Below are positions 1 to 64,000 of a stretch of DNA of 64,000 nucleotides, piece by piece. The stretch spans positions 4,090,001 to 4,154,000 of the forward strand of contig NZ_CP017886.1 of the NCBI RefSeq assembly GCF_001874645.1, read 5' to 3'. Source of the DNA: Pseudomonas frederiksbergensis (lineage in GTDB: Bacteria > Pseudomonadota > Gammaproteobacteria > Pseudomonadales > Pseudomonadaceae). The translations under genes and the position numbers were made by a program. The stretch's first letter is position 1. Each line of letters begins with the position of its first letter. The notes under the pieces were generated by a model that was not told the origin of the DNA, did no database searches, and saw only the letters and a list, made by a program, of their open reading frames with translations.

Positions 1-535
1 CGCCGTCTTTCATCTGACGTTCGACGATCGCCCGCAGACGCTCGTTCTTGATGCCATAAGGTGGCTTCTCTTCGAAGCTGCAGACGTGCACGCCGAACGG
101 AATCTTCATCAACAAAGGCGTCAGGAACGCCAACTTGTTGATGCTCCAGCCGTCGTAGCGCAGGGTGGTTGAATACATCAGCAGGCCGGCGACCTGTCCT
201 GGATGCTCGGACGCGACATACATGGACATGACCGCGCCCATGGACAGACCGCCGACGAATACCTGTTCGTGCCGCTGGCGGATGCCCACGAATGTCTTGC
301 GTACACCTTCGTACCAGTCCTGCCAGCCAGTGGCTTGCAGGTCGGCGTTGTCACCGCAGTGCCCGGCCAGGGTTGGCACGTACACCGTGCAACCCGATTT
401 GGCCAAGCCGATGGCAACCCGACGCAACTCCGTCGGGGTGCCGGTCAGGCCGTGGATCAACAACACCGCGACCTCGCCACTGCCGAGAACGAAACCGGTA
501 CTACCTTCGCCGAGATCGATCTCTGTTTCGTTCAT
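1..535 (-). CDS. alpha/beta hydrolase (carboxylesterase/lipase type), 3' end cut by window edge
   Basis: The N-terminal 178 residues are visible; the rest lies before base 1. The protein opens with a short beta strand region and an oxyanion-hole motif LLIHGLTGTPTEL (residues 25-37). The nucleophile elbow GLSMG has the predicted catalytic Ser at residue 98. This pattern fits the Est30/monoacylglycerol-lipase branch of serine hydrolases, probably cytoplasmic because no signal peptide is seen. Its ATG overlaps the stop of the aminotransferase gene as ATGA (532-535), so it is translationally coupled and the last visible gene of a three-gene unit. The substrate is unknown; an ester or thioester product of the neighbouring aminotransferase step is only a guess. 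Confidence 0.85.
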   Translation of the reverse strand, partial: MNETEIDLGEGSTGFVLGSGEVAVLLIHGLTGTPTELRRVAIGLAKSGCTVYVPTLAGHCGDNADLQATGWQDWYEGVRKTFVGIRQRHEQVFVGGLSMGAVMSMYVASEHPGQVAGLLMYSTTLRYDGWSINKLAFLTPLLMKIPFGVHVCSFEEKPPYGIKNERLRAIVERQMKDG

Positions 536-1926
536 CGTTTCATGGCCCGGTTCAGCAACTGCTCGAGCAGTTTCAGGCCCAGGTCGATTTCTGCGTAGCT
601 GATTTCCAGCGACGGAGCCAGGGTGATGACGTTCTTGTAGTAGCCGCCCACGTCGAGGATCAGACCCAGTTTCTGACCGTCAACCACCATATCGCCCTTC
701 ATGCCTTCCTCGACCATGTAGTCCAGGGTGGCCTTGTCCGGGGTGAAGCCGTCAGTGGTGCAGATTTCGCAGCGCAGGGCCAGGCCCAGGCCGTCGACGT
801 CGCCGATGATCGGGAAGCGTTTCTGCAGCTCTTGCAGGCCTTCGAGGAAGTACTTGCCCTTGGCCATGACCATGGCGCCGTAGTCGACTTCGCTGGTCAT
901 CTTGAACATTTCCAGACCGACCGCAGTACCCAGCGGGTTGGACGCGAAGGTGGAGTGAGTCGAACCTGGCGGGAAGACCTTCGGGTTGATCAGCTCTTCG
1001 CGAGCCCAGATGCCGCCCAGTGGGTTGAGGCCGTTGGTCAGCGCTTTACCGAAGACGATCACGTCCGGTTTGACGTCGAAGTGTTCGATCGACCACAGCT
1101 TGCCGGTACGCCAGAAACCCATCTGGATTTCGTCGACGACCATCAGGATGCCGTGCTGATCCAGCACTTGCTTGAGTTCGCTGTAGAAGTTCATTGGCGG
1201 AATGACGTAGCCGCCGGTGCCCTGGATCGGCTCGACGTAGAAGGCCGCGTATTCACACTGGCCGGTTTTCGGGTCCCAGACGCCGTTGTATTCGGTTTCG
1301 AACAGACGGGCGAACTGCTGCACGCAGTGGCTGCCGTATTCTTCCTTGGTCATGCCTTTCGGGCCGCGGAAGTGGTACGGGAACGGGATGAAGTTGGCGC
1401 GCTCACCAAAGTGGCCGTAGCGGCGACGGTAGCGGAAGCTCGAGGTGATTGACGATGCACCCAGAGTACGGCCGTGGTAGCCGCCTTCGAAGGCGAACAT
1501 CAGGCTCTTGCCGTTGCTGGCGTTACGGACGACTTTCAACGAGTCTTCGATCGACTGCGAACCGCCGACGTTGAAGTGCACGCGACCGTCGAGGCCGAAT
1601 TTGTTCTTGGCGTCGACCGCGATCATTTCCGACAGCTCGATCTTGCCTTTGTGCAGGTACTGGCTGGCGATTTGCGGCAGGGTGTCGATCTGTTGTTTCA
1701 GGGCGTTGTTCAGGCGCGGGTTGGCGTAACCGAAGTTGACCGCCGAGTACCACATTTGCAGGTCAAGGTAGGCCTGGTCACTGGTGTCCCACACGTACGA
1801 GCCTTCGCAACGGCTGAAAATGCGCGGTGGTTCGATGTAGTGAACGGTGTCGCCGTAGGAGCAATACTTGGCTTCTTTTTCCAGAAGGATCTGGTCTTCT
1901 GGGGTAGCAATTCGGATATCAGACAT
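532..1926 (-). CDS. class III (fold type I) PLP-dependent aminotransferase
   Basis: 464 residues. The family signature is clear: VVDEIQMGFWRTGK (Asp265 contacts the PLP ring nitrogen) and VIVFGKALTNGL, with the predicted Schiff-base Lys at residue 294. GGYHGRTLG (148-156) is the usual phosphate and stacking region. I chose the ATG at 1926 (MSDIRIATPEDQ) because the longer frame runs through the upstream gene. It overlaps the HAD phosphatase stop by 8 bases and is followed by the hydrolase through an ATGA overlap, so the three genes form one coupled operon. Relatives act on omega-amino groups (GABA, diaminobutyrate, lysine), but the specificity cannot be read here. I do not recognise the pathway. 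Confidence 0.88.
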   Translation of the reverse strand: MSDIRIATPEDQILLEKEAKYCSYGDTVHYIEPPRIFSRCEGSYVWDTSDQAYLDLQMWYSAVNFGYANPRLNNALKQQIDTLPQIASQYLHKGKIELSEMIAVDAKNKFGLDGRVHFNVGGSQSIEDSLKVVRNASNGKSLMFAFEGGYHGRTLGASSITSSFRYRRRYGHFGERANFIPFPYHFRGPKGMTKEEYGSHCVQQFARLFETEYNGVWDPKTGQCEYAAFYVEPIQGTGGYVIPPMNFYSELKQVLDQHGILMVVDEIQMGFWRTGKLWSIEHFDVKPDVIVFGKALTNGLNPLGGIWAREELINPKVFPPGSTHSTFASNPLGTAVGLEMFKMTSEVDYGAMVMAKGKYFLEGLQELQKRFPIIGDVDGLGLALRCEICTTDGFTPDKATLDYMVEEGMKGDMVVDGQKLGLILDVGGYYKNVITLAPSLEISYAEIDLGLKLLEQLLNRAMKR

Positions 1927-2635
1927 GGTGGAAGAGTTCCTGTGTTTCAGAAGAGGTTTCAAGCACGAAGGCAGCGGCGTTGGCCGCGCTGCCGGAAGGC
2001 AGTTTGGCCAGCAAGGCCGGAAGTTCGGCGAAGCTGTCGAAGCGAGCGTAGGCGATGCCATTGCGTTCGCAGTGTTCGGCCAGGCGGTCCTTGGCAAATA
2101 CGAAGTCGGCGGTGGACGCCACGCACATGTCGGACTGGCCGTCGCCGATCACCAGCACACGCTTGCTGCTGGGGGTGGATTTGCATTTGCAGTTGCCGGA
2201 GGCCGCACGGCAGGCGTCGCTCGAATACGGGAAGTCGATGCGCCAGCTGTTGTGGTCGACCTGACGCAGGCGGTTGGCGAGGATCGGCAGGAGGCTTACG
2301 TAGTTGCGCGCCAGAATCCGCGCAATGCCTTGCTCGATGCCGTCACTGACCACTTCGATGGAGGCGCCCAGGCCGACTACGTGGTCGACAAAATCCGGGA
2401 AGTCGGCATCGATTTCGACGCTGTCGAAGAACCCGAGCAGCTCGTTAGGGGTTGCCTTGACCAGCGAAAGCTGGCGGCTGAGGCATTCACGCGAACCGAT
2501 AGCACCGCTCAGCCACTCGTCTTCGATCGCTTCCCAGCTCGGGTCGGCGAAACGTTGGAGAATGCTGTCGATCACGTCGGTTCGGGTGATGGTCCCGTCG
2601 AAATCACACACGATATGCCAATCAATCATCTGCAT
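1919..2635 (-). CDS. HAD-IB family phosphatase (MtnX/phosphoserine phosphatase-like)
   Basis: 238 residues. The N-terminal motif CDFDGTITRTD holds the two catalytic aspartates of HAD phosphatases. Motif II is VVSDG in the middle of the protein and motif III/IV is VIGDGQSDMCVA. A short cysteine group, C-x7-C-x-C, lies in the cap-distal part and might bind metal. The closest named type is the MtnX-like HAD-IB group, which dephosphorylates small molecules. It is the first gene of the minus-strand unit; the second ATG (2629) is an alternative start. A HAD phosphatase ahead of an aminotransferase suggests a serine-biosynthesis-like logic (amino transfer plus dephosphorylation). That is inference only. 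Confidence 0.85.
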   Translation of the reverse strand: MQMIDWHIVCDFDGTITRTDVIDSILQRFADPSWEAIEDEWLSGAIGSRECLSRQLSLVKATPNELLGFFDSVEIDADFPDFVDHVVGLGASIEVVSDGIEQGIARILARNYVSLLPILANRLRQVDHNSWRIDFPYSSDACRAASGNCKCKSTPSSKRVLVIGDGQSDMCVASTADFVFAKDRLAEHCERNGIAYARFDSFAELPALLAKLPSGSAANAAAFVLETSSETQELFHHV

Positions 2636-2759
2636 TACCTATTGGGCAGGGGCGCGCTGATGCGCTTGCATCGAGGTAGAGCAGGGATTGTGCCAAGTTG
2701 TTTCAGACCCTATAAGCTGGGGCTCTGAGGTATGCTGTGCGGGAAATGTGTTCGCGAAG

Positions 2760-2786
2760 CTACAAATTTTGTAGGTCGCTACAAAC
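2760..2786. promoter_or_regulatory. palindrome plus direct repeat upstream of mipA-like gene
   Basis: CTACAAATTTTGTAG (2760-2774) is a perfect 15-base palindrome, and GCTACAAA recurs 19 bases further on, near 2778. It lies about 70 bases before the MipA-like gene, where an operator would be expected. The binding protein is unknown. Confidence 0.35.
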
Positions 2787-2855
2787 AACATGAGTGCTTG
2801 CGCAGGAAATCGACCTGGGGGTTGATGCGCGCCTGTACTGATAAGGAATCGCTTT

Positions 2856-3626
2856 ATGTTCAGGATTACCTCTGCTGTATTCGCTGCCTTGCTGTGCCTT
2901 GGCGGCTTTTGTGCCACCGCCCAGGCGACCGGAATAACCGGTGAGGCCGGTCTCGGCATGAGCTATCAGCCCTATGAGCCCACGGGTAGTCGTTATGAAG
3001 CCGTGCCGGTGCCTTACTTTGATCTGGATTGGGGCGATGTCAGCCTCAGCACCGACGAAGGCCTGACCTGGAGCGCCTTGAAAACCAATGGTTTCAGTGC
3101 CGGGCCGTTTTTCAACTACATTCCGGGACGCAACTCCAATGGCACACTGCGGGGCCTGCGCAATGTGTCGGACATGGGGGAGGTCGGTGGCTTCGTCCAG
3201 TACAGCCCGGCTGATTTCTGGCGAATTTTCGCTTTCGTCGGCCAGACCGTGGGCGGTAATCGCCGCCAGGACGGCGTGCTCGGTCGTGTGGGTGGGGAAG
3301 TCGGTTATCCGCTCGGGCTGGGGATCATTGGCAGCAGCGAACTGACCGCGAATTTTGCCAATGACCGGCAGACTCAGACGTTCTTTGGTGTTTCTGAAAA
3401 AGACTCCCGCGCGTCGGGGTTCCGTCCGTACAACGCCAGTGGCGGCTTGCAGAATGTGGCGTTGACCCAGAGCTTCGAGTTCCCGCTGGCAGCACAGTGG
3501 TCGGTGGTGACCAGTGCCAGTTGGATTCACCTGACCAATTCCGCGGCGGACAGCAGCATCGTCAAACAAGAGGGCCGCGTGAACCAGGGCCAGGTTCAGG
3601 CGGCGATCAGCTACAAGTTTGATTGA
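2856..3626 (+). CDS. MipA/OmpV family outer-membrane protein
   Basis: 256 residues. A typical signal peptide (basic start, hydrophobic run, cut near AQA-T at about residue 28) is followed by a chain rich in alternating polar/apolar strands, and the last residues (ISYKFD) form a closing beta strand ending next to an aromatic. This is the layout of MipA/OmpV beta-barrels, which in other bacteria scaffold murein enzymes or change with polymyxin and osmotic stress. The start has AAGGA nine bases upstream. It is a single gene with a convergent neighbour downstream, separated by an inverted repeat. The specific role here is unproven. Confidence 0.85.
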   Translation: MFRITSAVFAALLCLGGFCATAQATGITGEAGLGMSYQPYEPTGSRYEAVPVPYFDLDWGDVSLSTDEGLTWSALKTNGFSAGPFFNYIPGRNSNGTLRGLRNVSDMGEVGGFVQYSPADFWRIFAFVGQTVGGNRRQDGVLGRVGGEVGYPLGLGIIGSSELTANFANDRQTQTFFGVSEKDSRASGFRPYNASGGLQNVALTQSFEFPLAAQWSVVTSASWIHLTNSAADSSIVKQEGRVNQGQVQAAISYKFD

Positions 3627-3641
3627 GTCGAGCGTTGTCCG

Positions 3642-3670
3642 AGCGTTCCCACGCAGAGCGTGGGAACGCT
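3642..3670. repeat. short inverted repeat, family B (AGCGTTCCCACG)
   Basis: Perfect 12-base arms AGCGTTCCCACG / CGTGGGAACGCT with a 5-base loop, between two convergent genes. Related copies occur at 5493 and 57081. It could act as a bidirectional terminator, but there is no T-run. Confidence 0.7.
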
Positions 3671-3677
3671 ATTTGTT

Positions 3678-4061
3678 CTACGTCTCTTCGCCTTCAGCCA
3701 GTAACGCTATCCCGCCCACGATCACCGCAACACCCAGCCAGTGCAGCAGGCTGATCTGTTCGCCGAGGCCGAGCCACGAGCCGAGCAACACGCCGACAAA
3801 CACCAGCGAACTCAGCGGGAACGCCAGCGACAGGCTGCTGCGTCGCAGTATCAACATCCAGACGAAAAATGCCCCGATGTAGCAGGCGATGGCCGTCAGC
3901 ACCCCAGGATTACCGGCCACAGCCGCCAGCCATTGGAGGTTGAAGTCCATCTGCCCCAGTTGATCACCGCCAACTTTGGTAGCGATCTGACCGCTACTTT
4001 CAAAACCGATCAGCAGTATCCAAAGCACCACGGTGCCCAGACGTCCGTGCAACCAACCCAT
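3678..4061 (-). CDS. small EamA/SMR-type membrane transporter subunit (second of a pair)
   Basis: About 127 residues with four hydrophobic segments: after WLHGRLGTVVLW, around residues 50-70, 78-95 and the C-terminal VIVGGIALLAEG. This matches half of a DMT transporter or an SMR/ArnE-ArnF-like subunit. I chose ATG 4061 (MGWLHG), preceded by AAAGGAA at good distance; earlier ATGs at 4082 and 4109 would overlap the upstream gene more. It follows another half transporter of similar size, so the two probably form a heterodimer, as paired SMR proteins do. Substrate unknown. Confidence 0.7.
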   Translation of the reverse strand: MGWLHGRLGTVVLWILLIGFESSGQIATKVGGDQLGQMDFNLQWLAAVAGNPGVLTAIACYIGAFFVWMLILRRSSLSLAFPLSSLVFVGVLLGSWLGLGEQISLLHWLGVAVIVGGIALLAEGEET

Positions 4062-4092
4062 CGTGTTGTTCCTTTCCATCATCGATTGAGCT

Positions 4093-4467
4093 TCAGGCAT
4101 GGGCGACACACACGAGCATCACGCCCGCCGTAATGACCAGGGTGCCGAGCCAGCGCCTGCGGCTGACGGTTTCGCCCAACACCACTTTGCCCGCCAGTAC
4201 CACGCCGCAATACGCCAATGCCGCCGCCGGAAACAACAGGCTCAGTGGCGCGCGGGACAGGGCTTCGAGCCATACAAAGAATTCGATGGCGTAGGCGCCG
4301 ATCCCGCACCAGAGCAACGGCGCGTTGAACACCTGGCCCCAGAATGCATTCAGTCGAAAGCCACCTTCGAGCTCTGGTAAACGGTCCAGGCCCAGCTTGA
4401 AACAGAGCTGACCGATGACGTCCAGGACAATCGAAAACGCCACCAGTAACACCACGGTCAGGGTCAC
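4093..4467 (-). CDS. small EamA/SMR-type membrane transporter subunit (first of a pair)
   Basis: 124 residues with four predicted membrane helices. It contains the DMT signature around GAYAIEFFVWLEALSRAPLS, which resembles the third and fourth helices of SMR/EamA proteins, and the glutamate in helix 1 typical of drug-exporting EmrE is not obvious. The start overlaps the stop of the arginase-like gene as ATGA (4464-4467), so the three genes are coupled. The second half transporter starts about 30 bases after the stop. Function is probably export of a small polar or amphipathic compound, perhaps linked to the arginase-like enzyme; this is inference. Confidence 0.72.
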   Translation of the reverse strand: MTLTVVLLVAFSIVLDVIGQLCFKLGLDRLPELEGGFRLNAFWGQVFNAPLLWCGIGAYAIEFFVWLEALSRAPLSLLFPAAALAYCGVVLAGKVVLGETVSRRRWLGTLVITAGVMLVCVAHA

Positions 4468-5399
4468 GGGAATAACTCCTCGAACAGGCTGATCAGTGCC
4501 TGGTTGGTTGCTGCATTTCGCAGCAGATCGTCTTCGCTCCAGCGATCGGGAGGCGGTTGGTCGGACTTGGCTTCCCAGCGCTTGAGCGCGTTGCTGAAGG
4601 CCGGTTGGGCGAACTCGCCGCAGACATCGATGCCCAGGATCCGTTTGCTCGCGGCCAGCGCACGCAAGGCTTGCAGCAAGTGTGTCAGACGCATGCCACC
4701 CTGATCCCAGTTGGTCGCGGCGTCTTCACTGGCCAACACATCCTTGTCGATGGTGATCCACACCGCTTCGGTCGGCAGGCTCTCGATCATTTGCTTGAGA
4801 AACACTGGCCAATCGAGGTCCGCCAAGTTGCGCCAGTGCAACATGTTTTCCAGTTGTTGATGCCCGGCACCATCGCCGATCAAACCCCAGACCTGGGACG
4901 GCGGGTGCTGCCAGGGGAACAGTTGCAAGTCACCACGCTTCAGCGCGCCGAGGTTGCCACCGCGCAGTTGCGGGTTGTGCAGGTCATCGCTGCACGGTCC
5001 GAGGGTGATGATGCGTTTGATGTTCGGCAGCTTCAGCGCCCGATTGACCCATGAACCGCAATGCCGACGCGGTGCGAAGCGTACCCAGTCGGGATGGTTA
5101 TCGAAATGGATCAGGCTGACCGGCTCCGTAATCTCGGCGAGGAGGGCCGGAGTCAGGTGGTGGTAGTCGCCGGAACCCATAAAGAAGATCTCCGGCTGCG
5201 GCCCCGTATGGCGGGACCGTTCGCGCAGGCGTTCGGAAAAGCGTCGATAGTTTTTCTCGCTGGACCACAAACGCAGTTTGGGGCCCAGGTCGAGCAGGTC
5301 CAGACGCTTGGCGCGACCGCTTTCCAGCAGTCGGGCAATCGGTGCCTGGGCTGTCAGGCTGTGGTCGAGATCCAGAATATTCAAACGTATTTTACCCAT
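4464..5399 (-). CDS. arginase-like (UPF0489-type) protein
   Basis: 311 residues, cytoplasmic. Two stretches recall the metal-binding motifs of the arginase/deacetylase fold: SLIHFDNHPDWV (about residues 95-106) in place of DAHxD, and VWITIDKDVL (about 214-223) in place of SxDxDxxDP. GSGDYHHLTP adds a histidine pair. This fits the poorly studied UPF0489 group. The start at 5399 has GGAGG nine bases upstream. It is first in an operon with two half transporters. Metal dependence and substrate (an amidino or acyl compound?) are guesses; it may also be non-catalytic because the motifs are divergent. Confidence 0.65.
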   Translation of the reverse strand: MGKIRLNILDLDHSLTAQAPIARLLESGRAKRLDLLDLGPKLRLWSSEKNYRRFSERLRERSRHTGPQPEIFFMGSGDYHHLTPALLAEITEPVSLIHFDNHPDWVRFAPRRHCGSWVNRALKLPNIKRIITLGPCSDDLHNPQLRGGNLGALKRGDLQLFPWQHPPSQVWGLIGDGAGHQQLENMLHWRNLADLDWPVFLKQMIESLPTEAVWITIDKDVLASEDAATNWDQGGMRLTHLLQALRALAASKRILGIDVCGEFAQPAFSNALKRWEAKSDQPPPDRWSEDDLLRNAATNQALISLFEELFP

Positions 5400-5492
5400 G
5401 GCAGCGCCCCTCCAAGGCCTGTGCGATTAATCACCAACGCAGGCAGGGCGGGCTTTAGCGGGTAAATGCAAGGGGCGGGCCAGCCGCGATCA

Positions 5493-5524
5493 GATCGTTA
5501 TCACGCGGGAGCGTGGGAACGATC
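5493..5524. repeat. short inverted repeat, family B
   Basis: GATCGTTATCACGC / GCGTGGGAACGATC with a two-base internal mismatch and a 4-base loop. It stands between the aauR stop and the arginase-like gene start. It is similar to the copies at 3642 and 57081. Confidence 0.6.
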
Positions 5525-5543
5525 AAATCCCGATTCAGGTGGG

Positions 5544-6868
<1,325 letters not shown>

Positions 6869-6872
<4 letters not shown>

Positions 6873-8773
6873 ATCGGCTCGGCGGGAAGGGGGCTTACCA
6901 ACGGTAAACTGAGGACGAAAGCGGTACCACCACTGGCCGGGTGTTCGACACCGAGGTGACCGCCGGTGGCGGCCGCCAGGCTCGCTGACAGGGTCAGGCC
7001 AAGGCCCAGGCCCTGTTCGCCGGGTTTGGTGGTAAAGAAAGGTTCAAACAAATGCTTGCGGGCTTCGGCGTCAATACCGTGACCGTTGTCGCGTACGCGC
7101 AGGCGATATTTGCCCTCGACAACGTCACCTTCCAGCCACAGCTCGGGCAATGGCTGCGCTTGCATGGCGTCCAGGGCGTTGCCGATCAGGTTGACCAGGA
7201 TCTGTTCCAGGCGGGTCTGGTCGATCTGTACTTGCACATCGCTGAACGCGCGGTGCAACAGTAAGCGAGCGCTTTCAAGGCGTGCACCGAGCAGCTGCAA
7301 GGCGGCGTCTACCGCTTTGCCGAGGCTGGCCTGGCCCTGGTCGTCGCCGCGTCGGGCAAAGGAGCGCAGGCTGGCGGTGATCCGGCCCATGCGGTCGATC
7401 AGTTCATTGATGGTTTTCAGGTTCGCGCTGGCGATGTCCAACTGACCGCGCTCAAGAAAGCGCACGGTGTTGCCGGACAAGGTACGCAGCGCGGCCAGCG
7501 GCTGGTTCAATTCATGGGCAATGCTGGTGGACATCTGACCGATGGCCGCGAGTTTGCCGGCCTGTACCAGTTCATCCTGAGCCCGGCGCAGTGTTTCTTC
7601 GGCCTGGCGACGTTCGCGGATCTGGCTTTTCAGGCGCTCGTTGCTGGCCCGCAGGTCGGTGGTGCGCTCGGTGATCTTGCGCTCCAGCTGGTTGTTGGCT
7701 TCTTGCAGCGCTTCACGGGCGGCGAGACGGGTGGCGATGACTTTGCGCCGTTCGTTCCAGGCGATCAGCAGGAACGCCAACAGTGCGAAGGCTACAGCGA
7801 CCAGAATGCCCTGGTTGATGGCTTCACGACGCAAATCCTCGAGCGGTGTGAGCAGGGTGAAGTTCCAGGGTGTATCGGCGAGCGGTCGGGTCTGCGACAG
7901 GTAGCTGATTTCCTGTTCATCGGAGACCAGCTCGGCGTTGGCCGGAAAGGTGATTTTCTCCACGCCTTCGGATAGCCGCTCGCGTGCCAGCGGTTCCAGT
8001 TCGTTGAGTGGGTACCAGTAATATTGCAGGCTGCGGGCCAGGCGTTCTTTGGTGTCGTCGCTGAGCGGACGAACCGATTTGAGCCGCCGCGCCGGGTCGC
8101 TGGACAGAATGATGATGCCATTCTCGTCGCTGACGAAGGCTTCCAGGCGGGCACGCTGCCAACGCTCTTCCATGGCTTCGAGGCGGACTTTGACCACCGC
8201 GACGCCGATGATTTTGCCTTGCTCTTCCAGGCCATGGGCCAGGTAGTAACCGGGTTCGCCGTTGGTGCTGCCGATGCCGTAGAAACGTCCAGGCTGGCCA
8301 CGGACGGCATTCTGGAAATAGGCACGGAAGGACAGGTCTTCACCGAGGTAGCTGTCGACATCGCGCCAGTTGCTGGTCGCCAGTACCCGACCGGTGGTGT
8401 CCATCACGTAGATTGCCCGACTGCGGCTGCGCCGGTTCAGGCCTTCGAGGTAATCATTGACCGCTTGCCGGTGTTCTGGCGACGGGTCGGCCAGCAGTTC
8501 GGAAACACTCGACTCGAGTTCCAGAAGGCTGGGCAGGTAGGTGTATTTGCTGATCTCGCTTTCGACCGCGCGAGCGTGCAGTTCCAGCTGACGTTGACCG
8601 TTCTCGCTGAGGCTGCGAATTCCGTAGTGCTCGCTGGCCCAGAAGCCAACGTAACCCAGGCCGACCATCAGCAAGATGACCAGCGGCGGCAGAAACAGAT
8701 GGCGAATCAGACGGGGTTTCACGGCGAGTGATGGCGGCGCTGCGCGATAGAGAGTGGGGTCGCATTTCATCAC
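6869..8773 (-). CDS. aauS: sensor histidine kinase AauS (DctB-like)
   Basis: 634 residues. Membrane helix at about 25-45, a periplasmic double-Cache sensor region (about 50-318; GRFYGIGSTNGEPGYYLAH is typical), second helix about 321-338, a coiled coil to residue 400, then HisKA with phospho-accepting His420 (SIAHELNQP) and a HATPase domain with N box NLIGNALDAM, DNGHGID and GLGLGL. The architecture is that of DctB-type sensors of C4 acids and acidic amino acids. It precedes aauR with a 4-base overlap. An alternative start is the second Met. It probably senses glutamate/aspartate outside the cytoplasmic membrane. Confidence 0.9.
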
Positions 8774-8816
8774 AGATGCCTTGGGTCAACCACAACTACA
8801 AGCCCTGAGGATCCCG

Positions 8817-8921
8817 TGTAGGAGCTGCCGGAGGCCGCGATCTTTTGATCTGTTCAGCAGGCAAATCGTTGCCTGAACTGGCGCCAGTATCAAAAGATCG
8901 CGGCCTCCGGCAGCTCCTACA
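8817..8921. repeat. long inverted repeat, family A (33-base perfect arms)
   Basis: Arms 8817-8849 and 8889-8921 are perfect reverse complements containing GGAGCTGCCGGAGGCCGCGA; the spacer has its own small hairpin (CAGGCAA ATCG TTGCCTG). It separates the end of aatP from the start of aauS. This is the largest of about eleven related elements in the window. Confidence 0.9.
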
Positions 8922-8939
8922 GGGGCGGCCGTGAAGCTT

Positions 8940-9674
8940 TTAGTGCTGCAGAATCTTCTCGAGGAAATGCTGCGCACGGTCGGAGCGAGCGTTGATGTCG
9001 CCGAAGAACTCTTCTTTGTTGCAGTCTTCGATGATCTTGCCCTGGTCCATGAAGATCACCCGGTTTGCCACTTTACGGGCAAAGCCCATTTCGTGGGTCA
9101 CGCACATCATGGTCATGCCTTCGTGGGCCAGTTGCACCATCACGTCGAGTACTTCATTGACCATTTCCGGGTCCAGCGCCGAGGTCGGTTCGTCGAACAG
9201 CATGACGATCGGGTCCATCGCCAGCGCACGGGCAATTGCCACGCGCTGTTGCTGACCACCGGAGAGCTGGCCCGGGTGCTTGTGGGCGTGGGCCGAGAGG
9301 CCGACACGCTCAAGCAGTTGCAGGCCTTTCTTGGTGGCTTCTTCCTTGCTGCGGCCCAACACCTTGATCTGCGCGATGGTCAGGTTTTCGGTGATGGTCA
9401 GGTGCGGGAACAGTTCGAAATGCTGGAACACCATGCCGACGCGCGAACGCAGTTTCGGCAGGTTGGTTTTCGGGTCGGCGATGGACGTACCGTCAACCAC
9501 GATGTCACCTTTCTGGAACGGTTCCAGGGCGTTGACGCATTTGATCAGGGTCGACTTGCCGGAGCCGGACGGTCCGCACACCACAACCACTTCACCTTTT
9601 TTGACCTCGGTGCTGCAATCAGTCAGCACCTGGAAGTCCCCATACCACTTGTTGATGTTCTTGATAGAGATCAT
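8940..9674 (-). CDS. aatP: glutamate/aspartate ABC transporter ATP-binding protein AatP
   Basis: 244 residues. Walker [10 protein letters not shown] (about 34-42), Q-loop VFQHFELF, signature LSGGQQQR, Walker [15 protein letters not shown] and the switch His in CVTHEMGFA. The sequence is of the polar amino acid (GlnQ/GltL) type. It is the last gene of aatJQMP and overlaps aatM by ATGA (9671-9674). It powers periplasmic-binding-protein-dependent import of glutamate and aspartate at the inner membrane. Confidence 0.92.
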
Positions 9675-10342
9675 ACGGCGAACCTTTTTTGCAGACGCTT
9701 GACCAGCCGCGAGGCGGCAAAGCTGATGGTGAAGTACACGAGACCTGCGATGATCAGGAACTCATTGGCGCGGCCGATGATGTCGCCACTGGCCCGCGTA
9801 GCATTGAGGAAGTCCACCAGACCGACCGTGTAGACCAGCGAGGTGTCCTGAAACAGGATGATGCTTTGTTGCAGCAGCAGCGGCGTCATCTTGCGAAACG
9901 CTTGCGGCAGGATGATCAGGCGCATCATCTGGCCGTAGCTCATGCCCAACGCCTGGGCTGCGCCCATCTGACCTTTGGGAATCGACTGCACACCGGCCCG
10001 GACGATTTCGCAGAAGTACGCCGCTTCGAACATCATGAAGGCCACGATGCACGAGGTGAAGGCACCGATCGGTGTGTCTTCGCCAGTGATCCAGCGCAGC
10101 ACGAACGGTACTGCCAGGTAGAACCAGGTGATCACCAGCAGCAGCGGGATCGAGCGGAAGTAATTCACGTAGGCGCCGGCAATGCTCGACAGCAGCTTGC
10201 TGTGAGACAGACGCATCAACGCCAGGATAGTGCCCAGGATGAGCCCGCCAATGATGCCGAGCACCATCAGTTGCAGGGTCATGACCATGCCGTTCCACAT
10301 GCCGGGGACGGCCTGGACGATCCCACTGAAATCGAGGTCCAT
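9671..10342 (-). CDS. aatM: glutamate/aspartate ABC transporter permease AatM
   Basis: 223 residues, about five membrane helices. It carries the EAA loop ([27 protein letters not shown]) that contacts the ATPase, and the HisM/GltK-type N-terminal region. It overlaps aatQ at its start by one base (TAATG) and aatP at its end, so the subunits are made together. It forms the channel with AatQ. Confidence 0.92.
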
Positions 10343-11088
10343 TATTTACCTCCCACAGAAATCAGGCCGGGCACCGCGACTTTCTTCTCGACCAAGCGCA
10401 TCAGCAACATCAGGCTCATGTTCAGGGTGAAGTAGATCAGGGTCGCCAGGGTGAAGGCTTCGAACAGGTTGGCGGAGAACTCGGCGGTCTGTTTGGTCTG
10501 CGCGAGCAGTTCCATCAGGCCGATCAACGAGGCGACGGACGAGTTCTTGAAGACGTTGAGAAATTCCGAGGTCAGCGGCGGAATGATGATCCGATACGCC
10601 TGGGGTAGCAGCACGTTCCAGTAGATTTGCGGCAGCTTGAAGCCCATGGCGCGGGCGGCAGATTCCTGGCCACGCGGCAGTGCCTGGATGCCGGTGCGCA
10701 CTTGTTCGCACACTCGGGCGGCGGTGAACAGGCCCAGGCACACGACAACGCTCAGGTAGGCCGAGGTGGTCGGGTTAAGGTCCTGTTTGTACCACTGTTG
10801 CAGGTTCTCGGGCAGCAGGTCGGGTACCAGGAAGTACCAGATGAACAGCTGAACCAGCAGCGGTACGTTACGGAAGAGTTCCACGTAGCAGGTGGCGATA
10901 CCCGATACCAGGCGATTCGGCACGGTGCGCATGACGCCGAGCACGGAGCCCAGCAGCAACGCAACGATCCAGGCCACGACGGCGATGGCAATGGTCCAGC
11001 CCAGGCCGGTAATGAACCAGTCGAGATAGGTCTCGCTGCCCACACCGGTGGACTTGAAGAACACGCCCCAATCCCAGTTGTAATTCAT
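10342..11088 (-). CDS. aatQ: glutamate/aspartate ABC transporter permease AatQ
   Basis: 248 residues. N-terminal NWDWGVFFKSTGVG is characteristic of GltJ-type permeases; several helices follow and the EAA loop reads EQVRTGIQALPRGQESAARAMGFKL. It is the first permease gene, 193 bases after the aatJ stop. A strong hairpin in that gap may reduce expression of permeases relative to the binding protein. Confidence 0.92.
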   Translation of the reverse strand: MNYNWDWGVFFKSTGVGSETYLDWFITGLGWTIAIAVVAWIVALLLGSVLGVMRTVPNRLVSGIATCYVELFRNVPLLVQLFIWYFLVPDLLPENLQQWYKQDLNPTTSAYLSVVVCLGLFTAARVCEQVRTGIQALPRGQESAARAMGFKLPQIYWNVLLPQAYRIIIPPLTSEFLNVFKNSSVASLIGLMELLAQTKQTAEFSANLFEAFTLATLIYFTLNMSLMLLMRLVEKKVAVPGLISVGGK

Positions 11089-11232
11089 TAGGGTCTCCCC
11101 TCAGATCGATCGATGTACAAGTGCCCGCCTGGGGAAACTCCGTTCCCGCCCCGACTGAAAGTCGGGCACACACGATCGGCTCGACAACCACCGGTTCGAG
11201 TGTTTCCAGAAAATGCCAGCAGGTAGTGACAG

Positions 11233-11264
11233 CCTCCTGAAAGGGCGCAGGCCCTGTCAGGAGG
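11233..11264. terminator. intercistronic hairpin between aatJ and aatQ
   Basis: CCTCCTGA (11233-11240) pairs with TCAGGAGG (11257-11264), with an inner GGGC/GCCC stem. It sits just after the aatJ stop on the transcribed strand and has no T-run. It is more likely an RNA-stabilising or partial-attenuation element than a full terminator. Confidence 0.55.
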
Positions 11265-11281
11265 TAAGACTTAGTCAGAAA

Positions 11282-12196
11282 TCAGGATTTCTTTTCTTCA
11301 GCCGCTTTGTCGGTCGGGTTGGCGATCAGGGCCTTGAGCTCGTCGCTCATCGGGAACATCAGGTTCAGGCCTTTTGGCGGGATTGGCTGCATGAACCACT
11401 TTTCGTAGATCTTGTTGATCTCGCCGGACTTGTAAGTCGCAACGATGGCGTCGTCGACAGCCTTCTTGAACGGCTCGTCGCCCTTGCGGACCATGCAGCC
11501 ATAGATTTCGTAGGACTGTGGAGTACCGGTCACGGCCCAGTCAGTCGGCTTCTTGGCCTTGGCCATTTCACCGGCCAGCAAGGCGTCGTCCATCATGAAA
11601 GCGACAGCACGACCCGATTCCAGCATCTGGAAGGATTCGCCGTGGTCTTTGGCGGAAATGACGTTCATGCCCATCTGCTTGTCGGCGTTCATAGACTTCA
11701 GAATGCGCTCGGACGTGGTGCCGGCGGTGGTCACGACGTTCTTGCCTTTGAGGTCAGCGAAGTCTTTGTAGGTCGAGTCTTTTTTCGACAGCAGCTTGGT
11801 GCCGATTTCGAAGATGCCAACGGAGAAGTCAACTTGTTGCTGACGCTCGGTGTTGTTGGTGGTGGAGCCGCACTCGACGTCCACGGTGCCGTTTTGCACC
11901 AGTGGAATACGGGTTTGCGAGGTGACCAGGTTGTACTTGACCTTCAGGTTCGGCATGTCCAGGTCTTTTTTGATGGCTTCGACGATTTTCAGCTGAATAT
12001 CGTGGGAGTAGCCGACCGGTACACCGGAAGCATCTGCAATGTAGGAAAACGGAATAGAAGCGTCGCGATGCCCCAGAGTAATGGTGCCGGACTCTTTGAT
12101 CTTCTTCAGGGTGCCGGTGAGTTCGGCGGCGAAAACTGGCGTGCTGATCAGTGCGGCAGCAATGGCTACGCCCAGGATATGGGGAACGATACGCAT
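11282..12196 (-). CDS. aatJ: periplasmic glutamate/aspartate-binding protein AatJ
   Basis: 304 residues from ATG 12196, chosen because MRIVPHILGVAIAAALIS begins a standard signal peptide (cut after VFA-A) and GAGGAAAA lies upstream; the longer frame adds an unlikely leader. The mature part is an SBP family 3 (GltI) protein with GTLKKIKESGTITLGHRDASIP. It binds glutamate/aspartate in the periplasm and delivers them to AatQM. The first gene of the transporter unit, it has its own sigma-54 promoter and AauR-type sites upstream, and an AAAAACAA motif next to the ribosome site that may recruit Hfq/Crc. Confidence 0.93.
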   Translation of the reverse strand: MRIVPHILGVAIAAALISTPVFAAELTGTLKKIKESGTITLGHRDASIPFSYIADASGVPVGYSHDIQLKIVEAIKKDLDMPNLKVKYNLVTSQTRIPLVQNGTVDVECGSTTNNTERQQQVDFSVGIFEIGTKLLSKKDSTYKDFADLKGKNVVTTAGTTSERILKSMNADKQMGMNVISAKDHGESFQMLESGRAVAFMMDDALLAGEMAKAKKPTDWAVTGTPQSYEIYGCMVRKGDEPFKKAVDDAIVATYKSGEINKIYEKWFMQPIPPKGLNLMFPMSDELKALIANPTDKAAEEKKS

Positions 12197-12212
12197 CAAA
12201 TTTTCCTCGACA

Positions 12213-12220
12213 TTGTTTTT
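12213..12220 (-). promoter_or_regulatory. candidate Crc/Hfq CA motif in aatJ leader
   Basis: On the minus strand AAAAACAA fits AANAANAA and lies 17 bases before the aatJ ATG, next to the ribosome binding site. Such motifs mediate catabolite repression at translation in pseudomonads. One short motif alone is weak evidence. Confidence 0.4.
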
Positions 12221-12312
12221 ATATGGAGCCAGTTCGTCGGCCCTTTTGTACTGCGGAATGCCTTGACGGCTCCTGAAGTGTTGGCACATCGGACATTCGT
12301 CCCAAAGTGTAG

Positions 12313-12328
12313 AGCATGAGTCGTGCCA
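12313..12328 (-). promoter_or_regulatory. sigma-54 promoter of aatJ (-24/-12)
   Basis: Minus strand reads TGGCACGACTCATGCT. The GG and GC dinucleotides are separated by exactly 10 bases, and TGGCACG is the ideal -24 element. It is about 120 bases upstream of aatJ, whose regulator AauR is sigma-54 dependent. Confidence 0.8.
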
Positions 12329-12404
12329 GGCCGGGCTTGCTTGATCAAGCTACTGATTTTAAAAGAGATTAGATATTTATGGCGTTGACTTTCAGGGCAG
12401 ATTA

Positions 12405-12449
12405 TCCGGTTTACCGAATCGACCGATGGGTCGTGTTCGGAAAACCGAA
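12405..12449. promoter_or_regulatory. two AauR-type binding sites upstream of aatJ
   Basis: TTCGGAAAACCGAA at 12436-12449 matches exactly the TTCGG-N4-CCGAA motif that I recall for AauR of P. putida. A second copy, TCCGGTTTACCGAA at 12405-12418, has one mismatch. Their centres are 31 bases apart (about three helical turns) and 85-120 bases upstream of the sigma-54 promoter, the usual enhancer position. Confidence 0.75.
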
Positions 12450-12452
12450 TGC

Positions 12453-12528
12453 AAAAGATCGCAGCCTGCGGCAGCTCCTGCATTGGAATGCGACCCCCTG
12501 TAGGCGCTGCCGCAGACTGCGATCTTTT
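12453..12528. repeat. long inverted repeat, family A
   Basis: Arms AAAGATCGCAGCCTGCGGCA.. and ..GCCGCAGACTGCGATCTTT, with a few mismatches, immediately upstream of the AauR sites and next to the glpD terminator. Confidence 0.85.
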
Positions 12529-12540
12529 GATCTTCTAAAC

Positions 12541-12574
12541 AAAAGCCCCTGAGTCTCACGACTCAGGGGCTTTT
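12541..12574. terminator. bidirectional rho-independent terminator after glpD
   Basis: AAAAGCCCCTGAG / CTCAGGGGCTTTT, a 13-base near-perfect stem with a short loop and T-runs on both sides. It ends glpD (minus strand) and insulates it from the aat operon. Confidence 0.85.
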
Positions 12575-12592
12575 GTTGAGCCGGATTACCGA

Positions 12593-14131
12593 TCAGGCCG
12601 CTTCAATCTTGCTGCGGTTCTGCTCGACCTTGTTCAGGTACAGCCGCACGTTCTCTTGTTCCGCCTGGGTGGTGAACAAGCCCAGTTTGCTGCGACGCCA
12701 GAGAATGTCGTGGGCGGTGGTTGCCCATTCTTCGTTGCACAGGTAATCAACTTCGCGGGTGTAGAGACCGCCACCCAGGTGTTCGCCCATGTCGTTCAGG
12801 CTCCGCACACCCTCGAGCATGCGCCAGGTGCGGTTGCCGTAGCTGGTGGCCCAGCGTCGGGCAATTTCCGTCGGCACCCAGTCGAACTTGTCGCGAATCA
12901 ATGCACTCAACGCCTGCGGCGTGGTCATGCCTTCACCGCCCGGCAGGGTCGCGTACGCGGTCCAGCTCGGCTTCATGTCCTTGAAGTACGGCGCCAACTG
13001 AGCCATGGCCGACTCGGCCAGTTTGCGGTAGGTGGTCAGCTTGCCACCGAACACCGACAGCAGCGGGGCTTCTTCAGCGCTGCCAGACAACGCCAAGGTG
13101 TAATCACGGGTCACGGCCGAAGGATTGTCGGATTCGTCGTTGCACAACGGGCGAACGCCGGAATAGGTGTGCAGGATGTCGCTGCGGCTGACTTGTTTCT
13201 TGAAGTGCGCGTTGACCACTTTCAGCAGGTAATCGGTCTCGCCTTCGGTGATCGCGACTTTCGCTGGATCGCCGGTGTACTCGCGGTCCGTGGTGCCAAT
13301 CAGAGTGAATTGATTGAGGTACGGAATGGTGAACACGATGCGCTGATCTTCGTTCTGCAAGATATGTGCGTGTTCGCCTTCGTACAGCTTCGGCACGATC
13401 AGGTGGCTGCCCTGGATCAGGCGGATACCGTAAGGCGATTCCATCTTCAGGTCATCACGAATGAACTTGGCGACCCATGGGCCGGCGGCATTCACCAGCG
13501 CCTTGGCGCGGATCGAGAACAGGCTGCCATCGGCGCGTTCCAGGTTCAGCTCCCACAGGCCTTTGCTGCGACGGGCACTGACGCAGCGGGTCTGGGTGTG
13601 AACGTGGGCGCCTTTTTCGCGGGCGGCCATAGCATTGAGCACCACCAGGCGGGCGTCGTCGACCCAGCAATCGGAGTACTCGAAGCCTTTGGTGATTTCG
13701 CTTTTCAGCGCACTGTCGGCACCGAACTTCAGGCTTTTGGAGCCGGCGAGTTTCTCCCGTTTGCCAAGGTTGTCATAGAGGAACAGGCCTGCGCGGATCA
13801 TCCACGCCGGGCGCAGGTGCGGGCGGTGCGGCAACACGAAGCGCATCTGCTTGACGATGTGCGGGGCCTTGGCCAGCAGCACCTCACGCTCGGCCAGGGC
13901 TTCACGCACCAAGCGGAATTCGTAATGTTCGAGGTAGCGCAGGCCGCCGTGGATCAGCTTGCTGCTGGCGGATGAGGTGTGACTGGCCAGATCGTCCTTT
14001 TCGCAAAGGAACACCGAAAGACCGCGGCCGGCGGCATCTGCTGCAATCCCCACGCCGTTAATCCCACCGCCAATGACGGCGATATCGTAGACCTCGGCAA
14101 GAGGGGGCATGGGCAAGGTTGAAGTGGGCAT
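12593..14131 (-). CDS. glpD: aerobic glycerol-3-phosphate dehydrogenase GlpD
   Basis: 512 residues from ATG 14131 (MPTSTLP), preceded by GAGG at seven bases; the longest frame starts further upstream without support. The FAD-binding motif IAVIGGGINGVGIAADAAGRG is at about residues 16-36 and the C-terminal domain is that of GlpD. It oxidises glycerol-3-phosphate to dihydroxyacetone phosphate at the inner membrane and passes electrons to quinone. It stands alone after glpR with its own upstream palindromes, which are probable GlpR operators. Confidence 0.94.
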   Translation of the reverse strand: MPTSTLPMPPLAEVYDIAVIGGGINGVGIAADAAGRGLSVFLCEKDDLASHTSSASSKLIHGGLRYLEHYEFRLVREALAEREVLLAKAPHIVKQMRFVLPHRPHLRPAWMIRAGLFLYDNLGKREKLAGSKSLKFGADSALKSEITKGFEYSDCWVDDARLVVLNAMAAREKGAHVHTQTRCVSARRSKGLWELNLERADGSLFSIRAKALVNAAGPWVAKFIRDDLKMESPYGIRLIQGSHLIVPKLYEGEHAHILQNEDQRIVFTIPYLNQFTLIGTTDREYTGDPAKVAITEGETDYLLKVVNAHFKKQVSRSDILHTYSGVRPLCNDESDNPSAVTRDYTLALSGSAEEAPLLSVFGGKLTTYRKLAESAMAQLAPYFKDMKPSWTAYATLPGGEGMTTPQALSALIRDKFDWVPTEIARRWATSYGNRTWRMLEGVRSLNDMGEHLGGGLYTREVDYLCNEEWATTAHDILWRRSKLGLFTTQAEQENVRLYLNKVEQNRSKIEAA

Positions 14132-14166
14132 CGGCTGGCCTCGGGGTTCTTTTAATATTTGAATTC

Positions 14167-14180
14167 GAACATTAATGTTC
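14167..14180. promoter_or_regulatory. palindrome near glpD start (candidate GlpR operator)
   Basis: GAACATTAATGTTC is a perfect 14-base palindrome about 35 bases before the glpD ATG. It shares CGAACATT with a second site at 14262 and resembles half-sites of E. coli GlpR operators (TTCG/CGAACAT). Confidence 0.5.
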
Positions 14181-14261
14181 ATTTGCGAAAATGGTAGCGC
14201 ATAAATACAGGCGCGACCAGCCGGCTTCGATTGAAAAAACTGATCGAAGGGGGGGGCGAAG

Positions 14262-14277
14262 CGAACATTTTCGAACG
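14262..14277. promoter_or_regulatory. second candidate GlpR operator upstream of glpD
   Basis: CGAACATTTTCGAACG repeats the CGAACATT half-site of 14165-14172 about 97 bases away. Two such sites could bracket the glpD promoter. Confidence 0.4.
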
Positions 14278-14286
14278 GCAGAAATG

Positions 14287-14360
14287 AAAAGATCGCAGCC
14301 TGCGGCAGCTCCTACGGGTACATGACCTACTGTAGGAGCTGCCGCAGGCTGCGATCTTTT
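14287..14360. repeat. long inverted repeat, family A (perfect 28-base arms)
   Basis: Left arm begins AAAAGATCGCAGCCTGCGGC, right arm is its exact complement ending in GATCTTTT. It lies between glpR and glpD, where transcripts of glpR would end. Confidence 0.9.
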
Positions 14361-14372
14361 GAGGGTGGAGGG

Positions 14373-15128
14373 TTAAACCACTTCCAGCCGAATCTTGTGC
14401 TGGCTCAGCAGTTGCGCCAATGCCGGCACTGGCGCGTGGTCGGTCACCAGGCAGTCGATCAGGCTGATCGGTCCCAGGCGAACCATGGCGTTGCGGCCGA
14501 ACTTGCTGGAGTCAGCTGCCAGCAAGACTTGCCGGGCGTTGGCGATGATCGCCTGGGAGACCCGCACTTCCTGGTAGTCAAAGTCGAGCAGGCTGCCGTC
14601 TTCATCGATACCGCTGATACCAACCAGCGCAAAGTCGACCTTGAACTGGTTGATGAAGTCGACGCAGGCCTGACCGACTACACCGCCATCACGGCGTACG
14701 TTGCCACCGGCCAGCAGGACTTCGAAGTCATCCTTGGCGCTGAGGATCGAGGCGACGTGCAGATTGTTGGTGATCACCTTGAGCTGGCTGTGATTGAGCA
14801 GCGCTCGGGCGATGGATTCGGTGGTGGTGCCGATATTGATGAACAGCGAGGCGTGATCGGGGATCTGTGCGGCGATGGCTTCGGCGATGCGTTGTTTCTC
14901 ATCGCGCATTTGATCGGCACGCATGGCGTAGGCAGTGTTTTCGACACTGGAGTCGTAAGCTGCGCCGCCATGATAGCGGCGCAACAAATTCACTTCCGCC
15001 AATTGATTGATATCGCGGCGGATGGTCTGCGGTGTAACGACGAACAGCTGAGCCATTTCCTCGATGCTGACGTAGCCGCGTTCGCGGACCAGTTCGAGGA
15101 TTTGCTGCTGACGGGGAGGCAGATTCAT
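14373..15128 (-). CDS. glpR: glycerol regulon repressor GlpR (DeoR family)
   Basis: 251 residues. N-terminal DeoR helix-turn-helix ([40 protein letters not shown], residues 4-42) and a C-terminal sugar-phosphate-binding DeoRC domain with [15 protein letters not shown]. It represses glycerol genes until glycerol-3-phosphate is bound. Position between glpK and glpD matches other pseudomonads. ATG 15128 has AAGGAA upstream. Confidence 0.93.
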
Positions 15129-15223
15129 GGGGCTTCCTTTGGGCTGCCGTGCAAAATTTGCCCATGATGCCGTACGAATCAGCTCCCTGCCAGTTACAAC
15201 CGGATACGAATCCGGTACTTGGC

Positions 15224-16774
<1,551 letters not shown>

Positions 16775-16806
16775 TCAATGGTGGGCAGGATCACGCGCTA
16801 CCGCGT

Positions 16807-17658
16807 TCAGGAAATTCGTGCTTTGCCGTCAATGGCCTGTTCTGCATCCTTTGTAGCAATTACGGGGCTTGGCAGGTGACGGGCAATCAGCCCGCGGTAA
16901 GCTGCCGCGCCGAGGCAGGCACCGACGATCGGTGCAAAAACCGGAATCAGGAAGTACGGAATATCACGGCCGCCAGTGAAGGAAATTTCACCCCAGCCAG
17001 CGAAGAAAGTCATCAGTTTAGGACCGAAGTCTCGTGCGGGGTTCATCGCAAAACCAGTCAGCGGGCCCATCGAGCTACCAATCACGGCGATCAGCAGGCC
17101 GATCAACAGCGGCGCCAGTGGGCCTTTAGGCAGGCCATTGTTGTCGTCGGTCAGGGACATGATCACGCCCATCAGGATGGCGGTGATGATCACTTCCACC
17201 AGAAACGCCTGGCCCGTCGACAGGGCAGGGTTCGGGAACGTGGAGAACACCGAGGCCAGTTCAAGGCTGGCTTGTGTGCCGCGAACCATCTGGTGAGTTT
17301 GTTCGAAATCGAAGAACAGGTTGCTGTAAAGCGTGTAAACCAACAACGCTGCGCAGAAGGCGCCAGCGACCTGGGAGAAGATATAGAACGGCAGTTTACG
17401 CTTCTCGAAATCGGCGAAAATGCACAGCGCGATACTGACGGCCGGATTCAGGTGAGCGCCGGAAACACCCGCGGTCAGATAGATCGCCATGCTGACGCCG
17501 ATCCCCCAGATAATGCTGATTTCCCATAGCCCAAAGCTGGCGCCAGCGACTTTGAGCGCGGCAACACAGCCAGTACCAAAAAAGATCAATAAGGCAGTAC
17601 CCAGGAATTCGGCCATGCATTGGCTCGAGAGCGATGGTTGTTGTGATGCAGTTGTCAT
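16807..17658 (-). CDS. glpF: glycerol facilitator GlpF (aquaglyceroporin)
   Basis: 283 residues with six membrane helices and both pore motifs: SGAHLNPAVS (first NPA) and GFAMNPARDFGPK (second NPA, followed by Asp as in glycerol-conducting MIP channels). It lets glycerol cross the inner membrane. First gene of the glycerol cluster. The leader contains a CA motif directly before the ribosome binding site and a strong hairpin further upstream, so translation is probably reduced by Hfq/Crc when better carbon sources are present. Confidence 0.94.
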   Translation of the reverse strand: MTTASQQPSLSSQCMAEFLGTALLIFFGTGCVAALKVAGASFGLWEISIIWGIGVSMAIYLTAGVSGAHLNPAVSIALCIFADFEKRKLPFYIFSQVAGAFCAALLVYTLYSNLFFDFEQTHQMVRGTQASLELASVFSTFPNPALSTGQAFLVEVIITAILMGVIMSLTDDNNGLPKGPLAPLLIGLLIAVIGSSMGPLTGFAMNPARDFGPKLMTFFAGWGEISFTGGRDIPYFLIPVFAPIVGACLGAAAYRGLIARHLPSPVIATKDAEQAIDGKARIS

Positions 17659-17673
17659 TGAAAACCTCGTTTT

Positions 17674-17684
17674 TTGTTGTTGTT
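17674..17684 (-). promoter_or_regulatory. Crc/Hfq CA motif at the glpF ribosome binding site
   Basis: Minus strand AACAACAACAA is a perfect AANAANAA run, followed within 5-6 bases by the ribosome site GAGG (17665-17668) and the ATG at 17658. This is the standard location for translational catabolite repression in pseudomonads. Confidence 0.75.
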
Positions 17685-17721
17685 GGGCGCTCTTTTCGAA
17701 ATGGTCAGAGCGCGATTTTCA

Positions 17722-17750
17722 CCGAGGCAGGATCCCCATCCTGGTCTCGG
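17722..17750 (-). promoter_or_regulatory. hairpin in glpF leader
   Basis: Inverted repeat CCGAG-G-CAGGAT / CCCC loop / ATCCTG-GT-CTCGG, 11 pairs with a small internal bulge, about 65 bases upstream of the glpF ATG. It may stabilise or regulate the leader RNA. Confidence 0.45.
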
Positions 17751-17868
17751 CCTGCTGCCGGGTGCTGCGCAGAAACGTTTGCGCATTATTCAGATTCGAA
17801 AAAATATAGACAAGAAACACTGCTGTCAAAGGTCGAAAGTGAACCAGTGGTCATATTTAAACTATTAG

Positions 17869-17904
17869 TCAGATGGATGATCATCTGAGTGACCTCGCGA
17901 GGTC
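17869..17904. promoter_or_regulatory. two adjacent palindromes between glpF and ybaK
   Basis: TCAGATG-GATGAT-CATCTGA (17869-17888) and the perfect GACCTCGCGAGGTC (17891-17904) lie two bases apart. They look like operators, but the regulator is unknown. Confidence 0.4.
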
Positions 17905-18028
17905 GCTGGATTTTCTCCTGTGTTTGCCTGTCCTTAGGTGAGTAGGGCCCGGTAATAGAGCCTTTTGCGTTGTGATGACCTAGAATCCAGCGCAGTATTT
18001 TTCTTCTATCGCCAGGCTTGGAGCTGCC

Positions 18029-18499
18029 ATGACCCCCGCATTGGATCTGTTGAAAAAAGTTCGTGCCGAACATCGCGTGCACAGTTATGAACATGATCCG
18101 AAGGCGGCCTCCTACGGTCTGGAGGCAGCGGAAAAGCTCGGCCTGGATCCGGCGCAAGTGTTCAAGACGCTGCTGGCGGCGAGTGAGAAGGGGGAGTTGC
18201 TGGTGGCGGTCGTGCCAGTCGTCGGAAGCCTGGATTTGAAAGCGCTGGCGCATGCCGCCGGGGTGAAGAAAGTCGAAATGGCTGATCCCGCAGCCGCGCA
18301 ACGGGCGACTGGTTACTTGCTGGGAGGCATCAGTCCGTTAGGGCAGAAGAAGCGTTTGCGCACCTTTATCGATAACACGGCTCAACCTTTCGCGAGCATT
18401 TACGTCAGTGCGGGCCGACGTGGTCTTGAGGTCGAATTGGCGGCGACGGTGCTGGCCGAGCATACCCAAGCCAAATTCGCCGATATCGGTCGGGCCTGA
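18029..18499 (+). CDS. ybaK: Cys-tRNA(Pro) deacylase YbaK/EbsC
   Basis: 156 residues, the standard size. The YbaK fold is shown by [20 protein letters not shown], the conserved lysine in [29 protein letters not shown], and the C-terminal GRRGLEVEL. It hydrolyses Cys wrongly attached to tRNA-Pro, so it is a trans-editing factor for proline coding. It is a single gene, divergent from the glycerol cluster, 59 bases ahead of nothing it is clearly linked to (next start 99 bases on). Confidence 0.9.
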
Positions 18500-18597
18500 T
18501 CGCCGCGCTGTATGGTGAAAATCGGTGGGGTCTGTCTCTGGTTGCCAGGTAACGGCTGATGCATGCTCGTCTTCGCCTAACAAGAAGGAGAGCACTC

Positions 18598-19380
18598 ATG
18601 CAGCTAGCGTTTCATCAGGTCGATGCATTCAGCGACCAACCGTTCAGTGGCAATCCGGCAATGGTCTATCGGCTCGATGCGTGGCTCGCCGATGAGCTGA
18701 TGCAAAAAATCGCCGCCGAACACAATCTCGCCGAAACCGCGTTTGTGGTACGTGAGGCGCAAGGTTGGCATATCCGCTGGTTCACACCGACCACCGAGGT
18801 GCCGTTGTGTGGCCATGCAACACTGGCCAGCGCCTATGTGTTGTTCGAGGTCTATAAAGAGCCGGTCGAGCGCCTGGACTTCATCAGCAAGTCCGGTCCT
18901 TTGAGTGTGAGTCGGGAAGGCGAGCGGCTATGGCTGGATTTTCCGGCGATCACACCGCGTGAAGTGGACGTGACCCTCGATGTGGAGCGGGCGCTGGGCG
19001 TGCGGGCGGTTGAGGTGCTGGGCTCCAACGAGTTGTTCGTGGTGCTGGAGTCGGAGCAGGCGGTGCTCGATTGCCAGCCGGACATGGCCGCGCTGGCGAA
19101 ACTGCCCTGGCTTGGCGCAATCATTACGGCGCGCGGTACGCGGCATGATTTCGTCTCGCGCTACTTCGCGCCAGCCATCGGTATCAATGAAGACCCGGTC
19201 ACCGGCTCGACGCATTGCCTGCTGATCCCTTATTGGTCGCAGCGATTGGGCAAATCAAGTCTGACGGCGTATCAGTGCTCGGCGCGGGGAGGGGCGTTGT
19301 TCTGCCGTCTGGAAGGGGATCGGGTGAAGATCGGGGGTCATGCGACGCTGGTGGCCAGCGGAACGTTGATGTTGGGTTGA
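18598..19380 (+). CDS. PhzF family isomerase/epimerase-like protein
   Basis: 260 residues from ATG 18598 with AAGGAG upstream; AACAAGAA (18579-18586) overlapping it fits a CA motif. Motifs: GNPAMVYRLD, the catalytic-type Glu in HNLAETAFV, CGHATLASAYVLF, and the second-half repeat EDPVTGSTHC. Members of this fold isomerise small metabolites; only true PhzF makes phenazines. There are no phenazine genes nearby, so the real substrate is unknown. Confidence 0.88.
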   Translation: MQLAFHQVDAFSDQPFSGNPAMVYRLDAWLADELMQKIAAEHNLAETAFVVREAQGWHIRWFTPTTEVPLCGHATLASAYVLFEVYKEPVERLDFISKSGPLSVSREGERLWLDFPAITPREVDVTLDVERALGVRAVEVLGSNELFVVLESEQAVLDCQPDMAALAKLPWLGAIITARGTRHDFVSRYFAPAIGINEDPVTGSTHCLLIPYWSQRLGKSSLTAYQCSARGGALFCRLEGDRVKIGGHATLVASGTLMLG

Positions 19381-19399
19381 CGTTAAGCTGCGTGAACCT

Positions 19400-19476
19400 T
19401 AAAAGATCGCAGCCTGCGGCAGCTCCTACGGATGTACACCGTCTCTGTAGGAGCTGCCGCAGGCTGCGATCTTTTA
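19400..19476. repeat. long inverted repeat, family A
   Basis: TAAAAGATCGCAGCCTGCGG.. and its exact complement ..GATCTTTTA, spacer about 18 bases, between convergent phzF-like and ABC ATPase genes. It may also end both transcripts. Confidence 0.9.
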
Positions 19477-19484
19477 GCGGTAGT

Positions 19485-20594
19485 TCAACTGGCGGTGCTG
19501 TACCGACGAACCCCGGACTCTACCGCCGGAATATGCGCCGCCGTGCTGCCGGAGGCCTGGAACAGCACCAGGTGTTCGGCGGCCACGCGAATGCCGACAT
19601 CGGCGCCGACCAGATGATCGGCATGGCTCGGGAAGATCGATTCCAGTTGGCTGCCGGTCGGCAACTGCAGGCGATACAACGTCGATGCACCCAGAAAGAT
19701 CTTGCCAACAATCCGTGCCTTCAGTGGGCTGTCGGGCGCGTAAACGATATCGTCCGGGCGCAGCAATACATCCACTGCGCCACCTGTAGGCCAGGTATAG
19801 GCGCGATTACCGCGTAGCACACCGAGTTCGGTCTGCACCGATTCCGGGGTCTGCAGCTGACCGCGAATGAAATAACCCTGACCGATAAAGCTCGCCACAA
19901 ACGGTGTTTGCGGTTCGTGGTACAGGTTGTAAGGCGTGTCCCACTGCTCCAGTCGACCTTCCTTGAACACGCCGACCTGATCACTGACGGCAAAGGCTTC
20001 TTCCTGGTCGTGAGTCACCAGAATCGCACTGGTGCCACGGGCCTTGAGGATGTCCCGGACCTCATGACTGAGCTTGCGGCGTAATTCGCCATCGAGGTTG
20101 GAGAACGGTTCGTCGAGCAACAGCAGTTGCGGCTCCGGTGCCAACGCTCGGGCCAGTGCAACACGCTGTTGCTGGCCGCCGGAAAGTTCGTGGGGAAAGC
20201 GCTTGCCGAGGGGCTTCAGGTTGACCAGCTCAAGCATCTCTTCCGTGACCCGGTCTTTCTGTGGATGCTTGCGAATGCCAAAGGCGATGTTCTCGGCCAC
20301 GCTCAGGTGCGGGAACAGCGCGTAGTCCTGGAACACCATGCCGATTCGGCGTTTCTCCGGCGCGAGGGTGAAACCGGCGCTGGAGATGGTTTCACCGGCC
20401 AGCTGGATTTCCCCTTCGTGAACCGGTTCAAAGCCTGCAATCGCACGCAGGGTGGTGGTCTTGCCGCAGCCGGAGGAGCCGAGCAGACAACCGATGTCAC
20501 CGGCATTGAGGTGCAGGTTGAGGTTCTGGACGACCCGCTGGTCTTGATACCCGCAGGCCAGATTACGCAGGTTCAGCAGTAATGAATGACTCAT
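19485..20594 (-). CDS. orphan ABC transporter ATP-binding protein (FbpC/PotA-like)
   Basis: 369 residues. Walker [11 protein letters not shown], signature LSGGQQQR, Walker [13 protein letters not shown], switch THDQEEAF, and a C-terminal TOBE-type domain (from about residue 270). The type is that of ferric iron, sulfate/molybdate or polyamine importers. No permease or binding protein is adjacent. Its start overlaps argF's stop as ATGA (20591-20594), so its level is tied to argF. It may serve a transporter elsewhere; a polyamine or arginine-related link is inference from context. Confidence 0.82.
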
Positions 20595-21511
20595 GCGTGG
20601 TGGTACGCAGGCTCAACGAGAAACTCGAGCAGGGCCTTTTGCGCATGAAGACGGTTCTCGGCCTGATCCCAGGCAACCGAACGGGGGTCGTCGAGCAGAT
20701 CGAGGCTGATTTCTTCGCCGCGGTGGGCGGGCAGGCAGTGCATGAACAACACATCCTCGGCGGCCAGATCGAGCAAGGCACGATTGACTTGAAACGGCGC
20801 GAACAATTTGAGGCGCTTGGCGGTTTCTTCTTCCTGACCCATGGACGTCCAGACGTCGGTGCTGACCAGATGAGCGCCGAGCACCGCATCCCGAGGATCG
20901 CGGACGATGGTTACGCGATCGCCGGCCTTGGCCACGAACTCAGGGTTTGGCTCATAGCCCTCAGGGCAGGCGATACGCAACTGGAAGTCGAACTGGATGG
21001 CGGCTTCTATATAGCTATTGCACATGTTGTTACCGTCGCCGATCCAGGCCACGGTCTTGCCCTGGATCGAGCCGCGATGTTCGAGGAAGGTCTGCATGTC
21101 GGCCAGCAACTGACACGGGTGCAGGTCATCGGACAGGCCGTTGATCACTGGCACGCGAGAGTTGGCGGCGAATTCGGTCAGGGTGCTGTGGGCAAAGGTA
21201 CGGATCATCACCGCATCGAGCATGCGTGACATGACGATGGCGCAGTCGCCGATCGGTTCGCCACGACCCAGTTGGGTGTCACGGGGCGACAGGAAAATCG
21301 CCTGGCCGCCAAGCTGGATCATGCCGGCTTCAAACGACAGCCGGGTGCGCGTCGAGGATTTCTCGAAGATCATCCCGAGTACACGATTTTTCAACGGCTC
21401 GAACAGTACGCCGCGGTTACGCAGGTTTTTGAGCTCAATGCCTCGACGGATCACGCTGACCAGCTCTTCGGGCGTGCAATCCATCAGGGAGAGAAAGTGC
21501 CTTGCGCTCAT
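20591..21511 (-). CDS. argF: ornithine carbamoyltransferase, anabolic
   Basis: 306 residues from ATG 21511 (MSARHFLS; 21514 is a possible start one codon earlier). Carbamoyl phosphate motif [10 protein letters not shown] and the ornithine-site motif [11 protein letters not shown] are present. It makes citrulline from ornithine and carbamoyl phosphate in arginine synthesis. An ArgR-type site lies about 120 bases upstream, as expected for the ArgR-repressed argF of pseudomonads. The next gene is the coupled ABC ATPase. Confidence 0.94.
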
Positions 21512-21925
21512 CATTGACTACCTTTTTGCAACAGACCGCAGATACTCAAAGCCTTGTTTAACTGAAAAACGGGCGAGACCTGCGGCGAAAGCCGCACGGG
21601 GCGACGAAATAGGGGGAGGCGCGATATTGACATTAAATGTCGCGTCTTACCAATAGGCTACGGTTTTTAGGGGATTTCAGAGGGGCTACGGGATAACCGC
21701 AGTAGCGCTTTTGAAGCCTGTTTCCTGACAGCAGCGACCTCTTTGTACACTGCCCTCGCGCGCCTTGGCAATCAAGCGGGGCGGGCAACGCACAGTCTCG
21801 GTCGGTTTCTGACCTGTCGGCCAGGGTGTTTGCCCGCAGGATCCCGCCAGCCTTCGCTTGAAACATTTGCTAATGCAAAGTGCTGGGTTATAACTAAGTG
21901 ACGAGCAAGACAGGAAGCCTTTGGA
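21512..21925. other. argF upstream region
   Basis: 414 bases without a convincing gene. It holds the ArgR-type operator (21617-21653) with an overlapping palindrome and the promoter of the small ORF at 21926; I see nothing else. Confidence 0.6.
21617..21653. promoter_or_regulatory. ArgR-type operator upstream of argF
   Basis: TGTCGC-N8-AA (21638-21653) is an exact match to the half-site consensus of Pseudomonas ArgR. Exactly 21 bases upstream is a weaker half-site (AGGCGC-N8-CA, 4 of 6 bases), the period expected of tandem ArgR half-sites. A palindrome GACATTAAATGTC (21629-21641) overlaps it. Confidence 0.65.
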
Positions 21926-22216
21926 ATGGAATCGAAAGAACAGCTATTGGTGGAGTTGCTGGGCCTTACGGCGCGCTCCCTGACCCACCTGACCGCCTCC
22001 ATGACCTCTATGTCCTTTGAGTTGATGCGCAGCGAGGACGAAGTGACCAAGGCAGCGGGTCGACGGATGATCGACCGCATGGCCACCATCAGCGCCGGAA
22101 TCGACGAGCACTGGCGCCTGATCGGCGAGCTCACGGGGGTGCACATTGCCCAGGAGCAGATCGAAACCATCCAGGAAATCCAGCTGCAAGCGCCGCCCAG
22201 GCTTCCGCAGGGCTGA
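21926..22216 (+). CDS. small conserved-looking protein of unknown function
   Basis: 96 residues, strongly helical, with charged and methionine-rich stretches (SMTSMSFELMRSEDEV, KAAGRRMIDRMATI); no signal peptide, no cysteine, no helix-turn-helix that I can name. ATG 21926 has CAGGAAG upstream with adequate spacing. It is divergent from argF and 124 bases before the molybdopterin gene. Codon use is like the neighbours, so I think it is real. Its function is unknown. Confidence 0.6.
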   Translation: MESKEQLLVELLGLTARSLTHLTASMTSMSFELMRSEDEVTKAAGRRMIDRMATISAGIDEHWRLIGELTGVHIAQEQIETIQEIQLQAPPRLPQG

Positions 22217-22340
22217 TATCGGCGGGCCTGATGGCCCTCGATTCACAAGACGAACATCGCTGGCGCAGCGCTCAGTCACGGCCCATAGTTTTGTTCCCGC
22301 AACCTGATGCCGGTTGCCTCGAATAAAACTGAGAATGGCC

Positions 22341-24449
22341 ATGACCAAGACTCTTCATCACCGTGCCTGTCACCTGTGTGAAGCCATTTGCGGCTTGACC
22401 ATCGAAACCACCGCAACCGACGACGCTGGCGTGCAAATCACCTCGATCAAGGGTGATCCGCAGGACAGCTTCAGTCGCGGTCATATCTGCCCAAAAGCGG
22501 TGGCGCTGCAAGATATCCAGAACGACCCCGACCGCCTCCGACAGCCGATGCTGCGGGTCGGCAGCGAGTGGCAAGCGATTGCCTGGGACGAGGCTTTCGC
22601 TCTGGTGGCTGAACGCCTGTCGGCGATTCAGCAGCGCCATGGCCAAAACGCCGTTGCGGTTTATCAGGGTAATCCCAGCGTGCACAACTATGGGTTGATG
22701 ACCCACAGCAATTACTTTCTCGGCTTGCTGAAAACCCGCAATCGTTTCTCTGCGACTTCGGTCGACCAGTTACCCCATCACCTCACCAGTCATTTGATGT
22801 ATGGCCATGGTTTGCTGTTGCCGATTCCGGACATCGATCACACCGATTTCATGCTGATCCTGGGCGGCAATCCGCTGGCCTCCAACGGCAGCATCATGAC
22901 CGTGCCGGATGTCGAAAAGCGTTTGAAGGCGATTCAGGTCCGAGGCGGCAAGGTGGTGGTGGTCGATCCGCGTCGCAGCGAAACGGCAGCGATTGCCGAT
23001 CAACATGTATTTGTCCGTCCGGGTGGTGACGCGGCTCTGTTGTTCGGGTTGCTCAATACGGTGTTCGCTGAAGGCTTGACCCGTGACAGTCATTTGCCGG
23101 TCGACGGGCTGGAGGAGGTTCGTCAGGCCGTCGCATCCTTCAGTGCCGAGGCCATGAGCCCGCTGTGCGCTGTGCCCGCCGAGCAGATTCGTCAGCTGGC
23201 GCGGGACTTCGCGGCGGCGAAGACCGCCGTGTGTTATGGCCGTATGGGCGTTTCTACCCAGGCGTTCGGCACGTTGTGTCATTGGTTGGTGCAACTGATC
23301 AATCTGGTTACCGGCAATCTTGATCGGGTCGGCGGTGCGCTGTGCACCGAGCCGGCGGTCGATCTGGTGGCGTCGACCTCGGGCGGGCATTTCAATCTCT
23401 GGCAAAGCCGAGTGTCTGGCCGTCCGGAATACGCCGGTGAGTTGCCGGTGTCGGCGCTGGCCGAAGAGATGCTCACCGAAGGCGAAGGGCAGGTGCGGGC
23501 GTTGATCACCGTGGCCGGTAATCCGGTGTTGTCGACACCCAATGGCCGACAGTTGGAGCAGGCGCTGGACGGGCTGGAATTCATGCTCAGCATCGACCTG
23601 TACATCAACGAGACCACGCGTTACGCCGACCTGATTCTGCCGTCGACTTCGGCGCTGGAAAACGATCACTACGACACCACGTTCAATATGTTCGCAGTGC
23701 GCAATGTCAGCCGTTTCAATCGGGCAATCCTGCCCAAGCCCGAGGGTGCGCTGCACGATTGGGAAATTTTCGTCGGCCTGGCGCAGGCCTTTGCGGCAAA
23801 GACTGGCAAAGAGCTGAAACCGACGATGGCCCCGGCGAAGATGATCGACCTTGGTTTGCGAACCGGACGCTATGGAGATGCGTCGCCGCACAAGCTGTCG
23901 GTGGCGAGCTTGTTCGATCATCCTCACGGGGTCGACCTGGGGGCTCTTCAGGCAAATCTGGCACCGCGTCTGAAAACCGCCAACCAGCGCGTGCAGGCGG
24001 CGCCACCGGCGATCCTGGCCGACCTGGCACGATTTGCCGCGTTGCAAGCACCGCCTGCCGATGAGCTGTTGATGATCGGCCGTCGCCATGTGCGCAGCAA
24101 TAACTCGTGGATGCACAACTACCACCGACTGGTGAAAGGCAAGCCGCGTCATCAGTTGCTGATGCACCCGGACGATCTCTCCAGTCGTGGGCTCAGCGAT
24201 GGGCAACGGGTGCGGGTCAGCTCGCGGGTCGGGGTGATCGAAGTCGAAGTGCTGAGCAGCGTCGAGATGATGAAAGGCGTGGTCAGCCTGCCGCACGGTT
24301 GGGGCCATGCCCGGCCGGGAGTGCAGATGACCATTGCCATGGGGCAGCCGGGCTCCAGCGCCAATGACCTGACTGATGAGCGCCAGCTCGATGAGTTGTC
24401 CGGAAATGCCGCGCTCAATGGTGTGCCGGTGACTGTCGCGGCGGCGTAA
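22341..24449 (+). CDS. molybdopterin oxidoreductase (FdhF/NapA superfamily), orphan
   Basis: 702 residues from ATG 22341 (22335 is an alternative). [4Fe-4S] ligands Cys10, Cys13, Cys17 and Cys50 (HRACHLCEAICGL ... RGHICPKA), then the molybdopterin guanine dinucleotide domains and a C-terminal beta-barrel domain (from about residue 590). No Tat signal, so it is cytoplasmic. No small iron-sulfur, membrane or chaperone subunit is adjacent. The type resembles assimilatory nitrate reductases, formate dehydrogenases or biotin sulfoxide reductases; the substrate cannot be read. Confidence 0.85.
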   Translation: MTKTLHHRACHLCEAICGLTIETTATDDAGVQITSIKGDPQDSFSRGHICPKAVALQDIQNDPDRLRQPMLRVGSEWQAIAWDEAFALVAERLSAIQQRHGQNAVAVYQGNPSVHNYGLMTHSNYFLGLLKTRNRFSATSVDQLPHHLTSHLMYGHGLLLPIPDIDHTDFMLILGGNPLASNGSIMTVPDVEKRLKAIQVRGGKVVVVDPRRSETAAIADQHVFVRPGGDAALLFGLLNTVFAEGLTRDSHLPVDGLEEVRQAVASFSAEAMSPLCAVPAEQIRQLARDFAAAKTAVCYGRMGVSTQAFGTLCHWLVQLINLVTGNLDRVGGALCTEPAVDLVASTSGGHFNLWQSRVSGRPEYAGELPVSALAEEMLTEGEGQVRALITVAGNPVLSTPNGRQLEQALDGLEFMLSIDLYINETTRYADLILPSTSALENDHYDTTFNMFAVRNVSRFNRAILPKPEGALHDWEIFVGLAQAFAAKTGKELKPTMAPAKMIDLGLRTGRYGDASPHKLSVASLFDHPHGVDLGALQANLAPRLKTANQRVQAAPPAILADLARFAALQAPPADELLMIGRRHVRSNNSWMHNYHRLVKGKPRHQLLMHPDDLSSRGLSDGQRVRVSSRVGVIEVEVLSSVEMMKGVVSLPHGWGHARPGVQMTIAMGQPGSSANDLTDERQLDELSGNAALNGVPVTVAAA

Positions 24450-24546
24450 GAATGCCTGTCGGGGAGACCGAGCATGGCGCTTGGCTTTCCGTTACAATGC
24501 GTCACCGTGCCGACAACTGAGTCGGAAAGTTCAGCCGAGGTGCTCC

Positions 24547-24888
24547 ATGGATATCATTGAAACTATTAAAGAGCAGATTGCTAACAACACTATTCTGCTT
24601 TACATGAAAGGCTCGCCGAATGCCCCGCAGTGTGGCTTCTCCGCGAAAGCCGCTCAGGCCGTCATGGGCTGTGGTGAGAAGTTCGCTTACGTGGACATCC
24701 TGCAGAACCCGGAAATCCGTGCCAACCTGCCAAAATACGCCAACTGGCCAACCTTCCCGCAACTGTGGGTCGCTGGTGAGCTGGTCGGTGGTAGCGACAT
24801 CATGACTGAAATGGCCGCTGACGGTTCGTTGCAGGCCCTGATCAAAGAAGCTGCGGCAAAAGCCGCTGCTGGCAAGACCGAAGCCTGA
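24547..24888 (+). CDS. grxD: monothiol glutaredoxin GrxD
   Basis: 113 residues from ATG 24547; the longer frame is rejected. Active site CGFS (PQCGFSAKA) and the WPTFPQLWVAGELVGGSDI region that binds glutathione. It carries [2Fe-2S] clusters in the cytoplasm and supports iron-sulfur protein maturation. It neighbours bfr and bfd, a common iron-homeostasis grouping. Confidence 0.95.
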   Translation: MDIIETIKEQIANNTILLYMKGSPNAPQCGFSAKAAQAVMGCGEKFAYVDILQNPEIRANLPKYANWPTFPQLWVAGELVGGSDIMTEMAADGSLQALIKEAAAKAAAGKTEA

Positions 24889-24963
24889 TCAGGATAAGCT
24901 TGCAGGCATTACCCATTCCTACGGACTGACATTCACAATAAAGTCGTGGATGTATCCGACTCC

Positions 24964-25010
24964 TGTAGGAGCTGCCGCAGGTTCGGGCCGCGATCGGACG
25001 ATCTTCTGAT
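24964..25010. repeat. degenerate single copy of family A repeat
   Basis: TGTAGGAGCTGCCGCAGG followed by an imperfect CGCGATCGGACGATCTTCTGATC; the second arm is decayed. Confidence 0.5.
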
Positions 25011-25021
25011 CTTCAGGTAAC

Positions 25022-25058
25022 AAAAAGCCCCGCTTCTCGTAAGAGAGCGGGGCTTTTT
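25022..25058. terminator. bidirectional terminator between grxD and bfr
   Basis: AAAAAGCCCCGCT / AGCGGGGCTTTTT stem with a short loop and T-runs on both strands; serves the convergent grxD and bfr. Confidence 0.9.
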
Positions 25059-25085
25059 ATTGAGTCCAGATTAGCGCCGTAGAAG

Positions 25086-25559
25086 TTATTCGTCGCCCAT
25101 CTGCGATTGCAGATAGTTCTCAAGACCCACTTTATCGATCAGGCTCAGTTGAGTTTCCAGCCAGTCGATATGTTCTTCTTCGGATTCGAGAATATCTTCG
25201 AGCAGTTCACGGCTGCCGAAGTCACCGACTGTTTCGCAATGAGCGATAGCCACTTTGAGGTCGGCATGGCCGGTGCGCTCGATGCGCAGGTCACACTCAA
25301 GCATTTCCTTGGTGTGCTCGCCGATGTGCAGCTTGCCCAGGTCCTGGACGTTTGGCAGGCCTTCGAGGAACAGGATGCGCTTGATCAGCTTGTCCGCGTG
25401 TTTCATCTCGTCGATGGACTCGTGGTACTCGTGCTTGCCGAGCTTGTTCAGGCCCCAATCTTCATACATGCGCGCATGCAGGAAATACTGATTGATTGCG
25501 ACCAGCTCATTGGCAAGAATCTTGTTGAGGTGCTGGATGACTGTGATGTCGCCTTTCAT
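25086..25559 (-). CDS. bfr: bacterioferritin
   Basis: 157 residues. Ferroxidase ligands are in place ([34 protein letters not shown]), with Met52 (SIDEMKHAD) as the expected haem ligand. It stores iron in a haem-containing 24-mer and corresponds to P. aeruginosa BfrB, which is emptied by Bfd. Bfd is encoded next upstream on the same strand. Confidence 0.94.
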
Positions 25560-25716
25560 GATGGGGTCCTGCCCTTTAATTGCCCTATATCCAGCGGAGT
25601 TTGAGCTGAGCAGTTGTTAGTGTCAAACCTAAGTTATTGAATAGTATATGAAAATTAATCGGAATAAGAATGTTTGTGTTCCGCATCCTTGCGCTAAGCG
25701 ATTGAATTACGGGTAT

Positions 25717-25745
25717 AAAAAAACCGGACGCTAAGTCCGGTTCTT
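25717..25745 (-). terminator. rho-independent terminator after bfd
   Basis: On the minus strand GAACCGGAC TTAGC GTCCGGTT followed by a T-run. It separates bfd from bfr, so the two are not simply one transcript. Confidence 0.85.
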
Positions 25746-25758
25746 TGGAATGTTCTAT

Positions 25759-25977
25759 TTACGCTGCCGAAAATTCTACAGGGTAGGGGATCGCCGCCTG
25801 GCCCAATTGCAATTCGGACAGGGTTTCGCGTACCACTTGCTTGGCAAGGCAGGCGCATTTACCGCATTGGCTGGCAACGCCGGTGGCTTGGCGTACCTCG
25901 CGGTAGCTGCAGCAACCTTCATAGATCGCATCGCGGATTTTTCCGTCGGTGACACCAGTGCAGAGGCAGACATACAT
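25759..25977 (-). CDS. bfd: bacterioferritin-associated ferredoxin Bfd
   Basis: 72 residues with four cysteines of the Bfd [2Fe-2S] site (MYVCLCTGVTDGKIRDAI ... SQCGKCACLAKQ). It reduces BfrB haem and so releases stored iron when iron is scarce. A Fur-type box stands upstream (26028-26046). Confidence 0.94.
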   Translation of the reverse strand: MYVCLCTGVTDGKIRDAIYEGCCSYREVRQATGVASQCGKCACLAKQVVRETLSELQLGQAAIPYPVEFSAA

Positions 25978-26293
25978 AAAGTGAGAACCGTCGTGGGTTA
26001 TGGCTCAATTGCGACGGATCTTAATGTTAACGAGAATGATTGTCAAAGTGGTTTCGGCAGGCTTTGCGTCAGAGCGGCGACTGCCAGACGAACGGCATAA
26101 GGCGGCCCGGGATCGTGTCATTAAATCTACCCAGGGGTTTTTGATGTCGTTGCAAAAAGCGCTAAGGAATGCTCAAAAACGCGGTGTATGATGGTCGGTC
26201 CTTGCGAACGGCACTCGATTCATGAGCCTGTCGTTTATCCGCGACAGACTGGTTCGATACCGTTCTTCACGCCACCACACCAGGAGATATCCA
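25978..26293. other. bfd-peroxiredoxin divergent region
   Basis: 316 bases with a Fur-type box near 26028 and the leader of the peroxiredoxin gene. No further gene or operator is clear to me. Confidence 0.6.
26028..26046 (-). promoter_or_regulatory. Fur box upstream of bfd
   Basis: Plus strand reads TAACGAGAATGATTGTCAA; its complement TTGACAATCATTCTCGTTA resembles the AATCATT-TCTC core of pseudomonad Fur sites. It sits about 50 bases before the bfd ATG. Iron-responsive repression is expected. Confidence 0.65.
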
Positions 26294-26896
26294 ATGAGCG
26301 TACTCGTAGGCAAACAAGCCCCTGACTTCACCGTACCGGCCGTACTCGGCAATGGCGAAATCGTTGACAGCTTCACCCTGTCCTCGGCCATCAAAGGCAA
26401 ATACGGCCTGGTGTTCTTCTACCCACTGGACTTCACCTTCGTCTGCCCGTCCGAGCTGATCGCTCTGGACCACCGCATGGCTGACTTCAAGGCACGCAAC
26501 GTTGAAGTGATCGCTGTTTCGATCGACTCGCACTTCACCCACAACGCCTGGCGCAACACCCCGATCAATGCCGGCGGCATCGGTCAGGTTCAGTACATCA
26601 TGGCTGCTGACATGAAGCATGACATCGCCAAGGCCTACGACGTTGAGTCCGAAGGCGGCGTGGCGTTCCGTGGCGCATTCCTGATCGACGACAAAGGTGT
26701 TGTTCGCTCGCAGATCGTCAACGACCTGCCGCTGGGCCGTAACATGGAAGAGCTGATTCGTCTGGTCGATGCCCTGCAATTCCACGAAGAGCACGGCGAA
26801 GTTTGCCCGGCCAACTGGAAAAAAGGCGACAAGGGTATGACTGCTTCGCCAGAAGGCGTTGCCGCTTACCTGACCGAGAACGCTGGCAAGCTGTAA
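26294..26896 (+). CDS. typical 2-Cys peroxiredoxin (AhpC/Prx1 type)
   Basis: 200 residues from ATG 26294; the longer frame is not supported. Peroxidatic Cys51 in FTFVCPSE and resolving Cys171 in GEVCPANW. The GGIG and C-terminal YL motifs of overoxidation-sensitive peroxiredoxins are visible (GGIGQVQY; AAYLTENA). It reduces hydrogen peroxide and organic hydroperoxides in the cytoplasm. A terminator follows directly. Confidence 0.94.
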   Translation: MSVLVGKQAPDFTVPAVLGNGEIVDSFTLSSAIKGKYGLVFFYPLDFTFVCPSELIALDHRMADFKARNVEVIAVSIDSHFTHNAWRNTPINAGGIGQVQYIMAADMKHDIAKAYDVESEGGVAFRGAFLIDDKGVVRSQIVNDLPLGRNMEELIRLVDALQFHEEHGEVCPANWKKGDKGMTASPEGVAAYLTENAGKL

Positions 26897-26912
26897 GCCA
26901 CGCGTCAGGCAT

Positions 26913-26942
26913 AAAAAACCGGCTGCTGAGGCCGGTTTTTTA
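26913..26942. terminator. bidirectional terminator between prx and rnt
   Basis: AAAAAACCGGC / GCCGGTTTTTT with a 7-base loop, T-rich on both strands. Confidence 0.88.
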
Positions 26943-26968
26943 TGGGTGGGATAAATCCTGCGACTGAA

Positions 26969-27643
26969 TCAGTCGTTGAAATCTTCCCAGCCGCCCATCT
27001 GTTTCCAGCGATTGACGATGCCGCAGAACAGATCGGCAGTCTTCTCGGTGTCGTAGCGAGCCGAGTGGGCCTCGCGACCGTCGAAGTCGATGTCGGCCGC
27101 CTGGCATGCCTTGGCCAGGACAGTTTGACCATAAGCCAGACCGGCCAGTGTCGCGGTGTCGAAGCTGGAGAACGGGTGAAACGGATTGCGCTTCATGTCC
27201 AGGCGCGTAACGGCGGCATTGAGGAAGCCCAGGTCGAAGCTGCTGTTGTGGCCGACCAGGATCGCCCGTTTGCAGCCGTTGGCCTTCAGAGCCTTGCGCA
27301 CACCACGGAAGATGTCAGTCAGGGCAGTCTCTTCACTGACGGCCATGCGCAGGGGGTGATCGAGCTTGATCCCGGTGAACTCCAGCGCAGCGGCTTCGAT
27401 GTTGGCGCCTTCGAACGGTTCTACACGGAAGAAGTAGGTGTGATCAGGGTACACAAAACCTTTTTCGTCCATGCTGATGGTCGTGGCGGCAATTTCCAGC
27501 AAGGCGTCAGTGGCACAGTTGAAACCACCGGTTTCAACGTCGACGACAACTGGCAAGTATCCACGGAACCTGGCTGCCATCGGGTGACGTGAACCACCTC
27601 CGCCTGAACCTTCCTGTTCGTCGTCGAAATGGTCTTCACTCAC
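26969..27643 (-). CDS. rnt: ribonuclease T
   Basis: 224 residues. DEDDh exonuclease motifs: [10 protein letters not shown] (ExoI), HNSSFDLGF (ExoII) and [14 protein letters not shown] (ExoIII, catalytic His). It trims 3' ends of tRNA and other stable RNA in the cytoplasm. It overlaps the pyrC stop as ATGA (27640-27643), so both are translated from one transcript. Confidence 0.94.
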
Positions 27644-28686
27644 GCGTGTTCCTCCAGCAGGCGCCAGCGCAGTTTTTCACCGGCGCGCAGCGGGATGACA
27701 GTCAGCTCGCCGAATGGCAGGCTGGTTGGGGCGGTCCATTCTTCGCGGACCAGGGTAATGCGATCGGTGTTCGCCGGCAGGCCGTAGAAACGCGGACCGT
27801 TGAGGCTGGCGAAGGCTTCGAGCTTGTCCAGCGCATTACGCTGTTCAAAGGCCTCGGCGTACATCTCGATCGCTGCATAAGCGGTATAGCAACCGGCACA
27901 GCCACACGCGGCTTCTTTGGCATGCTGGGCGTGCGGGGCCGAGTCTGTGCCCAGGAAGAACTTCTCGCTGCCGCTGGTGGCGGCGTCAAGCAGGGCGACC
28001 TGATGGGTATTGCGCTTGAGAATCGGCAGGCAATAGAAGTGCGGACGAATCCCGCCCACCAGCATGTGGTTGCGGTTATACAGCAGGTGGTGAGCGGTAA
28101 TGGTTGCGCCAACGTTGGCCGAAGCCTCGTTGACGAACTGCACGGCATCGCTGGTGGTGATGTGTTCGAACACCACTTTGAGCGTTGGGAAACGTTCCAC
28201 GACCCGGCGCATGTGCTCGTCGATGAAGATTTTTTCGCGGTCGAAGACATCAACGTCGCCGCGGGTGATTTCACCGTGAATCAGCAAGGGCATCCCGACT
28301 TCGGCCATGGCCTCGATCGCAGGGAATATCTTGTCGATGCTGGTAACACCGGAATCCGAGTTGGTGGTCGCGCCAGCCGGATACAGCTTGGCGGCGTGAA
28401 CGAAACCGCTGGCCTTGGCCTCGCGAATTTCATCGGGTGTAGTCCGGTCGGTCAGGTAGAGCACCATCAACGGTTCGAAACGGCTGCCGGCCGGGCGCGC
28501 AGCGAGAATACGCTGGCGATAGGCGTCGGCTTCAGCGGCGTTACGCACCGGTGGTACCAGGTTAGGCATGATGATGGCGCGACCAAAGGTGCGCGCGACA
28601 TCCGCGACAGTATTGGGCAACACAGCACCATCGCGAAGATGAATATGCCAGTCGTCGGGACGCAGCAGGGTCAGGCGGTCGGACAT
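27640..28686 (-). CDS. pyrC: dihydroorotase (class II)
   Basis: 348 residues from ATG 28686 ([20 protein letters not shown]); the longer frame adds nine residues. Metal ligands: HIHLRDG, the carbamylated Lys region [16 protein letters not shown], and later histidines ([17 protein letters not shown]). It closes carbamoyl aspartate to dihydroorotate in pyrimidine synthesis. Transcribed with rnt. Confidence 0.94.
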
Positions 28687-28752
28687 TGGGGATTCCAGGC
28701 GGGTCAAACTCAAGGGAATGCTACCGGAAAAGACTCATCCAGGCACTCGCTA

Positions 28753-28779
28753 TCAAGTTTTGCAGCAAGCTTCCGATAT
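28753..28779 (+). promoter_or_regulatory. sigma-28 (FliA) promoter of motY
   Basis: TCAAGTTT-N11-TCCGATAT closely matches the flagellar sigma-28 consensus TAAAGTTT-N11-GCCGATAA, with the exact spacing. It ends 63 bases before the motY start. Confidence 0.7.
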
Positions 28780-28842
28780 GACAAAGGTATGCCGTAATTA
28801 TATGTATCGGTCTTTTTGTTGTAGAAGCCAGTGGAGCCTCCC

Positions 28843-29751
28843 GTGCGCCAGCGTTATTTAGCCTTGCTCAGCGTGTTTGCCAGCCTTCCTGCGATGGCGC
28901 TCACTTTCCAGACGCGTCTGGAGAGCATCGAGTGGACGGTCGAAGGCGACAAGTTCGAATGCCGCCTGACCCAACCGATTGCTGATTTCGGCTCGGGCGA
29001 GTTCGTGCGACGAGCAGGCGAGCAGGCAACCTTTCGTCTGAAGGCCTACAACCCGATGATCGCCGGTGGTTCGGCGACGTTGCTGGCCGCCGAGGCGCCT
29101 TGGCAACCGGGGCGCGGCGATATCAATCTGGGTTCGGTCAAAGTCGGCAGCGGTGATGTGCTGTTCAACAGTTCGCAACTCCAGGCCGGACGCCTTATCG
29201 GTGGTTTGATGGACGGTCGCAGTCCGCTGATTCGCCATTATTCGCGCGATGGCGGTGTGTCGGAAGTTCGTTTGCTGCCGGTCAGTTTCAGCAAGGCCTA
29301 CGCCGATTATCAGGCGTGTGTCGCCAAGTTGTTGCCGATGAATTACGAGCAGGTGAAGCAGGCTGAGGTTGGTTTTCCTGGTGGTGGTATCGATCTGGAC
29401 GCGCAAGCCAAAGCCAAGCTGCAGGTCATGCTGAGCTTCATGAAGGCCGACCCGACGGTCAATCACATCGAACTCGACGGCCATTCCGATAACAGCGGCA
29501 ATCGCCTGACCAATCGTGATCTGTCCCGGCGCAGAGCGCTGGCGGTGATGGACTTCTTCAAGGCCAATGGCGTTCAAGAATCACAGATCACGATGCGTTT
29601 TCACGGCGAACGTTATCCGTTGGCCCCTAACACCAACACCGCCAATCGGGCCAGGAATCGCCGGGTCAACGTTCATCTCGAGCGCGTTGCACCTACCGAC
29701 AAACCGGCTCCGCAAGTCAGCTCGGCAAGCGGTGCCGCGACGACCTCCTGA
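28843..29751 (+). CDS. motY: sodium-type flagellar stator accessory protein MotY
   Basis: 302 residues from GTG 28843 (MRQRYLALLSVFA), with TGGAG upstream; a GTG at 28831 is an alternative. Signal peptide, an N-terminal MotY domain that anchors stators to the motor ring, and a C-terminal OmpA-like peptidoglycan-binding domain (about 175-280, HIELDGHSDNSGNRLTNRDLSRRRA). It resembles P. aeruginosa MotY (next to pyrC and argG there as well). Probably expressed with flagellar genes through the sigma-28 promoter. Confidence 0.9.
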   Translation: MRQRYLALLSVFASLPAMALTFQTRLESIEWTVEGDKFECRLTQPIADFGSGEFVRRAGEQATFRLKAYNPMIAGGSATLLAAEAPWQPGRGDINLGSVKVGSGDVLFNSSQLQAGRLIGGLMDGRSPLIRHYSRDGGVSEVRLLPVSFSKAYADYQACVAKLLPMNYEQVKQAEVGFPGGGIDLDAQAKAKLQVMLSFMKADPTVNHIELDGHSDNSGNRLTNRDLSRRRALAVMDFFKANGVQESQITMRFHGERYPLAPNTNTANRARNRRVNVHLERVAPTDKPAPQVSSASGAATTS

Positions 29752-29763
29752 ACCGGCTGAAAT

Positions 29764-29821
29764 CGTCGCTCGCTCGACATAATCTGTCGCTTCATCATCA
29801 TAAGCTGTCGCGCCTCTGTAA
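29764..29821 (+). promoter_or_regulatory. three tandem ArgR-type half-sites upstream of argG
   Basis: CGTCGC-N8-CA at 29764, TGTCGC-N8-CA at 29785 and TGTCGC-N8-AA at 29806 lie at exactly 21-base intervals, matching the TGTCGC-N8-AA-N5 repeat of Pseudomonas ArgR sites. The last ends 59 bases before the argG ATG. Confidence 0.65.
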
Positions 29822-29880
29822 TTTATCCTCTCGCAGCGGTAGACTTCTTGGCTTTCCGTAGAACCCCGTGGAGTGATGGC

Positions 29881-31098
29881 ATGGCGGACGTAAACAAGGT
29901 CGTTCTGGCGTATTCCGGCGGCCTGGACACTTCGGTGATCCTCAAGTGGCTGCAGGATACTTATAACTGTGAAGTGGTGACCTTTACCGCTGACCTGGGT
30001 CAGGGTGAAGAGGTCGAGCCGGCCCGCGCCAAGGCACAAGCCATGGGCGTAAAAGAAATCTACATCGACGATCTGCGCGAAGAATTCGTGCGTGATTTCG
30101 TTTTCCCGATGTTCCGCGCCAACACCGTTTACGAAGGCGAGTACTTGCTGGGTACTTCCATCGCTCGTCCGTTGATCGCCAAACGCCTGATCGAAATCGC
30201 CAACGAAACCGGTGCTGACGCCATTTCCCACGGCGCGACCGGCAAGGGCAACGACCAGGTTCGTTTCGAACTGGGCGCTTATGCACTCAAGCCAGGCGTG
30301 AAAGTAATCGCCCCTTGGCGCGAGTGGGACCTGCTGTCCCGCGAGAAGCTGATGGATTATGCCGCGAAGCACGCGATCCCGATCGAACGTCACGGCAAGA
30401 AAAAATCTCCGTACTCGATGGATGCCAACCTGCTGCACATCTCTTATGAAGGTGGCGTGCTGGAAGACACCTGGACCGAGCACGAAGAAGACATGTGGCG
30501 CTGGACGGTCTCCCCGGAGAACGCTCCCGACAAGCCGCAGTATCTGGAGCTGACTTATCGCAACGGCGATATCGTTGCACTGGACGGCGTCGAAATGACC
30601 CCGGCTACCGTGTTGGCGACCCTGAACCGTATCGGTGGCGAACACGGTATCGGCCGTCTGGATATTGTCGAGAACCGCTACGTGGGCATGAAGTCCCGTG
30701 GTTGCTACGAAACACCTGGCGGCACCATCATGCTGCGTGCTCACCGGGCGATCGAATCGATCACTCTGGACCGCGAAGTGGCTCACCTCAAAGACGAGCT
30801 GATGCCGAAATACGCCAGTCTGATCTACACCGGTTACTGGTGGAGCCCTGAGCGTCTGATGCTGCAACAGATGATCGATGCTTCCCAGGCGCATGTAAAC
30901 GGCGTGGTTCGTCTGAAACTGTACAAGGGCAACGTGATCGTCACCGGTCGCAAGTCTGATGAGTCGTTGTTCGACGCCAACATTGCCACCTTCGAAGAAG
31001 ATGGCGGCGCCTACAATCAGGCTGATGCCGCTGGCTTCATCAAGCTGAACGCTCTGCGTATGCGCATCGCCGCAAACAAAGGCCGCAAGCTGTTCTGA
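29881..31098 (+). CDS. argG: argininosuccinate synthase
   Basis: 405 residues from ATG 29881. The ATP PP-loop motif [11 protein letters not shown] is at the N-terminus; [15 protein letters not shown] and the citrulline/aspartate-binding [12 protein letters not shown] are present. It joins citrulline and aspartate to argininosuccinate. Together with argF in this window it forms part of arginine synthesis; candidate ArgR sites upstream fit. Confidence 0.95.
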
Positions 31099-31117
31099 TG
31101 CTGTTGGCATGATCAGC

Positions 31118-31150
31118 CATTGTGGCCCCGTTTGTAATGGGGCCACAATG
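31118..31150 (+). terminator. hairpin after argG
   Basis: Perfect 12-base stem CATTGTGGCCCC / GGGGCCACAATG with a 9-base loop, 20 bases after the argG stop. No T-run follows, so it may be a weak terminator. Confidence 0.6.
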
Positions 31151-31295
31151 TGATCGAAGAAATCGTGTGTGGATGTTTGTCTCCTGAATCTGCGTCACTA
31201 AGTCCGGTGGCTTTGACCTCCTGGATTGTCTGTACCTCCTTTCTGTTCTGTCGGTGTCAGAGACTATTTGCCCGGCCACTGATACAGGGTGGGTG

Positions 31296-32003
31296 TCAGT
31301 GCTGGCTGACGACGGTCATCGCCAGCGTGCTCAAGTTATAAATCATGTAAAAAGACTCTTTGGACTCTTTGGACTCTTTGGCTTTTGCATCTGATTTTTT
31401 GAGTGCTCTTTCGTTAATCAGATGTTCCGACTCGTCGCTCGTCAGAAAGATGATCATGTCACGGTGGTGGTGTTTCCTTAAATAGAGAGTGCTCATCAAA
31501 CTGTCGAAATCTTTCTTTTTACGAATCCACCGTGTATCAATGATTTGCATGCCGTATATCGATATCGACGCAGGTAAAGACACTTGGTGTTGGCTCGACA
31601 GGTTCGCGATGAGTGTTATATAGGCGGGTGGCGCGGGCGCGCTCTGGAGTAGATAGTCGGGTTTACCGCCTTTGATTGAAATCGGTTGATTGTCCTCCTC
31701 AACAGAGTCGTTGGTGGCGGTGTTTCTGTTTTTTTGGGGTCGAGCAGCATCGTCGATGACTTTTACAAATTGCTTGCTCTTTTGAAAGTCAGAAGGTGCA
31801 TACAGTGATTTGTAGTTAAGGTTTAGCGTGATAAAAAATAGAAAGAGCAGGTAAAAAGGGAAGCTGATCAGGAACCAGATGTAAGTCTGGCGCTCCTCGT
31901 TGTCAAGGAAGGGTAGCGATAGGGCCGCCGAGGTTTCGGAGAGTGTCGCAAATATCGCAATTATGGTCATCGGGTTGGATATTTTTTTTTGAGTTTTTTT
32001 CAT
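31296..32003 (-). CDS. unknown protein with N-terminal two-helix membrane module, AT-rich gene
   Basis: 235 residues. Two hydrophobic stretches near the start (about 10-30, then 42-62; YIWFLISFPFYLLFLFFITLNLNYKSLYAPSDF) recall a membrane module seen at the N-terminus of many unrelated bacterial proteins, followed by a polar region and a C-terminal part (about 125-235) I cannot assign. A tandem nine-base repeat (GACTCTTTG x3, 31356-31382) gives KESKESKES near the C-terminus. The gene is AT-rich compared with its neighbours and suggests horizontal gain. ATG 32003 has only a weak ribosome site. Function unknown. Confidence 0.6.
   Translation of the reverse strand: MKKTQKKISNPMTIIAIFATLSETSAALSLPFLDNEERQTYIWFLISFPFYLLFLFFITLNLNYKSLYAPSDFQKSKQFVKVIDDAARPQKNRNTATNDSVEEDNQPISIKGGKPDYLLQSAPAPPAYITLIANLSSQHQVSLPASISIYGMQIIDTRWIRKKKDFDSLMSTLYLRKHHHRDMIIFLTSDESEHLINERALKKSDAKAKESKESKESFYMIYNLSTLAMTVVSQH
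31356..31382. repeat. tandem 9-base repeat inside the unknown gene
   Basis: Three copies of GACTCTTTG in a row, in frame (Lys-Glu-Ser), so copy number could vary between strains without a frameshift. Confidence 0.8.
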
Positions 32004-32487
32004 TTTTATTGCTCGTTAAGTAGAGTTCTATAGTGGGTTCCTTGTGGGCGAAAATGTTAAGTAATAGTTATTGTCTGGTATCAATCAATGGCTGTTTGTA
32101 AGGGAGTTGTAGATCGGTCTGCTTTGCAGTTTTATCACTGTTTTAAACGGATCAATAGCTTTCTTTTGGTGTGATTTATGTAAGGGGGGGCGAGAGTTGG
32201 TTGTTTTTTGACAGTGGGTTCATGTTCCAGATTGGCCGGGATGGAGTGTGTATTGTCAGCGTGTTTTTTTGATGTCCGCTGAAGAAAGCAGTTGATCGGA
32301 GGAGGGTAAAGCCTCGAGTAAACTTTAAGCGACATTGTTTTTTATGAAAACCTGTAGGGGGAATCCTTGTTGTTTGTAGGGATTGTCTCTCGGTGCGGGT
32401 GGTTGGGGTGGGCAGCATCCCAAGGTCGAAACGACTACGCTATTGTGCGGTCTCTAAAAATTCGAACAGCGAAAATTGGACTTGCCC
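32004..32487. other. AT-rich non-coding stretch before the response regulator
   Basis: 484 bases of lower GC than the rest. Short frames here have poor codon use, and I do not accept them. Promoters for the divergent genes must lie here, but I cannot place them. Confidence 0.5.
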
Positions 32488-33114
32488 ATGAATAAAGTGC
32501 TGATCGTGGATGATCACCCCGTCATTCGTCTTGCTGTACGTATGCTAATGGAGCGTCATGGCTACGAAGTCATTGCCGAAACGGACAATGGTGTAGATGC
32601 CCTGCAACTTGCCCGCGAACAGATGCCGGATATCGTGATACTGGATATTGGTATTCCGAAACTGGATGGCCTGGAAGTTATTGCACGCTTGACCTCGACC
32701 ACCATGCCTTTGAAAGTGCTGGTCTTGACGTCGCAGGCCCCCGGTCACTTTTCAATGCGTTGCATGCAGGCAGGGGCAGCCGGGTATGTCTGTAAGCAGC
32801 AGGACCTCACCGAGCTGCTCAGTGCAATCAAGGCTGTATTGTCCGGGTATAGCTATTTTCCGAATCAAGCCTTGCACTCGGTTCGCTCAAGTTTGGGGAA
32901 TGCGAGTGAAGCAGACATGGTGGATCGTCTGTCTGGAAGGGAGATGATGGTTTTACAACAGTTGGCCCGAGGCAAGACCAACAAGGAAATTGCCGATGGA
33001 ATGTTCCTCAGCAATAAAACCGTCAGTACTTACAAAACGCGTCTGCTATTAAAACTCAATGCTCGCTCGCTGGTAGACCTGATCGAGCTTGCGCAGCGTA
33101 ATGGTCTGGTTTGA
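32488..33114 (+). CDS. NarL/FixJ family response regulator
   Basis: 208 residues from ATG 32488. Receiver with acidic pair DD (8-9), phospho-acceptor Asp53 and Lys in VCKQQDL; a C-terminal LuxR-type helix-turn-helix (LSGREMMVLQQLARGKTNKEIADGMFLSNKTVSTYKTRLLLKL). Strongly like the EvgA/BvgA/ErdR branch of pseudomonads. No sensor kinase is adjacent. It may answer to a hybrid kinase elsewhere. Targets are unknown. Confidence 0.88.
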   Translation: MNKVLIVDDHPVIRLAVRMLMERHGYEVIAETDNGVDALQLAREQMPDIVILDIGIPKLDGLEVIARLTSTTMPLKVLVLTSQAPGHFSMRCMQAGAAGYVCKQQDLTELLSAIKAVLSGYSYFPNQALHSVRSSLGNASEADMVDRLSGREMMVLQQLARGKTNKEIADGMFLSNKTVSTYKTRLLLKLNARSLVDLIELAQRNGLV

Positions 33115-33270
33115 ATCGCTCGGGGCGAGCAGTGCTTTGCGCATGGAAAGCGCTTGAAGGTAAGCGAAGTCTGGTCGGATTTTGAGTCGCAGGATGGCTT
33201 GCCCTGATGTCCCGGCCGCTCTGGACTCATTGAATCAGAGGGCATTGCCCAGCGGCTGAGGGCTTGGTGA

Positions 33271-33294
33271 AAAGCCTCCATTTCGGGAGGCTTT
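33271..33294 (+). terminator. terminator-like hairpin after the response regulator
   Basis: AAAGCCTCC / ATTTC / GGGAGGCTTT; it could also end the small minus-strand gene at 33301. Confidence 0.7.
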
Positions 33295-33300
33295 CAGGTG

Positions 33301-33483
33301 TTAAAGATCAAAATCGTAATCGTCGGCTATTTGCTTTTGCAAGCGGCGCTCCTCCAGGAGATTATCGATGGTGCGACGTTTGCTCAGGTTGGTCTTCGCT
33401 ACCTCTACCACAGGCTCGGCATCATCGGCTTCAACAGAGATGAAGTCGTCTTCTGTGTCCAGTTGTTCTTTGCCAGTGCTCAT
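33301..33483 (-). CDS. small acidic protein, PA3496 family
   Basis: 60 residues with an acidic N-terminal half and a charged helical C-terminus (SKRRTIDNLLEERRLQKQIADDYDFDL). It lies beside nth as PA3496 does in P. aeruginosa, and this family has been named a putative envelope-integrity protein. No signal peptide is present, so the envelope role is unclear from the sequence. Confidence 0.8.
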   Translation of the reverse strand: MSTGKEQLDTEDDFISVEADDAEPVVEVAKTNLSKRRTIDNLLEERRLQKQIADDYDFDL

Positions 33484-33590
33484 AAGGTTAACTCCAGGCT
33501 AAGACTGCCATTGGCGCCTCTTATATCGACATTCTCCCGGCGGGTAAAAAAGATTTTTTCAATCGGTCAATCAATAAAAGCAATAGAACC

Positions 33591-34229
33591 TCAATCGTCA
33601 GAGGTCTTTTGCTTGTATTCGCACAGGTCTTCGATTCGACAGCTGCCGCAGCGGGGCTTGCGAGCCAGGCAAACATAGCGCCCGTGGAGGATGAGCCAGT
33701 GATGGGAGTCGAGCAAAAACTCTTTGGGTACAAACTTCATCAGTTTCTGTTCCACCTCGACGACATTCTTGCCTGGCGCTAACCCTGTGCGGTTGCTGAC
33801 ACGGAAAATATGCGTGTCAACGGCCATGGTCAACTGACGAAAAGCCGTGTTGAGCACCACGTTTGCGGTCTTTCTACCTACCCCGGGCAGCGCTTCCAGT
33901 TCCTCGCGGGTTTGCGGTACTTCGCCACCATGATGTTCTTCCAGCATTCGGCAGGTTTCGATGACATTCCTGGCCTTGCTGTTGAACAGGCCGATGGTCT
34001 TGATGTAGTCGGACAATCCTTCTACACCCAGCGCATAAATCGCTGCCGGGGTATTGGCCACCGGAAACAGCTTGGCGGTGGCCTTGTTGACGCCCACGTC
34101 AGTGGATTGCGCGGAAAGGATCACGGCGATCAGCAATTCGAAGGGCGATGAGTAGGCCAGTTCGGTTTTCGGTTCTGGATTGTCTTCGTGAAGCCGGCGG
34201 AAAATTTCCAGGCGTTTTGCGGCATTCAT
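33591..34229 (-). CDS. nth: endonuclease III
   Basis: 212 residues. Helix-hairpin-helix LPGVGRKTANVVL with the catalytic Lys, catalytic Asp in VDTHIFRVSNR, and the C-terminal [4Fe-4S] cluster CLARKPRCGSCRIEDLC. It removes oxidised pyrimidines. It is the last gene of the rnf operon, 24 bases after rnfE, as in many gamma-proteobacteria. Confidence 0.95.
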   Translation of the reverse strand: MNAAKRLEIFRRLHEDNPEPKTELAYSSPFELLIAVILSAQSTDVGVNKATAKLFPVANTPAAIYALGVEGLSDYIKTIGLFNSKARNVIETCRMLEEHHGGEVPQTREELEALPGVGRKTANVVLNTAFRQLTMAVDTHIFRVSNRTGLAPGKNVVEVEQKLMKFVPKEFLLDSHHWLILHGRYVCLARKPRCGSCRIEDLCEYKQKTSDD

Positions 34230-34253
34230 GAGTAGAGCAGTTCCTTGAGGCGG

Positions 34254-34844
34254 TCAATGTGAGGTTGAGGCACCAGGCCAGGCTTGTTTGGCGGCTATGA
34301 GCAGTCCCAGCAGGATAAACCCACCGGGGGCGAGGATGGTCAGTCGTATGCCGCCGTCAGCGGCAAACAGCCAGCCTTGCCCGTTAGCGTCGGCAAACCC
34401 GGTCAACCAGGACAGATGGCTGGCGAATGACCCATTGCCAATCCCTTCACGCAACACACCCAGAGCAACCATTAGCCCAATAAACAGGCCGGACTGGCGA
34501 ACCCGCTCCATCATTCTTGCCTGGGTGAAAAAGCCGCTGTGCTCCAGCGCAACGCATTGCAGAGCAATCAGGCCTGCATAAATTCCCAACTGCTGATGCA
34601 GTTCAAAGGCCCAGGCCTGCAATGCCAATGTTGCGAGGCTGGTCAATGTGGCGGCGAGCGCAATACTGGTGATCAACTGCATGGACGGGACGAGCCGCGG
34701 CCGCAATATGCTCATCTTCAAGCCGTAAACACCGATGACCAGCAGCGACAGCAGCGACAGGCTCAAGGCTTTTACCAAGGAGTCGCTGGCGCCGATCAAC
34801 GGGGTCAGTATCAGAGAGTTCTGCAGCATCGAGGAGTTATTCAT
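34254..34844 (-). CDS. rnfE: RnfE-like membrane subunit, one of two cluster cysteines missing
   Basis: 196 residues, about six membrane helices. It aligns with RnfE/RsxE by eye: NNSSMLQNS(L) at the start, WAFELHQQLGIYAGLIALQC, VLREGIGNGSF, LAPGGFILLGLLIA. In RnfE a cysteine follows LLGL near residue 14; here it is Thr14 (LILTPLIG). The second cysteine (about 97, ALQC) is kept. These residues hold the membrane [2Fe-2S] centre shared with RnfA, so the usual electron path is in doubt. Overlaps rnfG as ATGA. Confidence 0.82.
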   Translation of the reverse strand: MNNSSMLQNSLILTPLIGASDSLVKALSLSLLSLLVIGVYGLKMSILRPRLVPSMQLITSIALAATLTSLATLALQAWAFELHQQLGIYAGLIALQCVALEHSGFFTQARMMERVRQSGLFIGLMVALGVLREGIGNGSFASHLSWLTGFADANGQGWLFAADGGIRLTILAPGGFILLGLLIAAKQAWPGASTSH

Positions 34845-35446
34845 TGTCCGCTCCCGATCAGTTGTGGCTGATGTTCGTCGAAATAGCGTAACGCATCATG
34901 GATCGCGCTGATCACCGCCCTGGAAGTGACGGTTGCGCCGACCAACTGGTCGAATTGCCCCTGATCTTTTTTCAGTGCCCAGCCACTGTCACCAGGGTCG
35001 TTGCGCGACTTGCCGAAAAAGCCCTGAAGCCAGGGATTGGGCTGGTCGGCGATTTTCCCTCCCAGCCCCGGTGTTTCCGATTGCTTGAGGGTTTTGACCC
35101 CCAGCAGCTTGCCGTTGATGTCGATCACGATCAGCAGCTCGATCGCGTTTTCGTAACCCGTCACCTGGCTGCGTAATATCACTGCGCTGGGTTTTCCCCC
35201 AGCTGTCGCCAGGTAACCGCCCAGCAATGTGCTGTTGCTCAGCGCGATATCCTTGAGTTCGAGTGGCTGGTCCAATGGCTGATTGTCGTAGCTGCCGGCT
35301 GGCAGCATGTCGAACAGTTTGCGGCTCTCGATCAAGCGCTGTTCGGCCGAGACGTGTGGCGCAGAGGCGTGTTGCAGGAAAAATGTCGCACCTACGCCCA
35401 AACCGGCCACGACTACCAGAATCAGCACACTGAGATTGCGGTTCAT
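34841..35446 (-). CDS. rnfG: RnfG-like FMN-binding subunit
   Basis: 201 residues. One N-terminal helix, then a periplasmic FMN-binding domain with GLGGKIADQPNPWLQGFFG and the flavinylation motif LVGATVTS (FMN expected on Thr172). The flavin site therefore looks intact, unlike the RnfA/E cluster. Overlaps rnfD (35443-35446) and rnfE. Confidence 0.87.
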   Translation of the reverse strand: MNRNLSVLILVVVAGLGVGATFFLQHASAPHVSAEQRLIESRKLFDMLPAGSYDNQPLDQPLELKDIALSNSTLLGGYLATAGGKPSAVILRSQVTGYENAIELLIVIDINGKLLGVKTLKQSETPGLGGKIADQPNPWLQGFFGKSRNDPGDSGWALKKDQGQFDQLVGATVTSRAVISAIHDALRYFDEHQPQLIGSGQ

Positions 35447-36447
35447 GGCGTACGAGGCTCTGGTTGTGCAGCAGCGAGGCGTTCCAGGGCCGGTACGCAG
35501 AGATTCATCAGCAGCACCGCAAAGGCCACCCCGTCGGGATAACCGCCCCAGGTTCGTATCAGGTAGGTCAGCAGGCCGACGCCCGCGCCGAACATCAGGC
35601 GGGCTTTAGGGCTCTTCGCTCCGGACACCGGTTCGGTCACGATAAAAAATGCCCCGAGCATGCTCGCGCCCGTCAGCAAGTGAAAGAGCGGGGAGCCGTG
35701 GGAGTCCGAACCCGAGCCATTCCAGCACAGCAGACTGATGACGAACAGACTACCGAGCATACCGGCCGGTGCATGCCAGCTGAACACCCGCTGCTGTAAC
35801 AGAAATGCGCCGCCCGCGAGAAAGGCCAGGTTCACCCATTCAATACCCTTGCCGCCAAAGTGGCCAAACGCCGGGCTGCCGGCGAAGAGTTCGTCCATGG
35901 TCAGGCTTTTATTGATTCGCAGACTGTCCAGGGCCGTGGCCGTCACCCAGGCGTCCGGCTGCTCGGCACCGCTGAAATTGAAACCGAAAATCTGTTGCAG
36001 GCCGGTGAGCAGGTTCATCCCGGGAGACGTTGGCCAGTGGGTCATCTGTCGTGGGAAACACACCAGCACCAGCGCAAAACCGAGCATGGCCGGATTGAAC
36101 GGGTTTTTGCCAACGCCACCATAAAGGTGCTTGCCGAAAAACATCGCAAAAGCTGCAGCGTTGACCGTCAGCCACCACGGGCAGTAAGGCGGCAATGCCA
36201 GTGCCAGCAAGGTGGCACTGACCAACGCACTGCCATCGCTCAACGATGGCTTGAGCGGGTACTTGCGCAAGCGCAGCACTACCGCTTCAACCGCCAACGC
36301 GCTGCCGCAGGCCAGCAGCAGGTTGATCAGAACCCCCCAACCAAATAACCAGAACAACACCAGCATCCCCGGCACGGTGGCCAGTAACACCCGCTTCATC
36401 GCCTGTTGCAGGCGATCGTCGACCGGCTCAAGGGGCGACATAGGCAT
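35443..36447 (-). CDS. rnfD: RnfD-like membrane subunit
   Basis: 334 residues with about ten membrane helices. [26 protein letters not shown] is typical for RnfD/NqrB. The covalent-FMN threonine is probably Thr171 in WVTATALDS, a variant of the usual S-G/A-A-T motif, so flavin attachment is likely but not certain. It carries ions and electrons across the inner membrane in standard Rnf. It overlaps rnfB by about 14-20 bases (start 36447 or 36441). Confidence 0.85.
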
Positions 36448-37642
36448 TCACCTTGCGCTCGGCTTCGCTAAGCCTTTCGCGGGCCTTGGCCAAGAGTTCC
36501 GCGGGCGTATCAAGGTGTCGCTCGAGTTTGCTGACGTCGGCGCGGGCATAAGCCATTTCGGTTTTCAGTTGCCGCAGTTGAGAGTCGATGGGGCGTTTTT
36601 CGACGCGTACCAGATCGGGTGCTGGTTTTTCGCTGGCGCCTTCGGCATCGTGCAGCGCCTGTTCCGCTTGAGCCAGGGCTGCGCTGAGTGCTTCCAGTTG
36701 CTCGGTGGGGGCTTCGCTGGTCTGGGCTTTTTTTAGTTCGGCGCGGCGCATTGCCAGTTGGATTTTGGCGCGTTTGAGTTCGGCGTCGTTGGCGGGTGCT
36801 GTCGGTTGTACGGGAACCATCGGCGCAATGCTTTCGAGTTGTGCCAGGGTCTGCTCGGCGGCTTCGAATTGCTGCTGCAAAATGATCAGTTGGGACTGTT
36901 GTTCGAAGGTCGGTGGATGCCCGAATGCCTTCAGTGATTTGTTCAGTTGCGCGCGGCTCATCGCCACATCGATCTTGGCTTTTTTCAGCGCGGCATCGGC
37001 GGCAGCGGTTTTTTGTGCCTGGACCCGGGCAATAGCCCCCTGTAGTGGATTATTGCTGGTTTCGCTGTGTTGTGCGGCTTTTTGCGCACGGGCCAGTCGT
37101 TCGGCGTGTTTTTGCTCTTCCTCACGACGCAGACGCGCATTGCGCTGTTCAAAGCGCTGTCGGGCGTGATTACGCTTGGCGGTGCGTGCTTGCTGTTCTT
37201 CGAGCGTGAAGGCCAGACCACCGACTACCGGTAGCACGTTTGCCGAGGGCAATGGATGCATTTCGATGCAGTCCACCGGGCAGGGCGCTATGCACAGATC
37301 ACAGCCGGTGCATTCGTCGATGATCACCGTGTGCATCAGTTTTGCCGCGCCGACAATCGCGTCTATCGGGCAGGCCTGAATGCACTTGGTGCAGCCGATG
37401 CATTCGGCTTCGCGGATAAACGCAATTTGTGCCGGTGCCGAACCACGGCTGACGTCGAGTTCCAGAACCGGGACTTTCAGCAGCTCGGCCAGCCCCGAAA
37501 TGGTCTCGTTACCGCCCGGCGGGCACTTGTTGATCGCCTCGCCGCTGGCAATGCCTTCAGCGTAGGGCTTGCATCCGGGGTGGCCGCACTTGCCGCATTG
37601 GGTCTGCGGCAGAAGGGCGTCGATACGTTGAATCAGACTCAT
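36428..37642 (-). CDS. rnfB: RnfB-like iron-sulfur protein without membrane anchor, with long RnfC-like repeat tail
   Basis: 404 residues. It begins directly at the Fes domain ([21 protein letters not shown], Cys16, 19, 24, 40), lacking the hydrophobic N-terminal helix of standard RnfB. Two [4Fe-4S] ferredoxin motifs follow (Cys81-91 and Cys111-121). From residue 147 on there is a charged tail with a coiled coil and three degenerate repeats (about 219-238, 289-308, 357-376; L-K-x-A-K-I-x-x-A-M-x-R-A-x-L-x-K). Such repeats belong to the C-terminus of RnfC. It overlaps rnfA (ATGA) and rnfD. Confidence 0.85.
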
Positions 37643-38226
37643 GTTTTGATCAGTCCGCTGAAGCCAAGAAATGCCACCGCAATCAATCCGGCGCTGATCA
37701 GGTCGATCGGCAAGCCACGAAAGGGCAGGGGCACATCGTTATTGAGAGTGCGCTGACGCAGGTCGCTGAACAGACTCAGCACCAGCCAGAAACCCAGCCC
37801 GGCGCCGAGACTCAGCGCTGTGTGATCGCCAAAACCTTTGTCGCCCTGCATGCCGAACAGGCTCAGCCCCAGCACACCGGCGTTGCCCAGCAGCAATGGC
37901 CACAGTCCACTGAACGGTAACTGTGGCAGGGCACGCTCCAGCAGATTCAGCACGGGTGTAATCAGCAGCACGCTCAAGGGCAAAAACACAAACAGGTGCA
38001 AGGACGCCAGACCCAGCGGTATCAGCAGCCAGTGATAGGCCGCGTAACCCAGCAGGCCGCTGAGCAGCATCAGGCAGGTGGTCGCAATGCCCAGGGCATG
38101 AACCTGACGACGCTCGATGGTAGGCGTGCGCGTTGACTGTACCAACGGATCGACACCCAGCGGCCAGTGCAATATGAAGTTATTGATCAGGGCGGTGCTG
38201 ATGAGCGTAAGCAGAATGTCGGTCAT
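37639..38226 (-). CDS. rnfA: RnfA-like membrane subunit, both cluster cysteines missing
   Basis: 195 residues, six helices; [17 protein letters not shown] and C-terminal [29 protein letters not shown] clearly match RnfA/RsxA. Standard RnfA has Cys26 (LGLCP) and another in TNCAVLG. Here these are Asp26 (LGVDP) and Ala116 (GNAGVLG); Cys51 lies in a different helix position. It is the first gene of the operon, followed by rnfB. Probably in the inner membrane with RnfE. Confidence 0.85.
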
Positions 38227-38296
38227 GGGCGTGCCGGGTTGAGCGAACGGGCCTGTGCTTAAAGATTAGGCATTATCCGGCAAGGCAGATATGAAA

Positions 38297-38330
38297 ATCC
38301 CACCGCCGCGAGTCAACGCGACGGTGGGAT
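38297..38330 (-). terminator. terminator after metG
   Basis: ATCCCACCG-C-CGCG / CGCG-A-CGGTGGGAT with one mismatch, a T-rich end on the minus strand, 18 bases after metG. Confidence 0.75.
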
Positions 38331-38347
38331 GGGTTCAGCCAGGCAAC

Positions 38348-40399
38348 TTACTTGATGCGCTGGCCCGGCTTGGCGCCGCTGTCCGGACTCAACAGGTAGA
38401 TTTCTTCGCCGCCAGGGCCGGCCGCCATGACCATGCCTTCGGAGATCCCGAAGCGCATTTTGCGTGGCTTGAGGTTGGCGATCATCATCGTCAGACGACC
38501 TTCAAGCTTGGCCGGGTCCGGATAGGCGCTCTTGATGCCGGAGAACACGTTGCGTTGCTCGTCACCGATGTCCAGGGTCAGGCGCAGTAGCTTGTCCGCG
38601 CCTTCCACCGCTTCGGCCTTGAGGATCAGGGCAACCCGCAGGTCGACGGCAGCAAAGGTATCGAACTCGATCTCGGCCGAGAGCGGATCCTTGACCAGCT
38701 CGCCATTGCCTTGGGGCACAGCATCGCCGGTGTCGGTCTGGCTGGCGGCCAGGTCTTCTTTTGAAGCGTCGGTCATGGCTTGCACCTTGACCGGGTCGAT
38801 GCGGGTCATCAACGGTTTGAACTCGTTCAGCTGATGATTGCTGAGCAGGGTCGCGTGATCGTTCCAGGTCAACGGTGCGACGTTGAGGAACGCCTCGGCG
38901 TCGGCGGCCAGCAACGGCAGCACAGGCTTGAGGAAGATCACCAGTTGGCGGAACAGGTTGACGCCGAGGGCGCAGATCGCCTGGACTTCGTCTTGCTTGC
39001 CTTCCTGTTTGTTCAGCGACCATGGCGCCTTGTCGGCGATCCAGGCGTTGGCGCGGTCGGCCAGGCCCATGATTTCGCGCATGGCCCGGGCGAAGTCGCG
39101 TGCCTCGTAGGCGTCGCAGATGCTCGGCGCAGCGGCCAGGAACGCTTCGGTCAGTTCTGGCGCGGCATTCCCGGCCACCAGCACGCCGGCGTTGCCTTTG
39201 TGGATGAAGCCTGCGCAGCGGCTGGCGATGTTGACGACTTTGCCGACCAGGTCGGAGTTGACCTTCTGCACGAAGTCTTCGAGGTTCAGGTCCAGATCGT
39301 CGACACCACGGCCAAGTTTGGCTGCGTAGTAGTAGCGCAGGTATTCCGGCGACAGGTGGTCCAGGTACGTCCGGGCCTTGATAAAGGTGCCGCGGGACTT
39401 GGACATTTTCTGGCCGTTGACGGTCAGGTAGCCGTGTACGTTGATGCCGGTCGGCTTGCGGTAGCCCGCGCCTTCAAGCATTGCCGGCCAGAACAGTGCG
39501 TGGAAGTTGACGATGTCCTTGCCGATGAAGTGGTACAGCTCGGCGCTAGAATCCTTGGCCCAGTACGCGTCGAAGTCCAGTTCCGGACGACGTGCGCAGA
39601 GGTTCTTGAAGCTCGCCATGTAGCCGATCGGCGCGTCCAGCCAGACGTAGAAGTACTTGCCTGGCTCGTCCGGGATTTCGAAACCGAAGTACGGCGCATC
39701 GCGGGAGATGTCCCACTGTTGCAGGCCGACATCCAGCCATTCGGCGATCTTGTTCGCAACCGCGTCCTGCAGGGTGCCGCTGCGGGTCCATTCCTGCAGC
39801 ATTTGCTGGAAGTCCGGCAGCTTGAAGAAGAAGTGCTGGGAATCCTTGAGCACCGGTGTGGCGCCAGAGATCGCCGACTTCGGATCTTTCAGGTCGGTGG
39901 GCGCGTAGGTGGCACCGCATTTTTCGCAGTTGTCGCCGTACTGGTCTTCAGTGCCGCACTTCGGGCAGGTGCCCTTGATGAAGCGGTCGGCCAGGAACAT
40001 TTTCTTTTCCGGGTCGAAATACTGGGTGATCGAGCGCGTGGCAATGTGCCCGGCGTCACGCAGCTTCAGGTAGATCTGGCTCGACAGCTCACGGTTTTCT
40101 TCGGCGTGAGTGGAGTGGAAATTGTCGAAGTCCACCAGGAACTCGGCAAAGTCGGCGCTGTGTTCAGCCTGGACATTGGCGATCAGTTGTTCCGGGGTGA
40201 TGCCTTCTTTTTCTGCGCGCAGCATGATGGCCGAACCGTGGGCGTCGTCCGCGCAGACGTAAGTGCATTGATTGCCGCGATGCTTCTGGAAGCGCACCCA
40301 CATATCGGTCTGGATGTACTCAAGCATATGGCCAAGGTGGATTGAACCATTGGCATAGGGCAGGGCGCTGGTGACGAGGATCTTGCGTGGCTCGGACAT
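38348..40399 (-). CDS. metG: methionyl-tRNA synthetase
   Basis: 683 residues. HIGH-type motif ([12 protein letters not shown]), KMSKS in GQKMSKSRG, zinc-knuckle cysteines (CPKCG ... CEKCG, about 141-158) and a C-terminal tRNA-binding domain (about 580-683) used for dimerisation. It charges tRNA-Met. It is divergent from apbC. Confidence 0.96.
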
Positions 40400-40504
40400 G
40401 GGGCTCGGCTACTTGATGAAACGGAGGTCGGCCACTATAAAGCGCCGGCGCAGATTTTTCACCCCGTGAGCCTGTTTCATTGGATGAGCAACCGGGGATG
40501 CAGT

Positions 40505-40589
40505 CAAAAGATCGCAGCCTGCGGCAGCTCCTACAGAAGCAAAGGAATACGTAAATCTTGTAGGAGCTGCCGCAGGCTGCGATCTTTTG
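40505..40589. repeat. long inverted repeat, family A (perfect 31-base arms)
   Basis: CAAAAGATCGCAGCCTGCGG.. with exact complement, between the divergent metG and apbC genes. Unlike most copies it lies in a promoter-containing region. Confidence 0.9.
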
Positions 40590-40660
40590 GGCATCCCGCC
40601 AATCCATCAGAACAGGTACGATACCCGTCTGATTTTCCAGTCTTGTTATCGGAGTTGCCC

Positions 40661-41755
40661 ATGAGCGCCGTCAATCGCGCAGCGGTGGAAGCCGTCCTTC
40701 GTCAGTACATCGATCCTTACCTGAACCAGGATCCGATCAGCGCCGGTTGTCTGCGCAGCATCGACATCCAGGGTGACCGCGTCAGCGTTCAGCTGGAACT
40801 GGGCTACGCCGCCGGCCTGTTCAAGAGTGGCTGGGCGCAGATGCTGCAAATGGCTATCGAGGGCCTGGATGGCGTGACTTCGGCCAAAGTCGATATCACC
40901 ACTGTGATTGCCGCGCACAAGGCTCAGGCGCAGATTCCAGGCTTGGCCAACGTCAAGAATGTGGTCGCGGTGGCGTCCGGCAAGGGCGGTGTGGGCAAAT
41001 CCACCACCGCCGCCAACCTCGCGCTGGCCCTGGCCCGCGAAGGCGCCAAGGTCGGGATCCTGGACGCCGATATCTATGGCCCGAGCCAGGGCATCATGTT
41101 TGGCATCCCGGAAGGCACCCGACCAAAGATCAAGGACCAGAAGTGGTTCGTGCCGATTGAGTCTCATGGCGTTGAAGTCATGTCCATGGCGTTTCTGACC
41201 GACGACAACACGCCGATGGTCTGGCGTGGCCCGATGGTTTCCGGGGCGTTGCTGCAACTGGTGACGCAGACCGCCTGGAGCGATCTGGATTATCTGGTGA
41301 TCGATATGCCGCCGGGCACCGGTGACATTCAGTTGACCCTGGCGCAAAAAGTCCCGGTGGCGGGTGCGGTGATCGTCACCACGCCGCAGGATCTGGCGCT
41401 GCTGGACGCCCGCAAAGGCGTGGAGATGTTTCGCAAGGTCAACATTCCAGTGCTCGGCGTGGTGGAAAACATGGCCGTGCACATCTGTTCCAACTGCGGT
41501 CATGCCGAGCACCTGTTCGGTGAAGGCGGCGGCGAGAAGCTGGCCAACCAATATGGCGTCGAACTGCTGGCATCGCTGCCGCTGTCGATGTTGATCCGCG
41601 AGCAGGCTGACGGCGGCAAGCCTACGGTGATCGCAGAACCCGAAAGCCAGATCGCCATGGTCTACCAGGAACTGGCCCGTCACGTCGGTGCGCGGATTGT
41701 CTTGCAGGAAGCGGTCACGCCAGCGATGCCGAATATCACCGTCAGCGACGATTGA
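40661..41755 (+). CDS. apbC: iron-sulfur cluster carrier ApbC/Mrp
   Basis: 364 residues from ATG 40661; the longer frame is unlikely. N-terminal MIP18 domain (about 5-80), then a P-loop ATPase with deviant Walker A SGKGGVGKST, DADIYGPSQG, DMPPGTGDIQLT and the cluster-binding CxxC in HICSNCGH. It transfers [4Fe-4S] clusters to apoproteins in the cytoplasm. Divergent partner of metG in many pseudomonads. Confidence 0.93.
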   Translation: MSAVNRAAVEAVLRQYIDPYLNQDPISAGCLRSIDIQGDRVSVQLELGYAAGLFKSGWAQMLQMAIEGLDGVTSAKVDITTVIAAHKAQAQIPGLANVKNVVAVASGKGGVGKSTTAANLALALAREGAKVGILDADIYGPSQGIMFGIPEGTRPKIKDQKWFVPIESHGVEVMSMAFLTDDNTPMVWRGPMVSGALLQLVTQTAWSDLDYLVIDMPPGTGDIQLTLAQKVPVAGAVIVTTPQDLALLDARKGVEMFRKVNIPVLGVVENMAVHICSNCGHAEHLFGEGGGEKLANQYGVELLASLPLSMLIREQADGGKPTVIAEPESQIAMVYQELARHVGARIVLQEAVTPAMPNITVSDD

Positions 41756-41770
41756 TTTGCGCTAGCCCCA

Positions 41771-41837
41771 AAAAGATCGCAGCCTGTGGCAGCTCTTACA
41801 CCGGTTCCGTGGGAGCTGCCGCAGGCTGCGATCGTTT
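41771..41837. repeat. inverted repeat, family A, imperfect
   Basis: AAAAGATCGCAGCCTGTGGC.. and ..GCTGCCGCAGGCTGCGATCG with several mismatches, between convergent apbC and SDR genes. Confidence 0.85.
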
Positions 41838-41846
41838 GATCTTGCT

Positions 41847-42605
41847 TTAAATCCGCAAACCGCCATCCATTTCCAGGATCCGGCCGGTGTAGTAGTCGTT
41901 CTCGAAAATATACGCCGCCGAATGGGCGATTTCTTCCGGCTTGCCCATGCGCTTGAGTGGAATCCCGGACGTCATTTTCTCCAGCGCTTCAGGCTTCATG
42001 CCCAGGGTCATTTCGGTTTCGATGAAGCCCGGAGCGATACCGGCGACACGAATGCCGTAGCGCGCCAGCTCCTTGGCCCAGGTCACGGTGGCCGCAGCAA
42101 CACCGGCCTTGGCGGCGGAGTAGTTGGTCTGGCCGACGTTGCCGGCGCGCGAAATCGAGGAGATGTTGATAATCGCGCCGCTGTTTTTCAGCTCGACCAT
42201 CTTCGCCGCCACTTCACGGGTGCACAGGAACACGCCGGTCAGGTTGACGTCGATCACAGCCTGCCATTGGGCCAGGCTCATCCTGGTCATTTCGCCGTCC
42301 TTGACCTTGATCAGCAGGCCATCGCGCAGGATCCCGGCGTTGTTGATCAGGCCATGGATCGCGCCGAAGTCTTCGGCAACCTGGGCGACCATGTGAGTCA
42401 CCTGTTCTTCATTGGCGACGTTGCACAGGTACGCGCGAGCCTCGACGCCGGCGGCTTTGCAGGCAGCAACGGTCTGGTCGAGTTTTTCCTGGTTGAGGTC
42501 GACCAGCGCCAGTTTCGCGCCCTTGGCGGCGAAATACTCGGCCATCGAACGGCCTAAACCCTGGCAACCGCCGGTGATAATGATTACTTTGTCAGTGAGT
42601 TGCAT
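41847..42605 (-). CDS. short-chain dehydrogenase/reductase (FabG/PhaB-like)
   Basis: 252 residues from ATG 42605 (42611 also possible). Rossmann motif [14 protein letters not shown], catalytic Ser-Tyr-Lys (NISSISRAG ... NYSAAKAG) and the PGFIETEM loop. NADP(H)-type by the lack of an acidic residue right after the second strand is not certain, since VDLNQ has an Asp favouring NAD. The substrate is probably a 3-oxoacyl or similar ketone. Alone on its strand. Confidence 0.88.
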
Positions 42606-42770
42606 TCGCATGCCCCAATAGCAGGTCAGAGTGGTTTCCTTTTAGAGAGCCTCTCGATCTGCACCTGACGTGGCCTGGCTGCACATGAGAACTGCCCCGA
42701 TGGCATTGCTGGAACTTTGCCCCAGGTGCCTGTCCGTTTTTTTGACGGATTCTATATAAGGAGTCATAAA

Positions 42771-43502
42771 TTGAGCGTTGAAGCTGCCAAGCATGCCCGA
42801 GAATTGCTGCTCAAGGAATACCGCGGAGTGCTCTCGACGCACTCCAAGGCGATGCCCGGTTTCCCGTTCGGCTCAGTGGTTCCTTATTGCCTGGACGAGC
42901 AGGGCCGGCCGCTGATCCTGATCAGCCGGATCGCCCAGCACACCCATAATCTGCAAAAAGATCCCAAGTGCTCACTGTTGGTGGGCGAGCGCGAGGCTGA
43001 AGACGTGCAGGCCGTTGGTCGCCTGACCTACCTGGCCGAAGCGGAAAAAATTGAAGACCAGATCGCCATCGACGCTGCCGCCGAGCGTTACTACCGCTAT
43101 TTCCCGGACTCGCAGAACTACCACAAGGCGCATGATTTCGACTTCTGGGTACTCAAACCGGTACGGCATCGCTACATCGGCGGTTTCGGTGCGATTCACT
43201 GGGTCGACCAGTTGATCCTGGCCAACCCGTTTGCCGGCAAGGCTGAAGCGAGCATGGTCGAGCACATGAACGCCGATCACGCCAAGGCCATCGCCCATTA
43301 CGTTGACCTTGCCGGCTTGCCGAAAACTTCGCCCGCTCAGTTGGTGGGTATCGACACCGAAGGCATGCACCTGCGCATTGGTCAGGGGCTGTACTGGTTG
43401 CCGTTCCCGGAGGTGTGTAATACGCCGACACAAGTGCGCGAAGCCTTGGTTTTACTGGCCCACGCCGAGCATTGGCCGAAAAATGCGATAGCCGACGCTT
43501 GA
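42771..43502 (+). CDS. HugZ-type haem oxygenase-like / pyridoxamine-oxidase-fold protein
   Basis: 243 residues from a TTG start at 42771. AAGGAG (42758-42763) with seven-base spacing supports it, and the protein begins LSVEAAKHARELL like its family. N-terminal split beta-barrel FMN-binding-like domain (GSVVPYCLDEQGRPLILISRIAQHTHNL) and a C-terminal DUF2470 domain (MVEHMNADHAKAIAHYV). HugZ relatives bind or degrade haem, but not all do. No haem-uptake genes are adjacent. Confidence 0.8.
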   Translation: MSVEAAKHARELLLKEYRGVLSTHSKAMPGFPFGSVVPYCLDEQGRPLILISRIAQHTHNLQKDPKCSLLVGEREAEDVQAVGRLTYLAEAEKIEDQIAIDAAAERYYRYFPDSQNYHKAHDFDFWVLKPVRHRYIGGFGAIHWVDQLILANPFAGKAEASMVEHMNADHAKAIAHYVDLAGLPKTSPAQLVGIDTEGMHLRIGQGLYWLPFPEVCNTPTQVREALVLLAHAEHWPKNAIADA

Positions 43503-43568
43503 AATCACGAAATGGCGACGTCATCTAAGTTCTACTTGCAAGGCATTCTTGCGTTGAGGAACCATTTG

Positions 43569-44045
43569 ATGCGCCCTTTTTTGTTGCTCTTTCTGCTGTT
43601 TCCGGTGTTGGAGCTGTTCGTATTCGTCAAGGTCAGCGCGGCCATCGGGTTTTTCCCGGCGCTGCTGCTGATCATTCTCGGCTCGATGTTCGGCGTGTTC
43701 GTGCTGCGTATCGCCGGTCTGGCTACCGCATTGCGCGCTCGTGAAAGTCTGAACCGCGGCGAGTTGCCAGCGCAGACCATGCTTGAAGGCCTGATGCTGG
43801 CCCTGGGTGGCGGTCTGTTGATCCTGCCAGGTTTCATCAGCAGCGTGATCGGCCTGATCATGACGTTGCCGCTTACCCGTCGGTTGCTGGCCAACACGAT
43901 GCGCAAGCGCGCCGAAGAACAGGCGATTCGTCAGCGGGCCTTTGCCGATGATCTGCAGCCCCGTGGCGGCCCGGCTCCGCGTCAGCCACTGGGGCGTGAG
44001 CCGAACGTGATCGAAGGCGAGTTTGAACACCGCGATTCCAAGTAA
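43569..44045 (+). CDS. fxsA: FxsA family membrane protein
   Basis: 158 residues from ATG 43569, with GAGGA upstream. Hydrophobic segments at the start (about 2-45), and about 76-102, with the FxsA signature LFPVLELFVFVKVSAAIGFFPALLL, then a polar tail. In E. coli FxsA relieves phage F exclusion when overproduced; its normal role is unknown. It is upstream of groESL, as in several proteobacteria. Confidence 0.85.
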   Translation: MRPFLLLFLLFPVLELFVFVKVSAAIGFFPALLLIILGSMFGVFVLRIAGLATALRARESLNRGELPAQTMLEGLMLALGGGLLILPGFISSVIGLIMTLPLTRRLLANTMRKRAEEQAIRQRAFADDLQPRGGPAPRQPLGREPNVIEGEFEHRDSK

Positions 44046-44123
44046 CCCCTTTATCAACACGGCGCCTTCGGGTGCCGTGTTCGTTTCTGTGGTCAGTGCC
44101 GTAAAAAATTTCACTGCCCAGCC

Positions 44124-44151
44124 CTTGTAATAAGCTTATGCGCCCTTATGT
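44124..44151 (+). promoter_or_regulatory. heat-shock (sigma-32-like) promoter of groESL
   Basis: CTTGTAA, 12 bases, CCCTTATGT: similar to CTTGAAA/CCCCATNT. It leaves an untranslated leader of about 130 bases before groES. No CIRCE element is seen. Confidence 0.5.
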
Positions 44152-44291
44152 AACGGTCACCGCAAGGTTTCTGGTGAAGATCACCAGACAGACTTCCGCG
44201 GTTCGCTTGACGAGCCGCAACCGGCAACGCCGGAATTTAACCCGCCGGGATTACACCGGCCGCTGAAAACCACAATTAGGAGAGATCGACA

Positions 44292-44585
44292 ATGAAGCTT
44301 CGTCCTCTGCATGACCGCGTCGTCATCCGTCGCAGCGAAGAAGAAAAGAAAACCGCTGGCGGTATCGTTCTGCCAGGTTCGGCTGCCGAAAAAGCCAACA
44401 GCGGTGAAGTCCTTGCTGTCGGTACCGGCCGCGTGCTGGACAACGGTGAAGTGCGTGCGCTGGCCGTGAAAGTGGGTGACAAGGTTGTGTTTGGCCCGTA
44501 CTCCGGCAGCAACACTGTGAAAGTCGACGGTGAAGACCTGCTGGTAATGGCTGAGAACGAGATTCTCGCTGTTATCGAAGGCTGA
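44292..44585 (+). CDS. groES: co-chaperonin GroES
   Basis: 97 residues with the mobile loop [24 protein letters not shown]. It caps GroEL during protein folding. AGGAGA precedes ATG; groEL follows after 48 bases. Confidence 0.97.
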
Positions 44586-44621
44586 TTTCCGCTCAATTTC
44601 CCGCTACTACAAAGTATTTAA

Positions 44622-46277
<1,656 letters not shown>

Positions 46278-46295
46278 GCCAGCCTTACCCTGTAC

Positions 46296-46334
46296 AAAAA
46301 AACCCCGCTGGCGTTAAGCCCGCGGGGTTTTTTA
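46296..46334 (+). terminator. rho-independent terminator after groEL
   Basis: AAACCCCGC / GCGGGGTTTTTT stem with a 13-base loop and T-run. Confidence 0.9.
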
Positions 46335-46346
46335 TTGTCCGTGAAC

Positions 46347-46430
46347 ATCAAAAGATCGCAGGCTGCGCCAGCTCCTACAGGATGTACTCCGATCTAATGT
46401 AGGAGCTGGCGCAGCCTGCGATCTTTTGAT
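46347..46430. repeat. long inverted repeat, family A, variant core (33-base arms)
   Basis: ATCAAAAGATCGCAGGCTGC.. and exact complement. The core reads GGCTGCGCCAGCTCC, a variant also seen in one arm at 57117. Confidence 0.9.
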
Positions 46431-46559
46431 CTTCGGTCAGACGAAAACCCGGCGGGCATTCTGACAGGGTGGATAATCAGACAGCCCTATCCCTGAACCA
46501 CTCTTGGCCTTAAGCTGCGCGGGCCAAGACGGCCGTTACTGTGTACGGAGCAAGTGCCC

Positions 46560-47243
46560 ATGCGAATTCTATTGGTTGAAGACAACCGCGACATCCTCGC
46601 CAATCTGGCTGATTATCTGGGGCTTAAAGGCTATACCGTGGATTGCGCGCAGGACGGTTTGTCAGGTCTGCACCTGGCGGCCACCGAGCATTACGACCTG
46701 ATCGTGCTCGACATCATGCTGCCCGGCATCGATGGCTACACCCTGTGCAAACGCCTGCGTGAAGATGCCCGGCGCGATACCCCGGTGATCATGCTGACTG
46801 CCCGTGACCAACTGGATGACCGGCTGCAGGGCTTCAAGTCCGGTGCCGATGATTACCTGGTCAAACCGTTTGCCCTGTCTGAACTGGCGGCGCGTATCGA
46901 GGCGGTCATGCGTCGTACTCAGGGTGGCGGTCGCCGTGCCTTGCAGGTTGGCGATCTGAGCTACGACCTCGACACGCTGGAAGTGACCCGCGAAGGTCGC
47001 CTGCTGAAACTCAACCCGGTAGGCCTCAAGCTGCTGGCGGTGTTGATGCAGAAAAGCCCGCACGTCTTGCGTCGCGAAATACTCGAAGAAGCCCTCTGGG
47101 GGGATGATTGTCCGGACAGCGACAGCCTGCGCAGTCACGTCCATCAGTTGCGTCAGGTGATCGACAAGCCGTTCGCCAAACCATTGCTGCAAACCGTGCA
47201 CGGCGTCGGCTATCGTCTGGCCGAGGGGCGTGATGGAGTTTAA
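46560..47243 (+). CDS. colR: response regulator ColR (OmpR family)
   Basis: 227 residues from ATG 46560; a GTG six bases upstream is too close to the ribosome site. Receiver with Asp51 and Lys in LVKPFAL, C-terminal winged helix. Sequence and partner match ColR, which adjusts outer-membrane composition and zinc/iron tolerance in pseudomonads. Overlaps colS by 11 bases. Confidence 0.9.
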   Translation: MRILLVEDNRDILANLADYLGLKGYTVDCAQDGLSGLHLAATEHYDLIVLDIMLPGIDGYTLCKRLREDARRDTPVIMLTARDQLDDRLQGFKSGADDYLVKPFALSELAARIEAVMRRTQGGGRRALQVGDLSYDLDTLEVTREGRLLKLNPVGLKLLAVLMQKSPHVLRREILEEALWGDDCPDSDSLRSHVHQLRQVIDKPFAKPLLQTVHGVGYRLAEGRDGV

Positions 47244-48513
47244 GCAGAGCCTTGCTCAGCGAATCATTATTGCCTTTGCCTTGATGAGTGCGTTGGTGGC
47301 GGGTGCATTTGCCATGGGCATCGTGGCGACTGTACATCTGGTCGAAGCAAAGCTGATTTCGGCAGGCTTGGGTGGCGATCTACAGCGTTTGCTGTTGATG
47401 GACAGTATGGCCGACTGGAGTCACCGTCCCGAGCCCGATCAGTTGTTCTACTTCAGTGGCGGCCCTGGCGACTTTGACTTGCCCAGGGAGCTGCGGCACC
47501 TGGATGCGGGCTTTCATGAAGTGTTTCGCGAGCATCTGTCGTACCACGCGATCGTCGAGATCGTTGATGGCCGGCGTTACGTCCTGCTGCAAGATCAGAG
47601 CGATTTCGAAGAGCGCGAGCGTGTGCTGTTTGCCGTGGTGCTGGTGGGGTTTGTATTAAGTCTGGCATTAGCGGTGTTCCTCGGCTGGGTCCTGGCGCGC
47701 AAGGTCATGGCACCGGTGGTCCGGCTGGCGCGTCAGGTGCGCCACCGCGATCAACTGCTCGGTCTGGCACCGCCCCTGGCGCCGGACTATGCTGCCGATG
47801 AAGTAGGTGAACTGGCCGTTGCCTTCGACGCCACGCTGGGCCGATTGCGCCAGGCACTGAGCCGCGAACGGCTGTTCACCAGCGACGTCAGTCACGAACT
47901 GCGTACCCCGTTGATGGTATTGGCCAGCTCCTGCGAATTGTTGCTGGAGAACCCGGACCTCGATCAGCGCAGTCGCAACCAGGTCGAGCGGATCGCACGT
48001 GCCTGTGAAGAGATGCGCGAACTGGTCCAGACCTTTCTGATGCTCGCCCGGGCCCAGCGCGAAGATGCCAGCATGTCGCCGCAACTGACCCTGGGGCAGG
48101 TGGCCGAGGACTTGCTCGGCCTGTGGCGCGAGCCGATCGAGAACAAGGGGCTCACGCTGTTTTATGAACCCGGCAACCCGATGGATACGCGCTACAACGC
48201 GACATTCTTGCATGCGGTCATGGGTAACCTGTTGCGTAATGCCTTGCACTACACCGACAGCGGGTTTATCCGCCTGACCATTTTGCCTTGCGGTTTTCTG
48301 GTCGAAGACAGCGGTGTCGGTATTCCCGAAGAAAAGCGCGAAGCGATGTTCGAGCCGTTTGTGCGCGGTAGCGAGAAGCGTGGGGAAGGCCTTGGGCTGG
48401 GCCTGTCGCTGGTGCAGCGGATTTGTGAAAACCAGGGCTGGAGCGTCAGTCTCAGCACCATGGAGCCCAACGGCTGCCGCTTTTATGTCGAACTGGGTAA
48501 GCCAGACGCCTGA
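47233..48513 (+). CDS. colS: sensor histidine kinase ColS
   Basis: 426 residues from ATG 47233. Two helices (about 11-33 and 132-152) flank a short periplasmic loop. His35, Glu38, His105, Glu126 and Glu129 are all present at the positions I recall as metal-sensing residues of P. putida ColS, so zinc/iron sensing is likely kept. HAMP, HisKA (SHELRTP) and HATPase (DSGVGIPEEK, GLGLGLSLV) follow. Confidence 0.92.
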   Translation: MEFKQSLAQRIIIAFALMSALVAGAFAMGIVATVHLVEAKLISAGLGGDLQRLLLMDSMADWSHRPEPDQLFYFSGGPGDFDLPRELRHLDAGFHEVFREHLSYHAIVEIVDGRRYVLLQDQSDFEERERVLFAVVLVGFVLSLALAVFLGWVLARKVMAPVVRLARQVRHRDQLLGLAPPLAPDYAADEVGELAVAFDATLGRLRQALSRERLFTSDVSHELRTPLMVLASSCELLLENPDLDQRSRNQVERIARACEEMRELVQTFLMLARAQREDASMSPQLTLGQVAEDLLGLWREPIENKGLTLFYEPGNPMDTRYNATFLHAVMGNLLRNALHYTDSGFIRLTILPCGFLVEDSGVGIPEEKREAMFEPFVRGSEKRGEGLGLGLSLVQRICENQGWSVSLSTMEPNGCRFYVELGKPDA

Positions 48514-48619
48514 TGCCTCGGCCGCTGTGCCGCCACTCGTCGTGGGCCCCGGCAGATTGGGAAAGGCTCGTCTATTTTTATAAGAAGGCGTTTGGCAGCT
48601 CCCTCAAAGGTTTTTAGCG

Positions 48620-48850
48620 ATGAAACTAGAATTTGCTAGAGGTCTATTTATGGCAGGAGCCTTGGCAGTTGTTTCATTGGCGGTGGTTGGTCTGGAGCAG
48701 CCACGTACGCAAGTTCTCAGTGCAATGAATGGCGGCGTGCATTGCCCATTGCCACGGGTTGTCAAGTCATCCGTGGTGAGCCACTCCGATAATGATGAGT
48801 TGTTTTTGTTCATGATCGGCATGACTCAGGGAATGAAACACCAGAGTTGA
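48620..48850 (+). CDS. small exported or membrane peptide, unknown
   Basis: 76 residues. Basic start, one hydrophobic segment (about 9-24, LFMAGALAVVSLAVVGL), then a polar tail with one cysteine. AAAGG upstream and a hairpin just downstream support a real transcript. It follows colS by 106 bases; a link to ColRS is possible but unproven. I do not recognise it. Confidence 0.5.
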   Translation: MKLEFARGLFMAGALAVVSLAVVGLEQPRTQVLSAMNGGVHCPLPRVVKSSVVSHSDNDELFLFMIGMTQGMKHQS

Positions 48851-48870
48851 AAATCCTCTAGCCCACATCA

Positions 48871-48901
48871 AAGGCCTTGCAAATGCGAGGCCTTGTGTTT
48901 T
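48871..48901 (+). terminator. terminator after the small ORF
   Basis: AAGGCCT / AGGCCTT hairpin followed by TGTGTTTTTT; it also lies near the mexW end. Confidence 0.65.
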
Positions 48902-48921
48902 TTGTGGCGAGTGATGACGGA

Positions 48922-51900
48922 CTAGGGTTTATCGGGTTTGGCCAGCAATGTGTAGATGCAGGGCAGCACGAACAGGGTGAACAGTGTCCCGATCGACATA
49001 CCGGTGGCGATCACCATCCCGATATCGTAGCGGCTGACGGCACCTGCGCCTGTGGCGATGATCAATGGCACCATGCCAAAAACCATGGCGGCCGTGGTCA
49101 TCAATACCGGGCGCAGGCGAATGGCGGCTGCTTCCTCCACGGCTTCGCGTGGTGTCAGGCCCTTGTCCTGGCGCAACTGGTTGGCAAACTGAACGATCAG
49201 GATCCCGTGTTTGCTGATCAGTCCGATCAAGGTCACCAGCCCGACCTGGGTGTAGATGTTCATGCTCGACCAGCCCAGAAACAACGGGATCAGCGCGCCG
49301 CAAATCGACAGCGGCACGGTCACCAGAATCACCAGTGGATCGCGGAAACTTTCGAACTGCGCCGCCAGCACCAGGAAAATGATCGCCAGTGCCAAGGCAA
49401 AGGTCACCCACAAGGCGCTACCTTCCTGAACGTACTGTCGCGAGGTGCCGCCGTAATCGAAGGCATAACCCGGTGGTGCTTCTTCCTGGGCGATCTGACG
49501 GACAGTGTCAATCGCCTCACCCATGCTGACCACCGCAACCCCCGAGAGAATCGCCGAGTTGAGTTGCTGGAACTGGTTCAACTGCCGCGGTCGTGCCCGC
49601 TCGCTGAGGGTGATCAAGGTCGACAGGGGCAACAGCTCACCTTTAGTGTTTTTGACGTAGTAGTTGCTCAGCCAATCGGGGTTGTCCCGGTAGGGCCGTT
49701 CGACCTGGGCGATGACTTTGTAACTGCGCCCCTCGATGGTGAAGCGGTTGATCTCGGCTTCTGCCAGCAACGTCGACAGGGTTACGCCCAGATCCTCCAT
49801 CGAGACCCCCATCTGAGCCGCTTTGGCGCGGTCGATATCCACCACCACTTCGGGCTTGTCGAAGGCCAGGTCGATGTCGACGAAGGCGAACTTGCCGGAT
49901 TCCAGGGCACGCTTCTTCACCCGATTGACCACCTCCAGCAGCGACTCGTAGTCATTGGCCGTGTTGATCACAAACTGGAAAGGCAAGCCTTCACCCGTGC
50001 CCGGCAGAGAGGGCAGGTTGAAGCCGAATATTTGCAGGCCGCTGATGCTCGACAGCTTTTTTTGCACCTCTGGCAGAATCTGCATCTGGGTTCGTTTGCG
50101 CTCATTCCAGGGTTTGAGCAGGAAACCGCCAATACCTGACTGCACGCCGTTGAATCCGTTGATCTGGAAGGACGAGTAGTACTCGGGAAACTCCTTGAAT
50201 ATTGCCAGGAATTCATCGGTGTAGGTATTCAGGTAGTCCAGGTTGGCTGGCTGCGGGGCGTTGGCCATCATGAAAATGATGCCCTGATCTTCATCCGGTG
50301 CCAGTTCCGATTTGGTGAATTTGAGCAGTACCGGGATCAGGCACAGCACGATCACGGCGAACACCAGCACCACGGGCCGAGTGTTGAGTGTGCCGTGCAG
50401 GACGCTCTGATAGCGACGCTTGAGTCCTTCGAAAATCAGATCGAGGCGATGGGCCAGGCCTGACGGGTTTTCATCGTGGCGCAAGAGCAGGGCACACATC
50501 ATCGGCGACAGCGTCAGGGCAACGATCCCGGAGATCACCACGGCCCCGGCCAGGGTCAGCGCGAACTCCTTGAACAGGGCGCCAGTCAGACCCGTCAGAA
50601 AGCCGATGGGCGCATAGACCGCCGCCAGGGTGATGGTCATCGAGACCACCGGCATGGCGATTTCCTGGGCGCCTTCGAGGGCTGCGTTCAGCGGCGTTTT
50701 ACCTTCTTCTATATGTCGGTGAATGTTTTCCACCACGACGATGGCGTCGTCCACCACCAGGCCGATGGCCAGCACCATTGCCAGCAAGGTCAGCAGGTTG
50801 ATCGAGTAGCCCATGAGTTGCATGAAGAACATCACGCCGATCATCGACAGTGGAATGGTCACCACCGGGATCACCACCGAACGTAGAGCGCCCAGAAACA
50901 GGAACACCACAACAATCACGATCAGCACGGCTTCGAAGAGGGTTTTCACCACTTCGTTGATCGAGGCCTGAATGAACAACGTGGCGTCGTAGGCAATTTC
51001 GGCCTTGAGGGTGGGGGGCAACTGGGATTCCAGTTCTGGCATGATCTTGCGCACTTCCTTGATCACGTCCAGCGGGTTGGCGGCCGGTGTGGCCTTGATC
51101 CCGATGTACACCGACGGTGTGCCGCCGAAGGAGCTGATGGTGTTGTAGTTCTCGGCGCCCATTTCCACGCGCGCCACATCGCTGAGCAGCACCCGGCTGT
51201 CGCCGTCGACTTTCAGCGGAATCGCGGCAAAGGCTTCGGCGGTCTTCAGCTCGGTATTGGCATTGATACTGGTGACGACGTACTCGCCTTTGACTTCACC
51301 GGCGGCGGACAGAAAGTTGTACTGGCGAACGGCGTTGGTGACGTCACTGGCGCTCAAGCCGAAACCGGCGAGTTTCACCGGATCGAGCCATAGACGCATG
51401 GCAAACACCTGGTTGCCGAGAATGGCGGCTTCAGCCATGCCGGGCAGGGTGGCGAGCTTGGGCTGGATCACCCGCGACAAGTAGTCGGTGATCTGCGGGT
51501 TGTTCAGTTCCTTGCTGAAAAAGCTCATGTACATCAGCGCTGAGGCGCCAGCAGCCTCTTTGCTCAGTACCGGGTCTTCAGCGTCTTTGGGCAACTGGTT
51601 CTTGACCTCGTTGGCCTTGGCCAGCAACTCGGTGAACAACCGGTCGCTGTTGGAGCCGATACGGGCGTAGACCGAAATGACCGAGAAGTTCTGGCGGCTG
51701 ACCGAGGTCATGTAGTCGATGCCTTCGGCACTGGCCAGGCTTTGCTGCAAGGGTTGGGTGATGTAACCCTGAATGGTTTCGGCGTTGGCACCGGGGTAAG
51801 CGGTGGTCACCGTGATCAGCGCGTTCTCCATTTGCGGATACTGGCGCAGCGGCAGTTTGCTCCAGGCCTGGAAACCCAGCAGCACAATCAGCAGGCTGAC

Positions 51901-51948
51901 CACGGTGGCGAGCACCGGGCGGCGGATGAACGGATCGGTAAAGGCCAT
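48922..51948 (-). CDS. mexW: RND efflux pump inner-membrane transporter MexW
   Basis: 1008 residues from ATG 51948; the longer frame runs into mexV. Twelve membrane helices in the RND pattern, with the proton-relay motif GLVVDDAIVVVENIHRH in the fourth helix and large periplasmic loops. By sequence type and by position next to ColRS and icmP it corresponds to P. aeruginosa MexW, which exports several antibiotics. Starts 13 bases after mexV ends. Confidence 0.88.
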   Translation of the reverse strand: MAFTDPFIRRPVLATVVSLLIVLLGFQAWSKLPLRQYPQMENALITVTTAYPGANAETIQGYITQPLQQSLASAEGIDYMTSVSRQNFSVISVYARIGSNSDRLFTELLAKANEVKNQLPKDAEDPVLSKEAAGASALMYMSFFSKELNNPQITDYLSRVIQPKLATLPGMAEAAILGNQVFAMRLWLDPVKLAGFGLSASDVTNAVRQYNFLSAAGEVKGEYVVTSINANTELKTAEAFAAIPLKVDGDSRVLLSDVARVEMGAENYNTISSFGGTPSVYIGIKATPAANPLDVIKEVRKIMPELESQLPPTLKAEIAYDATLFIQASINEVVKTLFEAVLIVIVVVFLFLGALRSVVIPVVTIPLSMIGVMFFMQLMGYSINLLTLLAMVLAIGLVVDDAIVVVENIHRHIEEGKTPLNAALEGAQEIAMPVVSMTITLAAVYAPIGFLTGLTGALFKEFALTLAGAVVISGIVALTLSPMMCALLLRHDENPSGLAHRLDLIFEGLKRRYQSVLHGTLNTRPVVLVFAVIVLCLIPVLLKFTKSELAPDEDQGIIFMMANAPQPANLDYLNTYTDEFLAIFKEFPEYYSSFQINGFNGVQSGIGGFLLKPWNERKRTQMQILPEVQKKLSSISGLQIFGFNLPSLPGTGEGLPFQFVINTANDYESLLEVVNRVKKRALESGKFAFVDIDLAFDKPEVVVDIDRAKAAQMGVSMEDLGVTLSTLLAEAEINRFTIEGRSYKVIAQVERPYRDNPDWLSNYYVKNTKGELLPLSTLITLSERARPRQLNQFQQLNSAILSGVAVVSMGEAIDTVRQIAQEEAPPGYAFDYGGTSRQYVQEGSALWVTFALALAIIFLVLAAQFESFRDPLVILVTVPLSICGALIPLFLGWSSMNIYTQVGLVTLIGLISKHGILIVQFANQLRQDKGLTPREAVEEAAAIRLRPVLMTTAAMVFGMVPLIIATGAGAVSRYDIGMVIATGMSIGTLFTLFVLPCIYTLLAKPDKP

Positions 51949-51961
51949 GGGGATTCCTTGA

Positions 51962-53113
51962 TCAGTTCGCGCGCGGTTGGCTGGTCTGTTCGGTTGGGAG
52001 GTTCTTGTCGGGGCTGATGACAATGTGCGTGCCGTTGTCGAGTTTGATCTGACCGGCACTGACCACTTGCTCGCCGTTCCGCAGCCCTTTGTTGATCAAT
52101 ACCAACCCGTCACGACGCTCGCCGGTTTCGATGAAGCGCCGCTCGGCGATCAGGATGGGTTGGCCCTTTCCGTCTTTCTCGACGTTGCCGTCCGCGTCCT
52201 TCTTCTGTGCGACCACGTAGAGCGAGTTGCCATAGAGGGTGTAGGTGATCGCGCCTTCCGGTACCACGATTTTGGGCTGTGGGTCTGGCAACATGACCAG
52301 CAGGTTGGCGAACATGCCCGGCAGCAATTTACCGTCCGGGTTGGCCAGGGTGGCGCGCACCAGCACGTTGCGCGTGCTGTTTTCGACCTTGGGGTTGATT
52401 GCGCTGATGCTGCCCGGGAAGTTCTGCGTCGGGTAGGCCGAGACAGTGACCTGTACCGGCTGGCCGATGGCGATTTTCGGTACCGATTGTTCCGGCACAT
52501 AGAAGTCGACGTAAAGGCTGCTCAGGTCCTGCAGGGTGGCAATGACCGTACCGCTGGGCAGGAAGTCGCCGACGTCAACCTGACGAATGCCGATAGTGCC
52601 GTTGAAGGGCGCGACGATGTGTTTTTTCGCCAGCGCGGCCTTGAGCTGATTGACCGTAGCCTTGCTCTTTGCAAGCACCGCGGTGAGCCGGTCGAACTCG
52701 CCCTTGGAGATGGCCCGACTACCGACCAGTTGGCTGCCACGGCCGTAATCCAGTTGCGCCAGGCCAAGGTCGGCCTGGGCGGTTTCCAGCAGGGCACTTT
52801 CGACGGCGCTGTCGAGCTGCACGATCGGTTGGCCGGCCTTGACCTTCTGCCCGGACTCGAACTGCACGTCCTTGACCGTACCGGCGATCTCCAGACTCAG
52901 GTTGACCCCTTGCAGCGCCTTGAGGGTGCCGACCGTGGGCAAGCGTGATTGCCAGGGTCGTTCGGAGGCCGTGGCCACGGCAACACTCACCGGTGGTCTT
53001 GGCACAGCGTAGGTCTGGATCATCTTGTAGATGGAGAAGGCTTTGTAGCCTCCCAGCATCAAAATGATCAACAGGACAACACCCAACATGATCAGCATGC
53101 GGCGACGCAGCAT
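51962..53113 (-). CDS. mexV: RND efflux membrane-fusion protein MexV
   Basis: 383 residues. N-terminal membrane anchor (about 5-30), lipoyl halves (GTVKDVQFESGQKVKAGQPIVQLD ... HIVAPFNGTIGIRQVDVGDFLPSG), coiled hairpin between them and beta-barrel domain. It has no lipobox cysteine. It links MexW to an outer-membrane channel that is not encoded here; OprM-type channels serve MexVW in P. aeruginosa. First gene of the two-gene operon. Confidence 0.88.
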   Translation of the reverse strand: MLRRRMLIMLGVVLLIILMLGGYKAFSIYKMIQTYAVPRPPVSVAVATASERPWQSRLPTVGTLKALQGVNLSLEIAGTVKDVQFESGQKVKAGQPIVQLDSAVESALLETAQADLGLAQLDYGRGSQLVGSRAISKGEFDRLTAVLAKSKATVNQLKAALAKKHIVAPFNGTIGIRQVDVGDFLPSGTVIATLQDLSSLYVDFYVPEQSVPKIAIGQPVQVTVSAYPTQNFPGSISAINPKVENSTRNVLVRATLANPDGKLLPGMFANLLVMLPDPQPKIVVPEGAITYTLYGNSLYVVAQKKDADGNVEKDGKGQPILIAERRFIETGERRDGLVLINKGLRNGEQVVSAGQIKLDNGTHIVISPDKNLPTEQTSQPRAN

Positions 53114-53213
53114 ATTCCACTTCCTTGGAAAAAATCAGGTGAGACAGGCCGAACATTACTCCGTGTGTGTCGGTGATTCCAGATAGCATTTCCCCCCCGG
53201 GTCCCACCTGACC

Positions 53214-53315
53214 CGTAGGAGCTGCCGAAGGCTGCGATCTTTTGATGGTGCTCTTTGTGTGACAGACGGGAGCTGCGCGATGGCCGAAAGATCGCAGCCT
53301 GCGGCAGCTCCTACG
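53214..53315. repeat. long inverted repeat, family A
   Basis: CGTAGGAGCTGCCGAAGGCTGC.. (53214) and ..GCAGCCTGCGGCAGCTCCTACG (to 53315), 43 bases apart, between the DUF1513 gene end and mexV start; note the two arms differ at one position. Confidence 0.85.
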
Positions 53316-53335
53316 ATGGGGGGCGTGAAGGGTGA

Positions 53336-54448
53336 TTAAACCAGATGGAGGTGGTTATCCCAGAGCCCTGCGGGAAGTTCGAGGGGTTTTGCCAGCAACG
53401 GTGTCTGGCGACAATCATAGAAACGGCAACGCCCTTGTCCCGAGGTCACGACAAAACCATCGGCCACCGCACCGACACCGGCGCAGTCGGGCAGCGGTGC
53501 ATCGAGGCGCACTTCGCCGCTGTCCAGGTCCCAGATGAAAAACCGGTTGCCGCGCGGTGCGGTAAGCGCCACCAGTCGCAGGTCACTGTGCACCGCGACA
53601 CTCGCGGTGTAGTGCCCCATGGCCTGCAATTGGTGCTCGGCGACCGGGAACGCGACAAAGGGCTGGCCGGGACGCTTGATCGCCAACAGCTCGGATGATT
53701 CATGGGCGGCACCCATGAATTGCTGGCCGGTGACAAGGGTGCCGTCGCTGGCGATCCCCATGTGACGCACGCTGTTCATCTGCTGGGCCAGGGTTTCCTT
53801 GCTCAGCAGGGTGCCGTCGCGCTGCATCAACACCAGGCTTGGCTCCATGGCGTTGAGGTTCATCTCGACCCGGCTTTCGGCTTCGGTGCGAATGCCGCCG
53901 TTGGCCACCACTAGGGTTTCACCGTCGGGCATCCACGACACCTGATGCGGGCCGATACCGTGGGTGGAAATCTCGCCGCTGTGAACCCACCGTTCACCTT
54001 CGAAACGGTACACCCCGAGCAGGCCGCGACCTGGGTCGGTGGTGTCGTTCTCGGTGGCGTACAGCCAGTCACCGCTGTTGTGAATGACCGCGTGACCGTA
54101 GAAGTGGCGGTTCGGTTGCGACACCACGGTTTGTAGCAGCGTGCCGTCGCGCAGATCGACCAGATAGCTTTCGGTGCCCGGCCGGCGGGCGACGAACAGG
54201 GCTATCGGCCGCGAAGGGTGGTTGATGATGTCGTGGCAGCGCTGGCCGACTTCGGTGGCGAACACTCGAGTGCCGTCCAGCCGATAGCCGACGGCGTAAT
54301 GTTTGCCGTCGCTGTCGTCGCGCGCCGACAGCAGCAAAGGACCGTGGTCCTTTTGCTTGAACAGCTTCCAGCCGCCCAGCGTCACGGCGCCCAGCAACAA
54401 ACTGCCTAAAGTCAGAGCCTGGCGTCGCAGCATGGAGCTAACCCTCAT
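53336..54448 (-). CDS. DUF1513 beta-propeller-like exported protein
   Basis: 370 residues. Twin-arginine-like start (LRRQALTLGSLLLGAV) then a chain of repeated beta segments, DUF1513 type. Its start shares bases with the imelysin stop (TGATG), so it is the last gene of the icmP operon. Probably periplasmic. The function is unknown; it always seems to accompany imelysins and di-heme oxidoreductases, so an iron-uptake role is likely. Confidence 0.8.
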   Translation of the reverse strand: MRVSSMLRRQALTLGSLLLGAVTLGGWKLFKQKDHGPLLLSARDDSDGKHYAVGYRLDGTRVFATEVGQRCHDIINHPSRPIALFVARRPGTESYLVDLRDGTLLQTVVSQPNRHFYGHAVIHNSGDWLYATENDTTDPGRGLLGVYRFEGERWVHSGEISTHGIGPHQVSWMPDGETLVVANGGIRTEAESRVEMNLNAMEPSLVLMQRDGTLLSKETLAQQMNSVRHMGIASDGTLVTGQQFMGAAHESSELLAIKRPGQPFVAFPVAEHQLQAMGHYTASVAVHSDLRLVALTAPRGNRFFIWDLDSGEVRLDAPLPDCAGVGAVADGFVVTSGQGRCRFYDCRQTPLLAKPLELPAGLWDNHLHLV

Positions 54449-55512
54449 CAGTCACCGTCGTTGGCGTTGAAGCCCAGTTGGATGCCCAGCGCCTTGGCCA
54501 GATCACCTTCGTGCAGGCGATGGACGACGTTGAGGCTGTCGTAGAGGTCGTTGAGTTGCTGGCGACCGGCATCGTCAGTGAGCATTTCGGTCAGCGAGCG
54601 CTGGCTGCTGTTGAACAGTTTCAAGGACGCGGCGTAGGCGGCATCGATCTTGTCCGTCAGCGGCTTTTGCTCGGTCGGCAGCAGGCCACGCAGGCCCTTG
54701 TTGTCGACGCCGACCCAGACGGTTCGGGCGGCAGCCAGGCTCGCTTCCATGCTTTGCAGCGACGTCTGACTGCGCCATGCGTCCGCCTGGAACGGCTGTG
54801 GAATGCCCTTGGTCTGACGACCCATTGGCGTGCCGAGTTTTTTCTTCAGGGTATCCAGTGCCGTCACTTGAGCGCGCAGCAAATCGGCGATAGCTTCGTG
54901 GGAATCGGCGTAACGCTGGTTCGGGAATTTGGTCATCTGGGCCAGCATGCCGTCGGTGCTGTTCCAGCTTGCCAGAATCTCTTCGGCCAGCTGTTTCTGA
55001 CGTTCACCGATGGCGGTCAGCAGTGGGCAGTAACGGGCTTTTTGCGCGGCGTCGGCAACGTTGGTCTTGTCGTCGAACAGAATGTACTCATAGGCCGAGA
55101 GGCCCTGCACGATGACGCTGGATTTGGCCAGCGCGGCAGCATCGATCTGCGGTTGTGCGGTGACCAGTTGCTCGACCTGACGGCCGACCAGGTTTTTCTT
55201 GTCCGGCCAGAACTGCACTTGCCAGGAGCGATTGCCTTCGGCCAGTGGGCCAACCAGCAACGGTTGTAATTGTGCCCAGGCTTTTTGTGCATGGAGGAAA
55301 TCGGCGCGAGCAGTCTCCAGGTCCACCTTGCCTTCGCAGTAGGCCAGCGCACTGACGGCCAATTGGCGGTCGGCTTCAACCCAGCGACTGTAGGTCGGCA
55401 GGATCACTTGTTTGGCGATGGCTGCCGACGTGACGGCTTGAGGGTCCTGAGGCGAGCAGGCACCCAGGGCGAGTGCGGCAAGGCTGGTGAACAACAACTT
55501 GGGACGGAACAT
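54448..55512 (-). CDS. imelysin-family lipoprotein (second copy)
   Basis: 354 residues. Lipoprotein signal with LGAC (Cys19). The imelysin-peptidase domain (about 30-340) carries GLSAYEYILFD in place of the GxHxxE motif, so the putative metal-binding His is replaced by Ser, unlike IcmP. It may bind rather than cleave. GGGAG upstream of the ATG. Third gene of the operon after the di-heme protein. Confidence 0.87.
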   Translation of the reverse strand: MFRPKLLFTSLAALALGACSPQDPQAVTSAAIAKQVILPTYSRWVEADRQLAVSALAYCEGKVDLETARADFLHAQKAWAQLQPLLVGPLAEGNRSWQVQFWPDKKNLVGRQVEQLVTAQPQIDAAALAKSSVIVQGLSAYEYILFDDKTNVADAAQKARYCPLLTAIGERQKQLAEEILASWNSTDGMLAQMTKFPNQRYADSHEAIADLLRAQVTALDTLKKKLGTPMGRQTKGIPQPFQADAWRSQTSLQSMEASLAAARTVWVGVDNKGLRGLLPTEQKPLTDKIDAAYAASLKLFNSSQRSLTEMLTDDAGRQQLNDLYDSLNVVHRLHEGDLAKALGIQLGFNANDGD

Positions 55513-55556
55513 GTCGGGCTCCCTTTTTATATGGGCGAAAGCTTATGGGAAATGCG

Positions 55557-56984
55557 TTAAAGAGAATTCAGAAAAGCCAACAACGCGGCGCGCTGCTCGG
55601 CATTGAAAGCTAAAACCTGACGCTGCGCCGCGCTTGCTTCGCCGCCGTGCCAGAGCACGGCTTCGAGCAGATTGCGGGCGCGGCCGTCGTGCAAAAACTG
55701 AGTGTGGCCACTGACCGTCTGCGTCAGGCCAATGCCCCACAACGGCGGTGTGCGCCAGTCGCGGCCTGAGGCCTGGAATTCGCTACGGTTATCGGCCAGG
55801 CCTTCGCCCATGTCATGCAGCAACAGATCGCTGTAGGGGCGAATCACTTGATTGGCCAGTTCCGGTTCTGCGGCATTCGCGGCGGTGGTGAATGTCGGTG
55901 TGTGGCACGACTGGCAACCGGCCTGATAGAACAGGTTTTTACCGGCCAGCACCTGCGCCCCGTTGACGTCACGGCGGGCAGGGACGGCCAGGTTACGGCT
56001 GTAGAACAGCACTAGGCGCAAGATGTTGTCGCTGACTTCCGGCTCGCCATCCGGGCCATTGCCGTTGGGTGCCTGCAGGCAGGCAGTCTGGGCCTGGGTA
56101 CAGTCATCAAACGGTCGCAGGCGGGTTGTGAGGCCCATATCACCGGAAAACGCGTGAACGTTTTGCTGATTGAGATTCGGTTGCCCGGCTTTCCAGCCAA
56201 AACGCCCCAAAACGGTCTTTTGTTGCGCGTCATCCCAGACCCGGTTCGGACGTCCGGCGATGCCGTTCTTGTCTTTCGCCTGCGCGTCGGCGTTGGCCAG
56301 AATATCCGCGTCGGAGATGGCTTCGAGCAGCCCGAGGCCAATCATCGGCGGGGCGATTCGTGCGGAAAAAAGCGTGTCGGGATGCATCGGGCCGTAGCCC
56401 AGTTGAGTAATCAGCAGCTTGGGTTTGCGCAGTTCGACTTCGGTGCCGTCGGTAAAGCGCACGGGGACCGGATTGTAGTCGACACGAACCTTGCCTTCGG
56501 GGGCGACGCCGGGTATGGCCATGTCCTGAAGTTGCCCGCCGTAGACCGGCTCTGGCACCACCCCCATTTGCTCGATGACTTTGGTGTAGGCCGGGGCGTT
56601 GGGGATCGACAGGCGCACCAGCATCGACACGGCGTTATCGGAATCGGCAGTCGGTGGATGACCGCGACCGTCCTTGATATGGCAGTTCTGGCAGCCGTTG
56701 GTGTTGAACAGCGGGCCGAGGCCGTCGCGGGCGGTGGTGGTCGACGGGGCGATCACCCAAGGGCTGCGGAAGAAACTGTTGCCGACGCTGAAGTCCAGCC
56801 GACGGGTCGGCGAGAGGTTGGCTGAAGGCAGGGAGAAGGCGTTCTGGTCGGTTTTTCTGACGGTCGCCGCGCCACCGGAGCGGGCTTCACCGGGTTCGGC
56901 CTTGGTAAAACGCGGGGCGTCATCGCAGGCACTCAGGCCCAGGGCCAGAATCAGTGCAGACAAGCGAAGAGGCAGCGAGGGCAT
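55557..56984 (-). CDS. di-heme oxidoreductase (DHOR) lipoprotein
   Basis: 475 residues from ATG 56984 (AGGA seven bases upstream). Lipobox LSAC; two CxxCH haem sites (GCQNCH near residue 98 and GCQSCH near 360) of the cytochrome c peroxidase-like/thiol oxidoreductase-like DUF1111 family. Envelope-located electron carrier. Neighbouring imelysins suggest a role in iron oxidation/reduction during uptake. Confidence 0.88.
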   Translation of the reverse strand: MPSLPLRLSALILALGLSACDDAPRFTKAEPGEARSGGAATVRKTDQNAFSLPSANLSPTRRLDFSVGNSFFRSPWVIAPSTTTARDGLGPLFNTNGCQNCHIKDGRGHPPTADSDNAVSMLVRLSIPNAPAYTKVIEQMGVVPEPVYGGQLQDMAIPGVAPEGKVRVDYNPVPVRFTDGTEVELRKPKLLITQLGYGPMHPDTLFSARIAPPMIGLGLLEAISDADILANADAQAKDKNGIAGRPNRVWDDAQQKTVLGRFGWKAGQPNLNQQNVHAFSGDMGLTTRLRPFDDCTQAQTACLQAPNGNGPDGEPEVSDNILRLVLFYSRNLAVPARRDVNGAQVLAGKNLFYQAGCQSCHTPTFTTAANAAEPELANQVIRPYSDLLLHDMGEGLADNRSEFQASGRDWRTPPLWGIGLTQTVSGHTQFLHDGRARNLLEAVLWHGGEASAAQRQVLAFNAEQRAALLAFLNSL

Positions 56985-57080
56985 CAGCAATCCTGAAAGA
57001 CGAGCAAAACAAGGGTGCAAAGTCTAACAGGGCGAGGGAGTTTGAATAAGAGGAATTATCGTTTGGTTAATGTGAGTCAG

Positions 57081-57116
57081 TTGATCGTTCCCGCACAGGA
57101 GCGCGGGAATGATCAA
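57081..57116. repeat. short inverted repeat, family B
   Basis: TTGATCGTTCCCGC / GCGGGAATGATCAA, one mismatch; directly abuts a family A repeat. Confidence 0.7.
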
Positions 57117-57195
57117 GAAAAGATCGCAGGCTGCGCCAGCTCCTACAGATGTACGGCTATTCCATGTAGGAGCTGCCGAAGGCTGCGATCTTTTC
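57117..57195. repeat. inverted repeat, family A, mixed-core arms
   Basis: Left arm has GGCTGCGCCAGCTCC, right arm GGAGCTGCCGAAGGCTGC; fits a hybrid of two variants. It lies between icmP and the di-heme gene. Confidence 0.85.
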
Positions 57196-57217
57196 GTTAT
57201 TGATCAGCCAGCGTTGA

Positions 57218-58552
57218 TCAGAATTCGTGATCAGCGTTGTCCGGGTTCAGGTCGCTGATGCCCAGTTTGCCGGCAGCCTGTTCGATCGAGGTGGTCTGCT
57301 TGACCAGTGCCGCAATGGCGTCACGGACGATCTGGTTACCCTCGGTGTTGCCGGCAGCGATCAGTTGGTCGTAGTGCTCACCCTTGTTGGCGTGATCAAC
57401 CATGACCTGGATCCTGGCTTCGGTAGCGGCCAGGTCAGCCTTGAGCGCAGCGTCGGCCGCCGGGTCGGCTTTGGCCACCAGTGACGACAGGCTGGCGCCG
57501 GTCATTTTGCTGCCGTCTGCGCGGGTGTATTCGCCCAGGTACACATTACGAATGCCTTTGGCATCGTAGAAGTGCGAGTTGTGGGTGTTGTCGCTGAAGC
57601 AGTCCTGTTCGTCTTCCGGAGAGTTGGCTTCCAGAGAGACTTTCATGCGCTCGCCCGCCAGTTCGCCGAGGGAGAGACTGCCCATGCCGAAGAGCATTTT
57701 GCGCAGACCGCTTTCAGCCGTTTCTTCTTCCAGCTCGGCGCGGTAGTTGTCGGCCACGTCCGGCTTCCAGTTATCGACCATTTCTTCCAGGTCGCTGACC
57801 AGCAACTGGGTCACGGCTTTCAGGTACGCGCGACGACGATCGTTGTGGCCACCGGTAGCGCCGGCGCCTTCCAGGTAGTCCGAAGCAGGACGGTTGCCAG
57901 CGCCAGGGCCGGTGCCGTTCAGGTCCTGGCCCCAGAGCAGGAATTCGATAGCGTGATAGCCCGTTGCAACGTTCGCTTCGGAACCGCCGAGCTCGTTCAG
58001 GCTGGCGAGTTTTTCCGGAGTGATGTCTGTCACGTCGATCTTGTCTTCGCCAATCTGGATGATCGGGTTGGCGATGATGTTGGCGTTGGCGCCCGGGTTG
58101 CCCAGTGCGTGCTCGTAGCTCTTGTCGACGTAGTCGATCAGGCCTTCGTCGAGCGGCCAGGAATTAACCTGACCTTCCCAATCGTCGATGATGGTGTTGC
58201 CAAAGCGAAACACTTCACTCTGCAGGTAAGGCACGCGTGCCGCAACCCAGGCTGCGCGAGCGGCTTTCAGGGTCTCGGCATTTGGCTTGGCGAGGAAGGC
58301 ATCGATGGCTGTTTGCAGGGTTTTTGCAGTGGATTCGGCGTCGCTGAAGACCGCAAAAACCATGTCGGCGTAGTGCGCGACAACGGCTTTGCCAGCGACT
58401 TCATCGACTTTGCCCGTGGCCGCAGGTGCTGCGGTGCTGGTGGCCGGCGTAGGCGCTTGAGGAGCAGCAGCCTTGTCTTTGCCTTCGCCGCAACCGGCGA
58501 GGGAAATAGCGATGGCCAGCAAACTGGCGGTAGCCAGAGGCATACGAATCAT
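57218..58552 (-). CDS. icmP: imelysin-type insulin-cleaving metalloproteinase-like lipoprotein IcmP
   Basis: 444 residues from ATG 58552 (AGGA at eight bases). Lipobox LAGC, an Ala/Pro/Thr-rich linker to residue 45, then an imelysin domain with GYHAIEFLLWGQD, the conserved GxHxxE motif. P. aeruginosa IcmP is an outer-membrane protein made in low iron. First gene of the operon; a palindrome 57-81 bases upstream may be a Fur-like operator. Confidence 0.88.
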   Translation of the reverse strand: MIRMPLATASLLAIAISLAGCGEGKDKAAAPQAPTPATSTAAPAATGKVDEVAGKAVVAHYADMVFAVFSDAESTAKTLQTAIDAFLAKPNAETLKAARAAWVAARVPYLQSEVFRFGNTIIDDWEGQVNSWPLDEGLIDYVDKSYEHALGNPGANANIIANPIIQIGEDKIDVTDITPEKLASLNELGGSEANVATGYHAIEFLLWGQDLNGTGPGAGNRPASDYLEGAGATGGHNDRRRAYLKAVTQLLVSDLEEMVDNWKPDVADNYRAELEEETAESGLRKMLFGMGSLSLGELAGERMKVSLEANSPEDEQDCFSDNTHNSHFYDAKGIRNVYLGEYTRADGSKMTGASLSSLVAKADPAADAALKADLAATEARIQVMVDHANKGEHYDQLIAAGNTEGNQIVRDAIAALVKQTTSIEQAAGKLGISDLNPDNADHEF

Positions 58553-58608
58553 GGCGAACATCCTGCTTCGGTAAATATGGACAGGCGCGGGGGTGCGCAA
58601 AACTGCGA

Positions 58609-58633
58609 CATAATGCAAATCTTTCGCATTATG
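58609..58633. promoter_or_regulatory. palindrome upstream of icmP (candidate Fur site)
   Basis: Perfect CATAATGC / GCATTATG arms with a 9-base AT-rich spacer. It resembles ATAATG-type Fur sites but the match is partial. Confidence 0.5.
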
Positions 58634-58688
58634 TGTAAAGGGCCGTGATTGGAAATATTTCTTGTTCGGGAGGGCGGTGCGGGAAAGA

Positions 58689-58746
58689 TCAAAAGAACGC
58701 AGCCTACGGCGATCGCGTAGGAGCTGCCGTAGGCTGCGATCTTTTA
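58689..58746. repeat. inverted repeat, family A, imperfect
   Basis: Arms AAAAGAACGCAGCCTACGG.. and ..GCCGTAGGCTGCGATCTTTTA, after the bifA stop. Confidence 0.8.
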
Positions 58747-58751
58747 GAGGC

Positions 58752-60803
58752 TCAGAGGATCAACGCATTACTGCGTTGGGCCTGTTTCAGGTAAGCGCTC
58801 AGCTCCCGCGCAGGCAGCGGTTTGCTGTAGAGATAGCCCTGACCTTCGTGACAGCCTTCGGAGATGATGTAAGCCTCTTGTTCGACCGTTTCCACGCCCT
58901 CGGCGATGACCTGCATGCCAAGGCTTTTGCCCAGCTGGATGATCGCGCGAACGATGGTTGCATCGTCGTCGTCATCGAGCAGGTCCTGAACGAAGCTCTT
59001 GTCGATCTTGATCTTGTCCAGCGGCAGGCTTTTCAGATAACTCAGCGATGAGTATCCGGTCCCGAAGTCGTCGATGGCGATCAATGCCCCCGAACGGCGC
59101 AGGCTGAGCAAGTGCTGCGCGGCGGTGCTGATGTCTTCCATCAGGCCGGTCTCGGTGACTTCCAGCTCGAGGCTGCGCGGTGGCAGGCGATACATTTGCA
59201 GCAGGTTGTTGACGACTCGCGGCAGCTCGGCGTGGTGCAGTTGCACGGTCGACAGGTTGACCGCCATGCGCAGGTCGCTGAACCCTTGGTCGTGCCATTC
59301 GCGCAGTTGTCGGCAGGCCTGATCCAGCACCCATTCGCCGATGGCGATGATCGTGCCGTTCTGCTCGGCCAGCGGAATGAACAGGTCCGGCGGCACCAGC
59401 CCGTGCTCCGGGTGTTGCCAGCGAATCAGCGCCTCGACCCCGACCACCCGGTGATCGCGGTAGCTGATCTGCGGCTGATAGACCAGATAGAACTGATCGC
59501 GGGCGAGGGCGTCGCGCAGGTCTTTTTCCAGTTCGCGGCGGCGGCGCATTTCGCTGTCGACGCTGGCGATATAGAACTGATAGCGGTTGCGCGAACGGGT
59601 CTTGGCCAGGGTCATGGTCTGTTCGGCTTTCTGCAACAGCTTTTCGGTGCTGTCGCCATCTTCCGGGAACAGGGTGATGCCGATGGTTGCGCGCAGGCGG
59701 ATCTCCTGATGATCGAGGGCAAACGCCGCTTCCAGGTCATCGAGGATGCTTTGCGCCAGCTCGGCGGCTTCGTAGGGTTGCTCGATGTCGGCCTGAACCA
59801 GTGCGAACTGATCGCCCCCCAGACGGGCAAGTGCGCCGAGACGACCACTGTGGGCACGCAGACGGTCGGCCAGGGCCAACAGCAATTGGTCGCCGGTCTG
59901 GTAGCTGAATTGCTCGTTGATGCCTTTGAAATCGTCCAGGCCCACACACAGCACCGCGACCCGGCGTTGCAGGCGACCGGCGTCTACCAGAATCTTGTCC
60001 AGTTGCTGCTGCAATTGCTGACGGTTTGGCAGGCCGGTGAGGAAATCGTATTGCGCCATGCGCAACAAACTGTTTTCGGCTTCGTGGCGCAGGTGGGTAT
60101 TGCGTTCGATGGACTCAAGCAACTGGTTGGCGGTGTTGATCCAGATTCCCAGTTCGTTCTTTTCGTGACCCTTGAGCTGCGGAATCTTGTGTTCGCTGGG
60201 ACGGTCGGGATTGACGTTGGTCAGGTGTTCGATGATCCGCGACAGCGGTTTGGTCAGCAGCCAGTGATAGACCAGGTACAGCACCAGGCCCATGGCCATG
60301 GCCCGCAATACGCCGGAGATGAAGATGATCACCGAGCTGACAATAAAGCCCTGACCGTAGGTGGCGGTGTCGAGGGTAATGCTGAGGTCGCCGTAATATT
60401 CGCTATAGGGGCCGCGCCCCACCAGTTGCGTGGTGAACGTGCGTTCCTGGCCCAGAATAAGGTCGGTCAGCCAACGGCTGTCAGAATGCTGCAAGTCACG
60501 GGATTTTTCCGCAAGCATGGTTTCATTGGGGTGGCCGATGGAGGCCATGCGCACGGCGTCGTCCTGAAACAGGCCTTCGATAACCTGCATACCCATTTCC
60601 CGATCGAGGCTGTACACCGCTTGGGTCGAGGGGTCGCGGAACATGTCGAGGATGCGCTGGGCATCATTGGCCACGGCCTGGCGTGTTTTATAAGCATCGA
60701 AAACAATCTGCGCACAGCTCAAAACCACGCCGACGATCAATGCCGACAGGAGCACGACCCGGAGCAACTTCACCGACAAGCTGTTTTTGAGTTCCAGCTT
60801 CAA
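58752..60803 (-). CDS. bifA: c-di-GMP phosphodiesterase BifA (degenerate GGDEF + EAL)
   Basis: 683 residues. Start is TTG 60803 with AAGGA upstream. Two membrane helices (about 11-33, 153-180), HAMP-like linker, GGDEF domain whose active site reads GGDQF (329-333), and an EAL domain with EALIRW (457-462) and the usual acidic residues (ELEVTETGLMED, AIDDFGTGYSS). GGDQF is the hallmark of BifA, which degrades c-di-GMP and lowers biofilm while promoting swarming in P. aeruginosa. Confidence 0.92.
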   Translation of the reverse strand: MKLELKNSLSVKLLRVVLLSALIVGVVLSCAQIVFDAYKTRQAVANDAQRILDMFRDPSTQAVYSLDREMGMQVIEGLFQDDAVRMASIGHPNETMLAEKSRDLQHSDSRWLTDLILGQERTFTTQLVGRGPYSEYYGDLSITLDTATYGQGFIVSSVIIFISGVLRAMAMGLVLYLVYHWLLTKPLSRIIEHLTNVNPDRPSEHKIPQLKGHEKNELGIWINTANQLLESIERNTHLRHEAENSLLRMAQYDFLTGLPNRQQLQQQLDKILVDAGRLQRRVAVLCVGLDDFKGINEQFSYQTGDQLLLALADRLRAHSGRLGALARLGGDQFALVQADIEQPYEAAELAQSILDDLEAAFALDHQEIRLRATIGITLFPEDGDSTEKLLQKAEQTMTLAKTRSRNRYQFYIASVDSEMRRRRELEKDLRDALARDQFYLVYQPQISYRDHRVVGVEALIRWQHPEHGLVPPDLFIPLAEQNGTIIAIGEWVLDQACRQLREWHDQGFSDLRMAVNLSTVQLHHAELPRVVNNLLQMYRLPPRSLELEVTETGLMEDISTAAQHLLSLRRSGALIAIDDFGTGYSSLSYLKSLPLDKIKIDKSFVQDLLDDDDDATIVRAIIQLGKSLGMQVIAEGVETVEQEAYIISEGCHEGQGYLYSKPLPARELSAYLKQAQRSNALIL

Positions 60804-61349
60804 AGGGTTATTCCTTGTTCCGTGCGGGTAACGTCAAGTTGCCATGAGTATTGGCAATCCCGTGATGGCAGTCAAAGGGACAATCAAGCCATGCGGATTT
60901 TGTCTGCTGGCTTGGCCGCATTGCCGTGGTAGTTGGCAATTGGAGCCCATTAGTAGTGTTTCGGTAGGCACCTCCTGCAACTTGAGGGGCAGGGGTGAAT
61001 ATTTGTGTCTGGTTGATGGTAGACGGCTGTGGCGCTGCGGCAAGGAAACGCTTGTTTTCGGGGGCGTTGCAGGAAGTCCTTGTCCGGGTTGTAGTCGGCC
61101 TTGAGATAACGCTTCAGGTCCTGCAAGTCGCCTGGCTCAGGGTGCCGGGCCTGCTCCAGATCATTTTCACCGCCCCCATTATTCATTAACGCAACATCTT
61201 GCAAAGCGGAAGGGTCTGGCTGTATTCGGGGAACCCTCCTACATCAATCCTTTTTCCCCATTGTTAACGTGCCCGCCAATTTTCGCGTGCACAAACCATG
61301 GACGGTTTGGACATCGTGCTTCATTTCCTCTTTGCTTAAGGATAAGCGT
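60804..61349. other. bifA-vgrG intergenic region with possible decayed coding remnant
   Basis: 546 bases without a confident gene. A minus-strand frame (60950-61204, 84 codons) has protein-like codon use only in its first half (about to 61080); after that a different frame looks more coding. This suggests a frameshifted remnant or chance. Otherwise only the promoters of bifA and vgrG are expected here. Confidence 0.35.
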
Positions 61350-63419
61350 ATGTTCGATTCGGCCAATACGGCGCATTTTGCGCTGCACATCCCCGCTGTT
61401 CGCAACGATTTCAAGGTGCTTGCCTTTGACGGTGTCGAGGCCATCAGCGCCTTGTACGCGATCCAGGTTGAGCTGGTCAGCGAAAATCCTGATTTCGATG
61501 TGGAGAACCTGCTCAGCCAGCCCGCATTTCTCCAGTTCGGTCATAACGGAGAAGGTCTTCATGGCCATATCGAAGAGGCGTTCGTCGGTGAGCCCGGCAA
61601 ACGCCTGACCCGTTATCACCTGACCCTCGTACCGACGCTGCACTACTTGCAGTTCAGACACGATCAACGAATTTTCCAGAACCTGACGGTGCCGCAAATC
61701 ATTGCTCAGGTACTCAAGGGACATGGCATCCAGGCCGATGCCTTTACCTTCAATGTCAGCACCAGCCCCGAGCGCGAATACTGCACCCAATATGGGGAAA
61801 GCGATTTCGAATTCGTCCAGCGGCTGTGCGCCGAGGACGGCATCGCGTGGCATCACCAGCATTCGCCTGACGGCCATGTGCTGGTGTTTACCGATGACCA
61901 GACCTTCTTCCCTAAACTGGGCGAAACCCCTTATCAGCAAGACTCCGGCATGGTGGCGGAGCATCCGGTCGTCAGCCAGTTTTCCATGGGCTTTCGCAGC
62001 CGCACCAGCACGACCACGCGCCGGCACTACGACTTCCAGCGCCCGAGTCTGTTGCTGGAAAGCCGCTTCACGGCCGAGTTCAGCCCTGAGCTTGAAGACT
62101 ATCGCTACCCCGTATTAATCGAGAACGCCAAACGCGGCAAACAACTCGCTCGCCAGGCCTTGGAGCGGCACCGCGCGGATTACCAGGTGGTCAAGGGCAA
62201 GAGCGATCAACCGTGCTTGCGCAGTGGTCACTTTTTTGACCTGACCGAGCATCCGCGTAAAGCCTGCAACGATTTGTGGCTGTTGCTCAGTGTGACGCAT
62301 ACCGGAAGGCAGCCTCAGTCGCTGGAAGAGGCAATCACCCGCGACGTCAAATCCGAAGACGGCTTTACCCAAGGTTATCGCAACAGCTTCAGCGTCATTC
62401 CCTGGGACGTGTTTTACCGGCCGCCGATGCGTTCACGAAACACGCTGTTGGTGAGTCAGACCGCCCGCGTCACAGGCCCTGCCGGCGAAGAGATCTATTG
62501 CGATGAGTATGGTCGCGTCAAAGTCGAATTTCCTTGGTGCAGGGCCGAACTCGACAGCGAGAAAAGCAGTTGCTGGCTGCGGGTTTCAACCGGCTGGGCG
62601 GGTCAGCATTTCGGCGCGGTGATCATCCCGCGCATCGGCATGGAGGTCGTTGTCACCTTTCTGGATGGCAATCCCGATAATCCGTTCATTACCGGGTGCG
62701 TGCCGAACAAGGTCACTGCGATGCCCTACCCGTTGCCCGAGCACAAAACCAAAACCGTATTGCGCAGCGACAGCTCCCCGCACACCGGTGGTTACAACGA
62801 ACTGTCGATTGAAGACCGCGCCGGGCAAGAGCAAATCTACCTGCGCGCCGAACGCGACCTCGAACAACTGATCCTCAATGACAGCGACTCTAAAATTGGC
62901 AACGACCGCCGCGAACAGATCACCCGTGACAGCCGCAGCCTGATCGGTAACGACCGCTTTGAACAGGTGGACAACAATAGCGCCAGCCTGATCAAGGGCG
63001 ACGAGTTGCACACCACTCAAGGCGCACGCAATACGCTGATCGGCGGCAACGAACTGATCTCCATCACCGGCAATAGCAGCACGACGGCAGAGGGCACGCT
63101 GGTGATTCAGGCCGGGCCTCACGCCCATATCACCGCCGACCATGTGGTGATTGTTGCGGGGAAGAGCTTGACGTGGCAGGTCGGTGGTCAGCACATCGTC
63201 ATCACCCCGGGGGGGATTTTCAGCAGCGTGCCCATTGTTGAAGGTGGCGTGCCGGTGTCCGGGATAGCTCCAGAGCCTGCTCGCTCATTGCTCCCCGAGG
63301 CGCCCCAGGCGCTGATTGCGCCATCACTGGCCGCGCAAAAACTGGCGTTGACTCAGGCTGCGCAGCAGGCCGCGCCGATCTGTGCCGTGTGTCAAAAACT
63401 GGCGGAGGCATCGGCATGA
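61350..63419 (+). CDS. vgrG: type VI secretion tip protein VgrG
   Basis: 689 residues from ATG 61350 (AAGGATAAGCGT upstream); the longer frame is less likely. Phage gp27/gp44-like N-terminal half, an OB-fold region (about 390-480), and the gp5-like beta-helix with repeating short motifs (NDSDSKIGNDRREQITRD..). The C-terminus is short, ending in an Ala-rich stretch with CAVC, and carries no obvious effector domain. It should load an effector encoded downstream through the DUF4123 adaptor, which overlaps as ATGA (63416-63419). Confidence 0.92.
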   Translation: MFDSANTAHFALHIPAVRNDFKVLAFDGVEAISALYAIQVELVSENPDFDVENLLSQPAFLQFGHNGEGLHGHIEEAFVGEPGKRLTRYHLTLVPTLHYLQFRHDQRIFQNLTVPQIIAQVLKGHGIQADAFTFNVSTSPEREYCTQYGESDFEFVQRLCAEDGIAWHHQHSPDGHVLVFTDDQTFFPKLGETPYQQDSGMVAEHPVVSQFSMGFRSRTSTTTRRHYDFQRPSLLLESRFTAEFSPELEDYRYPVLIENAKRGKQLARQALERHRADYQVVKGKSDQPCLRSGHFFDLTEHPRKACNDLWLLLSVTHTGRQPQSLEEAITRDVKSEDGFTQGYRNSFSVIPWDVFYRPPMRSRNTLLVSQTARVTGPAGEEIYCDEYGRVKVEFPWCRAELDSEKSSCWLRVSTGWAGQHFGAVIIPRIGMEVVVTFLDGNPDNPFITGCVPNKVTAMPYPLPEHKTKTVLRSDSSPHTGGYNELSIEDRAGQEQIYLRAERDLEQLILNDSDSKIGNDRREQITRDSRSLIGNDRFEQVDNNSASLIKGDELHTTQGARNTLIGGNELISITGNSSTTAEGTLVIQAGPHAHITADHVVIVAGKSLTWQVGGQHIVITPGGIFSSVPIVEGGVPVSGIAPEPARSLLPEAPQALIAPSLAAQKLALTQAAQQAAPICAVCQKLAEASA

Positions 63420-64000
63420 GTCAGGCTTACCTGCTGCTGGATCGCGCCCAGATTGAACGCCTGCCTGAACGTTTGTTTGAGCTCGAGAGCACAACGTTCC
63501 AATCGCTTTACCAGACCACCGCTTTTGGCCCGTTGGAGGACGTCGGGCCGGTTTTGGTGCCGGTTTCCCCCAATAGCCCGCTGGCCCAGACCTTTTTTCG
63601 GGAGTGGAGCGCGACGTCTGGCATCTGGCTGGAGTCAGAGGCGCAAGAAACGGTCGTGCTTGAGCATTTACGTAGCCTGATTCACGTTCGTGTCGAGGGG
63701 GATGTCACGGTTTTATTTCGTTATTACGACCCTCGCATCACCGCCTTGTGGCTGACGGATCTGCCTCCCCATGAGCGTGATCGGTTGATGGGGCCGGTGC
63801 GACTGATCCGGCTCCCGGCATTGGATATCCATCAAGAAAATCCGGATCAATCCGCTGCACAGTACGCGCAAGCGCCTTGGTTGTTCCTGCCTGCGGAGCA
63901 ATTGGAGCACTTGGGCCGTGCCCAACGGCAGCGCTTCGCTCAACGGTTGATCGAACATTGCCAACTTTACTTTTCCGAATACCTGCAAGGGCTGGATCTC
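63416..64000 (+). CDS. DUF4123 type VI adaptor/chaperone, 3' end cut by window edge
   Basis: 195 residues visible, complete start. DUF4123 pattern with aromatic/acidic strands (LWLTDLPPHERDRLMGPVRLIR, WLFLPAEQLEHLGRAQRQRF). Such proteins load effectors onto VgrG. Coupled to vgrG by ATGA. The effector gene is expected next, beyond base 64000. Confidence 0.82.
   Translation, partial: MSQAYLLLDRAQIERLPERLFELESTTFQSLYQTTAFGPLEDVGPVLVPVSPNSPLAQTFFREWSATSGIWLESEAQETVVLEHLRSLIHVRVEGDVTVLFRYYDPRITALWLTDLPPHERDRLMGPVRLIRLPALDIHQENPDQSAAQYAQAPWLFLPAEQLEHLGRAQRQRFAQRLIEHCQLYFSEYLQGLDL

Follow-up and report, generated by a model that had tools for sequence, protein, structure and literature searches.

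A conserved RnfC-less Rnf operon of Pseudomonas that probably serves a function other than the known Rnf reaction

Known Rnf-like systems and the layout of the operon

The canonical Rnf complex is a ferredoxin:NAD ion pump, in which RnfC, carrying FMN and two [4Fe-4S] clusters, is the NADH module and RnfB is anchored by an N-terminal helix. The Rsx system of E. coli reduces SoxR, and ApbE is a flavin transferase. The four cluster cysteines of RnfA and RnfE are described as invariant in an excerpt of PMC9588780. In Acetobacterium woodii, mutants in the ligands of this membrane [2Fe-2S] cluster (AE1) lose growth and activity and Na+ passes through RnfA/RnfE, as stated in excerpts of PMC11889175, while in A. 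vinelandii a long C-terminal helix of RnfC contacts RnfB and RnfH according to part of a review (PMC12174285). Partial Rnf subunit sets have been described as well: in the excerpted survey of Meheust et al. 2021 (PMC8238504), NQR/RNF-like systems contain an RnfG-like protein and an RnfD-like one that carries a fused NAD-binding domain (PF00175), and are thought to send electrons one way to the periplasm.

The operon described here lies in a 64,000-nucleotide stretch of the Pseudomonas frederiksbergensis genome, called the window below, to which all coordinates refer. It shares neighbours and gene order with the canonical Pseudomonas metG-rnfABCDGE-nth locus, has homologous A, B, D, G and E, and reads metG-rnfA-rnfB-rnfD-rnfG-rnfE-nth on the minus strand. 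The conserved neighbours are metG upstream (40399-38348) and nth, encoding endonuclease III, downstream (34229-33591). Between them stand rnfA (38226-37639), coding for an RnfA-like membrane protein of 195 aa without the cluster cysteines, rnfB (37642-36428; 404 aa), rnfD (36447-35443, or from a second ATG at 36441), which encodes the best conserved membrane subunit, rnfG (35446-34841) for the periplasmic FMN subunit, and rnfE (34844-34254) for an RnfE-like membrane protein of 196 aa. Gene calls and Rnf subunit models thus confirm the order without rnfC that an earlier note had read from this DNA, and the two possible rnfD starts bear out its overlap of 14-20 bases between rnfB and rnfD. All five genes match Rnf subunit models in the profile search; RnfD (363.5 bits on TIGR01946, cut-off 207), RnfG (141.8 bits on TIGR01947, cut-off 102; also PF04205) and RnfB (215 bits, cut-off 68.7) exceed the NCBIfam subfamily cut-offs, whereas RnfA (107 bits on TIGR01943, cut-off 229; 119 bits on NF003481, cut-off 240) and RnfE (78 bits, cut-off 213; 93.7 bits on NF009070, cut-off 184) stay far under them.

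Compared with canonical Rnf/Rsx, the variant is without the RnfC core and three of the four [2Fe-2S] ligands, carries an anchorless RnfB with an RnfC tail and has Glu for the riboflavin-ligand Asp; its RnfD is on average 58% identical to canonical Pseudomonas RnfD. Na+-NQR has homologous membrane subunits and flavin sites but no RnfB, and differs from the operon in its NqrA and NqrF, neither of which was found among the five genes by profile search at the operon, and in having all of the cluster ligands. In this genome the rnfD of the operon is the single match to the RnfD model, a model that picks up NqrB elsewhere. The NQR/RNF-like systems, as far as the excerpt of PMC8238504 describes them, are likewise partial, but RnfD of the window has only PF03116 and no PF00175, and RnfA and RnfE are kept. 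In other proteobacteria, stand-alone RsxB proteins of the PRK06991 type (NF005415) also place an RnfB Fe-S core beside nth, and their charged tail (e.g. in L209, L213 and L214) resembles that of RnfC by eye; however, RnfB of the window scores below the NF005415 cut-off (253.7 against 281 bits), has a longer tail and is accompanied by RnfADGE. Among the papers listed by searches of the open-licence PMC literature, which covers few subscription papers, no description of the RnfC-less variant was found.

The RnfC core, the RnfC tail and RnfB

A search of the entire genome (2 contigs, 6.12 Mb, 100% complete) with the rnfC model gave five matches, all under the TIGR01945 cut-off of 245.95 bits. The best scores 58 bits, the top three are NuoF-family proteins and the remaining two score 26.6 and 22.9 bits. 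This was the search proposed in the earlier note, and it refutes for this genome an rnfC borrowed from another locus. For the variant as a whole, we consider an ordinary Rnf that uses an RnfC-like protein encoded elsewhere extremely improbable: five of the 89 variant genomes (G021, G057, G072, G093, G103) do hold an RnfC-like gene paired with a second RnfD-like one, and G022 carries a full second rnf set, but nothing above the cut-off was found in this genome or in the other 82 variant genomes, and the cluster ligands of RnfA/RnfE are lost in the 128 aligned rows. These subunit alignments leave out L073 and L074, both RnfC-like/RnfD-like pairs, and skip X-containing proteins.

The loss claimed in the earlier note holds for the catalytic core of RnfC and not for its C-terminal tail, which persists fused to RnfB. 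The helical tail of RnfB (36431..37204, minus strand, start set by eye) is homologous to the RnfC tail, with 54% identity to a canonical RnfC tail over 183 residues (blastp, E=2e-43, with six RnfC sequences as the database); the significant match spans RnfB residues 216-398, a shuffled-tail control gave a best E of 0.017, and in L024 the match covers almost the entire tail. An RnfC-type tail is present on RnfB in 115/117 ABDGE loci and in 33/33 loci with RnfB only. In the structure model the tail is helical at a mean pLDDT of 58.6, the RnfB core being poor (below 50).

The Fe-S core of RnfB (37259..37642, minus strand) consists of the PF04060 cluster domain and the two-cluster ferredoxin domain PF14697. 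RnfB matches TIGR01944 only from profile position 35 onward; a hydrophobic N-terminus occurs in the 6 canonical rows and in none of the others, and at the anchor column examined all 62 rows without RnfC, 9 of which are loci with RnfB only, have a gap. Because the N-terminal anchor is missing, we infer that RnfB of the variant is soluble. Its Fe-S cysteines are intact in 61 of these 62 rows, the exception (L058) being a fragment.

The tailed RnfB might dock where RnfC would sit on RnfD, its RnfC-derived tail holding the ferredoxin domains beneath RnfD, and electrons would then pass from ferredoxin through the riboflavin of RnfD to RnfG, bypassing RnfA/RnfE. This would agree with the origin of the fused segment, with the helix contacts in A. 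vinelandii (PMC12174285, in part) and with the intact Fe-S cysteines. However, among the matches listed, 11 of the 149 sampled genomes, all with the variant, keep RnfADGE without RnfB, 33/149 keep a tailed RnfB without RnfADGE, and the presence of the two is not associated (78/11/33/8, p=0.30). RnfB as an obligate partner of RnfADGE was rejected on these counts, and docking in general appears unlikely to us.

Cluster ligands and flavin sites

Three of the four RnfA/RnfE ligands of AE1 are absent in 128/128 variant sequences, as assigned by alignment (coordinates on the minus strand). The first RnfA position, Cys in 9/9 canonical and 0/128 variant rows, is Asp26 in the window (38149..38151); it is Asp in 112 variant rows, Glu in 3, and Gln, Gly, Ala, Asn, Thr or a gap (one gap) in the other 13. 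The second, again Cys in 9/9 canonical and 0/128 variant rows, is Ala116 in the window (37879..37881) and Ala in 116 variant rows, with a Cys within five columns in 4/128. In RnfE, Thr14 (34803..34805) replaces the first Cys, which is absent from all 128 variant rows and has a Cys within five columns in 5/128, and Cys97 (34554..34556) is the sole survivor of the four in the window, kept in 126/128 variant rows. Cys-less RnfA/RnfE also occur in other families (G156, G244, G268, G365, G399). As the second RnfE Cys is nearly always kept and Asp mostly stands at the first RnfA position, another metal site in RnfA/RnfE is conceivable. The RnfA structure model has six helices at a mediocre mean pLDDT of only 65.6, and its best Foldseek matches are RnfA of A. 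woodii (E=1.5e-5) and of A. vinelandii (2.1e-5).

RnfA also carries the variant-specific residues Trp147 and Asp155, invariant in 128/128 rows. Together with the acidic residue at the first cluster position and the Na+ route through RnfA/RnfE in A. woodii (PMC11889175, in excerpt), they would suit a cluster-free ion path, in which this residue binds H+ or Na+ and is gated by the flavin chemistry of RnfD/RnfG. We regard such a path as distinctly unlikely, given the 13 rows in which the acid is missing.

In contrast to the cluster, the flavin sites are retained. The residue for covalent FMN in RnfD, Thr171, is Thr in 127/128 variant rows and Ser in the remaining one, its counterpart in RnfG, Thr172, is Thr in 125 and Ser in 3, and Tyr98 of RnfG is kept in 127/128; a covalent-FMN Thr or Ser is thus predicted in both subunits in all 128 rows, and ApbE is encoded in the genome. 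A change of the first residue of the RnfG motif (Val in the window) was dropped as a candidate, since Ala, not Ser, stands at this position in 5/6 canonical rows and in A. vinelandii. The riboflavin ligands of RnfD, N123 and D249 in A. woodii, behave differently from each other: the Asn is kept in 128/128 variant rows, whereas the Asp, present in 9/9 canonical rows, is Glu in 127 variant rows and Gln in one (Glu272 in the window, 35632..35634, minus strand, by alignment with 9eri_D). Because of this exchange, the cytosolic riboflavin of RnfD may be lost or altered.

ApbE was found in 89/89 variant genomes compared with 9/41 without RnfDG (Fisher p=1.3e-22, kinship ignored), G034, in which rnfD and apbE are each in two pieces, being scored as having both. 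Over 7 independent pairs it tracks RnfDG in an average of 4.4 and never runs opposite, which is not significant (sign-test median p 0.125). ApbE has further clients in this genome.

Distribution, selection and the proposed flavin relay

The earlier note suggested a comparison across fluorescent pseudomonads; among 149 sampled Pseudomonas genomes the variant was found in 89. Presence counts rest on tables and hold among the matches listed. With the same qualification, RnfA and RnfD were matched in the same 110/149 genomes, two of which hold only Nqr-type subunits. The 65 named loci were selected via RnfA, loci without it lying outside that set. At least 11 changes of state of RnfDG fall on a MetG+Nth tree of 97 of 100 loci; two canonical rows and one ABDGE row were dropped from it for too little sequence, and the 8 genomes that lack both RnfB and RnfD are not included.

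All five rnf genes are under purifying selection, with a median dN/dS of 0.09 for RnfD, 0.10 for RnfB, 0.16 for RnfG, 0.18 for RnfA and 0.24 for RnfE and a highest single value of 0.31, from 15-16 hand-picked pairs (15 for RnfG after the dS limits; MetG and Nth without one pair). A pseudogene was judged unlikely from these values. We also hold it unlikely that the operon has been eroding slowly since the loss of RnfC and does nothing important. The repeated state changes, the graded losses across the genus and the rapid divergence of RnfA and RnfE (mean identity among variants 54% and 41%), which could mean slow decay of these two, would fit erosion; however, besides the dN/dS values, 127 RnfD columns are conserved to at least 95% in 128 rows, no internal stops were found in RnfA, RnfB or RnfD of variant operons among the matches listed (rnfD being split only in G034), and ApbE is kept alongside.

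A stable RnfC-less operon, as the earlier note had it, is thus supported by its spread, by selection and by the genome search, and the same evidence supports that note's view that such a variant would need another electron donor or acceptor. By established Rnf biochemistry, the losses in RnfC and RnfA/RnfE sever both canonical electron routes on the cytosolic side, which makes it very unlikely that the variant works as a ferredoxin:NAD ion pump. With the NADH part and the membrane Fe-S centre lost but the flavin sites and selection remaining, it probably has a role different from the known Rnf reaction.

On these findings the locus codes for a gutted and rebuilt Rnf. We hypothesize here, with moderate confidence, that its RnfADGE act as a one-way flavin relay, and electrons probably pass through it between the membrane or cytosol and the periplasm. 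RnfD would receive electrons on the cytosolic side from membrane quinol or from a soluble ferredoxin such as the tailed RnfB, and its FMN would hand them to the periplasmic FMN of RnfG, from where they would reach an acceptor in the periplasm or envelope; a flow in reverse, from the periplasm inward, is an alternative. RnfA/RnfE may be retained as a scaffold, as a dock for RnfG or as an ion path, and the tailed RnfB, often retained alone next to nth, would be a soluble polyferredoxin distinct from the relay and with a function of its own. The remaining content of the operon names no donor or acceptor for such a relay.

It is possible, though doubtful, that RnfA/RnfE are essential without a redox cluster, a pure RnfD-RnfG flavin relay being coupled to cluster-free RnfA/RnfE with an acidic residue for the ligand in most species. 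If so, the loss of both cytosolic electron ports would have turned an ancient respiratory pump into a flavin-driven envelope electron exporter or ion transporter of a new kind. For the Rnf/Nqr mechanism the variant amounts to an experiment done by evolution, in which the NADH module and three ligands called essential are removed while the flavin sites and ApbE are kept, and which makes testable what the RnfD/RnfG flavins do alone and what RnfA/RnfE do without a cluster.

Rnf/Rsx annotations in the P. fluorescens group are likely read as a ferredoxin:NAD pump or a SoxR reductase, and the sequences argue against both in this genome. While the earlier note was right about stability, it missed the tail fusion, the loss of the anchor and the loss of three cysteines, and the SoxR role that it raised fails here: the best SoxR match in this genome scores 65 bits against a family cut-off of 116.9, and judged from its gene content the RnfC-less variant is not a SoxR reductase in this strain, barring a SoxR that the family model does not recognise. 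For the variant in general the link to SoxR is weak, and an Rsx system that reduces SoxR as the E. coli one does seems highly improbable. SoxR does exceed the cut-off in 77/89 variant genomes compared with 24/41 without RnfDG (p=6e-4, kinship ignored). However, 12 variant genomes, this one among them, have no SoxR above the cut-off, RsxC is missing, only 4/19 genomes with canonical rnf have SoxR, and over 7 independent pairs SoxR and RnfDG change in the same direction in 2.0, in opposite directions in 1.0 and show no difference in 4.0.

The operon and its RnfB

In the 6.12 Mb Pseudomonas genome that hosts the window (2 contigs, completeness 100%), the rnf operon (34254..38226, minus strand) reads metG, rnfA, rnfB, rnfD, rnfG, rnfE, nth with slight overlaps among the rnf genes, confirming the operon without rnfC that the earlier note had described. 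Its nearest named relatives by RnfA (91-93%) include Pseudomonas sp. 6D_7.1_Bac1, Pseudomonas sp. H3(2019) and P. fluorescens FW300-N2E3. Nor did an rnfC turn up elsewhere in the genome: none of five matches to the rnfC model reached the cut-off of 245.95 bits (best 58), the top three being NuoF-family proteins and the remaining two scoring 26.6 and 22.9 bits. RnfB, RnfD and RnfG passed their model cut-offs; RnfA (107 bits, cut-off 229) and RnfE (78 bits, cut-off 213) stayed below those of their subunit models, and judged by these scores the oddity of the operon reaches further than the absent rnfC. Public names for such genes, taken from 120 out of 566 matches and 120 out of 7659, are RnfA, Rnf-Nqr domain protein, NADH:quinone oxidoreductase, RnfB and RsxB.

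The RnfB of the window begins at the Fe-S domain, lacks the hydrophobic N-terminus of six canonical rows (from full rnfABCDGE sets) and carries a charged helical tail of about 250 residues after its ferredoxin domain. Within it, residues 216-398 share 54% identity (183 residues, E=2e-43) with the RnfC C-terminal tail of a canonical Pseudomonas locus (L034); tail E-values were computed against six RnfC sequences, and the best control, out of five shuffles per tail, gave E=0.017. At another locus (L024) the match covers almost the whole RnfB tail. The Fe-S-cysteine part of RnfC, which ends near residue 421 in L032, is absent from the fusion. The missing gene is therefore best described, on these alignments, as an rnfC whose core has been deleted and whose tail survives on RnfB, so that the earlier claim holds for the core but not for the C-terminal tail. 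This tail was present in 115 of 117 rnfABDGE loci, the exceptions being a short RnfB (L048) and a fragment (L058), and in all 33 loci with rnfB alone. In A. vinelandii, a long C-terminal helix of RnfC contacts RnfB and RnfH, with a function described as not understood in a review (PMC12174285).

Cluster ligands, flavin sites and selection

The membrane [2Fe-2S] cluster AE1 is held by RnfA Cys25 and Cys113 and RnfE Cys26 and Cys109, called invariant in a cryo-EM paper (PMC9588780). According to a study in A. woodii (PMC11889175), mutations in the AE1 ligands abolished autotrophic growth and gave complexes without ferredoxin-dependent NAD reduction, and both activities were likewise lost in mutants of the RnfG FMN site (T185, Y113) and of the RnfD riboflavin ligands (N123, D249). 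We tied these positions to the A. woodii numbering via alignments. The residues were then counted in 128 variants (Rnf sets without the RnfC core, ABDGE or ADGE), 63 from the genus sample including the window and 65 from named loci. RnfA had Cys at neither cluster position in 128/128 (one row gapped at the first), and RnfE lacked the first Cys in 128/128 and retained the second in 126/128. A Cys within five columns was found in 4/128 rows for the second RnfA position and 5/128 for the first RnfE position, and canonical rows had Cys at both positions in 9/9 RnfA and 8/8 RnfE. Another RnfE column holds Cys in 111 of the 128 variants and Leu (Leu70) in the window; together with the retained cluster Cys (Cys97; 126/128), this suggests a paired-Cys feature of most variants that is absent from the window.

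The flavin sites were kept: the FMN Thr is Thr in 125 and Ser in 3 RnfG rows and Thr in 127 and Ser in one RnfD row, the RnfG Tyr is kept in 127/128 and the RnfD riboflavin Asn in 128/128. The riboflavin Asp of RnfD, present in 9/9 canonical rows, is Glu in 127/128 variants and Gln in one (Glu272 in the window, 35632-35634), a substitution (127/128) diagnostic of the variant.

A decaying operon is spoken against by low median dN/dS (RnfD 0.09, RnfB 0.10, RnfG 0.16, RnfA 0.18, RnfE 0.24; highest single pair 0.31, for RnfA), obtained by Nei-Gojobori from pairs chosen by hand (16 per gene, except 15 for RnfG, Nth and MetG), and by conserved columns; the neighbours Nth and MetG gave 0.03 and 0.035. 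Columns at least 95% conserved in 128 rows numbered 127 in RnfD (eight named conserved columns that differ from canonical being counted separately), 37 in RnfA, 36 in RnfG and 13 in RnfE. RnfA W147 and D155 each occur in 128/128 variants and are usually other residues in 9 canonical rows. By these measures selection is looser on RnfA and RnfE than on RnfD and RnfB, which fits with loss of the cluster.

Distribution and co-occurrence in Pseudomonas

Family searches across 149 genomes gave 19 with canonical ABCDGE, 78 with ABDGE, 11 with ADGE lacking B, 33 with only B and 8 with neither; among the ABDGE genomes, G022 carries a complete second rnf set as well. Reading 100 of the 149 loci, including the window, confirmed 5, 51, 11 and 33 of the first four architectures. 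RnfA and RnfD matches fall in the same 110/149 genomes, among which G001 and G147 have only Nqr-type subunits. The order metG-A-B-D-G-E-nth recurred in 65/65 named Pseudomonas loci (in L123, B is sorted before A by frame start), which were fetched with RnfA, so that RnfA-less loci could not show up. An RnfD tree of 77 rows, for which the program warned of long outgroup branches, placed 65/65 variant rows beyond one branch (SH-aLRT 93, not starred), adjoining 5 canonical Pseudomonas rows, and RnfB presence changed at least four times among them. The simplest reading of these sequences is a single origin and long persistence of the variant.

ApbE is the enzyme that attaches FMN to RnfD and RnfG. 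It was found in 89/89 variant genomes (as two pieces in G034), 19/19 canonical, 8/33 B-only and 1/8 with neither (variant vs RnfDG-absent, Fisher p=1.3e-22, kinship ignored), and its presence in every variant genome suggests that flavins are still in use. A quickly built MetG+Nth tree (97 loci) called for a minimum of 11 changes of RnfDG and 8 of ApbE; among 7 independent pairs, all on branches with good support, ApbE tracked RnfDG in an average of 4.4 and ran opposite in none, the sign test stopping at p=0.125 because the pairs are so few. The host genome has one apbE adjoining a Si-specific transhydrogenase gene (sthA) and another (L204 1929-5886, C1 about 4885000-4889000) beside genes for a PepSY-flavodoxin-NAD reductase membrane protein and a VIT1 family member, probably a flavinylated ferric reductase with iron transport; ApbE thus has further clients there.

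RnfB and ADGE were independent in the 130 non-canonical genomes (78, 11, 33, 8; p=0.30), and on the 7 pairs RnfB changed with RnfDG in 0.0, oppositely in 0.3 and without difference in 6.7. Since RnfB persists alone with its tail, the fused protein probably has its own separate function; that it serves RnfD as well is a live alternative.

The SoxR-reducing role suggested earlier is rejected for the host genome, in which no SoxR exceeded the cut-off (best match 65 bits vs 116.9); only 4/19 canonical genomes have one. Across the genus SoxR was above cut-off in 105/149 genomes and commoner with the variant (77/89) than without RnfDG (24/41; p=6e-4), a link that is weak on independent pairs (same 2.0, opposite 1.0, no difference 4.0).

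Possible function and other reduced sets

The variant keeps its flavin residues and ApbE, is under selection and inherits RnfA and RnfD together. RnfC core, full AE1 ligand set and RnfB anchor are all absent, which, by what is established for Rnf, leaves no known route from NADH or RnfB to or from the flavins and excludes a ferredoxin:NAD pump unless an unknown cofactor replaces AE1. We hypothesize that RnfD and RnfG form a one-way electron relay linking the periplasm with either the quinone pool or the cytosolic side. One-way transfer has been proposed for NQR/RNF-like systems by Meheust et al. (PMC8238504), which the Pseudomonas variant would resemble in this respect, though it is made of different parts. 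Partial Rnf/Nqr systems are known, chiefly from Actinobacteria and CPR (PMC8238504 and PMC10979944); searches of the open PMC library and passages of these two flavinylation papers yielded no description of the Pseudomonas type.

Class-wide, 183 of 274 genomes had an RnfA-model match, over cut-off in 151. Twelve weak-match genomes were inspected, stronger sub-cut-off matches (many probably NqrE) lying outside this set. By eye, RnfA without Cys at both positions adjoins metG in five, which belong to other families of the class: G156 (L199/L200), G244 (L197), G268 (L194/L195), G365 (L198) and G399 (L196), of which G268 and G399 retain RnfC. G281 and G394 retain the RnfA Cys, and in the other five the match is RnfE, RnfA not being seen. 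Distant genomes also have an nth-adjacent RnfB with an RnfC-like tail (by eye), anchorless in L209, L213 and L214 and with a hydrophobic N-terminus in L206; in L211 nth is on the opposite strand. The metG-rnf-nth locus thus seems to have been reduced repeatedly, the Pseudomonas form being a stable stage in many species. In G244 rnfA is apparently solitary after metG and followed by a UbiA-family gene, with an RnfB-type match elsewhere in the genome.

A separate two-gene set, in which an RnfC-like protein with FMN and 4Fe-4S domains precedes an RnfD-like one (L202 7384-9869, also L073 and L074), occurs in seven genomes in all, G093, G103 and G021 among them. It looks like another partial Rnf, running from NADH to RnfD only; in G093, apbE and a pyridine-nucleotide oxidoreductase gene adjoin the pair.
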